Of a stretch of DNA of 64,000 bases, positions 1-64,000 are shown piece by piece. The notes under the pieces were generated by a model that ran no database searches, had not been told where the DNA came from, and worked only from the letters and a program-made list of their open reading frames with translations. Both the position numbers and the translations under genes were made by a program. The stretch's first letter is position 1, and the number at the start of each line of letters is the position of its first letter. The DNA is from Phanerochaete sordida (Eukaryota; Basidiomycota; Agaricomycetes; Polyporales; Phanerochaetaceae): the NCBI GenBank assembly GCA_019973155.2, contig BPQB01000003.1:558001-622000 (forward strand), read 5' to 3'.

Positions 1-795
1 TCGCGCTTGGCGACAGATTCCTGACGTATGAACGGTGAGGCATGGAACGGACACTACCATGCGGCACACACGCACCTCGCGCACCCTGCGCTGCTCCTCC
101 GTCTCCCGTGTTTGCCGCTCAGAATCCAGCTCGCGCCGCTGCGAAACCGTCGACTCGATCATCTTTACGTCCTGATTCGCCTTGCCCAGGCCCGTGAAGT
201 CGTTCTTGAGCACGAACGGCACGGGATCGACGCGGCCTGCAGGGCGCCGTGAGCACGGCACACTCGGACAACGGCGGGATGCGTACCTTCGCCGGAGAGG
301 CCCAGCGGCTGCCCCTCGACCCAGCCCAGCTTTGCAAGCATGGTGAAGCCGCGGTTCGTGCTCCCGATCTTGGTCTCCACCGTGACGACCTCACGCTCTG
401 GCCGGGGCACGTACTCGTCGTACTTGTCGACGTCCATGGCCTCCGGCCGCGGCGGCGGAGACGGGGAGCGGGACACGAGCGAGACGTTGTCGTCGTCGCT
501 GTCGTCTTGACTGACATCTCTTGTTCGCTGGAAGAGGGTGCGGGAGGTGACAGTATGCAGGGAGTGTTCACATTTGCCAGAGACGCGAGGAGAGTACCTT
601 CAGCGACGATGGAGCAGAGCTGCCGTCTGCTTCTGACCGGTCCATGGGAATAGCATTCCACCGTGCGATAGAATCTGCCGACATTTCCCGCAGCTTATGT
701 GAACGTGCGAGGATGTAGGGTGCTAGCGTCTGCAGGAGAGCTAGGAGAGAATGTTGCAGTTGACGAACAAGCCCAAACTTGCGCCTCGGCGCCAT
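1..795 (-). CDS. G-patch domain protein (3' end beyond window)
   Basis: Putative RNA-processing protein carrying a G-patch, a short glycine-rich module that typically activates DEAH helicases or binds RNA. Exons on the minus strand are 795-598, 527-287, 236-76 and 20-1, continuing off the left edge; introns are 70, 50 and 55 bp with GT-AG ends. The ATG at 795 opens MAPRRKFGLV. An acidic, Ser-rich stretch (DDSDDDN) and SRSPSPPPRP come before the G-patch, which starts around NRGFTMLAKLGW and continues through GQPLGLSGEGR and FTGLGKANQD. It is followed by a charged, probably helical tail rich in Glu and Arg. The known family fits nuclear or spliceosomal work, but the specific orthologue was not recognised. 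The model is incomplete because the stop codon lies outside the window. Confidence 0.75.
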
Positions 796-1089
796 ATGCG
801 CGCTTGCAGTTGCCCTCCCACGGCCACAGCGGCGGAAGTTGGTAGAGTAACAGGTCGATCCTTGTTGCCTATGTCTGTATACATTGTGCGTGGCTATTTT
901 ACAACAGTAATAGTACAGCGATATGGTACAGCGAATAGAGTTCTAATAATGCAATAAGATAATGATCTCGTAGACTGTTCAAAGTTCTACTTGAGTCCTT
1001 GAACGTCGCATCTGTCGCAGGTGGACAGATTGTTAGCACTGGTTGTGACAAAAGCAGCGATTCATTACTCACAAAATTAGAGCTTCTGG

Positions 1090-2397
1090 TTACATGATAT
1101 CAGGAGGCACGGCGAACTGTGGGCAGTCGCACTGCTTCCACTGCGAGCCGCAGAGGTAGCAGAACTGCGCGTTGCACGCGCAGATAATGTGGTAGCAGCC
1201 GACAGAGAGCTCGACCATGTGGTGACACGAGAAGCAGCGCTGCCAGCCCTGCTTCTCGCGCATGTCCTTCGCCGTGCGGTTCAGGTCGTCGGTGTCCGAA
1301 CACGCGGTGCCCGGGTGTGCGCCTGACTTGCAGAAGCCGCATGTCATGGAGGAGCATTCCGGACACTCCATCCAGGTGACCTCGTCTGTCGCAGGACCAA
1401 TGAACGCCGAGCACCGCGGCTGCGAGCAGTAGAGCTTGTTCTTCGTGCTGAACTCGGCGGCTTTCCGGTCGAAAAGCAGCATGAGTGCGAAGTCGAGGCG
1501 CTCGCGGACTTCGCTCGACGGGATCTCGAGCTGACAGCATCTTGGCGGGAACAGCGACTCGTCGACGGTGGCCTTGCGGAACATCGTCCCCAGGCATTCT
1601 GCGTCAAAGAAGTGGCCGCAAGGAGCCGCATACGCCTGTCCGTCTATGCTGTCACAGCAGATCGTGCACCTAAAACCAGAATAAATTAGGCTGCAATTAC
1701 CAATCAGAAGAGACTCACTCGTGTGCAATCGCCTCCTCGACGTCATCCTCATTCTCGTGGGGGGATTCACTTGGCAATGAGACTTCGTGCACAGATAGCG
1801 GCGATGCTGATCTGGAAGGGCCCGCAATGAGAACGAGATCCACCTCTTCGGCCGGCATCTTGTCCCGCGCTCTCACGGACAGAGACGACGACGCTCTTGA
1901 CACCAGCGTCATGGCGTCTGTGTCCGTCCTGCGACATATCAGTTACAACATTCTCTGCGGCGTCGGCGGCAACACACTCACTCGGAGTCGGAGGTGCCGT
2001 AATCTGAACCTTCCGGCGTATCGTCTGAGTCCGGCTCGGAGACGGTGCTCCTGAGCGGTAGTGCGGGCATAGGAGGTATGGGGCGGCCTTCCGCGATTGC
2101 GAGCGCAACGAGGTGGTCGTGCCGGGCCATGGTCTCCATCTCCTCGAGCTCCTCGAGGATAGATCGGTTGTGTCGGTTGTGGCGGGTCGAGTGTCCGGCG
2201 TGCTCCTTCGCGACGTTCAGCAGCCCAGCTGCTTCCTGCGCGAAGAGGGCCATGGCGAACTCCTCGTCTGACAATGCGGGGCCACCGCTCTGCTCACGAG
2301 ACTGAAGAGTGTCGATGTCATCGAGGCTGAGCTGGGAGATGTAGGCGAAGACGTCTGTGAGAGCGTCGTGACTACGCTGGGTGGCCCAGGAGTCCAT
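1090..2397 (-). CDS. RBR (RING1-IBR-RING2) E3 ubiquitin ligase, copy A
   Basis: RBR-type E3 ligase of 401 aa. Such enzymes take ubiquitin from an E2 onto a RING2 cysteine before passing it to substrate. Exons are 2397-1982, 1928-1719 and 1669-1090, with introns of 53 and 49 bp. The N-terminal third has a helical segment (LSDEEFAMALFAQEA) and a linker. RING1 begins at ECTICCDSIDG, with PCGHFFDAEC and PPRCC; an IBR follows (YCSQPRC, CPECSSMTCGFC). RING2 is CFSCHHMVELSVGCYHIIC, where the Cys in VGCYH is the expected catalytic residue. The protein stops soon after RING2 (CDCPQF) and lacks the C-terminal cysteine module found in paralogue B at 19.3-21.3 kb. Family assignment is firm; the substrate is unknown. 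Confidence 0.9.
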
Positions 2398-4276
2398 GGT
2401 AATGGTGGGTTGGGTGCAATGATAGCGGCCTCGAGCACAAAGAGGTGTGCTTGTTTTATCTCATACGGGCCAGGTACCACCTGGATTAACCGGAAGCGTG
2501 TTTGGTGACGCACCCTCGGAGCGTGTTTGGCGGCCGGGCACGCGCCTGCAGAGCGGTCAAAGCATCAAGGTTGCAACGATGGGTGAGGACCGCTTGGGCC
2601 TTGCAGCATCGCCTTGGGCTGTTCCGCCAGGTGGCGCAACGCAAACTCGCGCCAGCAATGTGCGGAATGAGACCACGTTTAGAAAGGCATCAGGACCTCG
2701 TGTTCTCCATGAGCTGGGATAACCGAGGGGCCTGCATCTAGCGCAAGGTGTCTCACCAGTGCAGGAGACGAGTGTTAGGCGGGATTGAGTAGGCCGGCAT
2801 GGGGCAGAGATACGGGAAGGACTTACTGCGCTCTCGCTCGCTGTGGATGCCTCTCACAGACCGCTCAGTGCGCGGCAACTGGCGGCACCCAACGCGCCAA
2901 TCGCAAAACGGCGCTCCGCTCAAACCGCTCACAGGTCTCCTCGGCCCGCGTCAATTGCCTCCCTTTCCTCGCGACCACAACCCACCAGAACGTGTTCACC
3001 TTGCCACCCTCTCTCTCTTTTCCTCCCTGAAGTTATCCGCGCACCCGTGTGTTGCCTGCTAGGCTCTTCGTCTAGCCTTCTTCAATACTCAGGGTGTACC
3101 GCGAATCAGATATCAAGCCACGGGTCCTTGACGCGGACGCCCCAGTGCCTCGTCCGAGCGCCACGGTTCGAGCGAACTAGCACTCGTACAACTATGCTTC
3201 ATGGGTGAGCGTACGGCCATCTTCAATCGCATTCTCACCCCTCCCACAGACTGGATGGACAAGGTCGCTCTCAGCTAGGTGCAATGTGACCGAGTCATGC
3301 ACGATCTCGTCCCGTCATTGCACCTCCTCCTCGAAGTCGCTGCCGACTTGCAAGCTCCCCTTGCGTCTCTCGGACTCAGCACTCCTCACTGCCCCATCTG
3401 TGTCTTTTCCTCAGGTGCTCATCGACGACGACGACGGACGTCTGTCGTCGCCATCCATACAATCGAGCAGGCCGTAGTCCCATCTGCTGCCACCTGCGTC
3501 CCCGCTTGTTCCTCCGACATCTTCCAACCCCCTCTGATCCTGTGGCGGTTCCCCGAGCCAACGCTAGCCGCCCGGCTCGGGAACGTTTCTGGGGCACGTT
3601 TCGCTTTCGCCGACGACGGTTCCTGAATTCTGGGCACCATCCGCATAGTCAAATGCCACTAGCTCGGGACACATGGCGACGCGTATCTTTGCGCTGCGGC
3701 TCACCGAAACAAATCTGTCTGTGGCTCTTCCTTGCGGCCGCTCTCGTACCTGGCTGCTTCGTAGTCTCGCAAAGCCTCACGGCGCTCACCAATTGCTGTT
3801 CGCAACAGACGAGCAACTTCCAGTTCCCGTCATCCAGCAATTTTTGGCTGTGTCTTTCAACTCCTACTCGTCAAAGCTACCTGTCTTTGATCTGGATATA
3901 CCTTACAGCATTCACCCCGCTAAAAATCGGTAGAGCATCCGCTGGTAGCCGAGTCCTAGCACTGCCAGTGTACGTGGATCTATATGACCGAGTATAAACC
4001 CGTATCCTTGAATGCCAGACATATCTACTATTTTTGGTGCAAATGCATGTACCTGCCTACACCTTGCCTTTGCAGAGCAGTGAGGATGAGGTCGATGAGG
4101 ACAAGAGCGCAGATGTTGAGCATAAGCATGTCCGGATAAGCAGAAATCTGCAAGCGCTCTCCACGTGCTTTATTTGGCGCGCAGAAGGAGGCGCTTTGGC
4201 GGTACTGACGCCTGAACCGTGAACGAAGGACCTTCACCTCTTCTCCTACCTGTCTATTCGCCTCGAGCACGCTGGG
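2398..4276. other. Long divergent intergenic region, no supported gene
   Basis: About 1.9 kb separates the start of RBR A from the start of the RBM26-like gene. It is pyrimidine-rich on the plus strand near 3010-3030. One open frame from an ATG at 3297 to 3626 (about 109 codons, including TPHCPICVF) has codon use resembling the neighbours. It has no recognisable domain and no convincing upstream exon, so it is not called. The region most likely holds two promoters and 5' UTRs. Confidence 0.4.
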
Positions 4277-7002
4277 ATGATCCTGGACGCGGAGGCCGCC
4301 ACCCACCTGAAGCCATGGCTTGTCAGGACGCTGGAACCAATGTACGTGAACAGCTTTCGCTGACAAACCCACGCTCATTGCATTTTCTCAGTTGTGACGC
4401 CGAACCTGGCGCACTAGCAGACTACATACTCGCGTTGCTCAAGCACAACGCTCCAGAGAGTGAGCTACGGCAGGAGATTAATGCCCAGTTGGAAGAGTTT
4501 CTGGAGAAAGGTGCGTGCCCTGTAGTGTCTTCTTACAGAATATACTCATGAGGTTCCCAGAAACATCAAGTTTCATAGACACTCTCTTCACCGCCCTCAG
4601 AACCAAGTCCTACCTCCCTTACTCCGCTCCCTCTCCCCCAGCTGGTACCGACGCCTCGTCCAGCACCGCCGTACCCGACGGCGGGATCCCCATACCACTC
4701 GACGGGCTCATACCGTCTGCCGACGGTGACTCGCCTGACCGAAGACGAAAACGCGGTCTCGAGTTCGATGATGGCGATTTCAGACCAGCCAAAGGGCCAA
4801 GATTACACGATGATGGCCAGTTCCCGCGACCCGTAAGGGGAGGCTTTGCTGGTCGGGGCGATCGTGGCGGTCGCATGATGATTGCTGGGCGGGCCGATTA
4901 CATGGACGGAGGAATGAACGGCGCGATGGACATGGGTATGGGCGGCGGAACGATGAACGGCCGAGGGGCATACAGGCCGCCAGACCGCGGCAGGGGCATA
5001 TGCAGAGACTATCACAGTGCGTGCCGCTTCGTTCTCCACATCACTTGGGGCTCACATGATCTTTTCGCGAATAGACAATGGCTACTGCGCCCGTGGCGCG
5101 TTCTGCAAATACAGCCATGGTGAAGACGCCGTCGTCCCGCAACAACTGTTCCCCATGAACGGCATGGCTGGTGGCGCATACGGTCCAATGATGGGAGGCG
5201 GCGACATGGCTTTCCCAATGGCTGCAGGTGCGAACGCGCCATACAACCCCCACGAACGGATAGACATGCGTCCGATGGTCGGTGGAAGCATGGGAATGGG
5301 CACCGGCCGACTACCAAATACACGGACACCAATGCTTCCTCGCCACGGCGACTTGAACGGTGCCATGTCGCGCAAGCCTGGAGAGCTGCCTGTAATTCAG
5401 GATCTGACGCCCCGAGCACCCGAAGACGAGGCTGCGCAGCAGTCGCAGGCCAGCGGCTCTACCAACAACGCCATGCAGGGTGTCGAAGGACCGGTGGTAC
5501 GAGACTTGAGCCTACCCATGAATCCTATGGCCATGAACCCTATGGCCAACATGCAGCAGCAGAATCCCTTCCCTCGTCAGCGGAATGGCCCGATGACACC
5601 GAAAGGCACGTTCAGGGAAACTCCAAACTTCCGGGGTGAGCGTCGACAAGACAAGACGCTCGTCGTGGAGAAGATTCCTGAGGACAAGCTCAGCCTTGGC
5701 GCGATCAACGACTGGTTCAAGCGCTTCGGGACGGTCACGAATGTCGCGGTCGATGCCTCCGGGCACAAGGCACTTGTCAGCTTTGCCAACCACGAGGAGG
5801 CGTACGCGGCCTGGAAGTCAGAAGACGCCGTCTTTGGCAATCGCTTCGTCAAGGTCTTCTGGCACCGGCCCATGGAGGGCCACGGCCAGGTCGGCGCGCG
5901 TATGCTTGCGGCGTCGGCACCCCTCATTGCCAAAGTCGGGAGCAAGGAGGGCCCTCAAGCATCAAAACCCGCTACACCAACACCCACCGCCTCCACAAGC
6001 GCGACGCCACGCAAAGCGACGCCCTCCTCTGCCGTCTCTGCGCTCGCTGAAAAGCAGAAGCTGCTTGAGAAACAAATCGCCGAGCAGAAGTCTCTCATGG
6101 AGCGGCTCGCGAGCGCGTCGCCCGAGGAGAAAAAGGAGATCATGGCACGCCTGCGCAAGCTTAACGAGGAGATGAAGCCATCCACGCCGGACGCGTCTGC
6201 GGGACAGCCGTCTTCGACACGCGACTCGCGCGCCTCGACGCCGCGCACGGACGAGCAGGCGCAGAAGGAGCGTGCGCGTCTCGACAAGGAGCTCGAGATG
6301 CACCACACGCCGACCGAGGGCGAGAGCGAGGAGAACACCGAGGAGCTCAGGGCACGGTTAGAGAAGCTCAAGGCCGAAGCGGCCAGCCTGGGCATCGCTA
6401 CCGAGGGTGCTGAGGGCGCGCCCGCATACGGCGGAGGCTTCCGCCCGTACCGCGGGCGCGGCAGGGGGCGAGGCTTCTTCCGTGGCGCCATGCGCGGTGG
6501 GCCCCCGCGCACGAGCATGAAGCTCGACAATCGCCCGAAGAAGCTGCTCATCAAGGGTGCAGGGAGCGAGCAGCTGCAGGGCGTGCGGGACTGGTACGAG
6601 GTACGCAGCTATGCTTCGCTGATGTCGAGTCTCTCGTCTGACCTCGTGCAACAGACCACAGGCCAGGTCGACAGTGTGGACGTCACCGATGGCGGTGATC
6701 TCCTCGTGTCCTTCAAGTCGCGCTCGGGCGCGGAGCAGGGCATGGCGAAGGGCGCGAACATCCCCATCATCGGCGCCGTGCAGGTGTCGTGGTACGCGGG
6801 CCAGCCCTCGACCGCGCCCAGCACGCAAAAAGCGTCGCCTGCGCCGGCCGACAACGGAGCTGCCGACGAAGCGCACTTTACCGAAGCACGCCCGTCGTCG
6901 CCTGTGCACGATGACACGCACATGCATATGCCCGAGGAAGAGATGGCCCCCGGCGGCTGGGGCGGCGACGACGACGCGGACGACGAGTTCGGCATGCTGT
7001 GA
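4277..7002 (+). CDS. rmn1: RBM26/27-like RNA-binding protein (Rmn1 type: PWI-like fold, CCCH finger, RRMs)
   Basis: Predicted nuclear RNA-binding protein of 837 aa, similar in layout to human RBM26/27 and fission yeast Rmn1, which act in exosome-linked nuclear RNA decay. Exons are 4277-4341, 4392-4510, 4561-5016, 5075-6600 and 6655-7002. The N-terminus (KPWLVRTLEPICDAEPGALA) is the PWI-like helical domain. A C-x8-C-x5-C-x3-H zinc finger is assembled across an intron (CRDYHNNGYC, then ARGAFCKYSH). A first RRM starts at KTLVVEKIPEDKLSLGAIND; a coiled coil (EKQKLLEKQIAEQKSLMERL) and an RG-rich patch follow; a second RRM starts at KKLLIKGAGSEQLQGV. The C-terminus is acidic. The last intron (6601-6654) is 54 bp, in frame and stop-free, so retention would only add 18 residues. 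Confidence 0.88.
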
Positions 7003-7425
7003 TCTACCTGTGCTGTTCCCTAGTACCCTAATTCCCGGCATTGCTCTCTGGATGCCCTTGCTTCCTGCTGTATTCCTCTGTTCTCTGTATGTTGCGGTCG
7101 TTGACCCGGGTACTAAACGATGACGATGCCTTGGGCCGGCAAATGACCGGCCCATCCCAGCCTTCACACCTGCATTGCGTGTATTTGTGTGATCCAGCGT
7201 ACATGCTTGACATGCTACGGTAGTGTGTGGAGAACGACGGGGACGTGATGCTCGAGCTGGAGAATAGCAATAGCAATAAATAATGCAAGTGCCGGTGTTT
7301 AAATTACCATTAGCCTGGTCTATGACGATCTGGGATGAAAGCTATTCTAGGACAGGAGCTCATCTAATTGCCTTTCAGCCATGGGAGGGACGCTAAGATT
7401 ATACGAGGCGGTAAGGTGACTTGCT
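7003..7425. other. Convergent intergenic region (3' UTRs)
   Basis: About 420 bp between the ends of two convergent genes. It is locally A/T-richer (for example around 7260-7300), as expected for polyadenylation regions. No gene or repeat was seen. Confidence 0.4.
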
Positions 7426-8792
7426 TTATTGCTGCTCTAAGTATGGTTGGGAATAGGTCGACGGGGGCGGTATCTGCCCAGAGGGTATAGTCTCCAGCCG
7501 CGTCTGCGCCCGCGACCGTCCGCGCGCCGCGTCGTCCTCGTAGGCGGACTCGGCCAGGTCCGCGAGGTGACTGTGCTTCGGCGGCACTTCAGGTACAGCG
7601 CCACCGTCGTGGCTCTGCTTACGCAACGTGGACCGCGAACGCGACGCGGGGGAGTGCTGCGACGCGGCGCGGCGGAAGGTGGAGGATGGTGCAGGGTTCG
7701 GCGGGGCATTCGGGACAGACGCGGTGACCCTGTGCCGACTCTGGCTGCGCGACTCCACGCCTAAGGAAAAATTGCATGCCGTCAGTTCCGGGCTTACACA
7801 ACCAAATATAGGGACGAACGTGGCATGTCGGCAGCGTCATCATAGGTGCTGTTCCGCTCGTTGTTGCCAGCAGTCAGCCACTGGTCTGCGAAGACACTCG
7901 ACCGGGACATCTGTGGGATGTTGTACATGGCCTGCGCGTCCCCGGCGTACGCGGCCTGCGGGGCCAGCGGCGCAGGCAGGATAATCTGGACATTGTTGCC
8001 TGGTCGATGAGGCGGGCCGCCGTAGTAGCTTGCGCTGCGACTCCGGGTTGTGAAACCACTGCCGGTCGTTGGCGAGTCAGAAATTTGCGAGAACCTCCGG
8101 CCGCGCGAGGCTGAAGCGCCACGAGAGCGCGACTGCGCGCTCTGTGGTCGTGATATGGGCCCGCTCGCAGAGCGGTTCATAGTCGCCAGCTGGGAATTGG
8201 ATGACACGCTTTCTGAGAGAGGTGCTGGAGGTGACGGGGAAGATGAAGGCGATGCAGCAGTGCGTAGAGAGCTCTGTGAGCCTACTGAGCTCTCTGCAAG
8301 GGTATTGCGCGAGTTTGAGGCATCGGAAGCTCGGTAAAAGGAAGGGTTCGGAGGGTATAATTTGCCGTCATCGTCGGGTGAAGGAGATGGTATTGTGCTC
8401 TCCGCTGTCATGTCATCGGTGTATACGCTGAGGTTCTTCTCCGGATTAGTGAGCAGAGAGACGGCGCTGCCGGTATACGGCGAATGGGTCGAAGGCTCCG
8501 CCCATGTGAGCGGTCTGTTCGCGGCGTTGACACTTTCAGCGAATACGCGTTGTTGTTCCCAGCGGTGGTGGGCGAGTTCTTGAACTGGTGGGAGAGGTGC
8601 TGACGTTCTGGTTCCACAGCACCGGACGAGGAATCGCCAGAGAAATAGAGTAAGTGCCAGAAGGAAGACGCAGCCGCAGACGACCGCGATAACTATGATT
8701 GTGCCCGTTGAAAGACCACTTCCACCGCCGCTTCCTGACCCTCCGTCGCGCGCGGTAAAGCGGAATTTCGAGCTGTTCAGGTTATCATGCAT
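7426..8792 (-). CDS. Single-pass membrane protein with Ser/Pro-rich cytoplasmic tail
   Basis: Hypothetical membrane protein of 437 aa. Exons are 8792-7798 and 7744-7426, joined by a 53-bp intron (GTAAGC donor). After a short Gly/Ser-rich N-terminus (GGSGSGGGSG) there is one strong transmembrane helix at about residues 28-51 (GTIIVIAVVCGCVFLLALTL), then Arg and Cys residues. The rest is a long low-complexity tail rich in Ser, Pro, Arg and Asn. No signal peptide is visible in this model, so it may be a signal-anchor protein; an extra 5' exon upstream of 8792 is possible but none fits cleanly. The layout recalls fungal cell-surface sensor or mid2-like proteins. That is only an analogy, and no function is claimed. 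Confidence 0.7.
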
Positions 8793-9201
8793 ATGCCGTG
8801 TCGAGCAACTTCAACAAATGAGCGTCGGTGGGGGCAAACGAAGGGCCGGGGACCGCAGGACGACGGTCTTGGAAACGGGGCTGTGGGGAGCAAAAGAAAA
8901 GGCATGTCAGCCGTCTGAAGCGTGATTCGGCGATGACCATGATGGATGGAGACAGACCTCGAATCAAACAAGGAGCGTTTGAGGCCGTATAGACATGCAG
9001 CGGGCGGTAAGGCGGTGGGCGGCGTTGCCTTGTCCTCGTCGTCGCGGTCGACGGCGGCGTCGTCTGGGAGTGCAAGACCGTATTTTCTGTTCCGAGCGAT
9101 TCGTGCCTTTCGCGGTCACATGGGCGTCAACGCGGATTACTCTATCGGAGCGCCTGCCCGCAGACCCTGACCAGCGTGAAAGCCTCCCTCGTCCCTCGAG
9201 C
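8793..9201. other. Divergent intergenic region
   Basis: About 410 bp between the divergent membrane-protein and PXA-domain genes, presumably both promoters. No further gene or repeat is supported. Confidence 0.35.
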
Positions 9202-11017
9202 ATGGCTGTCCCAGGTCCCTCTCGCCGCCACACAGCACGCTCTATACAGTCCACGGCGTCCTCAGACAAGCAGCCTCCACCTCCTAAGCTCGTCAAGCCG
9301 TCCAGCCTTGCTCGCCGCCTCTTATTCCCGCACCTGCCCGCCGACGCGGACCTTCCACCACTCCTCGTATCTCCATTAGCGACCCCCGAGCTCAATGACG
9401 AGCTGTGCAACTTTGTAGCGATTGCCCTCAGGGCATACGTGCACCCGTGGTGGACGAAGATCACGCGTTATGACAAGGAGTTTCTCCCTGCCATCACACG
9501 CGTCGTGACCAGTGTCATACAGACCTTGGAGGCGCGTCTGGCAAAGACAGACCTGTCACCGCTGGTCTTCCGGGACATACCAGCGCTGTTGTCCACGCAT
9601 TACACCGACTTTCGTAATGCACAAGCAAAGCTGCACACTTCCTACGCTACTGGTGGTGCCGCGACGCTGCCGCAGCTCTTCCACCAGCTACAGCCGCACA
9701 TGGCAGTATCCCCCAACGGCACTATCGACGAGGCGTACGTCAGGCAAGCTCTGGATGACGTCCTGAAGACTTGTTTGCCAGACGCAGACTATGAGCCAGA
9801 AACCGAACGGTACATTGTACGGGAGATACTCGTGAAGGTGGTACAGGGTGGTGTGGTGCCTAGGGTCACTCAGCCCTGGTTCATATACCAGACCGTTCTG
9901 AATCTCCTTGGGCCTGAGAAGCGGAAGCAGAATGAGGTGAGCTCCCAATCATTATCGTACATCCGTTCGACGATAGATACTGAATAGGTTCCAGTCTGCA
10001 GACCTCGCTACAGACGGGTTGATGCCGACACAGCGACCACCTTTGAAGAGAACGTCGTCCCATTCATTCTCTGTGCATTCTCTCGTCATCTTCATCCTTT
10101 CCACTATCCGCTCCGTCTCAGGTTTGTGCCTCGCTCTCATGCATGCATATCGGAGCGCAAGAGATACTATTAGGAAGGCGAATCAATCTCAGCCTGTCTT
10201 TTCCGCCGCGATAGCAGAGGTAGAGCCGGCGAAAACCGCGAAAACCGCGAAAACCATTCCCGGAAGCCTTGTCCCTCTCAGCCCAGTTCCTCCTTCAGCG
10301 GCCTATGACCCAGCATCGTCCCTCAGCTCGCCTCCCCCTTCACCTCCAACGGCCTTCGATAGCGACTCGACGATATCATCTATACCCTCTTTGTCTACTA
10401 TACCCCGTCCTGCGTCACCTGAGCCAGACTTTGTCCAGCCTATGCTCCAGCTTACCAGCACCGTCATGACTCCTCCATCAGCACTATCGTCACGTAGTGT
10501 CCCGATTGCTTTGACGCACCTCACGACTCTGATACTCACGCCTTTCACGCCTCTTCTATCACGACTTCTTCCGCACCTTCTCTACACACACGCCTTCTCC
10601 GCCGAGTCATTGCTCAGCATCCTTCAATCGACGCGTAATGCCATGTTCCCCGGCGGCTGGCCAGCGCAGCCCCCGCCGGACCCAACGCCGGACGAGCAGC
10701 TCGAGCTGAGGAGGGAGCTCACGCGGAGGCTGCTCGCTCTCGTGCCCGGTCCCTGCCTGCCCGTGCTGGGCTCGACACCGGCCGCGCGCACACAGGCGAT
10801 CGACGCGATTTTGGACCCGCTGTCGTCGCAGGAGTGCAACGCGCACCTGATCGTGTTCATCCTCGACCTCGTGCTCCTGACGCTCTTTCCCGAGATGGGC
10901 GTCGCTCCGTCGAGCGCGGTTCCCGACATGGGCCCTGAGGGCACGCGGACGCCTGCAAGCCTGGACAGCATCGCTGGAACTCTGACACCCCCTAGACCAG
11001 AATCGAGGCCGCCATAG
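9202..11017 (+). CDS. PXA-domain protein (sorting-nexin related)
   Basis: Protein of 585 aa with an N-terminal PXA (PX-associated) domain, the helical domain found in Mdm1/SNX13-type membrane-tethering and sorting nexins. Exons are 9202-9936 and 9995-11017; a GTGAGC donor and CCAG acceptor give a phase-0 join. The PXA region covers about residues 60-260: NDELCNFVAIALRAYVHPWW, ITRYDKEFLPAITRVV, PHMAVSPNG and YIVREILVKVVQGGVVPRV are typical. A hydrophobic stretch (SLVIFILSTIRSVSGLCLAL) follows and may be a membrane anchor. Then comes a Pro/Ser-rich linker and a second helical part with several hydrophobic segments. No PX, RGS or nexin-C domain is visible, so it is a short fungal version. The role in membrane traffic is inferred. 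Confidence 0.82.
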
Positions 11018-11502
11018 GAGGATAGAGAGGAGAGCATCGAGGCTTCAGTCGGTACGAAACGAGCGTATGGCGTGGTCGGTGCCTCTAGTTTAATGCTAAC
11101 GCTTATCTGTATACCCTATCGCAGATAGCTTTATGACATGCTACGAATTATCATCGGAAGGTGTGGTGTGACGGTGCTATCATCGACTAGGATCTGGAGT
11201 CACAAAGTGTGCGCGGGCAGTGGAGTTCTCCGGGCTTGAATATTGGTGATTCTGTGCTGTGATAGCCCACGGAATGATGTCTTACATATGGACTCGGACT
11301 TGAGAACGACCCATGCTTCGTCTGATACACTTGTACATGTCATTATCTGCGAATGATACTGCTACAGTGCTTGCTTCAACAATGCGACTACAAATTATAT
11401 ATTTATCCTCGACGACTGTCCTTGGACTGACAAAACGAAAAAGCATGAAAGCGATGGCACGTTCTAGTTGCATTGAAAGGGGGTAGACCAAAGAGCGGTG
11501 TA
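11018..11502. other. Convergent intergenic region
   Basis: About 485 bp between two convergent genes. A/T-rich patches around 11390-11410 fit 3' UTRs and polyadenylation signals. No gene seen. Confidence 0.35.
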
Positions 11503-13719
11503 TTAGTCGATGTCCTCCATCGACGGCCGCCGGGGAGTCTCGCCAACGAGGTCGGGAAGGTCGTCGTCATCCTCGGCTGCAGTTGCAGACGGCTGCGCAG
11601 GCGCACCTCGAGGATGGACAGGCACCAGTTCCGGAAGCTCGTCGTCGTCGTCGTCGTGGTCATACCAGGACTCTGTCGAGGACGCATGTAGCACCGTGTC
11701 CCCGACGCTGCCGGCTAAGATTGCGTCTACCAGCGCAGGGAGGTCGTCGTCCACATCGGACTCCTCGAGGGCGGCCTGCGCTGAAGCGCGTGCTGGTGTG
11801 GGAGGACCGTTGCGGCCAACCGGGATCAGCGGAGGCAGCTCATCGTCGTCCTCATCCTCATCCTCGTCGTCTTCCCATTCGCTGCCAGATTCGCTTTCGT
11901 CTTCTAGATCAGGATCAATGTCCATTGTCATGTCCATGATCGGGATCAGAGCTGCTAGCATATTCTCGCGAACTACGGGGTCGATATTGTAGAAGTCTGC
12001 AACGTCGATAGGAGGCCCTCGACTGGGCTGGGGATTTGCGGGTGCAGGCTGAGGTGCACTTCCACTGCTGAGAGCTGGATCAGGAGTGGCATTCGTGGCG
12101 GCGAACTGGTCGGCAACCAGGGGAGGGAGGTCGTCGGCGTCATCGACAGGGGATCCGTTGATATACTCCTCGACCTCTTCCGAGTCAGAATCTGGGGGTT
12201 TTGGTCATTATATGCGTGTTAGACAGAATTTGCTCGGTCACTTACCGGACAGCTCGTCTCCCGCCAGCTTCCTCTCCTCTCGTTCCAGCCATCTTCGGAA
12301 ACTCTTCTGGTGAGGTACACTCCACTTATTGTTGGCAAGCGGATGATTTGAACGTTGCCTTATTTCTCGCAGGAAAGTCAACGTCAAAGAGTCCGGGTCG
12401 ACGTCAAACCGGCATGTCGGACAGGTAGTCTTGCGCTCAAGCCACGGCGAAATGCAGTGAGAGTGGAAGAGGTGCATGCCAGGACATGGAAAAGCGAGGA
12501 TTTTGGCGGCCGAGTCCGATGACTCATCGCCCGCAGGGTAGGGTAGCTCAGCGAACTGAACTATAACGGCTGCTTCCTCGGTTGTAGGATCCAGGAAGCT
12601 TTCCCGACAAACGGCGCAGCCTTCGCTTTCTTCGCCTTCCTGGCCCGCCCTAAGCTTCTCATATCGTCGTACAAGATCTTCGGAGATGACCTCAAGAGAC
12701 TTGGTGATAAGCTCTGCACGTTTGGGATCGGTTTCAGGGATGGCAGGGCTGCCTAGCGCGTCGATAACCTGGCGCATGGTGTTCAGGATGAAGCCAGACC
12801 GATGGTTGGCTGCGCCTGGTGGTGCGATAATTCGGCTTAATGGGTCGGCACCGGGTCCTGCGAGGATGCTGATGGGGTCGAAGTGATCGCCGTCTTCGTC
12901 CCCGCCATTCTCCAAGTCCATCCCCACCCAACCCTCTCTCGCTTCTGCGACTGCCCTTGTCAGCGTCTGCATCAGCCTTGCCGCACCGGGTGGTAGGTTG
13001 GGACCAAGGCGAGGCAGAGAGTTAAATGCGGAGTCTTCATCTGGCCCGTCCTCGCCTCCTCTGCCTTCATCCTCTTCATCCTCTTCATCGCTCTCGTCCT
13101 CGTTACTCTCCTCGTCCGTCCAGCCGTCGTCTGAAGAGTCAGAGACGGTCTGAAGAGAGGGCAGACTCCCTTCGCTCTCATATCCCCCCTCTCCGTCGTC
13201 CCTGACTCTTCGATCTCGCACCGTGGACGGCAGCGGGACGTCAGGTGCAGCACCGGAGGGAGCGCCTGTGAAGTCGCCCTGACTGCCATCTGGAGCGACC
13301 TCGGAAGACGATGAGGAAGACAGAGTGGAGTGTTCCGGTTGCGGGGCTTCATGGTGCACTGGTGGGATGGGCGACTGCACGTCGCTCGGGCTAGTGGGGA
13401 CAGACCCGGACAAAGACTGGCCATTCGTCGTCGTCGTCCGAGATCTGCCACCAGTAGGGCGTATGACGACCGGAATAGATTCAAATGTCGGCGTGGGCTC
13501 AGACAGATCCCGCTGCAAGGCCGCTGTCGCGTCATCTTCGTCGTCCGAGTCGTCCAAGCCGGCAGATAGCGCAGGCATGCTGTTGTCGTCCGCAGCTGCC
13601 TCAGGCGGGGCGGCAGAAGACGACGGTACAGCTTCCCTGGTTTGAGTGGAGCGGATTAGAGATGCTAATGAGAAGAAGCGAGACGAAACAGAGTCATTTC
13701 GATTCTGGTCGTTGCTCAT
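11503..13719 (-). CDS. Large acidic RING-H2 finger protein (putative E3 ubiquitin ligase)
   Basis: Putative E3 ligase of 720 aa. Exons are 13719-12246 and 12191-11503, with a 54-bp intron. The ATG at 13719 (MSNDQNRNDSV) is preferred over the in-frame ATG 53 codons upstream because the extra segment looks non-coding. The first half is Ser/Asp/Glu-rich and disordered. A helical stretch (AELITKSLEVISEDLVRRYE) leads into a RING: CAVC, about 40 residues, then CPGMHLFHSHC, WLERKTTCPTC. The Cys-to-His spacing in the middle (C-x3-H-x2-H-x2-C) is two residues longer than in standard RING-H2. After the RING is a basic segment (KSFRRWLEREERK) and then a very acidic tail with repeated DDDDELPxLVP-type motifs. 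Substrate unknown. Confidence 0.85.
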
Positions 13720-14006
13720 GTCGATGGCGGCGTTGTGGAGGACGAGAGAGGCTGTAATTATCGAAAGACGCTCAGTAGCACGTGCGGCATGAACATGGGC
13801 GTCTCGCGTGCACCGCGGGCCAGTCCCGCAGCGGCCCCACAGACCGACCACCAAGGTGGTTATTCGGACGATATCCACACAAGAGTTACGGTAAGCTACT
13901 GTGTTGCTCTAAGACCAGCAGGCTCTCTGTGTACTAATGTTGTAACAGGCTTGAATTCCATAGTAGCACCAGTCCTTGACTAGCCCTCGATCTCGAGCGC
14001 GACAAT

Positions 14007-16266
14007 ATGCTCAAGGTGTATGTGCAAGACGCGTGTTTGCGCCACCAGTTTATTCGTTCGAAAGACATATCCAACGTCGTTGAGCGGCCACAACGTCTAC
14101 GCGCCGTCAATCTCGGTTTGGCGGCGGCCATGGCTAGGACAGTGGAAGCCAATGGCCACCATGCTCAGTCTACGAAGCAGCCTGCAGAAGACGGGTCTGA
14201 AGACGACCTGACTTTGGCGATAGCACGACTGAATATCTCTCAGCCAGGCGCGCCTCTAGCAGCTGGAGCTATCGAGGTTGTCAAGAGCTCCGCTAAAGTC
14301 ACCCTTCTGGACAATCCTGCGGTCAAGTTCATCCATGGGGACATTGAGGGAGATGTCTACCTCGAAAAGATCATCAAACTTTCGAAGGAAAGCAGAGAGA
14401 AGATTGCATCTGGCGAGAGCGAAATTCCTGAGGGGCTGTCACAAGGCGACCTTTATCGTTCGTGCAGCTTTGTTTATCGGTAGAGCAGTACTCATTTGTC
14501 TGGCCATTCTAGTATGCCCAGAGTCTGTCGACGCGATACAAGGCGCACTTGGCACCGTCTGTGAAGCGGTCGATGATATCATGGATCAGTCTTCGTCTAC
14601 GTCTCGAGCGTTTGTGGCTGTCCGTCCACCAGGCCATCATTGTGGAGAGGTGAAGTGTATCTTTGTATACTGCTCATACTGCTCGTTGATATCGCAATGT
14701 GCAGGACACGCCTTGTGGCTTTTGCTTCGTGAACAATGTTGCCGTCGCAGCTGCTCATGGTGATTTTCTCGCAGCATTCTTGCAGAAAACCAGCGTCTAA
14801 TCTACGCTACACAGCCCATCTGAAGCACGATGTCACTCGCGTGCTCATCTTCGACATCGATCTCCACCACGGTCAGTCAGTATATGTCTCCTATACATAT
14901 CGCACTAAATTCGTATCAGGTAATGGGACGCAGTCAATAATTTGGCAGATAAACGAGGAGACATATCGTGTCAAGCTAGAGGAATCGTATGGCAAACCTC
15001 CTGGAAAGCCCGGCTTGCAAGTCTTCTACGGGAGTCTGCATGACATTTTGTCATTTCCGTGCGAGGTACCTTTCCCCATGGATTGCTCTCATTCAGTCGA
15101 CTTAGTCTTGACGCATAGGACGGCAAATCAGAACTGGTCCAAGCTGCATCCGTGTCCATACACGGTCCGCATGGCCAATTCATCGAGAATATCCATCTGG
15201 AGCCGTATACGACGGAGAAGGAATTCTTCGAGAACGTTTACGAGAAGAAGTATTCGCGTTTGCTCGAGAAAGCCAGAAACTTTATCGACGCGACCGGTGG
15301 CGTCAAGGATGATACCCTAGTATTCATCAGGTGCGTAGCCCCGCAACTTAGGCCCGGATATGCCTTGAGGATTCTCTCAGCTGTGGCTTCGATGCCTGTG
15401 AACACGAGCATGAGTCAATGTCCAGGCATCAACGCAAAGTCCCAGTATCATTCTATCATCGTTTCGCTCGCGACGCCCAGTCGTTCGCCGAGGTCGTCGC
15501 CAAGGGCAAGCTCATAAGCGTCCTCGAGGGTGGCTACAGTGACCGTGCTCTGACAAGCGGGGCCATCGCGCATATTTCTGGGCTGTCGGAGACCGAGAGT
15601 GTCAAGGCGGATCCAAGCTGGTGGGCGCTCGAGAACCTGGTGGCTGTAGGTGTGGAATTCCTCGTAGCGTGCTCCCTTTCTCACTGTCAATTTGCCTAGT
15701 TGGAGAAAGCCACCGCGAAACGGCGAGGCGGCCGGCAATCTCTCACCAGGACTGAACCCTGGTTGGAGCGCACTCTCGAGTTCTTCGCGCAGATCAATAC
15801 AGATCCGCCCCCAGCTGTGCCTCCAACGGCAATGGCCCTCCGCGATCGCTCGACGAAGAATAAGACCAGCGCATCTACCGCTGCCCCGAGGAAGGTTGTC
15901 AAGAAAAGGCCGCAAGATAAGGCTACAATCAAGCAGGAGTTGACAGAACCCGAAACCGCACACGTACCTCGTTCGGACACGGAGCGATCTGCAGACGAGA
16001 GTTCGACGGATGTTGCAAAGAAACCTCGGAGAGTCATTTTGAAGCTCGGCCCCAATCCTGTCGGCGCAAAGGCAGATCCTGATGTACGTGAAGCCTAACA
16101 TGTCGCATTAATGACGATGATGCCCTCACTCCTGGAGCACCACCCGCCTATATTCATGTCTCTATATGCGCAGCCCTTGTCCATGCCGTCGCTATCGCCT
16201 GGAGTTCTTGAGGATGACTTCACGCGGCACTCGGCGTATCCCGACGCCACGAAGGTGGCTGGATAG
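14007..16266 (+). CDS. hos3: Hos3-type histone deacetylase
   Basis: Zinc-dependent histone deacetylase of 599 aa, resembling fungal Hos3. Exons are 14007-14457, 14513-14649, 14705-14759, 14815-14871, 14920-15065, 15119-15330, 15381-15645, 15700-16083 and 16174-16266. Catalytic-domain hallmarks are VAVRPPGHHC (active-site His pair), GFCFVNNVAVAAAHAHL, FDIDLHHGNGTQ (zinc-binding Asp and His) and FISCGFDACEHE. VLEGGYSDRAL marks the C-terminal part of the fold. A basic, Lys/Arg-rich tail follows (KVVKKRPQDKA, KKPRRVILKL) and may target chromatin. The last intron (16084-16173, 90 bp) is longer than the others and the final exon is the least certain. It sits head to head with the RING-H2 gene, 287 bp apart. 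The deacetylase family is certain; the Hos3 class is likely. Confidence 0.9.
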
Positions 16267-16512
16267 ATTTCGGGTACCCACGCTTCGCATTCTCAATCGG
16301 CATTATCTCCAAACATTGCCGAATAATCTGCGGTGCGCCCTCGCTTTGTACCAATGTCTTCGTAGCTTCGGAATCCCCACCAATATCTCGCACACCTTGA
16401 TCCAGATGACACTGGCGTGTCGTACGGATGCCTCTTGGTAGGTCCTGAACGACTTCATGCCTGCTCTTCTGCGGAGCTAGCGGTGTTCAACGGACCAAAT
16501 TCACCGTCCTAG

Positions 16513-17251
16513 CATAGTGAGGGGATCCGACTTCTGCACCGCATCCTGGAACTTCGTCCTCGCGTCGCAACAGATAACAAGACCCCTTGTTCAATAGATG
16601 TGGCCGTCTTCCCGTGCCTTCGTCGCCTCCATGTCCTTGTCGCATTTTAGGACACGCGTCGGCACTGGGCCAAGAACGCGACTCCTCGCGCAATACGCCA
16701 ACATCCGTATACCCCGCGTTGCACGCCGCCGACACGCGACTGCAAGAACCCGCCGTGCTCCTGCATTGCACGTCTCAGGCACGGCAGACCATGCACGACA
16801 CGTGCTCCGCGATGGCTGTATCCGCTCTTACGCTCTATACCTGCTCTTTCCAGCGCTACCCTTGGCCGTCGCCGTTGTTCGAGCTCGACGCGCCGTCCCA
16901 TACTCCGCGATGGCGCACGCGGACCTGGATGCGATACGACAGGCGTTGCCTCCCCTCACCGCGCCGTCGCTCGCCGGGGCATACTTCACGGTCGACCTCC
17001 TCGCCACACTCGCCGCGGGCTGGCCCAGTCTCGGGCAGCTTACAGTCTACGCCGCGGCTCCGCGCGACGTGGGCACGCTCCGCGCGTGGAAGGTGCAACA
17101 CACAGTGCTCGAGGTGCTGACTGTCTGGCGCGGGCCCGCCCTCGCGCACAACGTGGAAGAAATCGCGCCAATCGCGGCGTTCCTGGCGCGTTTCTTCCCA
17201 TACGCCACGACATCGGCGCCGTACTCACCGAGCGAATCGGACGCGGTGTAG
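16513..17251 (+). pseudogene. F-box/LRR-like gene relic with a frameshift
   Basis: Two frames together look like one basidiomycete F-box-type protein. Frame one (16513-16648) reads LLHRILELRPRV and VFPCLRRLHVLVA, then hits a stop. The match continues one base out of phase (HFRTRVGTGPRTR) and stays open to a stop at 17249-17251. The later part has leucine-rich-repeat character (LATLAAGWPSLGQLTVYA) and EEIAPIAAFLARFFP, as at the C-termini of such proteins. No F-box itself was found; a possible older fragment lies at about 16240-16440 in another frame. A one-base loss near 16647 is the simplest reading. A sequencing error, or an intact 218-codon ORF starting at 16598, cannot be excluded. Confidence 0.45.
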
Positions 17252-17876
17252 ACCGGACTGTGCATGTCGTGCAGCGGAGGGGAGACAAGACGGACACCTT
17301 GACACTGTCATCTTGGCGATTTACTGCGTGGTTTGACGGTGACCGATGTGAGCAGCATATATTTGCGCTTGGGACGCCGGACGCGCCAAGTCCGCGGCAC
17401 TAGCACATGCGGTGTGTCATTGCAGTGGTCACAAAGCGTCGTCACTGGCCGATTGTCGTGTGAGCGAGGTTCTTATCGTTCGGCTCTCCGGGCCACAGAC
17501 GGGGATTCGTACCCACAGCAGCGTGCACCTGGCAAAAATCAGCATCCGTATGCATGGCGAGCTGGAAAGTGCGTCGTGGAACACAGTCCTGAGGGCAAGA
17601 GGCTTGCACGGTGGGCATCGGAGTGATCTTCAGTCAAATATGCTGCATTATGTAAGTCTCAAGCACGCATGACTCCAGTCGAGTACATGTAAAAATTATG
17701 ACCTTGGCTCGCGAAGATAAGGCATCTGGAACGATCAAAAGGTGCTGCTCCGGAAGGGTTGATATATACGAAAGTCAAGGGAGATGAACGCATACGTATC
17801 GTAGTGTGGGGGACTGCTTCTTGCCACATACTATTACACTTCTCTTTTCCTTCCTACTTGCATCCGTCCTCCGACG
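17252..17876. other. Convergent intergenic region
   Basis: About 625 bp between the F-box relic and the end of 6-phosphogluconolactonase. Short open frames only. Nothing recognisable was found. Confidence 0.35.
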
Positions 17877-18748
17877 CTATAGCTTGAACGGCGTCTTGGG
17901 GTATTCGACCTTGGAAGCGGCCGCATCGTCCACGAACCAGTAGACCTGGCCGGGGGTGATCGGGCGTACCCTGGACGCGGGGAGCCCCTGTTCGGGGTGG
18001 TCAAGGACGGTGTGGAGGGTGTCGGCCTTGTTCGCGCCGCTGGCGACGAACGCGACGCGCGCGGCGTGGTTGATGACGGGGAACGTGAGCGTGACGCGGC
18101 GCGCTGGGGGCTTGGGCGAGTCGCTGATGAACGCGACCCAGCGGTCGTCCTCAGAGAGGAGGGGGTGGCCCGGGAAGAGCGACGCGGTGTGCCCGTCCGG
18201 GCCGACGCCGAGGAGGACGAGGTCGAAGATGGGGAAGCGCGCCGAGTCCTTGTTTGCGAACTCGCGGATGAGGTCCTTCTCGTACGCATCGGCGATCTCC
18301 TCGAGCGCGTCCTCGTCGTCGCCCTTCATTGCTGCAGGGATCAGGGCGGGGTCGAGCGTGTGGATGTTCTCCTTCGGGATGGGGACCTTGGACCAGATTT
18401 GCTCCTGGCAGAGACGGTGGTTCGAGTCCTCGTCGTCGAATGGGACGATGCGCTCGTCAGCATAGAAGACCTGCCTGCGCTCGGAGAGAGGATCGGGCGT
18501 GTATCAGCCGGGAGAGGACCAAGGGATATGACAGGAGATAGGACGTACCACTTGTCCCACTTGACGCCAGGCTTGTCGATGAGACCGCCGAGCTGGTGTG
18601 GCAGGGAGCCGCCAGAGACGGCGAGGGTGAACCTGCCCTTCTTCGAGATGGCTTCCTTCTGAGATTTTATGATGAACTGGGCGAGGGACTCGACGAGCTC
18701 GTCGGGATTTGAGAAGGAGCAGAGGATGGGGGCGGACGGGGCGTGCAT
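17877..18748 (-). CDS. 6-phosphogluconolactonase
   Basis: Hydrolyses 6-phosphoglucono-delta-lactone to 6-phosphogluconate, the second step of the oxidative pentose-phosphate pathway, in the cytosol. The protein has 265 aa, normal for the family. Exons are 18748-18549 and 18474-17877, with a 74-bp intron. Family signatures visible are LAVSGGSLP near the N-terminus, the ADERIVPFDDEDSNHRL block created across the intron, and FDLVLLGVGPDGHTASLFPG with the substrate-binding GPDGH. VTLTFPVINHA and FVASG follow. The next enzyme of the pathway, 6-phosphogluconate dehydrogenase, is encoded about 10 kb away on the other strand. Confidence 0.95.
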
Positions 18749-19345
18749 CGCGTTAGAGAGAGAGGGGAGATGGGGGGAGGTGCTCGCTGTGCTAGATAGC
18801 GACGGGGTACTGGGAGGTCGGCGGGCAGAAGGGTATGTGGTGAGGACAAGATATGCGCGCCTGGCAAATGGGGTAAGTAGCCAATTGGCCAGGGACGCGG
18901 GAGGGCAGATCCGTGACGTAGGCAACCCCTGGCCTTTTGCGGCAGCACCTTCCCCTCTTGCCGACGCCGGCCGAGCCCGGACCCCGGACGGCCCCACGCT
19001 CCCCGGCACCGCGCTCGCCCTCGTGTCCCAACGGCCAGGGTGCGCCACAAAGGCCCACGCCACGGCCGCCCTCCCGCCGCCTCGCACATGCACCCGCGGA
19101 GGCCCTGACCCCAAAGCGTCGGCCGCCATCGCAGCCATGGCTCCGGCTGCCTGCTGCGACGTTCGCACGGTGCCGCATGTGCAGTCTGCTCAACAAGGCA
19201 AGGCTCCTGCTCCCCGATCCACGTCATGACACAGGAGGCACTGTCGATACCAGATATCGCACTGCGCAGTCCCACGCTCGTTGTATTTATCAGGCACTCA
19301 GCGCTCAGCCTCTACGATCCGGCCGCGTCTCCTCACCACGACGGC
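18749..19345. other. Divergent intergenic region
   Basis: About 600 bp between the divergent 6-phosphogluconolactonase and RBR B genes. It is very GC-rich, which produces several long overlapping open frames on both strands, none with a domain. Presumed to hold both promoters. Confidence 0.35.
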
Positions 19346-19639
19346 ATGGCTGCAGCAAGCGACCTCGAGCTCATCGCCTCGCTCGCCCTCCTCGACATCG
19401 ACTGCGTCCAGGGCTGCCGCAAGGGCAAAGCGCAGGATGGCGCCCCGTTGACCGACGAAGAGCTGGCGTTTCAGCTGTTCGCTGAGGAGGCCAACTCCTT
19501 GCTCGTCGTATCTCGGGACGCCATCCTTGCGGAGAGCATCGACAACGCCCTGCACACCGATCGCACCCTGCTCCGAGCCTATGCGACCGCCGAAGCTCAG
19601 GAAGCCCGGGACAGGACCAAGAGGGGTGCGGTCGTCTAG
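19346..19639 (+). pseudogene. 5' part of RBR ubiquitin ligase B, cut off by the inserted element
   Basis: The ATG at 19346 opens 91 codons that match the N-terminal region of RBR paralogue A: LALLDIDCV, then PLTDEELAFQLFAEEANSLL versus PLSDEEFAMALFAQEAAGLL-like residues in A. At 19619 the reading runs into the left end of the inserted element, adds a few foreign codons and stops at 19637-19639. If the element and one copy of the 10-bp duplication are removed, codon ACC at 19616-19618 is followed directly by the ATG at 20085 in the same frame, and the protein continues into the RBR module. It is therefore a severed first exon rather than an independent small gene. Confidence 0.8.
19609..19618 (+). 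repeat. Target-site duplication, left copy
   Basis: GGACAGGACC directly before the left terminal inverted repeat; identical to 20075-20084. It lies in coding sequence of the RBR B gene (codons for Arg-Asp-Arg-Thr). Confidence 0.9.
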
Positions 19640-20074
19640 TTTTCGACACTGACCGCAAAATCCCCAGGGACCCCGGAGACTGGGGCCCCCTACCAGGTGC
19701 GCCACTTGGCGCCCAGGGAAAAGTGAGGGAGACGGTCGCCCGACGTTCCATAGAGAAAGGTGCGCCGGACGCGCTGCGAGTTGGCGGCTCGCAAAGATAG
19801 CGCGACGTAAAGAGCACGTGACTTATACCTGAAGCAGCAGGTACAATTCTCGCTGCTGTGCTCCGTAGTCACCTCCGTTTATTCTGCTAACTGCTGAGGC
19901 GTACTCAGATACATATTTTCTACAGTTCCATGTAGGGTTTGTAGCGCATAAGGATGTGTAGTAAAACCTTTGCGCAGCACCCAGCAAAATGCGTGTCAAG
20001 GGTCCCCGGACACTACCCCCCCTACCGGCCCTTGCTGAGGTCCGTGTCAGCGATTCGAATCGCGCACCCCTCTT
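19619..20074. mobile_element. Non-autonomous DNA transposon (MITE-like) inserted in RBR gene B
   Basis: The element is 456 bp and bounded by perfect 12-bp terminal inverted repeats: AAGAGGGGTGCG at 19619-19630 and its exact reverse complement at 20063-20074. It is flanked by a 10-bp direct duplication, GGACAGGACC, at 19609-19618 and 20075-20084. It has no coding capacity. Target-site duplications of 9-11 bp are characteristic of Mutator-like elements, so a MULE-derived MITE is the best guess; other superfamilies are possible. Inside, an imperfect direct repeat of about 33 bp occurs near each end (19665-19697 and 19997-20029). The perfect repeats and duplication imply a recent insertion. Confidence 0.9.
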
Positions 20075-20084
20075 GGACAGGACC
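20075..20084 (+). repeat. Target-site duplication, right copy
   Basis: GGACAGGACC directly after the right terminal inverted repeat; identical to 19609-19618. It is followed at once by ATGG, so the ACC of the duplication happens to give the downstream ATG a good initiation context. Confidence 0.9.
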
Positions 20085-21274
20085 ATGGCCTTCTCGCTGT
20101 CGGGTCAGTCGCCCGCGGCTGCGCCCGTTTACTCCGCGCCCGGGAGTCCCGCAATAAGCATCGCCGATCTAGTCGGCAATTTGTCCTTCTATGACAGGTG
20201 GGCTTTCTCATTTATTCGCACGCGATGTGTTGCAGATTTGCGGCTATGACAGTGATGAAGAGAACTCTTCGCCTCAAGCATCGTCCAGTCGGACAGCCAC
20301 GTCAAGGCCCCGAGACGCCAAAGCCCCAGCTAAGTCGTGAGTAGTCTCGTAGCGCCACCTCTCGCTTATCTCACGACGCCTTTCCGTACAGGCCTCAGGA
20401 TTGTGTTATCTGCACCGATCCCATCCGAGGGTCACAAATTCGCGCACCCTGCGGTCACTACTACGATGCTACGTGCCTCGGGGAGCTCTTCCGTGGCGCG
20501 TCAGTCGACGAATCGCTGTTCCCACCGCGGTGCTGCAACCAGCAATTCGTCGTTCAAGAGGTCCGCCGCTTCCTTGGCGAAAAGCTGTACCAGTCGTTCC
20601 AGACCAAGGCGCTCGAGTTCGGTACTGCGAATCGAGTCTATTGTCATCAGCCCTCGTGCTCAGCATTCCTCGGCGCCGCCACGCCCACACCAGTCGCGTT
20701 CTACTGCACAGAGTGCCATACGAACACCTGCGGCCAGTGCAAGCAGAACAGCCACGGTTCCCGCCCGTGTGAGACCGAGCGGGACAGGGAGGTGCTCGCG
20801 CTGGCCGAGCAGGAGGGTTGGAGGCGGTGCCCAGGCTGCAGCCATCTCGTCGAGCTCGCACACGGCTGCTACCACATGACGTGTCGCTGCCGCAAGCAGT
20901 TCTGCTATCTCTGCGGCGCGGACTGGAAGACATGTGGCTGCCCGCAGTGGGAAGAGAACAGGCTCCTCAACGCCGCCGCCGTGCGCGTCGAGAGGCAGAA
21001 TCCGCGCGCCGCCAATCCGCTCAACGTCGACTTCGGTCGGCTTGTCCGCGAGGAGGCTGAACGCCTGCGGACGAATCACGACTGCCAACACCAGTATTGG
21101 CGGTACCGATCTGGCGGGGGACGGTGCGAGAGCTGCTCCTTTATGCTGCCTATGTACCTGTTTGTAAGTTCATCACCACGCCGCGGCACGACCCTGATGC
21201 TAACTGTTGGACTGCAGCGCTGTGCGGGCTGTCAAATGCTCGCCTGCAACCGCTGCAGGCGCAACCGACTCTAG
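20085..21274 (+). CDS. RBR E3 ubiquitin ligase, copy B (catalytic part downstream of the insertion)
   Basis: Open from the ATG at 20085, giving 341 aa. Exons are 20085-20197, 20253-20336, 20392-21163 and 21218-21274. It keeps the complete catalytic module: RING1 (CVICTDPIRG, PCGHYYDATCLGELF, PPRCC), IBR (YCHQPSC, YCTECHTNTCGQC) and RING2 (CPGCSHLVELAHGCYHMTC, with the expected catalytic Cys in HGCYH). Beyond RING2 is an extra C-terminal cysteine module (RCESCSFMLPMYLF, CAGCQMLACNRC, ending RRNRL), common in fungal RBR proteins and absent from copy A. The original start was at 19346, before the transposon. The ATG at 20085 has a good context, so an N-terminally truncated but catalytically complete enzyme could still be made. 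Whether it is expressed cannot be told from sequence. Confidence 0.8.
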
Positions 21275-21581
21275 AGGGCGGCTCGCGGTGTCTCTTGTGA
21301 ACTAGTTCGGCTGCGATCTCATAAGTTCTGCTGAAACGATGTACTGTCCAGCAAGCGGATGTCTGCCCGTTGCGAGAAAGAGACTTCCAACCCTGTACAT
21401 GATTGAACTCTATCACCCACAATTTCGTCTCGGTGCCCCTTCCTGATGGCGACACTGACTCATTCAGACTAACTATCTGCTTTCCCGGATCCACGAGGTC
21501 GCGCTCCCGTATAAAAGGGGCCGTGCGGGGCCTCGAGCCGTCGCCAATGCGTCGCCTCCCCGCACCCCGCCCCCGCCCGCC
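21275..21581. other. Intergenic region with TATA-box promoter
   Basis: About 300 bp between RBR B and the small zinc-knuckle-like gene. Apart from the TATA element listed separately, nothing specific is seen. Confidence 0.35.
21510..21518 (+). promoter_or_regulatory. Probable TATA box
   Basis: TATAAAAGG about 65 bp before the ATG at 21582, in otherwise GC-rich sequence. Confidence 0.5.
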
Positions 21582-22329
21582 ATGCCGCCCGACACGCCGC
21601 CGTACCTCGAGGACCTCGCGCACCCCGACGCGTCCGAGGACACCGGCGCGATGCTGCACGACCTCGCACACGCGCTCCTCCACGAGCTCGCGCTCGCGCG
21701 CACCGCCGCGCCGCCCGACCGCAGCCTCGACGACGCCTGCCGCGGCCTCTCGCGCGCGGTGCACTCGACCGCCGCGCTCGCGCGCGCGGCGTCCTTCGCG
21801 CGCCCCCCGCACGACGCGCAGCGCCGCCGGGCGCGGAGTGTGCACACACTGGCGGCGCACGGGCCACATCCTCCGGCAGTGTTCGCACATTCCGGGCCCG
21901 GTGGCCCTGCTGCTGCCGCCCCCACAGGACGTGCCTCGGCGCGCCGCGCGCGGTGAGTGGGGATCGTTTAATGTGGCGCGGGCGTGGTGCGCGGTATTAA
22001 TACATCGTCCCCACAGGTGTGTCGCCGGTGACGCGGCGCATGAAGACGAAGATGAGGTGCCGTCGTCAGAGTGCTCGACCCCAGTCGCCCGGACGCCTCC
22101 CTGCGCTGCCATAGATCCGTGAGCACCATACCCTGGCCTCATTAATCACCACTCACATCATAGGGTACCCCTCAGCGTCCCCCCGCCCAATATGTGGCGT
22201 CGAGCCGATCCCGACCGCGCGCTGATTGGCGCAGAGGAGAGCTTTGAATTGCCTACTGACAGGCTCAACCAGGTAACCCACGTTGCCCTGAAAGACGGGC
22301 ATGAGTGCATGAGAGTATCACAGCAGTAA
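21582..22329 (+). CDS. Small hypothetical protein with a displaced zinc-knuckle-like motif (possible frameshift)
   Basis: Conservative model: exons 21582-21952, 22017-22118 and 22164-22329, 212 aa, phase-consistent. The N-terminus (LHDLAHALLHELALA, SLDDACRGLSRAV) looks like a real helical domain. The third exon gives VPLSVPPPNMWRR and ends RVSQQ. Between about 21840 and 21950 the more protein-like reading lies one base out of frame: VCTHWRRTGHILRQC, which matches the CCHC zinc-knuckle spacing except that the second Cys is Trp. That frame rejoins the downstream acidic part if a donor at 21957 is used instead. So the gene may carry a one-base indel near 21800-21840, a sequence error, or be decaying. 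The function is unknown. Confidence 0.45.
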
Positions 22330-22368
22330 TTCATGGCGGCCTGGCTACGACGTTACATACACGCGGTC

Positions 22369-24346
22369 TCAGAGCTCCGCATAATTCCTCTTCGTATTAG
22401 CCTGTGGCGCTGGTACCGCCTTCCATACCTTAGTCTGATGCACGCCGATAGTGACGTTCATCCCGCCTTGTATAATCCCAATACTCTTGCCCCAGCTCCC
22501 TGCACCGTCTTTCTGCCACAGGTCAAAGACTTCATATGCCTGCGTCTGGTAAGACTTGCCCTTGACAGAGAGTCAGCTCCGACATCACTTCGGACAGCGC
22601 CTCGCGTCCCTACCTGGTCGAAGAAGACGTCCGCGAGGTCGACGCCGACGGTCTGCTCCGCGGGGGAAGTGTTCAGAAGCGCAAACACGAACGTGCTGAT
22701 GGCAGGCAGGACCCTGTGAGAACTCGGAGCAGGCGGGCACGGGGTGATGCGTACTTGTTGACGAGGCTCCCGGCCCAGAGCGAGAGATCGCCGCCCTCGC
22801 TGGCGGAGCGCTTCCACATGCGGTTCGCGGGAGAGCCCGCCGCGTCCTGATTAATGGCGATGACGGCCTCGTTGGTGATGATGGCCAGGGTCTCGTTCGT
22901 CTGCGCGGGCAGGCGGTCAGTGAATCCGTGTCAGCCCGAAACAAAGAGGCCGCAGACCATGTTCGTAATGTCGTTGCCGAGAATCAGCGGGCTCTTGAGG
23001 ATGCTCCACATGGAGAAGTGCGTAACTACATGGAGAGAGTTTACGTTGCTAGGCAGGTGAACCTTGAGCATTCACTCACCGTATTCATCGAACGTCATGC
23101 CGCCGTTGCCGATTTCAAGCATGTCCAGGTCGTTCCAGTGGCCTGGGCCTGCCTTCTGACCAACTGGTGCAGCGAAGTCAATTATTCTGGACATCGCGCA
23201 GTCTAGAATGCGGAGTCACTTATGAGGTTGATCAGCAGTACTGTGAGACTGCCATTAACTTACGGAAACCTGGCAGCTTGCAGTCGATGACAGACGTGCA
23301 TGGGCAACGGTCATCGAACCGGTCGAAGTTCTGAAAATAAAAGCTTAGGCGGCGGCGCAGATGGTATACCTGGCTGCTTACGCACATCCATGATATCACC
23401 AGATATTCTCCAGCTGTTCGCAATATTCTGCACGGCCATCAGCATGAAGTAGTGACTCGGGATGCTGCGGGATACCTGTGCAAAATTCCACGGGCCGTCC
23501 TCGCCCCAGTTACACATGGAAAAGAGAATGGGGCGACCGGTAGCGTTCAAAGCCTGCGACATGTTCGCATACCGCTCATGAGATATTTGCGGGGTTCCCG
23601 ACAAGCCTTCATTGTAGCAGTTATCATACTCTGGAGGGCGGTAAGCGGAGACTTGTGCAGGCGTGGCTGTCTTACTGAGATAGTCGACGCCCCACTCGGC
23701 ATACGTCTGAGCATCAATCTGCTCATGGCCTAGAGAGCCGAAGCGGCCACCGCATGTGTAACTGACAAATTAAACATGTCAGGCTGTGAAACTGCACGAA
23801 GAGGTACGCATACACCTACGTTCCCGCATCGGAGTATATCCCGAACTAGTGGCAGTGTTCAGCGCATTTGTCCGGTTATGGGCCTGGAAGTGGCTCTTAC
23901 CTTCAAGCCCATGGCATGAATCTTGTCTGAGAGGTCTTTGATACCGTTCGGGAATTTAGCGGGATCCGCGACAGGTGCGCCGGTCTGGTTGTCTCTGGAA
24001 GGCGCATGCCAGCCTGGACGGGCCCAATAGGTCAGCTTTGCTGGCTTCCGAGGGCGCTCAGCATTCAGCCACTCACAGTCGTCCATGATGACGTCTTGGA
24101 CATTGCATATGTCAGTCTCCAGCATGCTGACACAAGACTGAATGCCGTACATTCATAGCCAAACTGCGTCAAGTTGTTCGCCACAAGCGCACTCGCGGCA
24201 CTGAGGATCGTGTCTTCGCTGATGTCACATCCGAAGTGGTTCCAGGTGTTCCACCCCATTTGTGGGGTGACTGCGAGGCCATTGTCTGCCGCGAGGACAG
24301 CAGTGTACAGTGACGTGAGCGCGACGAGAGAAGTGATGAGGCGCAT
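22369..24346 (-). CDS. Secreted alpha-galactosidase, GH27
   Basis: Releases terminal alpha-galactose from galactomannan and raffinose-type sugars outside the cell. The protein has 437 aa with an N-terminal signal peptide ([20 protein letters not shown]). Thirteen exons: 24346-24151, 24094-24077, 24013-23901, 23845-23820, 23761-23676, 23630-23476, 23427-23386, 23330-23264, 23202-23080, 23025-22958, 22900-22755, 22695-22614 and 22560-22369. Family signatures are [55 protein letters not shown] (Asp is the nucleophile), [12 protein letters not shown] and SWRISGDI (Asp is the acid/base). The 18-nt second exon and the 26-nt fourth exon are unusually short but each completes a conserved motif. A TATA-like element lies 58 bp upstream. 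Likely induced during plant-polysaccharide use. Confidence 0.95.
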
Positions 24347-24794
24347 GGCGACCTCGGAGTCCACAGAGCGTCGTGGTAAATGGCCATCTCAACTGCGGCT
24401 GCATATATACCTGCTGTGGATCAGACACATGCGCTCCGGAGATCACAAGGGTAATGTGGACGTACCGTTATGACCATCGCCGAGCTATCATCTGACTTCT
24501 CTCTCTAGAGACGTTGATGGCATTTCTCGTCCACCTGGTCACAATTTCCTTGCCCGAGTGTACCCACGGCCCGCTTGCCAGCTGATGTCGGCGAATTCGA
24601 GGCAGCCTGCATGGACGTAAAGCGTTGAGACTCGAGAGTCGAGAGCACGTACCGTGGGATGATGATGTCATGGCGAAGGGCATCACCAGCGGTGTCCGGG
24701 ACATGTGCCACACTCACAGTAGCCTATGTGCGTTGAGTAAGATGGCTTGTCTACGTTATCCGGTTCTCTATGGTACAAAGCTGTCGCCCACTCG
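24347..24794. other. Intergenic region between tandem minus-strand genes
   Basis: About 450 bp downstream of the protease gene and upstream of alpha-galactosidase. Short open frames have no recognisable content. Promoter function is inferred. Confidence 0.35.
24404..24409 (-). promoter_or_regulatory. Probable TATA box of the alpha-galactosidase gene
   Basis: TATATA, read as GTATATATGC on the minus strand, about 58 bp before the start codon. Confidence 0.4.
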
Positions 24795-26037
24795 CTAAGG
24801 GCTATTTTTCAGTTTCAATCCCGGCAGAGAAAACATCTGATGTACAGACTTAGATCGGATTTGTAGGAAGTCATAGTAGATGCGAAACATACCTCGAAGA
24901 TCATCTCCGCTGGCACACCCCAACCGCGCATGCCTTCGATTCGATTGTCCATTCTAGAGCCAAGCACAATGCCCACGACGGCGCCCGACTCCTCGTCGAC
25001 GATGGGACCACCGCTCGACCCCGGGGTGGGTATAGGCTCGAACAGCAGGTGAGACAGAGCATCATACGTGCCCGGCTACAGCACAGTTGAGCGATTGACA
25101 GCGACAGTGGACTGGTCGAGGCGTACCGTCGCTTCGCGCCCAGCAAAGTCTCGGTATCCGAGAACAGTGCCCCGTACCCACTTGCTCCAAAGCCCTCCAA
25201 TCCATGGATGCCATCCGGGCTCGTCGGGCTCGGTGTCTACCACAAAGTGAGCCCTGATAGCAGCGCCCGGTTGTGCTGGGTATGGAGATACAGGAAGGGT
25301 CTTCATTTTGCGTCCAGCGCCTGAGTTCGCGGACAGGACGAGCAGGTCAGGCCGCGGGAGTGATGACAGGATGTTGTCGACGGAGTGGAATGTAGGTCGT
25401 TCCTTGTCGGTCTCTTGCGACAGCACATATGTGCCGGAGCGCACGCTAGACTTGAGATCGGGTACCTCGCTACTGGTCGCGGACGCCAGGAGGGGAGCAT
25501 GACGGATCTGCGGATGAGACTCGTCAACGACGTCCGGTAGGAGTGGACGCGACTCACCGCTTGAAGCGTATGCGCGCAGGTGACCAAAACGGCCTTGCCC
25601 GGCTCCGCAGCATCCTCGTTCGGCGCGTTCACCGCGAACGCAGAGCATATATTGACCTTCCAGTGTTCCGCGTCCTGCGCAGCATGCGCGAGCATGACAA
25701 CGCTGTTCTCATTCTCGGAGAAGCTGACCTTCCTGTCGACGCTTGGACGCGACTCGTAGGCAAGCGGCGACGCCAGCACCTTGCCCGCGTTGTCGTCGAA
25801 CTGCTGCGCGAGCGACGGCAGGCTCGCTGTTGGCGTCTTACGCAGCTCCGTGAGGATGAGCGCGTCGAGCGCTGTCGGCGCACTCAGCGGCGGCGCGACC
25901 TCGACTTTCTCTGGAGCCGGCGGCTTGGGAGGCTGCGCGGCGATTGTCACTGGTTGGACTGTTGCATATCCGCGCGAGACGGGCGGGCAGAGTGTGCGCT
26001 GGAGGTGTGCTCGTCGTAGTGCAAGTCGAAGAGCCAT
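24795..26037 (-). CDS. Mitochondrial trypsin-like (HtrA-like) serine protease
   Basis: Serine protease of the PA clan, 365 aa. Exons are 26037-25558, 25507-25127, 25075-24893 and 24848-24795. The N-terminus is Arg-rich without acidic residues (MALRLALRRAHLQR) and has SRGYATVQ, a plausible matrix-processing site, so mitochondrial import is likely. The catalytic triad can be placed: His in VTCAHTLQA, Asp in RPDLLVLSA, Ser in TPGSSGGPIVD. Segment WGVPAEMIFE follows the active-site serine, as in HtrA-type enzymes. No PDZ domain is present; the last exon adds only 17 residues. Probably a protein-quality-control protease, which is inference. The family level is firm. Confidence 0.85.
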
Positions 26038-26232
26038 GCGACTCGGCCGACCACGAACCCACCTGCGTCATAGCCCATCGGAACATCGGACCGCAGTCAG
26101 CGAACCTTACGCACAGAGCGAAGACGTCGCATGCAAAACTGAGAAGACAGCAGATCTTGTTCTCGCGTTCGGAGATGTAAGCAAGTTGTGGATGTGTGTG
26201 TACAGATGAGGTGAGAATGCACAGCCAGGAAA

Positions 26233-27955
26233 TTAGTCCACAAGCACGCTCCAGGGGTGCGCAATCTTGCCAGTCTGAATGCCAACGAGCTGCTTCCAGA
26301 TAGGGCGCGACACGGGACCCATGCCGTCGGGGCCAACGGGGATATGCAAGTCCTGGCCAAGGTAACCGATGCGGTCGACAGGGCTGATCACGGCCGCGGT
26401 CCCTGCGCGGACATGATAAGGATTAGACCGTAGATCCCGTGTTGTGAGATGTAAACTAACCTGTGCCGAAGAACTCGACGAGCTGCCCCTGCTTAGAAGC
26501 ATCTATAACTTCCTTCATGGTGACAGGACGTTCATTGATAACCAGCTTGCCTTCGGGCATGCCGTCTATAAGTGCCTTGCCGGAGGCATGATCGCGTGCG
26601 AGAGCCAGCACGGAGTCGCGGGTCACACCGGGAAGAATCATACCGTCCAGAGGAGGAGTAACGAGCTCGGTAACTTAGTATGCGTAAGCCGTAAGCACGA
26701 TGGCGCGGATCAAGATGAAGTAGACGTACCACCGTCAGGGTGCTTGAAGACCACGAAGGCGTTCATCGTTCCAACCTCGGTGATATGGTGCTCGGGGCCG
26801 TGAAGCCATAGGTTCTGGACGTAACCTTTCTTCGCAGCTTCCTTCTGAACCATGACACCCGGCGCATAGTTCGCGCCCAATTTGTATGCGCCAATACCTA
26901 TAACGTATAAGCGAGGTTTACGCTGTGACCGTAACAGTAACTGCGTACCTCCAGGAGCAGCCCTGCTGTACTCAGTGGTACCGTACAGAGCAACGGGTTT
27001 GAACCCTTGCGGGTAATATGGGCCGACAGGGCTGCAGATCACGAAAAGTAGCGCTTCGCTTGGAGGGGCGATTCCAAGAGCCGCTTGTGTACCAACTGCA
27101 AAAATATTAGGGAAGCGTCCGGGTATAAGCAATATATACATACTGAAGGTTGGGCGAATGTATAGACTGTAGCCCTCCTTGTCAGGGATCCAGTGCTTGT
27201 CAATACGAATGAGCTGCTTCATCAGCTCGATGACGGCGTTTCCATTGAATGTCTACCGTGCCTGTGAACATGAGAGCGCGCAGACGCAATAGATGGACGC
27301 ACGGGCAAAGCGATGCGCTGGGCAGTCCTGTTCATGCGCTTCATGTTCATGTCAGGCCGGAACATGGTGATTTTGCCGTTTGCATCTCGATATGCCTTCA
27401 GACCCTCGAAGAGCTCTTGGGCATAGTGGAAGACGGTGGCGCTAGGATCGAGAACCAGTGGTCCATCTGGGGGTGACTACCGTTCAGCGGGAATAGCTCG
27501 CGAGAATGGAACTGACGGCGTACAAGGCTTAATCTGCGGTGCACCCCATCCTGAAGCTGCAGCCCATGGGATGGCCAGCATATGATCGGTCTAAGCGGCT
27601 TACGGTCATGACCCGGTCAACGGAGAAGCAGTGAATCAGCATACGAATGTGTGACCGAATACGAGGCTGGAAGGGTCTGGCGGCGGCTGTGGTTTATCTG
27701 TCTGAATAACCTGCAAGCGTGACACCTGACAAATCGCACGAGCTTAATATATTTGCAGTGTTAACGGCCGAGAAGGGGCACCTCAATGTCAGGGAGGGAA
27801 GTCAACTCTCCGGTCATTGGATCGCGAGTGACACTCGAGTTGAACCGAGCCTGAGTCTGTCTAGCGAGCGCATTTTTGACGTGACTTGGGACGAGGAGAC
27901 CCGAGCGCGACCTGGCCGAAGACGTGAGCGACCGCAGAGATGTCAACCGGGACAT
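26233..27955 (-). CDS. Branched-chain amino acid aminotransferase, mitochondrial
   Basis: PLP enzyme that interconverts Leu, Ile and Val with their 2-oxo acids using glutamate/2-oxoglutarate. The protein has 425 aa. Nine exons: 27955-27782, 27710-27645, 27590-27524, 27466-27303, 27252-27144, 27095-26949, 26897-26730, 26673-26461 and 26402-26233. The N-terminus ([19 protein letters not shown]) is a typical mitochondrial presequence. Conserved blocks are [27 protein letters not shown], the region of the PLP lysine ([16 protein letters not shown]), [27 protein letters not shown] and [15 protein letters not shown]. It shares a 505-bp divergent promoter region with the 6-phosphogluconate dehydrogenase gene. 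No sign of a cytosolic paralogue in this window. Confidence 0.95.
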
Positions 27956-28460
27956 GGTGGTATCGAACGGAGGGGTACACCTGCAGGAGTCACACCGACT
28001 TACCCGCTCAGAACGCGGCAGTCAGGGCGGGCGCTTGGGGATGTCCCTGAAAGGGGAAGCGTGCGCCGATGGGCGCTCCAGGCACGCGCCCGGGACGCGT
28101 CGGCCGTTGGGGCAACGGGGGACGGGGGCAGGAGAACGGCCGGTTCACGGTCGCAGCCCGTGCAGGCCGCAGGAGCGAAGATACGCGAGAGCCCAGTGAA
28201 GCGTGTGCGAACCGAATGGGCACGGACGGGGATACGCCGCGCGTGCAGCGGCGAGGAGAGGGAGACAAGTGACGAAAGAGGGTGCGATTCCCGCGGTACC
28301 CAGGCTTTGCCATGCCGGTCCGGGACACGCTGGGTAATCTCCCCTAATCAGATCCTCATCGACATCACCAAGCACGCCCAAACGGCTTAAGACCCTCCAA
28401 GCTCCTTGGCTTCTTACCACCACGTCTTCCCTCTCCCGCCTCAACTCCATCCTCTCTGCA
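27956..28460. other. Bidirectional promoter region
   Basis: About 500 bp between divergent BCAT and 6-phosphogluconate dehydrogenase genes. The centre (about 27990-28280) is very G-rich on the plus strand. The 60 bp before the dehydrogenase ATG are C/T-rich, common near fungal start sites. No gene is supported. Confidence 0.4.
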
Positions 28461-30275
28461 ATGGCTGCGCCAACGTGAGTCGCATCCCCCGCCCGTCCCA
28501 GCCAGCTCTGACCCGCATGCAGTGGTGATATTGGCCTCATCGGCCTCGCCGTCATGGTAAGACCCACGCGCAGTCGTTTCTACGGCAATCCGGACTCATC
28601 CGCGCGTCCCCCCAGGGCCAAAACCTCATCCTCAACATGAACGACAAGGGCTTCACCGTTGTCGCCTACAACCGCACGACCAGCAAGGTCGACGCCTTCC
28701 TCGCGAACGAGGCCAAGGGTAAGATTTCTCTCGGGCGTCTCCAAGGCGCGATGCTGACTACGCGTCACGTTAGGCACCAACGTCCAGGGTGCTCACTCCA
28801 TCGAGGAGCTCGTTGCCAAGCTCAAGCGTCCCCGCAAGATCATCCTCCTCGTCAAGGCTGGTGACGCCGTCGACGCGTTCATCGCGCAGCTCGTCCCTCA
28901 CCTCGAGCCCGGTGACATCATCATTGACGGCGGTAACTCTCACTACCCTGACTCTATCCGCCGTACCAAGGAGCTCGAGGCCAAGGGTCTCCTCTTCGTC
29001 GGCTCTGGTGTTTCCGGCGGTGAGGAGGGTGCACGCTACGGCCCCTCCCTGATGCCCGGTGGCTCGCCCGCTGCCTGGCCCGCCATCAAGGAGATCTTCC
29101 AAAAGACTGCCGCCTCCGTCAATGGCGAGCCATGCTGTGACTGGGTCGGTGAGACTGGTGCGGGTCACTACGTCAAGATGGTCCACAACGGTACGCCAGC
29201 TACTCTGGAAGGGATCACGCGCGTGTATTGACTTCAAACTTGTCAAGGTATCGAGTACGGTGACATGCAGCTCATTGCTGAGGCGTACGACATCCTCAAG
29301 CGCGGTCTTGGTGTTTCCGACGACGAGATCGCCGATATCTTCCTCACATGGAACAAGGGTGTCCTCGACTCGTTCCTCATCGAAATCACCGCGAACATCC
29401 TCAAGTTCAAGGACGACGATGGCGAGCCCCTCGTCGGCAAGATCCTCGACAAGGCTGGCCAGAAGGGTACGGGCAAGTGGACGGCAGTCGCTGCGCTCGA
29501 CGCCGGTGTTCCAGGTAAGCAAGCGCGTGCATATTCTGCCGGACTGCGATAACTGAAGAATGATGTCATCGCGCGTTAGTCACCCTGATCGGCGAGGCCG
29601 TCTTTGCGCGCTGCCTGTCCTCCATCAAGGAGGAGCGTGTCCGCGCAAGCAAGATCATTGCCGGCCCTCAGAAGGAGGCCTTCAAGGGCGACAAGCAGCA
29701 GTTCATCGACGACCTTGAGCAGGCCCTCTACGCCTCCAAGATCATCTCCTACGCTCAGGGCTTCATGCTCATGCGTGAGACTGCCAAGGAGCTCAGCTGG
29801 AACCTCAACTACGCTGGTATCGCCCAGATGTGGCGTGGCGGTTGCATCATCAAGTCCGTCTTCCTCGGCGACATCACCGCGGCGTACAACAAGAACCCCA
29901 AGCTCGAGTCGCTCCTGTTCGACGACTTCTTCAACAAGGCCCTCCACAAGGCGCAGCCCGGCTGGAGGCGTGTCGTCGCTCAGGGCATCATCTGGGGTAT
30001 CCCTCTCCCCGCCTTCAGCACTGCTCTGTCCTTCTTCGACGGCTACCGCAGCGAGATCGTCCCCGCCAACATCATCCAGGCGCAGCGCGACTACTTCGGT
30101 GCACACACCTTCCGCGTCCTCCCTGGCAAGGAGAACGCCAAGCTCAAGGCTGGCGAGGACATCCGTGAGTAATCCTCATCGTCTTGCTTGGCCTGCGTAA
30201 CTTAACCTCTATCCCATAGACATCAACTGGACTGGCCGTGGTGGCAACGTCTCCGCGTCGACCTACATCGCATAA
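28461..30275 (+). CDS. gnd1: 6-phosphogluconate dehydrogenase, decarboxylating
   Basis: Oxidises 6-phosphogluconate to ribulose 5-phosphate and CO2 with NADP+, the last oxidative step of the pentose-phosphate pathway. The protein has 491 aa, standard length. Exons are 28461-28474, 28523-28556, 28616-28718, 28774-29190, 29248-29514, 29580-30164 and 30220-30275. The Rossmann motif ([15 protein letters not shown]) is assembled over the first introns. Family signatures are [48 protein letters not shown] (catalytic Lys), [19 protein letters not shown] and [10 protein letters not shown]. The C-terminus ends [17 protein letters not shown]. The 14-nt first exon encodes only four residues and part of a fifth. 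Likely constitutive. Confidence 0.98.
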
Positions 30276-30610
30276 GGCGCTTCGTCCTCGTGCTGCTCCT
30301 TGTCGTCGAAACTAATTGTAGCATCATGCGGAGAGGGTAATTATCGGATTGCAGTAGGATTATAAAGGAAGCGAAACCCAAGTGTTACAATATCCTTGTA
30401 CTCATCACCATAGAAGAACTAAAGAGAAAATGTATCATCAGTTTCTCCTCATACCAATTGTCCGATCTGTCTCTGTCCATCCGTATCGTAGAGAGTGCTG
30501 TCGTCAAACATGGCGGAAGTACGGGCTCGAGCGAGAGGTAGGGCGCTTAGAGAGACCGGCGGTCAAAAATGGAAGGGGACGTGAATCAAATTTCACTCTG
30601 CTCTACCTCC
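30276..30610. other. Intergenic region, tandem genes
   Basis: About 335 bp with an A/T-rich 3' UTR part (30310-30430) and then the promoter of the next gene. No other feature. Confidence 0.35.
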
Positions 30611-32984
30611 ATGTGTGGGATACTGTTCTGCTTGCAGACAACAGTACAGCATCACTCGGATGCTGCGTGGAACGACGTGTTTCACAGACTGAAGAATGCT
30701 AGCGTTGCTCGAGGTCAGTCGTCCGGTTCCTCATCCGACGGGTACTGATTTCTATCGGATGTTAGGACTGGACGCACAGGAAACTGTAGTCCAAAATATA
30801 TGCGGCCTGTCGTTGACATATTTTGCGTCCGAGCTGCGCCTCAGAGGAGACGCATATATCGCACAACCTCATAGAGACGAGCAGGGTAACATCCTCTGCT
30901 GGAACGGCGAGGTCTGTCTTTCCCCTCTCTTGCTCATGACTTGTGCATTGACCTCCGCGCATAGATATTCGAGGGGCTCGAAGTACGGCCCATCGCTCTA
31001 GTTATCCCGCCTGAGCTCACATTCGATAGGTCTCCGCTGACGAAAATGACGGCGCAAAGCTCTTCGCAGAGCTGCGGCGCACGGAGACACCTGAACAGAT
31101 CCAAGACCTGCTGGGTGACCTGGAGGGACCGTGCGTTGCCGCTCTCGCAGATAGCCTCTATACATGACCCTGACTCTCAGACAGATACGCGTTTGTATAC
31201 TACAGCGTACGTATCACTTTCGGCCGTGCGCCACCGCGGTGCTGACGGCGCTTCAGGCGAGCATGCGCAAGCTCTTCTTCGGTCGCGATCCCCTCGGTCG
31301 GCGGTCGCTGCTCATCCACAAGCCTACCGCCGCTTCCCCACGACTCGTCCTCGCATCCGTATCTGTTGGCCCCAGTTCCGAGTACTCGCTAGACGAGCTG
31401 CCCACCGACACATTCTTTTTCGTCGACCTGCCTTCGCTCGAAGGTGAAGATGTGCGTAAGCGAATATGTGGGTGGGGCGCGCGCTGATTGCTGTCGCAGA
31501 TAATCGATGGGCTGACCTCGTATTTCCACACATTGAGAAGAGAGGATACGGCGAAGGCACTTCCGTTCGTACGTCGCTGCCAGCGCGCCACTCGACACAG
31601 CGTCTGAGCCTACCTGACTGTTCTGTAGGCTCACCTCACCCCTGTGAACCGCACACTGCCCAGCGACCCGCCTGCATCAGGCGACCTCGACAACCCGGAA
31701 GAACACCTGACAGCCGCCGCCGACCGGCTGCTTAAGCACCTGGACGAGAGCGTGCGGCTGCGTGTGGTGAACATCCCGCAGAAGCTGTGCGTCGACCATT
31801 GCGTTTATCTGTGAAGCATGCTGATAGATAGATGACAGCGAGGACCAGGGCAAAGCGCGAGTTGCGGTACTGTTCAGCGGCGGGATCGACTCGACGGTGC
31901 TCGCCTTCCTGGCTGACAGGCACGTCGACCGCGATGAGCCCATCGACCTGCTGAATGTCGCCTTTGAGAACCCGCGGAAGATCCTCGTGCAGGCCGAGGG
32001 CAACATCGGGGGTCTGCCCAAGTGGGAGAAGAAGCAAAAGCTCAAGGACCGTACGCAGTACACGACCATCGAGGTTACGTACAACGTCCCAGATCGAGGA
32101 ACGGGCTTGCAGGAGCTTGAGGAGCTGAGGCGGCTCTGTCCTCATCGAACGTGGAATTTTGTGAGCTCTTTGAACGTTGCATTGCTAGGCGTAGCGACTT
32201 ACACAGCATCGCAGGTAGAGGTCAACGTGCCATTTGAGGTCAGTATAACTGTGCTCCTCCTCCTGCCGCTATTAAATCTCTGCGCAAACAGGAGTACACA
32301 GGTGCGCGGACCATAGTGGAGAACCTGATGTTCCCAGGGCGTACTGTCATGGATCTGGTGAGTCTGGTTCCTACAGGCATGCAAGAGGCACTGACAGCTT
32401 CCACAGAGTCTGGCCGCGGCGCTCTACTTCGCAGCGCGAGGAGAAGGCCAGGTACGCGACGACGCTACGGCTGAGGCTAGACCATACAAAAGCCCAGCCC
32501 GGGTGCTGCTGAACGGGCTAGGCTCAGACGAGCTCCTTGGTGGCTACGGCAGGTTCCGCACCGCATACAAGGCCGCAGGTTGGCAGGCAATCATAGATGA
32601 GGTGAGCAGATGCTCCAGGAACGCCGAGGTGCACTGGCTAATCTTAACGATGATCAGCTTCAGTTAGAACTAGACCGTATACCCACCAGAAATCTTGGAC
32701 GCGACGACAGGGTCATCTCGTCTCATGGGAAGGAGACGAGGCACCCATTCCTCTCGCTGTCTGTGGTCTCCTTCCTGTCGAGCCTGCCGGTGCACATGAA
32801 GCTGGATCCCCGGCTAGAGGCGGGCATAGGAGAGAAGATGCTGCTCCGGATCGCGGCAAGGAAGGTCGGGCTCGTAGAGGCCAGCAGCAGGAAAAAGCGT
32901 GCGATGCAGTTTGGAAGCCATTCAGCGCGGATGGCCCCGGGGGACGGCGACAAGAAGGGAGATATCATACTACCAGATGCATAA
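30611..32984 (+). CDS. Asparagine-synthetase-domain protein (ASNSD1-like)
   Basis: Protein of 581 aa with an N-terminal glutaminase-type (Ntn) domain and a C-terminal asparagine-synthetase PP-loop domain, the layout of human ASNSD1 and yeast YML096W, whose reaction is not settled. Thirteen exons: 30611-30713, 30766-30911, 30965-30982, 31030-31130, 31185-31206, 31257-31451, 31500-31568, 31629-31786, 31839-32160, 32215-32238, 32292-32357, 32407-32601 and 32658-32984. The start MCGILFCLQ leaves Cys2 as the potential nucleophile. LCWNGEIFEGL, YAFVYYS and FFGRDPLGRRSLL follow. The PP-loop is VLFSGGIDSTVLAF, and LLNGLGSDELLGGYGR matches the synthetase family. Several exons are tiny (18, 22, 24 nt). 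The annotation as an asparagine maker would be inference only. Confidence 0.88.
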
Positions 32985-33194
32985 TCCCAATGTTACATTA
33001 GTTACACAACTTGTATACCTCATTCTTGAACCAACTCTTGCGAGAATGATAGTCTAAGTTGCAGTTCGTGGTCGCGCGAGAGGATGCGTCGGCGGTACGT
33101 CGGCTCGGAGTGACGCGCACTGACGCGCAACGATGCCGCGCGGAAGCGCCCGTTCCGAACCTGCAGGTCGACCACCACAAGCATCGACGCGGAC

Positions 33195-34440
33195 ATGGCC
33201 TTGCAACAGACCCTCGGTCGCCTCGTTAGTACGTGCCACGCTCGTGCATCGTGTCTGCATCCACGGCTAACTTCGTGACGTGAAAAGTCCCCGTCGCGGT
33301 TGCAACCGCCGTGGTTCAAGCTAGCATTTACGATGTTCCTGGAGGCTACCGCGCCGTCATGTTCGACCGTTTCGCGGGTGTGAAAGATGATGTGCGTGAC
33401 AACGCTCTTGTCGCTAGTGTTGTGAACTGATACATCGCATTTGTTACCAGGCAAAGCCCGAGGGTACTCATTTCCTCGTCCCATGGCTGCAGCGGGCTAT
33501 CCTGTATGACTGCAGGATCAAGCCGAGGGTACGTCTTCTGCCATGCATCTCCTGCTTTGAGCTCACGCTGTCGCAGAACATCTCCACCACCACTGGCTCC
33601 AAGGATCTCCAGATGGTCTCTATCACCCTCCGTGTGCTCTCACGCCCGGACGTCAACCACCTCCCAAAAATCTATCAGAGCCTCGGCCTTGACTACGACG
33701 AGCGTGTCCTGCCGTCGATTGGAAATGAAGTCCTGAAGAGCATCGTCGCTCAGTTCGACGCTGCGGAGCTCATCACGCAGCGTGAAGTTGTACGTGACGA
33801 GGGTATGCTCCTGTGTAGCGGAGACTCACGGCAGCGACAGGTCTCGTCGCGGATACGTGAAGACCTGCTCCAGCGCGCCGGCGAGTTCAACATCAAGCTC
33901 GAGGATGTGTCCATCACACACCTTACGTTTGGCAAGGTGCGTGTGTCTGCGCTCAATCACATGGCTCTACTGACGGACGGCTGTGCAGGAATTCACACAA
34001 GTAAGTATGGCATAGCGTGTGCCGGCTGGCTATTTCTGACACTGCTGTGCAGGCCGTTGAAGCGAAGCAGATTGCGCAACAAGGTCTGTCATGGACTGCC
34101 TGAGGACGTGCCCGTGCTGACCGGATATTAGATGCCGAGCGTGCGAAGTTCATCGTCGAAAAGGTGAGTACGGCCGGGGCGAGTTGCTGGCGGCGACTGA
34201 TCCGGTCTGCAGGCTGAGCAAGAGCGTCAAGCGGCGGTCATCCGCGCGGAGGGCGAGGCCGAGGCAGCTACGGTGATATCTCAGGCCCTGAACAAGGCCG
34301 GGGAGGCGTTTGTGACGTTCCGGAAGATCGAGGCGAGCAAAGCGATTGTGCAGTCGCTGGCGAGCAACCCGAACGTGACGTACATCCCGAGCGGGGGCGG
34401 GAACGTGCTGCTGAATGTCCCTACGAGCCGCGGCCAGTAG
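33195..34440 (+). CDS. phb1: Prohibitin 1
   Basis: Subunit of the ring-shaped prohibitin complex of the mitochondrial inner membrane, which scaffolds and protects membrane proteins with Phb2. The protein has 275 aa, standard. Exons are 33195-33228, 33288-33391, 33451-33528, 33577-33789, 33841-33936, 33989-34000, 34053-34083, 34132-34163 and 34213-34440. A short hydrophobic N-terminal segment is followed by the SPFH domain: [48 protein letters not shown] and [15 protein letters not shown] coiled coil ([20 protein letters not shown]) follows, then the [11 protein letters not shown] tail. Exon six has only 12 nt (Glu-Phe-Thr-Gln). The intron 33790-33840 is in frame and stop-free. Confidence 0.97.
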
Positions 34441-34863
34441 TAGCGTAGTCGCCGCTGAGTGTATGCTAGTCCCGTGTGTTCTGCAAAGTTCGCTGCCCCC
34501 AGGGCCGTTGTGGCGCGGAAGACGTTACGTAATCATTGGCGCGCGATAATCTGGCTGCGGAGATCGCCGAGCGAGGTCTGCGTGCGATTCTGACAGAGGC
34601 CGTTTCTTGTGCAGGAACCGTAACGAGTCCGCTGTCTCTCTGACTGTTCTTCTCGTCTCTGTCTCTTTTCCCTCTCTGTTTCTCTCTCTCTCCTCTCTCT
34701 GTCTCTCTCCTCTCTGTCTCATATCCTCTTCCCTCCCATCGGACTTGTTCTGATCTTTTTCCCCGCCTTCTCTGTTGTGAGTCCTTCCCGCCATCGCTCG
34801 TATTCCTCCCCGAAATCTTACCCATCCCCGCAGGCATAACGATTTCGTAGTCTATCTATCATC
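34441..34863. other. Intergenic region with pyrimidine-rich promoter
   Basis: About 420 bp between the prohibitin and Pub1 genes. Its second half holds the CT tract listed separately; nothing else seen. Confidence 0.4.
34631..34740 (+). promoter_or_regulatory. Long CT-rich tract upstream of the Pub1 gene
   Basis: About 110 bp that is overwhelmingly C and T on the coding strand, with runs of CTCTCT and GTCTCT, ending about 120 bp before the ATG. Such tracts often sit next to transcription starts of strongly expressed fungal genes. It is also a simple-sequence repeat. Confidence 0.55.
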
Positions 34864-36306
34864 ATGATGAGTCCATTGTCTGCCGCTGAGGCCCCCGTAC
34901 GTCCCCTGCCTCTTCCGAACCGCTCGGCCGATCTGACCCTGGCTGCTCATTTCCCCCATTCCAGAGGCGGGCCCATCTCTACGTCGGCAACTTGAGTCCT
35001 CGAGTGACCGAGTACATGCTCACGGAGATCTTCGCTGTCGCTGGCCCGGTCCAGCACGTCAAAATCATCCCCGATCGCAACTACCAGCACGGCGGCTTGA
35101 ACTACGGCTTCGTCGAGTACATCGACATGCGTGCGGCCGAGACCGCGCTGCAGACCCTTAACGGCCGCAAGATCTTCGACACCGAGATCCGCGTCAACTG
35201 GGCGTACCAAGGCCAACAAAACAAGGAAGACACAAGCAACCACTACCACGTCTTCGTCGGCGACCTCAGCCCCGAGGTCAACGACGAGGTGCTCGCCAAG
35301 GCGTTCTCCGCCTTCGGCACCCTCTCAGACGCCCGTGTTATGTGGGACATGAACTCTGGCAAGTCTCGTGGCTACGGCTTCCTCGCCTTCCGGGACAAGA
35401 CCGACGCAGAGCAGGCCATTGCGACCATGAACGGCGAATGGCTCGGCTCGCGCGCCATCCGCGTCAACTGGGCCAACCAGAAGACGCAGGGCGCGCCCGC
35501 CCCGACGACCCGCAGCCCCAGCGCCGGCGGCGGTGCTCCCGCTCCGATCAACTTCCAGGGCGGCCCGCTCTCCTACGAGTCCGTCGTGCAGCAGACCCCG
35601 GCGTACAACTCGACCGTCTACGTCGGCAACCTCGTCCCGTACGCGACGCAGGCGGACCTCATCCCGCTCTTCCAGTCCATCGGCTACCTGTCCGAGATCC
35701 GCATGCAGGCCGACCGCGGATTCGCCTTCGTCAAGCTCGACACGCACGAGCACGCCGCCATGGCCATCGTCCAGCTCCAGGGCCAGATGGTCCACGGCCG
35801 CCCGATCAAGTGCAGCTGGGGCAAGGACCGCGCGGACGGCGGCGCCCTGACGACAGGCGGCATGAGCCCGACCCCTGCCGCGGCCCCTTACGGCAACATG
35901 GTACGCCGTCTTTCTCTCCTCGACCATCGAAACCTGTGCTGACCCTCCCCGACAGCCCATGTATGGCATGCCCCAGCCCAACACCTACGGCCAGTACGGC
36001 TTCGGTGCCTACGGCGGAGCGCCTGGCAGTGCCGGCCCTGGCATGCCCAGCCCGGGCGGCGCCGCAGGTGCCATCGGCATGGGCGCTGGTCAGGGTGGTG
36101 CGGGGGACCCCGCCGCCGCTGCTGGCCAAGCAGCTCAGGGGCAGTGGGCCGGAGCTGATCCTAGCACGTACTACTCTAACTACTGGGGTGGTAAGTTCTA
36201 TCTGTTCCCGACGAAAGGGCCTGATCGCTGAACATCGACGGTCGCAGGTTACTACGGACAGCAGCCCGCTGGACAACAAAGCGGTGATGCCCAAGGCACA
36301 GCTTGA
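34864..36306 (+). CDS. pub1: Three-RRM RNA-binding protein, Pub1/TIA-1 type
   Basis: Poly(U)/AU-rich-RNA-binding protein of the Pub1/TIA-1 family, which stabilises mRNAs and joins stress granules. The protein has 420 aa. Exons are 34864-34896, 34965-35900, 35956-36190 and 36248-36306. RRM1: HLYVGNLSPRVTEYMLTEIF and LNYGFVEYID. RRM2: HVFVGDLSPEVNDEVLAKAF and SRGYGFLAFRD. RRM3: TVYVGNLVPYATQADLIPLF and RGFAFVKLDTHE, followed by IKCSWGKDR. The C-terminus is Gly/Ala/Gln/Tyr-rich (QPNTYGQYGFGAYGG, YYGQQPAGQQ), a low-complexity region of the kind that drives granule formation. Codon use is strongly C-ending. A CT-rich tract lies upstream. Confidence 0.95.
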
Positions 36307-36601
36307 ACTATGCTATACTAATGCGAACAATTCTTGTTAGCTGTCGACTGTAGCATCCTCTCCTTAACCCGATGTTTGCTCTACGCTTGTGCCAATATCA
36401 ATCGTCAGTTCCTGTGGTTCTGTAGTTATCTTCTCACGGCATGCCAGGGTGCTCTATATTATTCGAATATCACCTCCGCTTCGCATCAACCATTCCAAGC
36501 GTGCACCAAATTTCGCAAAGCGTCTCAAATGCGGACCCATAAAGAATGAATTAGGTTGATGGACCTCGTCAACAAGCCTACATGCACGCAAACGCCTATG
36601 T

Positions 36602-37846
36602 CTACGCGTCGCCGCCAATGGCATCACCAGAAGCCGAGTCTCCGCCAGTGCCAGCAGTGTCCGTGCCAGCGGCGTTGGTGATATCCGTGCCGTCGTCTGT
36701 CGCATTGATGACATCGCCTCCACGATCGTCACCAGTGGCGCCCGAGTACGCGTTACCGCCGCCGTTGCGGAACGGGGGAGGAGGCGGCGGGGGCGGGGCT
36801 ACGATGTGGATCAGCTGACGAACAACTCTCGTAGATCAGGTCACGTACGCGCACCACCATTGCCACCACCGTTAGCGGGCGGCGGGGGCGGCGGAGCCCC
36901 GTTTCCCGAGCCCGCGCCGCCACCATTGCCGCCTCCGGGGAAGTTGCCACCACCACCGTTGCCGTTATCCCCCCCACCGTTGCCGTTGTCCTGAACCTCT
37001 CCGCAAGGAATGTCTTCGCCGTTGCAGACGTCACCACCGTTGCCGTTGCCCACTGAGCCTGAATAGGCATTACCGCCTGTGCCGTTCGGTCCACCGTGTC
37101 CACCGAGGGCGTCACCAGAGGTGGATGCACCTCCGAGACCAGCAGTGTTGCCAGCAGTGTTGGTGATCTGGCGGCGAGTGACCTGGAACCGCCTGGCGTC
37201 GCCACCGATAGCATCGCCACTCGTGGTGGTGCGCCCGTTGCCGCCGGTGTCTGGAAGAGACATGCATGGTCAGCTGAACATCACGATTCCCAGATAGATG
37301 GCTACTTACTGGAGTTGGTGTTCGTAATGTCATTCGTGCCTTCGTTAGCGACGAAGCCACCATTGGCGTTCCCGGAGTGACCGCTGTACGCGTTACCAGC
37401 GCTGCCGAAGCCATCGCTGTTACCACCGATAGCGTCACCGGTCTGTGCAACACCGGCAAGACCACCAGTGTCTGTGTTATCCAAGATGGTGAGCGCGTGT
37501 GGGAGGTGCATAGGAGAGGCCACTCACTGGAGGCAGCGTTCGTAATCGCTTCGTTCTCATCGCCAGCTTCGTTCAGGTTCGAACCACCGGAAACGTCGCC
37601 GCTCGCACCACTGAAGGCGTCTCCGCCAGCCGTGCGGAAGTCCTCGACGCGACGCTCATGCTTGTGATGGTGAGTGGTGTGCTTGATTTCGCGAGTCGTG
37701 ATGGGGGTGTGGCCAGCAAGACCCTGAGCCGGGGCGGTGATGGCGCCGGCGGCAGGGAGGTTGGGGGAGGCGGGCGCGGCGCTGACCAGAGTTGGGCTGA
37801 CGGCGGCGGCGGCGAAGATACCGAAGGCGATGACGGGGCTGCGCAT
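36602..37846 (-). CDS. Secreted Gly/Asn-rich modular protein, paralogue 1 (GGNAYSG family)
   Basis: Unrecognised secreted protein of 359 aa. Exons are 37846-37528, 37471-37310, 37250-36849 and 36798-36602; all three introns are phase 1. It has a signal peptide (MRSPVIAFGIFAAAAVSPTL) and a His-rich propeptide-like stretch ending KHERR at residues 62-66. Modules built on SGDAxGG, GGNAYSG and GGxVxNxG follow. Dibasic pairs occur at 65-66, 180-181 and 186-187. After the first pair comes VEDFRTAGGDAFSG, the same pattern as in the two paralogues. The third exon also holds a GNGGG-rich run and polyproline on both sides of the last intron. The second exon is exactly 162 nt, as in paralogue 2. A secreted, Kex2-processed cell-surface or peptide-precursor protein is suggested; function unknown. 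Confidence 0.75.
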
Positions 37847-37949
37847 GCTGGCGGGGACTGACGAGTCGAGAATTAAAGAAAGATAGTACTGTACCGTCGA
37901 GGTGGAACGAAGGAGAAAGGTGGGCGAGGGAACAAGGAAACGCACGGGG

Positions 37950-37957
37950 CTTTATAT
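37950..37957 (-). promoter_or_regulatory. TATA box of paralogue 1
   Basis: ATATAAAG on the minus strand, about 104 bp before the ATG and followed by the same GCC as the counterpart at 38241. Confidence 0.55.
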
Positions 37958-38240
37958 GCCAGGACGTGCGATTCACATTCCGCTCTGTCTTCGCGAGCCT
38001 TTGGCTGCCCATCGGGGGGCCGAATGCAGCAGACCTGCCGTTTGCAGCGGTGCCAGAGCCCAAAGCGGCGCGTCCCCGGAGGCGCACGCCTGCGAAGCGT
38101 GCGGGCGCCAGCGCGTCAGCGAAGCACGTCCCAAAGCAGCACGATCTGTACCAAAACAGGCAAGTCTTCTCGTTCTGGACGTCGATGGTCAGCCAACGTC
38201 TCGAGAAGACGCAGCGGACCGCGAATGTCGTTTCCGATGG

Positions 38241-38248
38241 ATATAAAG
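38241..38248 (+). promoter_or_regulatory. TATA box of paralogue 2
   Basis: ATATAAAG about 116 bp before the ATG; mirror counterpart at 37950-37957. Confidence 0.55.
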
Positions 38249-38356
38249 CCTGCTGGGCCCCTCGTACTTTGCCCGCCTCCATCTCTCTTTTCTTCCCTCA
38301 AGACCCCTTGGTACACTACTATCCTTTAATCTTCAAGCCCGCCGCCAACCGCCACC

Positions 38357-39516
38357 ATGCGCAGCCCCGTCATCGCCTTCGGTATCTTCGCCGCCGCCAC
38401 CGTCGTCTCTTCTGCCCCCACCTCTCCCAACATTGGCGGTGGCTCCATGGTCCCTCACCTTCCGGTACCACCCACGGGCGCCCTCCCCGTCCCCGTCCCC
38501 GCCGCGCCCGTCAGACGGGCTGACGACGACGTCGTCCCCGCTCCCGTCGTCGACGAGCATCGTGATGGACACCGCGGCAGCACACACAAGCACCCCAAGC
38601 GCGCTTTGGACTCCGGCACTGCGGGTGGTAACGCGTACTCCGGAGGCGCTAGCACCTCCAGCGGCGGCAGCGTCGTCAACAACGGCGAGGACGGCCCCAA
38701 TGATACCATTACCAACGACACGGCTAGTAAGTCCTCCAACATGTCACGGTGCTCTGGATGTTGATTCCTTCGTTATAGACGCTGCCGGTATCGCCGGTAC
38801 TTCGGAATCTGGTGATGCTGTGGGCGGCCGTGGCCGCTTCCACGGTCCCGGTGGCAACGCATACACCGGCCCTACAGGCAACGCGAACGGAGGAGCGGTT
38901 GTGAACGACGGTGGCGCAATCGCGAACACGGCTGGCTCTAGTGCGTATTCGGTCTTCGCTCTTCTGCTGCTCTGATTAACATGCATTTGCAGACGTCGGC
39001 GGTGAGGGCAACGCTTCTGAGAGCGGGACCGCTATCGGTGGCGACGCGAGGCGCAAGCGTGCTGTCGACGCCCAGACTGCTGGTGGTAATGCCTACACTG
39101 GCTCCTCTGGGAACACCGGCAGCGGTAACATCATCAACGAGGCCGACGACGAGGCCACCATTACGAACGCCGCGGCCAGCAGTGAGTAGCAACGCATCTT
39201 GGTTTGAAATTTCGTCATCTCACTGCGTACACCACAGACACCGGAGAAGTCGCAGGCACTTCCACGACTGGTGACGCCGTAGGTGGCCTCGGTGACGACA
39301 AGGGCCCGGGCGGTAACGCCTACTCTGGCTACGCTGGCCCCACCCGCGGTGGCACCGTCGTGAACGATGGCGGCTCGATCAACAACGCGGGCATGTCCAG
39401 TGAGTGTCCAAATTGCCTCTTATCCATCTGTAGACTCATCGCTCCCTCAAGATGCTGCTGGGGACGGCAACGACTCCGTGAGCGGTGATGCCCTGGGAGG
39501 TGACGCGCGTCGCTGA
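38357..39516 (+). CDS. Secreted Gly/Asn-rich modular protein, paralogue 2 (GGNAYSG family)
   Basis: Secreted protein of 315 aa, not recognised. Exons are 38357-38726, 38779-38940, 38993-39181, 39238-39399 and 39452-39516. All four introns are phase 1 and the internal exons are 162, 189 and 162 nt, each encoding one module that starts at a split Asn codon. Signal peptide: MRSPVIAFGIFAAATVV. A Pro/Val-rich stretch, then a His-rich part ending HKHPKR (residues 77-82), leads to ALDSGTAGGNAYSG. A second site, RRKR at 197-200, leads to AVDAQTAGGNAYTG, and the protein ends GDARR. The modules share SGDAVGG, GPGGNAYxG and GGxVVNDGG. Dibasic sites placed before the same sequence suggest Kex2 processing into repeated peptides or domains. 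The surface or signalling role is unknown. Confidence 0.78.
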
Positions 39517-39940
39517 GTAGTTGACTCATGGTGGTTCGGAGATTATGTACACGCGCTATTCCCAATAATCATTCGTTCAGTTTGGAGGTATACAACCTTG
39601 CGAAAGCGCTGTTTAAAGCCGTGTGAAACTAGTCTCCGCTATGTTGCAGCGAGCCCAGCCAAGTGATGCGCCATAGCCCTAGTCGAATCACTTAGACGAC
39701 TTCTTCAGCCCAGTACTACACTAGACTCACGCAGTCTCTCTAACGAAATGTACAGCAGAGTCTATAGCCGGATCCGAAAGCACGAGAGACATTGCCCCTT
39801 TTCACGAGAGCTGATCGAGCGACACGTATACCAAGGCGATGAAAGAATGTCGAACGAGTGAACAAGCGCGAACTGATGCAGATGTCATTGAGCCGGCGGT
39901 GCCCAACATGATGCGAATGGTATCGTATGTAAAGACGAAA
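39517..39940. other. Convergent intergenic region
   Basis: About 420 bp between the 3' ends of paralogues 2 and 3. No gene or repeat was recognised. Confidence 0.35.
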
Positions 39941-40782
39941 TCACTGAGCCGATGCGTCAGGCGTAGGGTCGTGAGTACCATCCGAGTTTACACCAGCCCC
40001 TTCTGAGTACCCGGCCTCTGCACAGCCAGAACCAGATTCTCCAGCGTCGCCAGCGTTGTCTACCCAGCATGTCAGCCATGCAAAAGGCGGCGAGCACCAA
40101 GCATCACTCACTCGAGTCGACATTCATCATGCCGCCGGACCCGCTGACGTGCCCGCCAGTAGCGGAGCCACTGTCGCCGGACGAGGCGTTGCCTCCAGTC
40201 TTGCCGAGACCGCCGCTCGCGCAGCCAGTCGTGGAGCCGCCACCGCGCCCGCCGTTGTTCGAGTTGACGTTCATGAGGGTGGGCATCCCGCCGTTGTCGC
40301 CGGTGACGACGCTGCCGCCGTCGACGGCGCCCGCGGTACCGGTGTGTGCGTTTCCGCCGGTCGTCTGGCCGTCGTCGAGGCGCTTGGCATGGCTGGGGCG
40401 AACGTCAGTGCGAGGGCGACGCGCGAGAGGGAGCGTACTTACAAGGTACCAAGGACGCTATCATCCTTCTTCCAGAATTCGCGCACGTCCCGGCCGCTGT
40501 TGCAAAGTAAGACGCAGGTAGACGTTGTTGGAGGCTGGCAACATACCCGAGCGTGTAACCCATGACCGTCGCGACCTTGGGCTTCGAGGTCTGCGCGGCA
40601 GGCGGCTCTGCGCGGGCAAAGATGTCGTTGAGGAAGCCGAGGCCGCGTGTAGCGACGGTGTTCGAGCGGCGGTGCTCGAGGGTGGCGGGGATGTTCGAGT
40701 GCACGGGCAACGGGCTGCCAAGCACGGTCGGGCTGAGGGCCGAGACGGCGACGACGGAAAAGACGATGGCGGGGCTGCGCAT
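39941..40782 (-). CDS. Secreted Gly/Asn-rich modular protein, paralogue 3 (divergent)
   Basis: Third member of the cluster, 229 aa. Exons are 40782-40547, 40496-40443, 40392-40112 and 40059-39941. It begins with a related signal peptide (MRSPAIVFSVVAVSALSPTV). Dibasic HRR follows at about residue 38, then a helical, less repetitive part (GLGFLNDIFARAE, GRDVREFWKKDD) not found in the other two. HAKR at residues 98-101 precedes LDDGQTTGGNAHTG, matching the post-dibasic pattern of paralogues 1 and 2. Two GGNA-type modules follow (GKTGGNASSG, ATGGHVSGSGG), now with Cys residues (TGCASGG, SGCAEAG). Only the last intron keeps phase 1. It is probably an older duplicate. Confidence 0.7.
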
Positions 40783-41282
40783 GATTTCGTGTGTTGAAGG
40801 ACTAGAAATGAGCGACAAAGCGAGAGTGGATGAATAGAGGCGTAGGGACGGCGAGACGAGGTAGGCTGTGAGGATAGATGGTCGAGTGAGACAAGGATGG
40901 CGACGAGGGCCGGCCGCCTGCCCGCTCTTTTGAACGGTTCAGATTTCGAAGACGACTCGGAGGCTGGCTGGTCTCCAACACCCGCCACAAATGGACGAGA
41001 ATCGTCCGTTTTCGGACGAGGGTGCTTGCAACGGGCTCGGCATCGCGGCAGCGTCTGAGACTAGGATCCATTCAGATTCTGGGTATGCACGAGGTACTGT
41101 ACGTAGAATAATAATTAGCAACATAGGGAGGACAACAGGAGGTGGCGCAGCCAGTAAAATCCGGTGAGATAGTGAGACAAAGCGTAAGGGGAGCATCGAA
41201 CACGCGAGCCTTGGGTATCTAGGAGTAAGGAGGCAGCATTATGTCGTCTGAAGCGTAGCGTATGCACGTCACTCATCTACTA
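40783..41282. other. Intergenic region, promoter of paralogue 3
   Basis: About 500 bp between the Atg16 stop and the paralogue 3 start, both on the minus strand. Contains a perfect short palindrome at 41003-41018 (listed among findings). No gene seen. Confidence 0.35.
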
Positions 41283-42295
41283 TCAACCATTCGGTGTCTT
41301 GTTCGAGTCCGTCTCCGTGGGAGACAGAGTCCCATTCTTCGTCGTCGCAGACCCCGAGCTTCTCTTCGACTCCCCGTTTCCCGACGCTTGCTTTTCCAGC
41401 GGAGGCGCTTCACTCGTCTCGTCAGTGGAGATTGAGCCTTTCCTGGAATTTAGCATAGCTTGCTTCCGGGATTGCAGCTCCTCGTACAACTCGTTGGCCT
41501 CGTTCATCCTGTTGGCCTCGGCTTGCTTCGCGTCCAGCCACCGCTGAAGTAGTTTCGCGTTGTCCTTGATCAGGGTCTGGTTGCGCTCTTCAATCTGGCC
41601 CAGCTCTAGCTGGAGCGTATTGATCTCGTCGTGCAGGATCTACGGCACGGTGTAAATATTCCCACAGCCTGTTGGCTAGGACAGACACGGACCTGAGCAG
41701 TGCGATCTTTCTCCGACATGAGCTCGTTATGCTGGTCGACCTTCCGACGCAACACCGCAATCTCCTCCCTGCACTTCCGCAGGTTCTCCGACTCTATTCG
41801 CGACATCTCTTCCTTCTCCCTGAGAGTCTCTGTCATCGCGAGCAGCCGCTGCGCGTTCTGCCCTTGTGTCTTGTACACGGTGGCTAGTTCGTCGCGTAGC
41901 GATGATATCTGTGACTCCAGGGATGTGATGTATGCGGCCCTTACAGGGTTGCTGCTGTGGACTATGAGACAGTGACCCGCGCTTCGATTGGGCTACGCAC
42001 TCTTCTGCAGTTCCTGGGACGAAGACAGTCGAGCTACTTGGGTTCGCTCGGACAGTCCCCATTGCCCTGAGTAGCGATGCATTGCGTTCCTTCAGCAGCT
42101 TCGTCTGTTGTGCCAATCTGCGATCTTTTCAGCGTCCAGCAAACGGTATCAGGATAGTGCATAGCCAGAGTGCGGAGACATCACGCTAAAGAGCATGGAC
42201 GTACATTGCTCGATGATGGGAGAGTAGGCGGACTCCCTGGCGTTGCGCTCGACGAGCCTGATGCGGAGGGTCTCCTGCCACGACGGTTCACCCAT
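41283..42295 (-). CDS. atg16: Autophagy protein Atg16
   Basis: Coiled-coil partner of the Atg12-Atg5 conjugate that directs Atg8 lipidation to the growing autophagosome membrane. The protein has 277 aa without WD40 repeats, as in fungi. Exons are 42295-42205, 42124-42001, 41954-41693 and 41639-41283. The N-terminal Atg5-binding helix (WQETLRIRLVERNARES) is followed by a long coiled coil (ITSLESQISSLRDELATVY, LRKCREEIAVLRRKVDQHNE) and the diagnostic end of the Atg16 domain, NAKLLQRWLDAKQAEANRMN. The C-terminal 60 residues are Ser/Thr-rich and disordered. The gene is head to head with Ypt7, whose product acts later in autophagy; the start codons are about 260 bp apart. Confidence 0.9.
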
Positions 42296-43505
<1,210 letters not shown>

Positions 43506-43976
43506 GTACTCCCATCCCTGGACACACAACTGAACACTGCCGTCCGTTACCCATTCATTATCCTACAACCCACCGTTGGCACATCTTCACGTTCCTCATG
43601 GCAAGCTCTGTTTAAGCTACTGTCGATATCCGCGTTCGTTTTGTTGTCTGCGCGCACTCTGTACTACTGTATTTTTCCCTTGATTTTTATGGAAGGAGTG
43701 CCCTACATCGTTTCCTTAGAAGTGGATCTGCGTGCACGTCGAGTCAAACGCGATGTGGTGGGGAGGGGTGATGTACCCGCCAGTCTCCGCGGCGGGCGGG
43801 CCTCGCGCTTGATCCGGGGCTCTCTGGGCTTGAGCCTCACAGCACCGGCGCAACCACTCCCAATACCTTATAGCTCTGCGTACTATGGACGTATTTCGCT
43901 AACGGACCATCACCTAGACTCTAACTGCACTCTACCCATATTCTAATCGCATCTTTCTCTCGCCCCTCACCCCGCA
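43506..43976. other. Intergenic region, tandem genes
   Basis: About 470 bp of 3' UTR of ypt7 followed by the promoter of the oxysterol-binding protein gene. Nothing else recognised. Confidence 0.35.
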
Positions 43977-46678
43977 ATGCAAAGCTCCATCAGCTCGCGT
44001 GCGTCCAAGGACACATTCCCCGGGTCTCCGCTGGCCGCGCAGGCAGCACAAGAAGACAAGGTCATCGCAGAAGGATGGGTGCTCAAGAAGAGGAGAAAAA
44101 AGATGCAGGGTGAGCCCGCAGAGGGACGTCTCCCACTCTACGGCCAACTCAGCGTGTATCTTGTAGGATTTGCCCGCCGTTATTTCACGCTGCACCAGTC
44201 GGGATTCCTGTCATATTCCTTCCATCCCGGTGAGCCGACTCGAGACGGACTTCTTCTCAGCCAGGCCGCCATCACGACTGCGCCCGGTCGCAAAGACATC
44301 CACATCGACTCCTCCGCCGCTACGTTCCACATCAAATGCCTCAGCGGAGAGGACTTCAACAAATGGATGTCAGCATTCCGGTATGCTCCCGCTACAGCCA
44401 TGCCATGCCCCAAGGAAATAATAGGGTTCGCAGGATGTATATCGCCGCGGACGCTGCGACCGTCGGCCGGAAGTCTTCGGTCTCCAGGACGTCGAGGTCC
44501 GGCCCAAGGAACTCATTATACAATCGATCTGGAGCACTGGTAGACGAGATTGGTTTGGTGAGCACGGATATTCCTAGCTCATGTGCGCCGTGCTCATGAT
44601 GTCAGACTATCGCCGAATTGCAAGGCGCGTTTACAGCGCTCTTGGAGGAAGACTCGAAGCGTAGACAGAGCGTTGGCGTCCGCACTGGTCAACACAACAA
44701 GGAGCATACAGGGCCTGTACTGTCACTCTTCAAGAACAGGAAATGTGAGCAGATATTTCCTGTCCAGCGCTTTGTACTCACAGCAACACTAGCATACCAT
44801 AGCTCACAGGGCACTCTCCATGAGCCGACTGTCGACGAAGGCTCCCAATCGGACAGCAGCCATGGAAGCCCCAGCCTGTCTCTCGCTATGCAGCGTCTCC
44901 AGACCGGCCTTCAGAACCTGAAGTATCAGCACTCAGCGTTGGTTCAGTCGCTACACGCGCATCCTGAAGGACCGTCGCTTCGCAGTTCGCCCCTTCTGGC
45001 CACCGCGAAGGAGGAAGATGAAATGCCCACGCCGTCCAGTGGATACAGCACTCTGGGCAGGGCGTCCAACAGATCTCACCGCCTTAGCTCGCAGAGCGAC
45101 GCGAGCGTATGGTTCGATGCCGAAGAATACGATGGGCCGGAGGAGTTCGTTATGGACGACACGCCTCCAGAAGACGGTGGCCCTCCGACTTCGAGCCAGA
45201 TGTCAGAATTTTCTAGCCCCGGCGCCGAGTCTTCGTCCCCGTCTAACGACACGGAACTGGACTCCAGTGCGGGATATGATTCTGATGCGGATACAGAGGA
45301 CATCCATGCGGAGGAGGAGCTACGGGCTCACGACAAGATGGTCCCGTCGACACCCACCGAGGCGCGGAAGGTTGTGCGTCGCACGCAGCTACCGTCGCCG
45401 CCCGTAGGAGACGAAGGGAGCCTTTTCACTGTGCTGAAGAAGAACGTCGGAAAGGTATGCAATCATTCCGACTGCTCTGAAGAGGTTTTGATGGAATACA
45501 CGTCCAGGATCTGGCACAGGTTGCATTGCCAGTGTCGTTCAACGAGCCGTTGACGCTCCTACAAAGAATGGCTGAGGAGGTCGAATACTTCGATTTGCTT
45601 GGGGAAGCCGTTAACGCGACAGACCCTATTGAGCGGCTTTGCCTTGTCGCTGCATTCGCAGTCTCAGGGTACGCAAACACAAGATATCGCACTGGGCGAA
45701 AGGGCTTGTGGGTCTTTTGCCAAACGCTCCCTTCTTGTGGCTGAGCGTCGGTTCCACAGTAACCCGATGCTTGCGGAGACTTTTGAGGATCCTCGTATGC
45801 GCTTCATAGCGGAGAAAGTATGTCACAATCCGGTCGTCCTTGCGTACCATGCGGAAGGGGAGGGATGGGAGCTTTACGCCACGTCTAGTGGAAAGACGAA
45901 GTTCTGGGGTACGTGTCTTGCCGAGGTTTATCTCAACCGATGTTGAACCGAAAGAACATGCAGGAAAGAGCCTCGAGATCATACCACAGGGTTCAACCCA
46001 CTTGATTATTGGGAATGACCACTACGAGTGGTGAGTGCTTCGATTCTACCCCTCGGGGGCCCGGAGTTATGCTAAGCTTCTCGCATCAGGACGAAACCCT
46101 CATCGTTCATGCGTAATCTCATGATGGGCACGAAGTACCTCGAGCATTGTGGGAAGATGAGTATCCAGAACACGACGACAGGCGCGCGCTGTGTCCTTGA
46201 TTTCAAGGAGTCCGGCTACTGGGGCCCTGCTAACCAAGTTTTCGGCGTCGTTCATTCACCCGATGGCAAGACGGTCTCGCACCTAGAGGGCAAATGGGAT
46301 GAAGCGATGGCGCAGAAACTGGATGCATCTCACTTCCGCGTACTCTGGCGTATAACCCCCTTCCCCCGGAATGCGACGGAGTACTACGGCTTCACGTACT
46401 TCGGTATAACCCTCAACGAGATCACGCCTGACCTCGAGAACAAGCTACCTCCGACCGACTCGCGCTGGCGTCCCGACGTTAGGGCACTAGAGGAGGGCAA
46501 CCTAGATTTGGCGGAGTCAGAGAAAGCACGGGTCGAGGAGATGCAACGAGAAAGGCGACGACACGGCGAAGAACGCAAACCTCGGTGGTTTAAGAAGGTC
46601 GGCGACGAGTGGCAGTACGTGGGCGGATACTGGGAAGAGCGGGCCAAGTGCTGGGACGGCATTGCGCCACTGTGGTGA
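43977..46678 (+). CDS. osh3: Oxysterol-binding protein homologue, PH plus ORD (Osh3-like)
   Basis: Lipid-transfer/regulatory protein of the OSBP family, 758 aa, working at membrane contact sites. Exons are 43977-44109, 44167-44380, 44434-44557, 44606-44744, 44793-45454, 45508-45707, 45760-45908, 45964-46030 and 46090-46678. A PH domain opens the protein (EGWVLKKRRKK, FARRYFTLHQSGFLSYSF, GEDFNKWMSAFR). An acidic, Ser-rich linker of about 250 residues follows. The ligand domain begins near LPVSFNEPLTLLQRMAEEVE and includes GRKGFNPMLAETFE, GPANQVFGVV and the C-terminal RWRPDVRALEEGNLDLAE. The family fingerprint EQVSHHPP is changed to EKVCHNPV, which replaces the second of the two phosphoinositide-binding His residues. 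No ankyrin or GOLD domain. Osh3 is the closest class; exact orthology is inferred. Confidence 0.88.
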
Positions 46679-47068
46679 TCAGACACTTTAGAATGCTTTC
46701 TTAGCGGACATAGGACACGCTAATGGCCATTGGAATACAGTATACCAGGGCCAAGGACATGTGGGTACTGCTCACATGGCTCTTGCGCTTGACGTTCGGA
46801 TGTCACACTTCGGAGAGCCAGTCACCGTCGAGCGGTGCGACCGACGCTTCCGCGCGATGCAAGTGCCACCGCCCGCTACTCGCCCTCGAAGATGCCGCTG
46901 TTTGTCCGCGTCTTCTCCGCTCGACGCATGCTGGTATCGGTCATTGGACAACGACTACCGCTTCTTCTGCTTTGTTTCTTTTCTTTGAACGCTTTTACGG
47001 TCTATAAGTATGCGGATCCCACATTCGGCTGGAGAGCAAGACACCCTGCTGCCTTCGGAGGTCACGAC
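46679..47068. other. Promoter region of the beta-glucosidase gene
   Basis: About 390 bp. A CTATAAGTA element around 47002-47010 is a possible TATA box about 60 bp before the ATG. No gene is supported. Confidence 0.4.
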
Positions 47069-50000
47069 ATGGGACTGAAACTGGTTGTCTTACTGCACCT
47101 CGCCCTAGGCCTCTTGACTGGCGTCCAGGCTCAGGCCACCGAGTATTCGCAATGTGGCGGCATTGGATGGTGAGCCAGGTGTTGCATCTACTCCTGGTAT
47201 TGATACTGACATGTTATTCATACCCAGGACTGGTGCCACTACCTGCGTCAGCGGCTGTACCTGCACTGAGCTCAACGCTTGTACGTCGCCACGCAATATT
47301 CCAGGAAATGAGGTGCTCAATGCCCCACAGACTACTCCCAATGTCTCCCTGGCGCTGCCACGACGAGTGTATCATCCAGCCATTCGTCCAGTAGCAGCAG
47401 CGTTAGCAGCCACTCGAGCAGCAGTTCCACGAGCTCGACTAGCACGGCCCCCTCTGCGCCGTCCCAGACAGTGGCAAACATCTCTCCAGAATGGGCTGCC
47501 GCCTATACGAAGGTTTGTGTGCTCTGTCTGATTGATCACGGTCATGTTGCTGAACGGCGATATGTAGGCTCAAGCTGCTGTTGCGAAATTGTCGGTGACC
47601 GACATGGTCAATCTCGCGACTGGTGCGTACATTGCTCGACTTGTAGCATATAATGTGCTGATGACGTGAGTCAGGTGTTCAATGGGAAAAGGGCCCCTGC
47701 GTGGGCAACACCCCTGCTATTTCGTCTATCCCCGGGTTCACTGGCCTCTGCCTTCAAGGCATGTCACTCGGTCCTCCTGCTTGGGAATGTGCTCACGGGC
47801 CCTTGCAGACAGCCCGGTTGGAGTCCGCTATGCCGACGGCACTTCTGTGTTCCCTCCGTACGTGTTGACTAACTCCTTTACGCCTCGCGGTATTCATAGA
47901 GACGCACCGCATCCAGGGAGATTAACGTCGCCTCAACATGGAACCGCACGCTCATGCGCGAGCGCGGTGCCGCCATGGGCGCAGAGTTCAAGGGCAAAGG
48001 CGTCCACGTCGCTCTCGGCCCGATGATGAACCTCATGCGTGTCCCTGCCGCCGGTCGCAACTGGGAAGGGTAAGCTTCGCCTCAAATCGTGATCAGGTCA
48101 AACCAGGATTAATTTCAGCTGGTGCACTCTACAGCGGAGGAGGCGACCCATTCCTTTCCGGCGAAGTCGCGTTCGAGACCATTACCGGTATTCAATCCTC
48201 TGGTGCGCAGGCCTGCGCAAAGCACTTCATCAATAAGTAAGGGCAACGTTTATTCTTGAAGCTAACTATAGCTAACGAATACCTCTGCTAGCGAGCAAGA
48301 GCACTTCAGGGACTCCAGTTCATCCAACGTTGACGACAGGCAAGTCTTCCGGTATTTGGAGATAGCCTAGTGATTAACATCCGGTGCTCAGGACGGAGCA
48401 CGAGCTCTACGGCCATCCGGTAATAATCCCTGAGCCCGTCATCTGCTTCTCTAAGTCTCATCCCGCTCTTAGTTCCTTCGTAGCGTCCAGGCCAATGTCG
48501 CGTCTGTGATGTGCAGCTACAGTAAGCTCTATCGTCTCTCTTGCATTGCTCAGCGACTGACCCGCGGCTAACAGACCAAAGTGAGCATGTTATCGCCGTT
48601 ATCAAGTAGGTACTGACCTCGCTACGACTCCAGTCAACGGCACCTTCTCTTGTGAGAATGAGAAGACATTGACAGGGCTGCTCAAGCAAGAATTTGGTTT
48701 CCAAGGCTGTAAGTGTACGCGCTAGCACAATCCACCCCTCGTACTCATAGTCCCCGTTAGACATCATGTCTGGTGAGTATGAATCCAGCCGATGGCATCA
48801 AAACTACGACGAATCGTTCCTTCAGATTGGTGGGCCACGCACTCCGGCGCGCCTGCTGTCAACGCGGGCCTTGACGTGCGTCAAAGCCTCGGCTCTGGAA
48901 AGCCTCCACGCGACTAATCTGCCTTCAGATGACGATGCCGGGCGATGAGACGACAAACTCGGGAACGACGTGAGTTTTTGACCATCGGGATCCCAGCAGA
49001 TGTACTGAACATACGTCCAGATACTTTGGACAAAACCTGGTGAATGCCGTGAACAGCGGACAGGTCTCACAGGCCAGGATTCAGGTGCACAATGTCCGCT
49101 CTTTCGTTGTCCAGCAGTTCGATCTGACAGGCTGTTCAAGGACCTCGCAACGCGCATCCTCGCAGCGTGGTACCTTCTTGGCCAAGATCAGAATTATCCC
49201 GCCGTCAACTTCAATTCGTGGAACTCGGCTCAGGGCCAGCACGTCAATGTCTCCGGTAACCACGCAAGGTACACCCCATTTCTCAGTCTAACTCGTCTTT
49301 GCTGTGATACTACTGACTTCCTTAAAGCATCATCCGGACCATCGGCACAGCGTCGCAAATTTTACTGAAGAACGTCAATGGCGCTCTCCCGCTGAAGAAG
49401 CCGAAGACCATTGGCATCGTCGGCAACGGTGCGGGCTCGAACCCGAATGGTCCAAACGCGTAAGCAGATGCTTCGCCTCGTGTAATTCGATGACTTAGAA
49501 TCTACAATAGATTCTCCGATCGCGCTGGAGATGTCGGCGTGCTCGCCGTTGGCTGGGGTAGCGGAACTGCCAACTTCCCGTACCTTGTCGCTGTAAGTGG
49601 ACTTCGCGACTAGCGCACTACCATAGCTAACGTATACAAGCCTGTCGACGCGATTACGACCCGCGCCGCGCAAGATGGGACAACCGTGACATCGTCGTTG
49701 AGCGACACGGACCTCACCGGTGCCGCGAACACGGCTTCCGGCAAAGACGTGGCCATGGTCTTCATCACGGCGGACAGCGGGTAAGTAATTCCTCGTTTTG
49801 GAAAACGACGAGGCTAAAGACCGTATGGCCAATAGCGAAGGATACCTAACAGTTGAGGGCAATGCAGGCGATCGTAACGATCTACAGGCCTGGCATGGTG
49901 GTGTAAGGTGCACATACGATACATTCGGCCAGCTGCTCACATCAATCTTAGGATGCGCTGGTGGAGCAAGTCGCGGGTAACAACAAGAACACGATTGTGG

Positions 50001-50994
50001 TCATCAACAGTGTAGGCCCAATTAACATGGAAGCTTGGGTCAACCACCCGAATGTGACTGCCATCGTACGCATCTCATATCTTCGTCGTGCAATCTCACA
50101 TATTGACCTCGTGTGATCAGGTCTGGAGCGGCCTCCCTGGACAGGAAGCTGGTAAGGGCAAATGAACCCGTCAATGTATTCCCAATGCTTAACTAAATGA
50201 CAGGCAACGCGGTCACCGACGTTCTTTTCGGCGCGTACAACCCTGGGTAAGCTTCTGGGCGCTATGCGAAAGCACGCGAGGGCAACATTGCTCACGCGGC
50301 ATGCAGTGGCAAACTGCCATTCACAATTGGCAAGGCGGCCACCGACTACTCTGCGCAAATCATCGCTACCGGCTCTGGGATCGTACCTATCCCGTACAAC
50401 GAAGGTCTGTTCATCGACTACAGGCACTTTGATCAGGTATGCGATAGTTGTCGGCCGCGAGTCATCTGCAGTCTTTGACACATTCTGTCCAGGCCGGTAT
50501 CGCACCGCGTTTCGAGTTCGGCTTTGGTCTCTCGTACACCACCTTCGATTACTCTGGCCTTACTATCACGGGCTCGACCGCCGGCGGGACTCGTCAGCCC
50601 ATTGGGCCTGGGTCCTCTCTCGATCCCTGGTCCGTGCTGCGTGAACTACCGAACTCACTACCACTGACGGTATTCCGGTGCTAGGCTTCACGACTCAGTC
50701 GTCACGGTGTCTTTTACACTGAAGAACAATGGCACCGTCGACGGTACTGAGGTGCCGCAGCTCTACTTGAGCCCGCCTGCGTCCGCGAAATCGGCTCCGC
50801 TCAACCTGAAGGGCTTCGACAGCATCTTCCTGCCGGCAGGTGCATCTACGACCGTCAGCTTCCCGCTGTCGCGCTACTCGTTTGCGACCTGGGATGTCGT
50901 CTCCCAGAGCTGGCAGATCCCTGCCGGCGCGACAGGTGTCTCGGTTGGCGCGAGCAGCAGGGATTTGCGCCTGAAGAGCTCTATCACGAATTGA
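47069..50994 (+). CDS. Extracellular beta-glucosidase, CBM1 plus GH3
   Basis: Secreted beta-glucosidase of 821 aa that finishes cellulose breakdown by hydrolysing cellobiose and short glucans. A signal peptide (MGLKLVVLLHLALGLLTGVQ) is followed by a family 1 cellulose-binding module (YSQCGGIGWTG, CTELNAYYSQCLPG) and a Ser-rich linker. The GH3 domains follow: GFTGLCLQDSPVGVRYADG, KHFINNEQEHFR, VASVMCSYNQ and YIMSDWWATHSGA (Asp nucleophile). Then come FEFGFGLSYTTF and a fibronectin-III-like end. There are 28 exons: the first is 47069-47169, the last 50685-50994, with tiny ones at 48575-48580 (6 nt), 48761-48772 (12 nt), 48392-48419 and 50121-50151. Introns 47759-47808 and 48340-48391 start with GC. 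This CBM1-GH3 layout is known from white-rot fungi. Probably induced by cellulose and repressed by glucose, by family knowledge. Confidence 0.95.
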
Positions 50995-51251
50995 GCGCAG
51001 GGTGCAGAGCATTTGTGTAAAATACCTCTAGATGAGCCCGGTGCTGCTGTATAGCTGATCTTCCGCTCTATGCGAAATATTTCATGTTCCCTCGAACGAC
51101 AGCAGATGCCAAACGGAGACAAGGCGCGACTGTGACATTGGAATCGCGTGACAGAAAATTCGACCAGTCATGTGCGAGTCATTAATTACGCGCCCGCGGG
51201 CGAGTCTGGGAAGCGCGCGGAGGCTCGAAGGCAAGGAGTCGGTCGACCACC

Positions 51252-54242
51252 ATGTCCTCCCCCTCCCTCCGCCTGTGTGCCTCTAGGGCATACAGAGCGT
51301 CCTCAAAAGCGCAGGCACGCACCCTCGCCACGCACGCGAGCCTCCCCGAAAAAGACTGCTCCAGCATCACTCCGCCATACGCACAACTCCAGAACAAGCT
51401 CAAGGTTGTCCGAGAGATCCTCGGCGGCCGTCCGCTCACTCTCGCGGAGAAGATTCTCTACAGTCACATACACAACCCGCAGGAGACCCTTGCAGATGGG
51501 AAAATTGAGCGCGGCGAGACCTACCTCCAGCTCAATCCCGAGCGGGTAGCGATGCAGGATGCGTCTGCACAGTGAGTCTTGTATTGACTTGGTGCAATTT
51601 GGATTGGCTTTGATTACCCTTCCAGGATGGCCCTGTTACAGTTCATGAGTGCTGGCATGAGCCGATGTGCTGTGCCCGCCAGCATCCATTGCGACCATCT
51701 TATCCGAGCAGAGTCCGGTGCGGAGGAGGATCTCCAAGTACGCCCTTCTCATATATGCCCCGCACTCCTGATCACCAACCCCAGCCTGGTAGAAATCTAT
51801 TGCCAACAACCAAGAGGTCTTTGACTTCCTTGAAAGTGCCGCGCGCAAGTATGGCATCGAGTTCTGGAGGCCAGGCTCAGGCATCATCCACCAAATTGTG
51901 TTGGAGAACTATGCGGCTCCTGGCATGCTCATGTGAGCCGCAACTCGTACTTGCACAAAGGTATTTGCTGACAATATTCTTCGCTTACCAGGCTCGGGAC
52001 AGGTATGCGTATCACATGATGAAGTGTGTTCGGTGCTAAACGGATTTACAGACTCACATACGCCGAATGCTGGTGGTCTTGGCATGCTTGCCATCGGCGT
52101 TGGTGGTGCTGATGCCGTCGACGCTCTGACTGGTACACCGTGGGAGCTCAAGGCGCCGCAGATTGTTGGTGTCAAGCTCACAGGCGAGCTCAACGGCTGG
52201 GCAACCCCGAAGGACCTGATTCTCCATCTTGCAGGCAAGCTTACCGTCCGGGTATGTGACACAATTGCACTGCCGCGCCACGACTGTGCTGACTGTTGCA
52301 CAGGGTGGTACTGGTCGTATTTTGGAATATTTCGGCCCTGGTGTCTTCAATCAGTCATGTACTGGTCTTGCTACGGTTGCGAACATGGGTGCTGAGGTCG
52401 GCGCGACCACGTCCACGTTCCCATACACTCCTGGCATGCGGTCATATCTTGCGGCTACAGGACGTGCCCCGGTTGCTCGTGCAGCGGATCAAGCGGCAGC
52501 TCAGGGCTTCCTTCAGCCGGATGAAGGGGCTCAGTACGACGAACTGATAGAGATCGTAAGCTCTTGAATCCGGACTCTATCGCACCCTCTAACGCGATCC
52601 TCCAGAACCTGAGCGAGCTGGAACCTAGCATCAACGGACCATTCACTCCCGACCTGGCTACGCCTCTGTCCAAGTTCGGACAGTTCATTAAGGAGCAGGG
52701 CTGGAAGGACGAGCTCTCGGCTGGACTTATTGGATCGTGCACGAACAGCTCGTACCAGGATATGGTATGCACTCGCTCTTTACTTCTTTTTGTTGTCGGT
52801 ATCGAATCTGCTAGACCAGTGTCGCGGATCTCGCTCGTCAGGCTAAGCAGGCTGGTTTGAAGGCCAAGGTAAGATTTGGATTTCCTTGTTAAAGAGCAAA
52901 CGCTTACTGTCACTGCCCCAGATTCCGTTCTTGTGCACACCGGGTTCAGAGCAGATTCGCGCGACAATGGAGCGCGATCAGGTAACGGATGCCCTTGAGG
53001 AGGTTGGCGCCACCGTATTGGCGAACGCTTGTGGACCTTGCATTGGTCAGGTAGGCTAAGCGCAGTAATGCCCTCTAGACCAGCCTCTGACGATTTCTGT
53101 AGTGGAAGCGCGACGAGAAGCAGGGCGAGGAAAACGCTATTCTGACTTCCTTCAACCGGTATGTCCTCGAATAACATTACTGGCCCAGACATCACTGACC
53201 CTCTCTGCAGCAACTTCAAATCCCGTAACGATGGAAATTCAAAGACTATGAACTTCCTTGCTTCTCCGACCGTCGTCACTGCCATGGCCTTCTCTGGCAA
53301 GCTCAGCTTCAACCCGATCACGGACTCTTTAACTCTTCCCTCTGGCGAGCAATTCAAGTTCAAGCCTCCACAAGGGCAGGATCTTCCCTCTGCCGGTTTC
53401 ACTCCCGGGCGTACCTCGTTCTACCCATCGCCCGTACCCGAGCCTCAGCCTGAGACCGAGGTCGTCATCCGCAAGGACTCCCAGCGTCTCGAGATCCTCG
53501 AGCCCTTCGACAGTCCGTTCGGTCCCCACAACCCAAGGGGCCTCGAGCTTCCTGCTTGCAAGGTCCTTATGAGGGTGCGTGGCAAGTGCACCACAGATCA
53601 CATATCCGCTGCCGGTCCATGGCTCAAATACAAGGGACACCTTACGAACATTTCTGAGAACCTTCGTAAGTGCACTGAGGCGTTGAGTATGGAAACGTAG
53701 GCTGATCCCTCATACTATACGCAGTCATCACTGCCGTCAACGACGAAGGTGGAGATGTCAACGTCGCGTTTGACCACGACCACGCTCCGAATGAGAGCGA
53801 GACAGACACTATCCCCGGCGTTGCGAAGCGCTTCAAAGCCCGGAATCAACCTTGGGCTCTCGTCGTCGACGAGAACTACGGCGAAGGCAGTGCGCGCGAG
53901 CACGCTGCGCTCCAACCCAGATTCTACGGCGCCGCCGTCATCATTGCCCGCTCGTTCGCCCGCATTCACGAGACGAACCTGAAGAAGCAGGGCATCCTCC
54001 CACTCTGGTTCGTCGACAAGGCGGACTACGCGCGCATCGGTTCCGGCGATGTTGTCGAGACGTTCGGTCTTGAGGACCTGCTAAACGGAAAGGAGCGCGC
54101 CCAGATTACCGTTCGCGTCACCAAACGCAGTGGTGAGGTCTTCGAGATTCCGACAAGGCACACTATGTCCAAGGACCAGCTTAACTGGCTCCGTGCTGGC
54201 TCTGCGTTGAACTTCATTCGCTCCAAAATTCAGCAGGCATAG
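51252..54242 (+). CDS. Aconitate hydratase, mitochondrial
   Basis: [4Fe-4S] enzyme that isomerises citrate to isocitrate in the TCA cycle. The protein has 801 aa. Exons are 51252-51571, 51626-51737, 51793-51932, 51992-52002, 52052-52251, 52304-52555, 52606-52764, 52815-52868, 52922-53050, 53103-53158, 53211-53665 and 53725-54242. An Arg/Ser-rich presequence ([20 protein letters not shown]) is followed by [20 protein letters not shown]. Cluster cysteines are in [14 protein letters not shown] and [11 protein letters not shown]. Other signatures are [29 protein letters not shown] and [16 protein letters not shown]. Exon four has just 11 nt and completes GTDSH. Fungi often have two aconitase genes (Aco1, Aco2); which one this is was not decided. 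Confidence 0.93.
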
Positions 54243-54312
54243 AATTCCAAGATGTAATTATATACCACATCGCTAGATATTATGTAGAATTATGGTATGA
54301 TATTTGGGTGTA

Positions 54313-57300
54313 TCATCGGGATACCTCGCTGTCCTCTATGAGAGTTTGTCCAAGAGAACGGAGCTTCACGCTATCGCGCGTAAGAATGCCGGTGGTAGGA
54401 TCGCGGAACGAGCGTAGTGCCGCGCGGGCCACACTAACGGCAGAGGCGGGCATGCCGGCAAGCTCAGCTACTTTGAGACCGTGGCTGTCCCGGTTGACCC
54501 CAGATTTGAGTCGATGCGAGTACGCGAAGTAGCCGTCCTGTACAAGATATCAGTACGGGCCAGTCGAAAGAAAGAGCATCACTCACTTCTGTCTCGTCGA
54601 CGTCGGTATAGAAGAACTTTACGCCGCTGAAGGCACCTTGGCCACGCTCGCCATCCAAGCATCCAAGCATGTCCGCGAGTTCGTGGAAGTGTGTGGCGAA
54701 CAGGGCACGGGACTTGTTCACGCTGACTAGGTGGTGAATCGTAGCGAACGCGATAGCGAGGCCATCCTGCACGGACGTGCCGCGGCCGACCTCGTCCATG
54801 ATGACGAGGCTGTTTGGCGTCGCACGGCGGAGGATGTCCGCGGTTTCCATCATCTCAACCATGAACGTACTCCGGTTGCGGAACAGGTCGTCGTTTGCGC
54901 CGACGCGCGAGAAGATCGCGTCGACGATCCCGAGCTCAGCCGCGTCCGCGGGCACAAACGAGCCCGTCTGCGCGAGAATTGCGATGAGAGCTGTCTGCCG
55001 TAGCAGCGTCGATTTTCCCGCCATGTTTGGGCCTGTGATGACGTGCAATGGGCCATCTGCTGTGAAAGTGACGGTGTTGGGCACAAAGGTTCTGCCAGCC
55101 GCGAGCAGACCGAGCTCGACTGTGGGATGGCGTCCATTTACGACGTGATACGATTTACTGAGGCCGTGGTGTGAGTAAGCTCGCTGAACAAGGACTATAA
55201 GGACGCACTCTTCATGCAGTACTGGTCTGATGAAACGCATCTCCTCTGCAAGGCTGGCAAAGGCCATCGTAACATCCAGCTCATCCGTGATACGAGCATT
55301 CCGACGAATGTCGGCTTCGTGCTGATTCACCTCTTCTCTCAGGATCTCAAAGGCCTCTCGTTCGCAAATCTGGATCTCACTGGTGATCTGCACAATCTGG
55401 GCACCGAGTAGTGACCACTCCTATGACCCGAGTCAATGATATCGCATATGAGTATCTTGCACATCTTACCTGGTAAAAGAAGCTACATGTCGAGGCGCTT
55501 TGTGAAATTGGAACAAAATGTTTGTCCTCCATGATCTTCGCACCGTCACGCTTATTTCTGCCAATGTGAACGTGCATGCCAAAGCCCGGTGAAGAGCGCA
55601 AGGTCAAGGAAGGCGCCTCTGGGTGTCAATGGCGATGAATATCACGGATTCAGTGAAGCTGTGTGATGATGGCTTGACTGACCGTATTTTGACTGCAGCT
55701 GTTGTTCCAACCGCACTTGGCGATCCAGGCAGTCGTTCAGAGCATTATGCAATGACATGAGCTTGTCAGAGAACCTGGCACGAAGAATTAGCAGCAAGAC
55801 CAGTGCTGACAGAAGACCTCCTCACTCCGGCCGCACGATCCAGATGAAACTGGTCACGAAGTTGGGCTTGAAGGCGGGAACGGCTGGGAAAGCCTCCTCC
55901 ACAGGCTCGGGTGCGGATTCCAAATCTACGATCTCTGGATCATCAGGTGAAGAATCGTCGGACGTGCGTGATGGCGAAGCACTACCGCTTCTGCTCAAAG
56001 CTAATTCGATGCGGTTGCTCAAGGCCTGAAGACCTTGCAACTTTTCCACCAAGGCGTCCAGACTAGCCCAGTCGCCCTCTCGCAAAGGGCCCTTTTCCTG
56101 CACCTCCATTCTCTTCTCCAGCTCGAGCCGCCGCTTGATCGAAGCCCAGGCCTTGACACTCGCATTGATAGCGGAGAGGTCCGTGTGGTCGCCACGGCCT
56201 AGGAGAAGCTTTTGTACGACGCGTGTGGAATCTTCCAGCTCTGACAGCATCCCTGTCAGGTCTTGACGCAAATGAGGTCGGGCATAGAAGAAGGCGACCA
56301 GTGACTGGCGTGAGTTAACTTCCCTAAGCGACACGCTTGGTGAAGCTACACGATGAGGTGTGAGTCGCGCTGCTTGTTCTTGAGAGACCGGACTTACAGA
56401 GCCAGCGAGCAAGTAGTCGCGTCCCGCCGTTCGTCACAGTGCGTTTGATACTGCTCAACAGGCTTCCAGCAGTACCGCCTTCTCGCATGGTCTCGCGAAG
56501 CTCCAAGGATTTGATTGTATGCGCATCAATTTGCATCCTGCCTGCACTCGCCTCCTTACTCGGGGACGGTAGACGGGGCATATGCTCCAAAAGGTTGGCG
56601 TGGAGGAAGGCAGTGAGGAGCTGGACTGCCTGAGACTCTTCTTGTGTCAAGGCGATCTTGAATGCAGGAGTCAATGACTCCATTTCAGAGGTGAGATCGT
56701 CGGCGCCGGCGTGCTCAGCAAAAAGAATATCGTCCTGGGATTGTGCGGGCTGACAGATGGAAGATACGAAAAATCTTTCTTCCGCAACGATCTGGCGGAC
56801 TGGATGTGCTGGGTCGTGGAATATGCTCTGCTCGAGTACAACCTCTTTTGGTCTGATGCGTACAAGCTCGTCTCTAAGGTTAGAGAGCGCGATGCCTTTG
56901 GCGAAGAACTCTCCGGTGGAGACATCGATCCACGCGAGTCCTATGGGGCGTTCCTGGATGGCGCTGTCTTCACGGTCAGCACTGGAGGGTGTAAAGAGAG
57001 AGAGCAGATAGTTGTTCTCGTATTGGTTCAGAAATGGCTCGTCAATGAGCGTCCCTGGCGTTACGATGCGAGTAACGCGCCGGTCGAAGCCAGCCTTCGG
57101 GCCCAAGACACGGGATCTCATGAACTCTTCGCACATGGCAACGAAGCGGCTGTTGTCTTGCACGAGGATCTTGAGGTACTTGTTCAAGTGCATCAGAGGA
57201 AAGCCGCACATAGGAACGCGCTCTCCGCCCCAGCGTTTTGACGTCAGCTTGATGTTCAAGATACGTGCTACCTCTGCGGCCTGGCTGAAGTACGACTGCA

Positions 57301-58160
57301 GAGGGAGAAAAAATGGGTAAGAACGGCTTATAGTAAGACTTTGAGCACATGATCACCTCATAGAATTGTCCTACACGGGTGAGCAAGATGCAGTGAGGGA
57401 ACTTGACCAAGTTCTCGAGCACTTCTTTTGCCAGAGGAGTCATGGGCTGTTCGGGACCAGCTGCTCCGTCAGAAGCTATCTGGAATCGTTAGGAGATTCA
57501 TTCCGGAAGCGGGAGGACGACTGTGACCTATGAGGTCCGCCTCCACTGGAGGCGTTAATTTCTTGAGACTCTTCCTCTTTGTTTTCGGTAGATTGACCAT
57601 CGTGATCTCTGGCTCTATATGGTCGGCTGTCTCGCCAGACTCTTCCACAGCAGTGTCAGCCTTTTTTCTTCGGCCTCTACGTTTGGGAGGAGGGGCAGTT
57701 TTAGACGGCTGTGCTACATCTTCCGGAGGGTCTGGCACGAGCCCTGCTGCAGCGCCAGCCTCCGCTGGCACATCTGTATTCACTATTTCACGCGACGTAC
57801 GCGTTCTTTAGCAATCATTATATTCGCTGCTACAAGAATTTTCATACGTAAGGTAGGCGGAGCGACCTCTGCATCTTCCAGAGGCATTGAGACCTCCAGG
57901 CCTCCTAGCCATGGGCCAAGAGGCGTAGCAGGTGTCCCGTCAGGATTGAGCCAGGTTGTTGGCAGCTCGGAGAATTTCTTCTTCGTCTTAGTAATCTTGG
58001 ACTTTTTCTCCGAGTACGTAGGAGGTGTGAGACTGGAAAGCGCGACTCCACTGCGCAGAGGTCCGTGTCGCGTCCGGAATAATCGCGTAGCGGGTGATTT
58101 CGAGGCGCAAGAGTCGCATAGCCATAATCTTGCGCGCGGCCGTGAGACCGCGGACAGCAT
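54313..58160 (-). CDS. msh1: Mitochondrial MutS homologue Msh1
   Basis: DNA mismatch-binding ATPase of mitochondria, 1117 aa. Exons are 58160-57848, 57782-57528, 57475-57357, 57295-56398, 56345-55826, 55774-55683, 55618-55470, 55420-55209, 55157-54587 and 54537-54313. The first ATG-started frame (MLSAVSRPRARLWLCDSCA) is basic and fits mitochondrial import. About 190 poorly conserved residues follow, including a Lys/Arg-rich patch (PPPKRRGRRKK). The mismatch-recognition domain then starts at FPHCILLTRVGQFYE, with Phe and Glu of the FYE motif present. The ATPase domain has Walker A GPNMAGKST, Walker B VIMDEVGRGTS and ATHFHEL. It is head to head with the septin gene, 230 bp apart. MutS is certain; Msh1 is inferred from the presequence and domain layout. 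Confidence 0.9.
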
Positions 58161-58390
58161 AGGCACTCCGCGCCACCAGATTCTACAGGAAAGATAGTCG
58201 AGGAGGAGACGAGGACGAGGAGGAAGGCGGGGAAATGAGACGAGGCCCAGAACAAGATGAGCGGAAGGCGTCTATCAAGCTGCCGCATATGGGTGCGGAG
58301 TTCGAAAGGTAAAGTTGCTAGCTTGGGATCGCGAGAGTCGTCAACGACGCCAACCACCAAACCCGCACAGCAAAACCGCCCGTCGCAACC

Positions 58391-59966
58391 ATGTCTTTCG
58401 CCGGCCGACGCACACGAAACAAGGTCAAGAAGGGTGTCCAGTTCACCCTCATGGTCGTCGGTACGTCCGCGCTCGCAGCATACGCGCTTTGGCGGTACAG
58501 CGCGACCGTGTTGGGACACCAGCTCAGACAATCTTCCCCGCAGGTGCCTCGGGTACCGGACGCACCACCTTCGTGAACACCCTTTGCGAGTCTGAGGTCC
58601 TCCAGCACAAGGTCTCCGATAGCCCCGAGACTGCCCATCTCGAGGAGGGTATCAAGATCAAGCCCGTCAACGTCGGTGAGTTTCCACGGAAGTCGGAGAC
58701 CGTGGACACGGTGCTCAATATACCTAGAACTCGAGGAGGATGGCGTGCGCATCGCGCTTACTATTGTCGACACTCCTGGATTTGGCGACAACATCGACAA
58801 CGAGTTCGCGTGCGTACCCCAGCCGTTCATTGAAACCGCCATCATTCACAGTTGTATGTAGTTTCCAGGAGATTGTCGGTCATCTGGAACGGCAATACGA
58901 CGACATTCTCGCCGAGGAGTCTCGTATCAAGCGTAACCCTCGCTTCCGCGATAACCGTGTCCACGCCCTGTTGTACTTCATCCCTCCCACCGGCCACGCC
59001 CTGAGGGAGATGGACATCGAACTCATGCGTCGCCTGTCACCACGCGTCAATGTCATCCCGGTCATTGGCAAGGCTGACTCTTTGACCCCAAGTGAGCTCC
59101 GCGGCTTCAAGAAGCGGGTGCGTACTCCTGGAATCGAGTCATGGCTGATCACTCACTAGTGACGGCGCCCAGATCATGGAGGACATCGAGTACTACGACA
59201 TTCCCGTCTACAACTTCCCATACGACGTGGAGGAAGATGACGAGGACACTATTCAGGACAACAGCGAGCTACGGGTACGTCCGAAGCTCGATATCGCGAC
59301 GACGCATCGAACATTGATTGTTGCCTACGCAGGCTATGATGCCCTTCGCCATTGTTGGATCCGAGGAGGAGGTTGAGATTGATGGTCAGCCCGTGCGTGC
59401 CAGGATATACCCATGGGGTATCGTCGAGGTCGACAACCCTAAGCACTCGGACTTCAGTCGCCTTCGGGGTGCTCTCCTTGGGTATGGAAACATAATGTGT
59501 GTGTCCCGCAGCGTCTAACCCTCTGCCCAGCACCCATCTTTCGGACCTGAAGGCCCTCACCCACGATCTCTTGTACGAGACTTATCGTACGGAGAAGCTT
59601 TCCAGGACAGTCCACTCGGAGGCAACCGACTCGTCCATCCTTCCCGAGGAGCTCGCCACCCAAAGCGTCAGGCTCAAGGAGGAGCAGCTGCGTCGGGAGG
59701 AAGAGAAGGTAGGAGATTTTACCGCGTCGACGCGCAATCTGAGAGCTGACATGTGTGCCCGTCTCAGTTGCGGGAGATCGAGCTCCGGGTGCAACGCGAG
59801 ATCAACGAGAAGAGGCAGGAGCTCTTGGCGAAGGAAGAGTCGCTCAGGTATGCCGCATGTACCGCAGCTGCAGACGTCATGCACACGCTTAATCTTCATC
59901 GCTGCGCACAGGAACCTGGAGAGCCGGCTGGCAGCGCAGGGTTCGCAATCAGAATTCCGGGAGTAA
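58391..59966 (+). CDS. cdc11: Septin, Cdc11 type
   Basis: Filament-forming GTP-binding-fold protein of septa and hyphal tips, 367 aa. Exons are 58391-58460, 58544-58675, 58728-58809, 58862-59117, 59173-59274, 59333-59481, 59531-59708, 59768-59847 and 59912-59966. The start [16 protein letters not shown] includes a basic lipid-binding patch. The P-loop is [10 protein letters not shown], with Arg where most septins have Lys; Arg at this site is known from yeast Cdc11 and supports the class. G3 is DTPGFGDN and G4 is IGKAD. The septin unique element is near [18 protein letters not shown]-terminal coiled coil follows ([20 protein letters not shown]). The first intron (83 bp) is the longest. Confidence 0.92.
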
Positions 59967-60969
59967 GGCTCTTCGCCTCTGTCGGTGTCTGGTCTGCAAA
60001 ATGGTGCTCGAGAATATTGATACCCCTCCCGGAAGTCCACTCCCCACACTCTCGTTCTTGTTATCCTGTGCGGCCTACGTATCTAACTGGATTAATTCGC
60101 TCTGATAGCACGCTCCTTTATCCGTGTCGTTCTCTTCCTATCGCTCGTATATTGATACCTCTTCTTTGCGCGGCTTCTTGTGCCGCAGTTATGGTGGTCC
60201 GAGTTCTGAGTACGCTAGAACGTCGTCACGAGCTGTTCTGCGGACGAAATGCATGTGCGTGCGTCGGGAGATGTGTTTTTCGTCGGGTGGGTGATCGTCG
60301 CAAAGCGTCGCAATCGCGTCTTTGCCTGATCTGCACGGTCGATCTAGACGCTGGTGAACGGATGATGCGACAGCTGCAGGCTACGAAGTGTCTCGTCGAC
60401 GCGACGCTTTTCTGAGCTCGCCTGGGATCCCTCGACGGCGTTTTCTAGCGGTGCTCACCGTCGGATGGCCCGGTGAGTACGCTCCCCGTCCTGCGCGAGA
60501 ACGTCTACAGACTCTGATCGAAACGGCCCTCAACAGCCTTCGTTGATCTCCTGCTCTGCCCAATCTGGCAGCCATCGACCCAAGCCTCTTCTGTCTGCTG
60601 CCACAGCCCGACCGCTCGAATATCCCCTCCCCTCTCTTCCTCCTCCCTGTCCTTCAGCCCAGTTCCCGCCACGCCCTTCCTTCCATCACTGCACGCCAAA
60701 ATCCCACAAACCTGACGCGCTTTCCTTGGCCCAAACCCCGACGGAGTTCACGATCCGCTTGAACAAGGCGACGTCCCAGTCGGTGAACCGCCGGGCTTTC
60801 TGCTTGCGTTCTCGAGCATCCTCGCGATTCTCGCCCTGCAGAGGTCGGCTCGCACTTGTCTCTGGGAACCTCACACGTATTCAAACAGCAGGCAGCCTCA
60901 AGACTGGCAAAGCTCTCCCAGCAGCCTAGTACCTCCGACGTCGACGACGTCCCCTGCCTTTGACCCGCC
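59967..60969. other. Long intergenic region upstream of the MIT-domain gene
   Basis: About 1 kb with no supported coding sequence. A pyrimidine-rich stretch at about 60621-60657, ending CCTTCAG, may mark a transcription start or a 5' UTR intron acceptor. Confidence 0.4.
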
Positions 60970-63800
60970 ATGTCCAGACGTCGCTCTGCAATCGTCCCCC
61001 CGCCGGGCCCGCCCCCGAGTCAGCCAATTCCGCATCTTCCGCCCACTCATGTCTACGATACGTACGACGACATGGCTGGTTACAACGGGAGGACCTCGGA
61101 CGTAGACAGCTACGACTCGCACTCGCCTCCGCAGTCGTACGCACGACCCAGTGCTTCTGCGAACCTCGCAGCCGTAGCAGCGTTCTCGCAGAACCGACAT
61201 GCAACCTACGCGTCAAGTGCGGCGTCCTCGTCCGTGGATAACCTCTCGGACTCGCCGCCCCCGTCACGGCTACGGTCGGGTGCTCGGTCTCCCACAACCA
61301 ACGACATCGTCCCTGACCGCCTGCTCCTTTCGCCTCCCGAGCCCCGCAGCTCCGAACCGCGCCCGCCCTCGTCCCGGCGAGCACTCACTAAAGCGCTTGA
61401 GCTGGCACGGGAAGCTGTGAAACTCGATTCTACGAATGATGACCCGTATGGCGCCGTTATCGCGTATGGGAAGAGCGTATCACTGCTCAGCGAGGTTATG
61501 GAGAGGGTGATGAGGGGCGAGGACAGCACAGAGCGGCGGAGGAACGGCCGTCGGAGGAGCGTGGTCGCGCAAGAGGAAGAAGTGCGTCGCTTAAAGTCTA
61601 TTGTGAGTGGGCTGCGATCGTTCCGCTTCCGAACACCCAGCAGGTCTGACTGTTGCATTCCGATGTCAGCACGATACATATGCGGATCGCATGAATATTC
61701 TCAGCCTCATATACAGCATTCCCTTACCTACAACGTCGCCACCGTCCACCTACGCTTCGTCATCTGTGTCAGTCTCGACCGCGTCCACTACCCCTTCGTC
61801 CCCCACGTCAACATCCCCTACATCCGAGTCCTCGCACTCATCAAGATATACCAACGAGTACTCGGACGACGGACGCGGGTCGTCGGACATCCCCAGAATC
61901 GACTTAGCTGACAACTCAGATGACATGCTCGCCATAGGAACAGCCATGTTCTCAATGGATACCTCGATGTCCTCGGGTGGTTATTCTCCTCGGACACCAG
62001 TGGCGCCATCCGTGCATCCTTACGCTGCCTCAACCTCGCCTTCTTCGTCCAGAATGTCAGCGGCAACGCCTCCACGACAAGTGGGTCGAACCAGAGCTTC
62101 TTCTTCCCTCCCGCCTCCTCCGCCGCCACCAACCACATTGCCTCCAGCCGCACCTGCACCTCCAGCTGCTCCTTTCGAGCCACAATCAACAGCGCTGAGG
62201 CCGCCAGAGCTGCAAGGCAGACAGCGAGGCGCCTCGTTTTCGCACAGGAGAAATGGATCGTATGGTAGACTTGCGGCCCTGCAAGAAGAAGGGTCGGAGA
62301 AGCACGATGATAAACCTGTGCCAACGCGTTCAGACAGTCTCGATACGTCGCACTCCGGAGGCTCAGGACGACGCTCGTCGGACGACTCTCATCCTCTGCC
62401 GCCTCTACCTCCAACTCCAAGTTCTCATGGAGTCAATGGAACCGATACCCAACCAAACAGTCCCACCCTTCTCAATCAAAGACCGCGCGGTTCCTCTAAT
62501 ATCTCTGTGCGACAAGAGGTTCAATTGACGAGCCCGCTGATCAACGCTTCCACAGCTATGGGCATGATCTCGCAACGGAGGATCATCAAGACCTCTGTAA
62601 CCTCCTCGATGAGTACTTCGTCAGAGCAGTCTGACGTGTCATCTGTCGCGTCTTCATTGCCAGCGAGCAGTGTGGCGAGCTTAAGCCTACCCACCCGTAG
62701 CCGCGCTTCATCGCAGCCGCCACGGCCATTGTTTGCCACAGCAAAGTCGTACCCTGTGCCACACTCTGCGCTTCCAGGAGGCCAGCCACGCAAAGTTTCT
62801 ATACCGTCGAGGTTGAACCCGAACGCGCCGCCTCAGATCACGATCAACACTGCGCTTCTGTCGCCCCCGCTGTCGAAGACACCCGTAGCGCCCCTTGTTC
62901 CCCCACCACCAGTGCCACATGGCAGCATCCCTATGGCACCTCAGTCACCGCTGCCGCCCAATGCGCCGACAGACCCACTGCGGAAGCCGTACCACATGAT
63001 GATCCTGCTCCGGCAGACGATGACCTCGAAGACAGGCGGCTACATCACGCGTCGGCTGCACGTCCCGCAGGAAGTCTGGTCGCAGGGCGGCGCAAAGCTC
63101 ACGAACATTCCGGAGAAGATCCGCGTCGTCGAGGTACTGTGCTCCGCGCTGGAGGAAATCCAGAGCTGGAGCGTCGAGTACTTTGGCGCGGGCAACGTGA
63201 GCAGCGGCATGGGCATGGGGATTGGGAGTATCGGGAAGAAGGAGGCAGAGGCGTGGTCGAGCAAGCTCGAAGAGCTTTTGGCCGTGTGCGACGGCGTCGT
63301 GGGTAACTTTGGCAAGAAGCTCGGTGTCGGCGAGGGCTTCGTGACGAAAAAGAGCGGTGGAGTGAGTTTGGCATCGCTTGCTGCTGTTCTCCGGATTGTG
63401 CTCATATCGTTCGCAGAAGGTCACATCATGGGGAGGCAGGCTGACACGCCAGTTCGATAAGCTCACGAACGGGAAAAAGTAAGGCACCTCCTGGATCTAC
63501 GATGAGCATGAACTGATTACCCCGCCTCGTAGCTTGGACTCACCTGCCATCTACGTCCAAGGGCTCGCGAAGCTCTTCAACCAGGTGCAGATCCTGGACG
63601 AGCACACGAAGGCCGTGTGTGGCCAGCCAATCGCACCCCTGTACGCGGCGTTCCCGCCAGAGTACCGGACCGCGTCCGAGACGAGGCTCCGGCGCGCGTC
63701 CGAGTTCTTTGCGAAGGTCGTCCTCACGTTCGTCATCCGCGACATGGCGCTCCTGCTGGACAAGTACGTCAAGAAGTGCGAAAAGTGGCTCGCGGAATGA
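60970..63800 (+). CDS. MIT-domain protein with long disordered middle
   Basis: Hypothetical protein of 884 aa. Exons are 60970-61602, 61670-63361, 63417-63478 and 63533-63800. After a Pro/Ser-rich N-terminus an MIT domain covers about residues 138-180 (ALTKALELAREAVKLDST, AVIAYGKSVSLLSEVMERV); MIT domains bind ESCRT-III tails or microtubule-linked partners. Next is a low-complexity Ser/Thr/Pro region of more than 400 residues with polyproline runs. The C-terminal 250 residues are well structured (GGYITRRLHVPQEVW, IRVVEVLCSALEEIQSW, GLAKLFNQVQILDEHTKAVC) and end in a charged helix. This C-terminal domain seems conserved but was not named. A role in endosomal or polarity traffic is inferred from the MIT domain alone. 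Confidence 0.85.
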
Positions 63801-64000
63801 GAATCTGGACCATCGGACCTTTGGATTACACGGCGTCAGCATTTACAGCATCACGCATGGCTTCTCCCCTTACAGTCGCATATCCCCGCATCGCTACCCC
63901 ACACGCAGACCTCCGACGCCACATACGCTCATCGAAACCATCTTCACCCGACTGGAGACTCAAACACATACTGTAATATTACTTGCTTTCTCGGGGTTAG

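Follow-up and report, generated by a model that had tools for sequence, protein, structure and literature searches.

Three neighbouring genes of Phanerochaete sordida, a fungus of the wood-decay type, lying within positions 36602..40782 of the 64,000-nucleotide stretch of DNA analysed here (the window), encode proteins in which Kex2-type dibasic pairs precede a repeated GGNA module. An earlier note had proposed that they form a cluster of precursors, possibly of a new family, for surface-coating or signalling peptides. The locus therefore raises the question of whether these proteins are cut at the dibasic pairs and, if so, what kind of product would be released.

Structure of the three genes

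A six-frame scan of the window found the GG[ND]A motif confined to the 36602..40782 region, and these limits, taken over from the earlier note, proved correct as outer limits. The genome has a size of 40.8 Mb, in 222 contigs, and a GC content of 58%. We spliced the three genes by hand, with GT..AG introns of 50-59 nt. Gene A (36602..37846, minus strand; ATG at 37846, stop codon ending at 36602) codes for a precursor of 359 residues in exons 37846-37528, 37471-37310, 37250-36849 and 36798-36602, separated by introns of 56, 59 and 50 nt, all in phase 1. A dibasic RR preceding VEDFRTAGGDAFSG is found at 37649..37654 (minus strand), and an internal RR-FQVT-RR (37171..37194, minus strand) marks the start of a second, N-terminally shortened unit. 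Gly/Pro-rich stretches (PPPPPP, PPPPPPPPP) are present between the last repeats of gene A (36753-36990), and likewise in the homologues P0019 and P0023.

Gene B (38357..39516, plus strand) codes for a precursor of 315 residues with two complete units, in exons 38357-38726, 38779-38940, 38993-39181, 39238-39399 and 39452-39516 (introns of 52, 52, 56 and 52 nt, all in phase 1). On the same strand, a first KR site (38597..38602) precedes ALDSGTAGGNAYSG and an internal RRKR site (39049..39060) precedes AVDAQTAGGNAYTG; from these sites we predict a mature unit 1 at 38603..39048 and a mature unit 2 at 39061..39507, each with two introns inside. The C-terminal RR (39508..39513) might be trimmed off by a Kex1-type carboxypeptidase. 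Gene C (39941..40782, minus strand; ATG at 40782, stop codon ending at 39941) codes for a precursor of 229 residues in exons 40782-40547, 40496-40443, 40392-40112 and 40059-39941, with a KR site preceding LDDGQTTGGNAHTG at 40380..40385 (minus strand). Proteins A and C contain two Cys each, and B contains none.

The sites had been described as a dibasic pair ahead of D-x-x-T-x-GG-N/D-A in all three proteins, occurring twice in B, which also ends in RR, and the hand-spliced models agree with this. The module is commoner than had been listed, as a second GGNA (G-x-GG-N-A, type II) is found inside each unit. The shared MRSPxI start was also confirmed: judged by eye, A, B and C begin with MRSPVI or MRSPAI, after which come a hydrophobic stretch and an Ala-rich end. 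The phase 1 introns of A and B are placed at repeat borders. Their internal exons measure 162 nt (three exons), 189 nt in the case of an inserted Kex2 site, and 402 nt in the long exon 3 of A, while those of a paralogue on another contig (C7) measure 162, 189, 165 and 183 nt, again all in phase 1.

The family and the conservation of its dibasic sites

The earlier note had not recognised the family, and it is indeed new to Pfam, where A, B and C had no match to any family up to an E value of 1. Literature searches on the family, including glycine-rich repeat secretome proteins, did not find it either, and two papers containing the literal string 'taggna' were judged unrelated from the listing. 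In sequence searches of the PDB, B matched 9mr0 (E 0.027), and an A3 profile and P0010 gave compositional matches only. Homologues were recovered in numbers by protein searches: B found at least 51 proteins, and a profile made from 23 of these found at least 126, of which 120 were listed, giving 127 distinct proteins overall. The named matches are 'hypothetical proteins' of Irpex, Trametes, Fomes, Laetiporus, Sparassis, Cerrena and other genera, with one labelled 'Cell wall protein' and two ATG16 models among them. Of seven species whose order was checked, six belong to the Polyporales and one, Cristinia sonorae, to the Agaricales; we take the remaining homologue genera to be Polyporales. Judging from these matches, the family is spread across many Polyporales, with a looser relative in one Agaricales species.

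Further relatives are present in P. sordida itself. Contig C7 carries a three-unit paralogue, contig C44 a divergent relative with TKR before ADGGNARTG, and contig C1 a partial match. On contig C20, a secreted-looking Gly-rich gene (L035, minus strand from about position 2437) has kindred repeats without a dibasic site. A search with L035 found at least 17 proteins, among them a Cristinia sonorae protein whose units are separated by HRKR and two Steccherinum proteins that have TKR. Scoring covered the 7989 candidates with most words in common in each of the B and profile searches, and 7992 in the L035 search, so that the families possibly extend further in size and range than given here. We also observed, directly upstream of the three-unit paralogue (L006:2280-3679, contig C7), a secreted-looking gene (MRTSLIAYVLLAAS..) with many GGNGG-type repeats, in which Kex2 pairs are not obvious.

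In a tree built from the C-terminal 130 residues of 33 proteins, the four paralogues of P. sordida fell into four orthologous groups. B grouped with Irpex, Cytidiella and Hermanssonia (93/85), C with a group linked to ATG16 (100/97), the C7 paralogue with a three-unit protein of Cytidiella (100/97), and A with Steccherinum and Antrodiella (95/91), on a long branch that makes its placement unsure. ATG16 exons (41283..41992, minus strand; PF08614 match) adjoin gene C in the window, and the adjacency of a C-type gene and ATG16 recurs in other Polyporales. In two of these, single models (P0066 and P0068) comprise both ATG16 (PF08614) and a C-type protein, and are likely annotation errors in which neighbouring genes were fused. 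Thus, the three genes are neighbours, as the word 'cluster' implied, but the cluster is partly a matter of lineage, since A, B and C each belong to a different orthologous group and C has ATG16 as its neighbour in other Polyporales too.

We counted dibasic sites in 54 complete proteins, consisting of A, B, C, the C7 paralogue and 50 homologues chosen from the 127 as complete-looking models, mostly of named species; fragments and models that read through introns were excluded. The unit-start pattern gave 99 matches, two of which, in P0001 and P0004, do not mark a unit start and were removed; the remaining 97 are the starts that the pattern recognised. A [KR]R pair stands exactly two residues ahead of the Asp at 81 of these 97 starts. 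Fourteen others have a basic P1 residue (single Arg in nine, RK or KK in four, single Lys in one), and in the last two (P0019 and P0023, relatives of gene A) a single Arg is one residue farther from the Asp. By comparison, none of the 93 type II modules of the same proteins has a dibasic pair within eight residues upstream. In a wider, redundant count of 130 proteins with a five-residue limit, the figures were 145/172 and 0/104. As the homologues share ancestry, these counts are not independent events; the contrast between unit starts and type II modules inside the same proteins is nevertheless a fair internal control. Past the first unit start, 54 of 66 dibasic positions fall at a unit boundary and three at the C-terminus, the other nine being found in linkers or where the second unit of an A-type protein begins.

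An alignment of 21 two-unit proteins (A1) gave a similar picture. The P1 Arg and the P3' Asp are present in 21/21 proteins at both sites, and P2 is basic in 20/21 and 21/21, respectively, while in the four columns preceding site 1 the top residue occurs in at most 9/21. The basic pair, the Ala and the Asp are thus conserved between variable flanks. The start MRSPVIAF is invariant in these 21 proteins and more conserved than the pro-region that follows, which is unusual for a signal peptide.

The genome also holds a kexin, as indicated by an exon with a P-domain and the end of a subtilase domain that matches kexin structures (E 5.3e-51). As regards specificity, the available text of a study of yeast Kex2 (PMC2515848) describes small and acidic residues as over-represented at P1', P2' and P4' of cleaved sites, and a change of KR/D to KR/A in ScPir4 as abolishing processing. 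Ala, the commonest P1' residue here (68/99 pattern matches), agrees with the small residues of cleaved sites and in this respect speaks for cutting. It is also the residue that blocked the ScPir4 site, which by analogy counts against cutting by Kex2, as does the lack of an exact [KR]R at 16/97 unit starts. Alternatively, the dibasic pairs could be exposed linkers in proteins that work uncut. The relative L035 does without a dibasic site, so cutting would not be essential to the repeat as such, but the fixed spacing and the invariant P1 Arg between variable flanks (alignment A1) speak against uncut proteins, and we consider this alternative improbable. There is good support for the family and its Kex2-type sites, and the comparative evidence for processing is strong; cutting at these sites very probably takes place.

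Predicted products

Cutting at the KR and RR sites would release pieces of 116 and 115 residues from B, 115, 6 (a hexapeptide) and 172 residues from A, 128 residues from C, and 117, 116 and 136 residues from the C7 paralogue. For the family at large, unit length was counted from the Asp up to where the next unit starts or the protein ends, in 84 units of 47 proteins: 71 units measure 108-156 residues, 12 measure 30-42 residues (the first piece of C-type relatives), and one measures 238. The likely products, as deduced from the placement of the sites, are between one and three units, each some 110-150 residues long. With predicted pieces of 115-172 residues, they would be small Gly-rich proteins rather than peptide signals. 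The proposal of a peptide-precursor family thus stood as to the Kex2-type sites and the repeated module, but not as to short peptides.

Kex2-released signalling or pheromone-like peptides would indeed have a similar precursor: the signal-like N-terminus, the Kex2 sites and the repeats resemble alpha-type precursors as described in the accessible part of a survey (PMC6339444), and C-type relatives also have a first piece of 30-42 residues. The main pieces, however, exceed 100 residues, are of low complexity and are common to the paralogues, while the same part of that survey gives 9-24 aa as the usual size in filamentous Dikarya. In addition, a Ste13-like X-A/X-P signature does not appear to be the rule in the 130 proteins of the wider site count. 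A signalling role is therefore unlikely in our estimate.

The first 90 residues of 72 units contain 27.6% Gly, 11.8% Asn, 11.5% Ala and 10.7% Ser. Lys and Arg together amount to 1.6% (with one dibasic pair in the 72 units), as compared with 11.4% in the pro-regions. Each unit consists of two repeats of about 53 residues. In all C-type proteins examined (25/25), each repeat has one Cys, at a matching position, which hints that the repeats may stack in register.

Comparison with predicted structures gave little further indication. Foldseek searches of PDB and BFVD returned nothing below E 0.001. For one predicted model of these Gly-rich proteins, a structural aligner put the springtail PPII antifreeze 7jjv first, as if they might be ice-binding bundle proteins of the springtail kind. 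The tripeptide Gly periodicity (G-X-X) is absent, with Gly at lag 3 below that of shuffled sequences, a second predicted model was of low confidence, and no sequence match to the springtail antifreeze was found in the PDB. We dropped the likeness as unreliable, and an ice-binding function is very unlikely.

Possible role and comparison with known systems

We propose that genes A, B and C encode preproproteins, and that these belong to a family of secreted fungal proteins not described before. After removal of the N-terminus by signal peptidase, Kex2 would cut behind the conserved [KR]R, yielding between one and three mature units that are about 110-150 residues long and start with x-x-D-x-x-T-x-GG-N-A; a Kex1-type enzyme would trim the trailing basic residues. 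The two Gly/Asn/Ala/Ser-rich repeats of a unit would then stack in register, and the units would have a structural or coating function at the hyphal surface or in the extracellular matrix. Such a role is the most economical one in view of the abundant Gly, the low charge and the presumed stacking; we put it at about even odds, with surface coating as our best guess, and the reading as a whole has, in our judgement, an equal chance of being right or wrong. A more far-reaching version is tentative and rather doubtful. According to it, these would be Polyporales-wide, stackable Gly/Asn-rich coat proteins released by Kex2, forming two-layer stacks in register that are stapled by a disulphide in the ATG16-linked C type; the tandem preproprotein would keep self-assembling units apart until they are cut in the Golgi, and the hyphal coat would be the counterpart of the smut repellents.

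Hydrophobins are likewise small secreted fungal proteins, and a surface role would be a possible common feature. They are defined by eight Cys; A, B and C differ in having 0-2 Cys and no Pfam match.

Closer precedents are found among Kex2-processed proteins. In the available text on Ustilago maydis Rep1 (PMC4617103), twelve amphipathic repeats of 34-55 aa give rise to ten peptides of 35-53 aa and one of 228 aa, a precedent for coat peptides released by Kex2. Rep1 repellents and Hum3 share with the present family the Kex2 sites between repeats, the secreted precursor and the proposed surface role. The units here are set apart by that description of Rep1: they have 115-136 aa and 28% Gly and are not obviously amphipathic or hydrophobic, and across the family 71/84 units have 108-156 aa, with 27.6% Gly. 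Our best reading, by analogy, is that the units may work like repellents without belonging to them.

The proteins also resemble Kex2-processed repeat proteins (KEPs) in their signal-like N-terminus and KR/RR-separated repeats of variable number (two in B, three in the C7 paralogue, one in some relatives), but their units are few and longer than 100 residues. If a KEP is loosely defined by more than one similar core, each after KR or RR, B belongs, with cores of 116 and 115 aa, and C has a single core. As far as their accessible parts go, the surveys of Le Marquer 2019 (PMC6339444) and Umemura 2020 (PMC7329392) set a minimum of three repeats, and the latter excluded repeats above 100 aa. The C7 paralogue has three units, and A, B and C have one to two, so by these limits most members would fall outside the surveys, although three-unit members may be listed in them. 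The available portions of these two papers and of Vogt 2022 (PMC9769878) make no mention of the family.

Vogt 2022, in the part available, demonstrates KEP peptides in Agaricomycetes. Its kex mutants were impaired in growth or fruiting, which was not the case for six kep knockouts, and Kex2 was shown to cut Coprinopsis KEPs in Pichia pastoris (PMC9769878). The same text proposes that the KEP peptides of Coprinopsis cinerea act towards the biotic environment, and by extension the units could be secreted defence or antimicrobial proteins, or serve contact with other organisms. The composition of A- and B-type units, without a cationic or Cys-rich core, argues against this, as does the reported lack of antibacterial activity of six C. 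cinerea KEPs, which are other proteins (PMC9769878); we give this possibility a small probability. If structural or coating units are indeed released, bracket fungi and their relatives would share a conserved class of small extracellular proteins cut from tandem precursors. These would be candidate Kex2 substrates behind the growth and fruiting defects of the C. cinerea kex mutants (PMC9769878), with the limit that the family is known here from outside C. cinerea. The repeat architecture may also suit materials work.

Lastly, the earlier note had mentioned RiPP precursors. Modified precursors of the dikaritin/ustiloxin type have Kex2-separated repeats and a signal-like N-terminus as well, but the units here are far longer than cyclised cores, and none of 15 UstYa (DUF3328) matches, the best candidates scored in an exon-by-exon search of the genome, is located on C3, the contig of the window, or on C7. 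A RiPP-like precursor is accordingly a most improbable explanation. At least 15 UstYa matches were found on C4, C74, C26, C50, C10, C23 and C2, several of them close together on C26, C23, C74, C50 and C10, and these groups are possibly RiPP clusters elsewhere in the genome.
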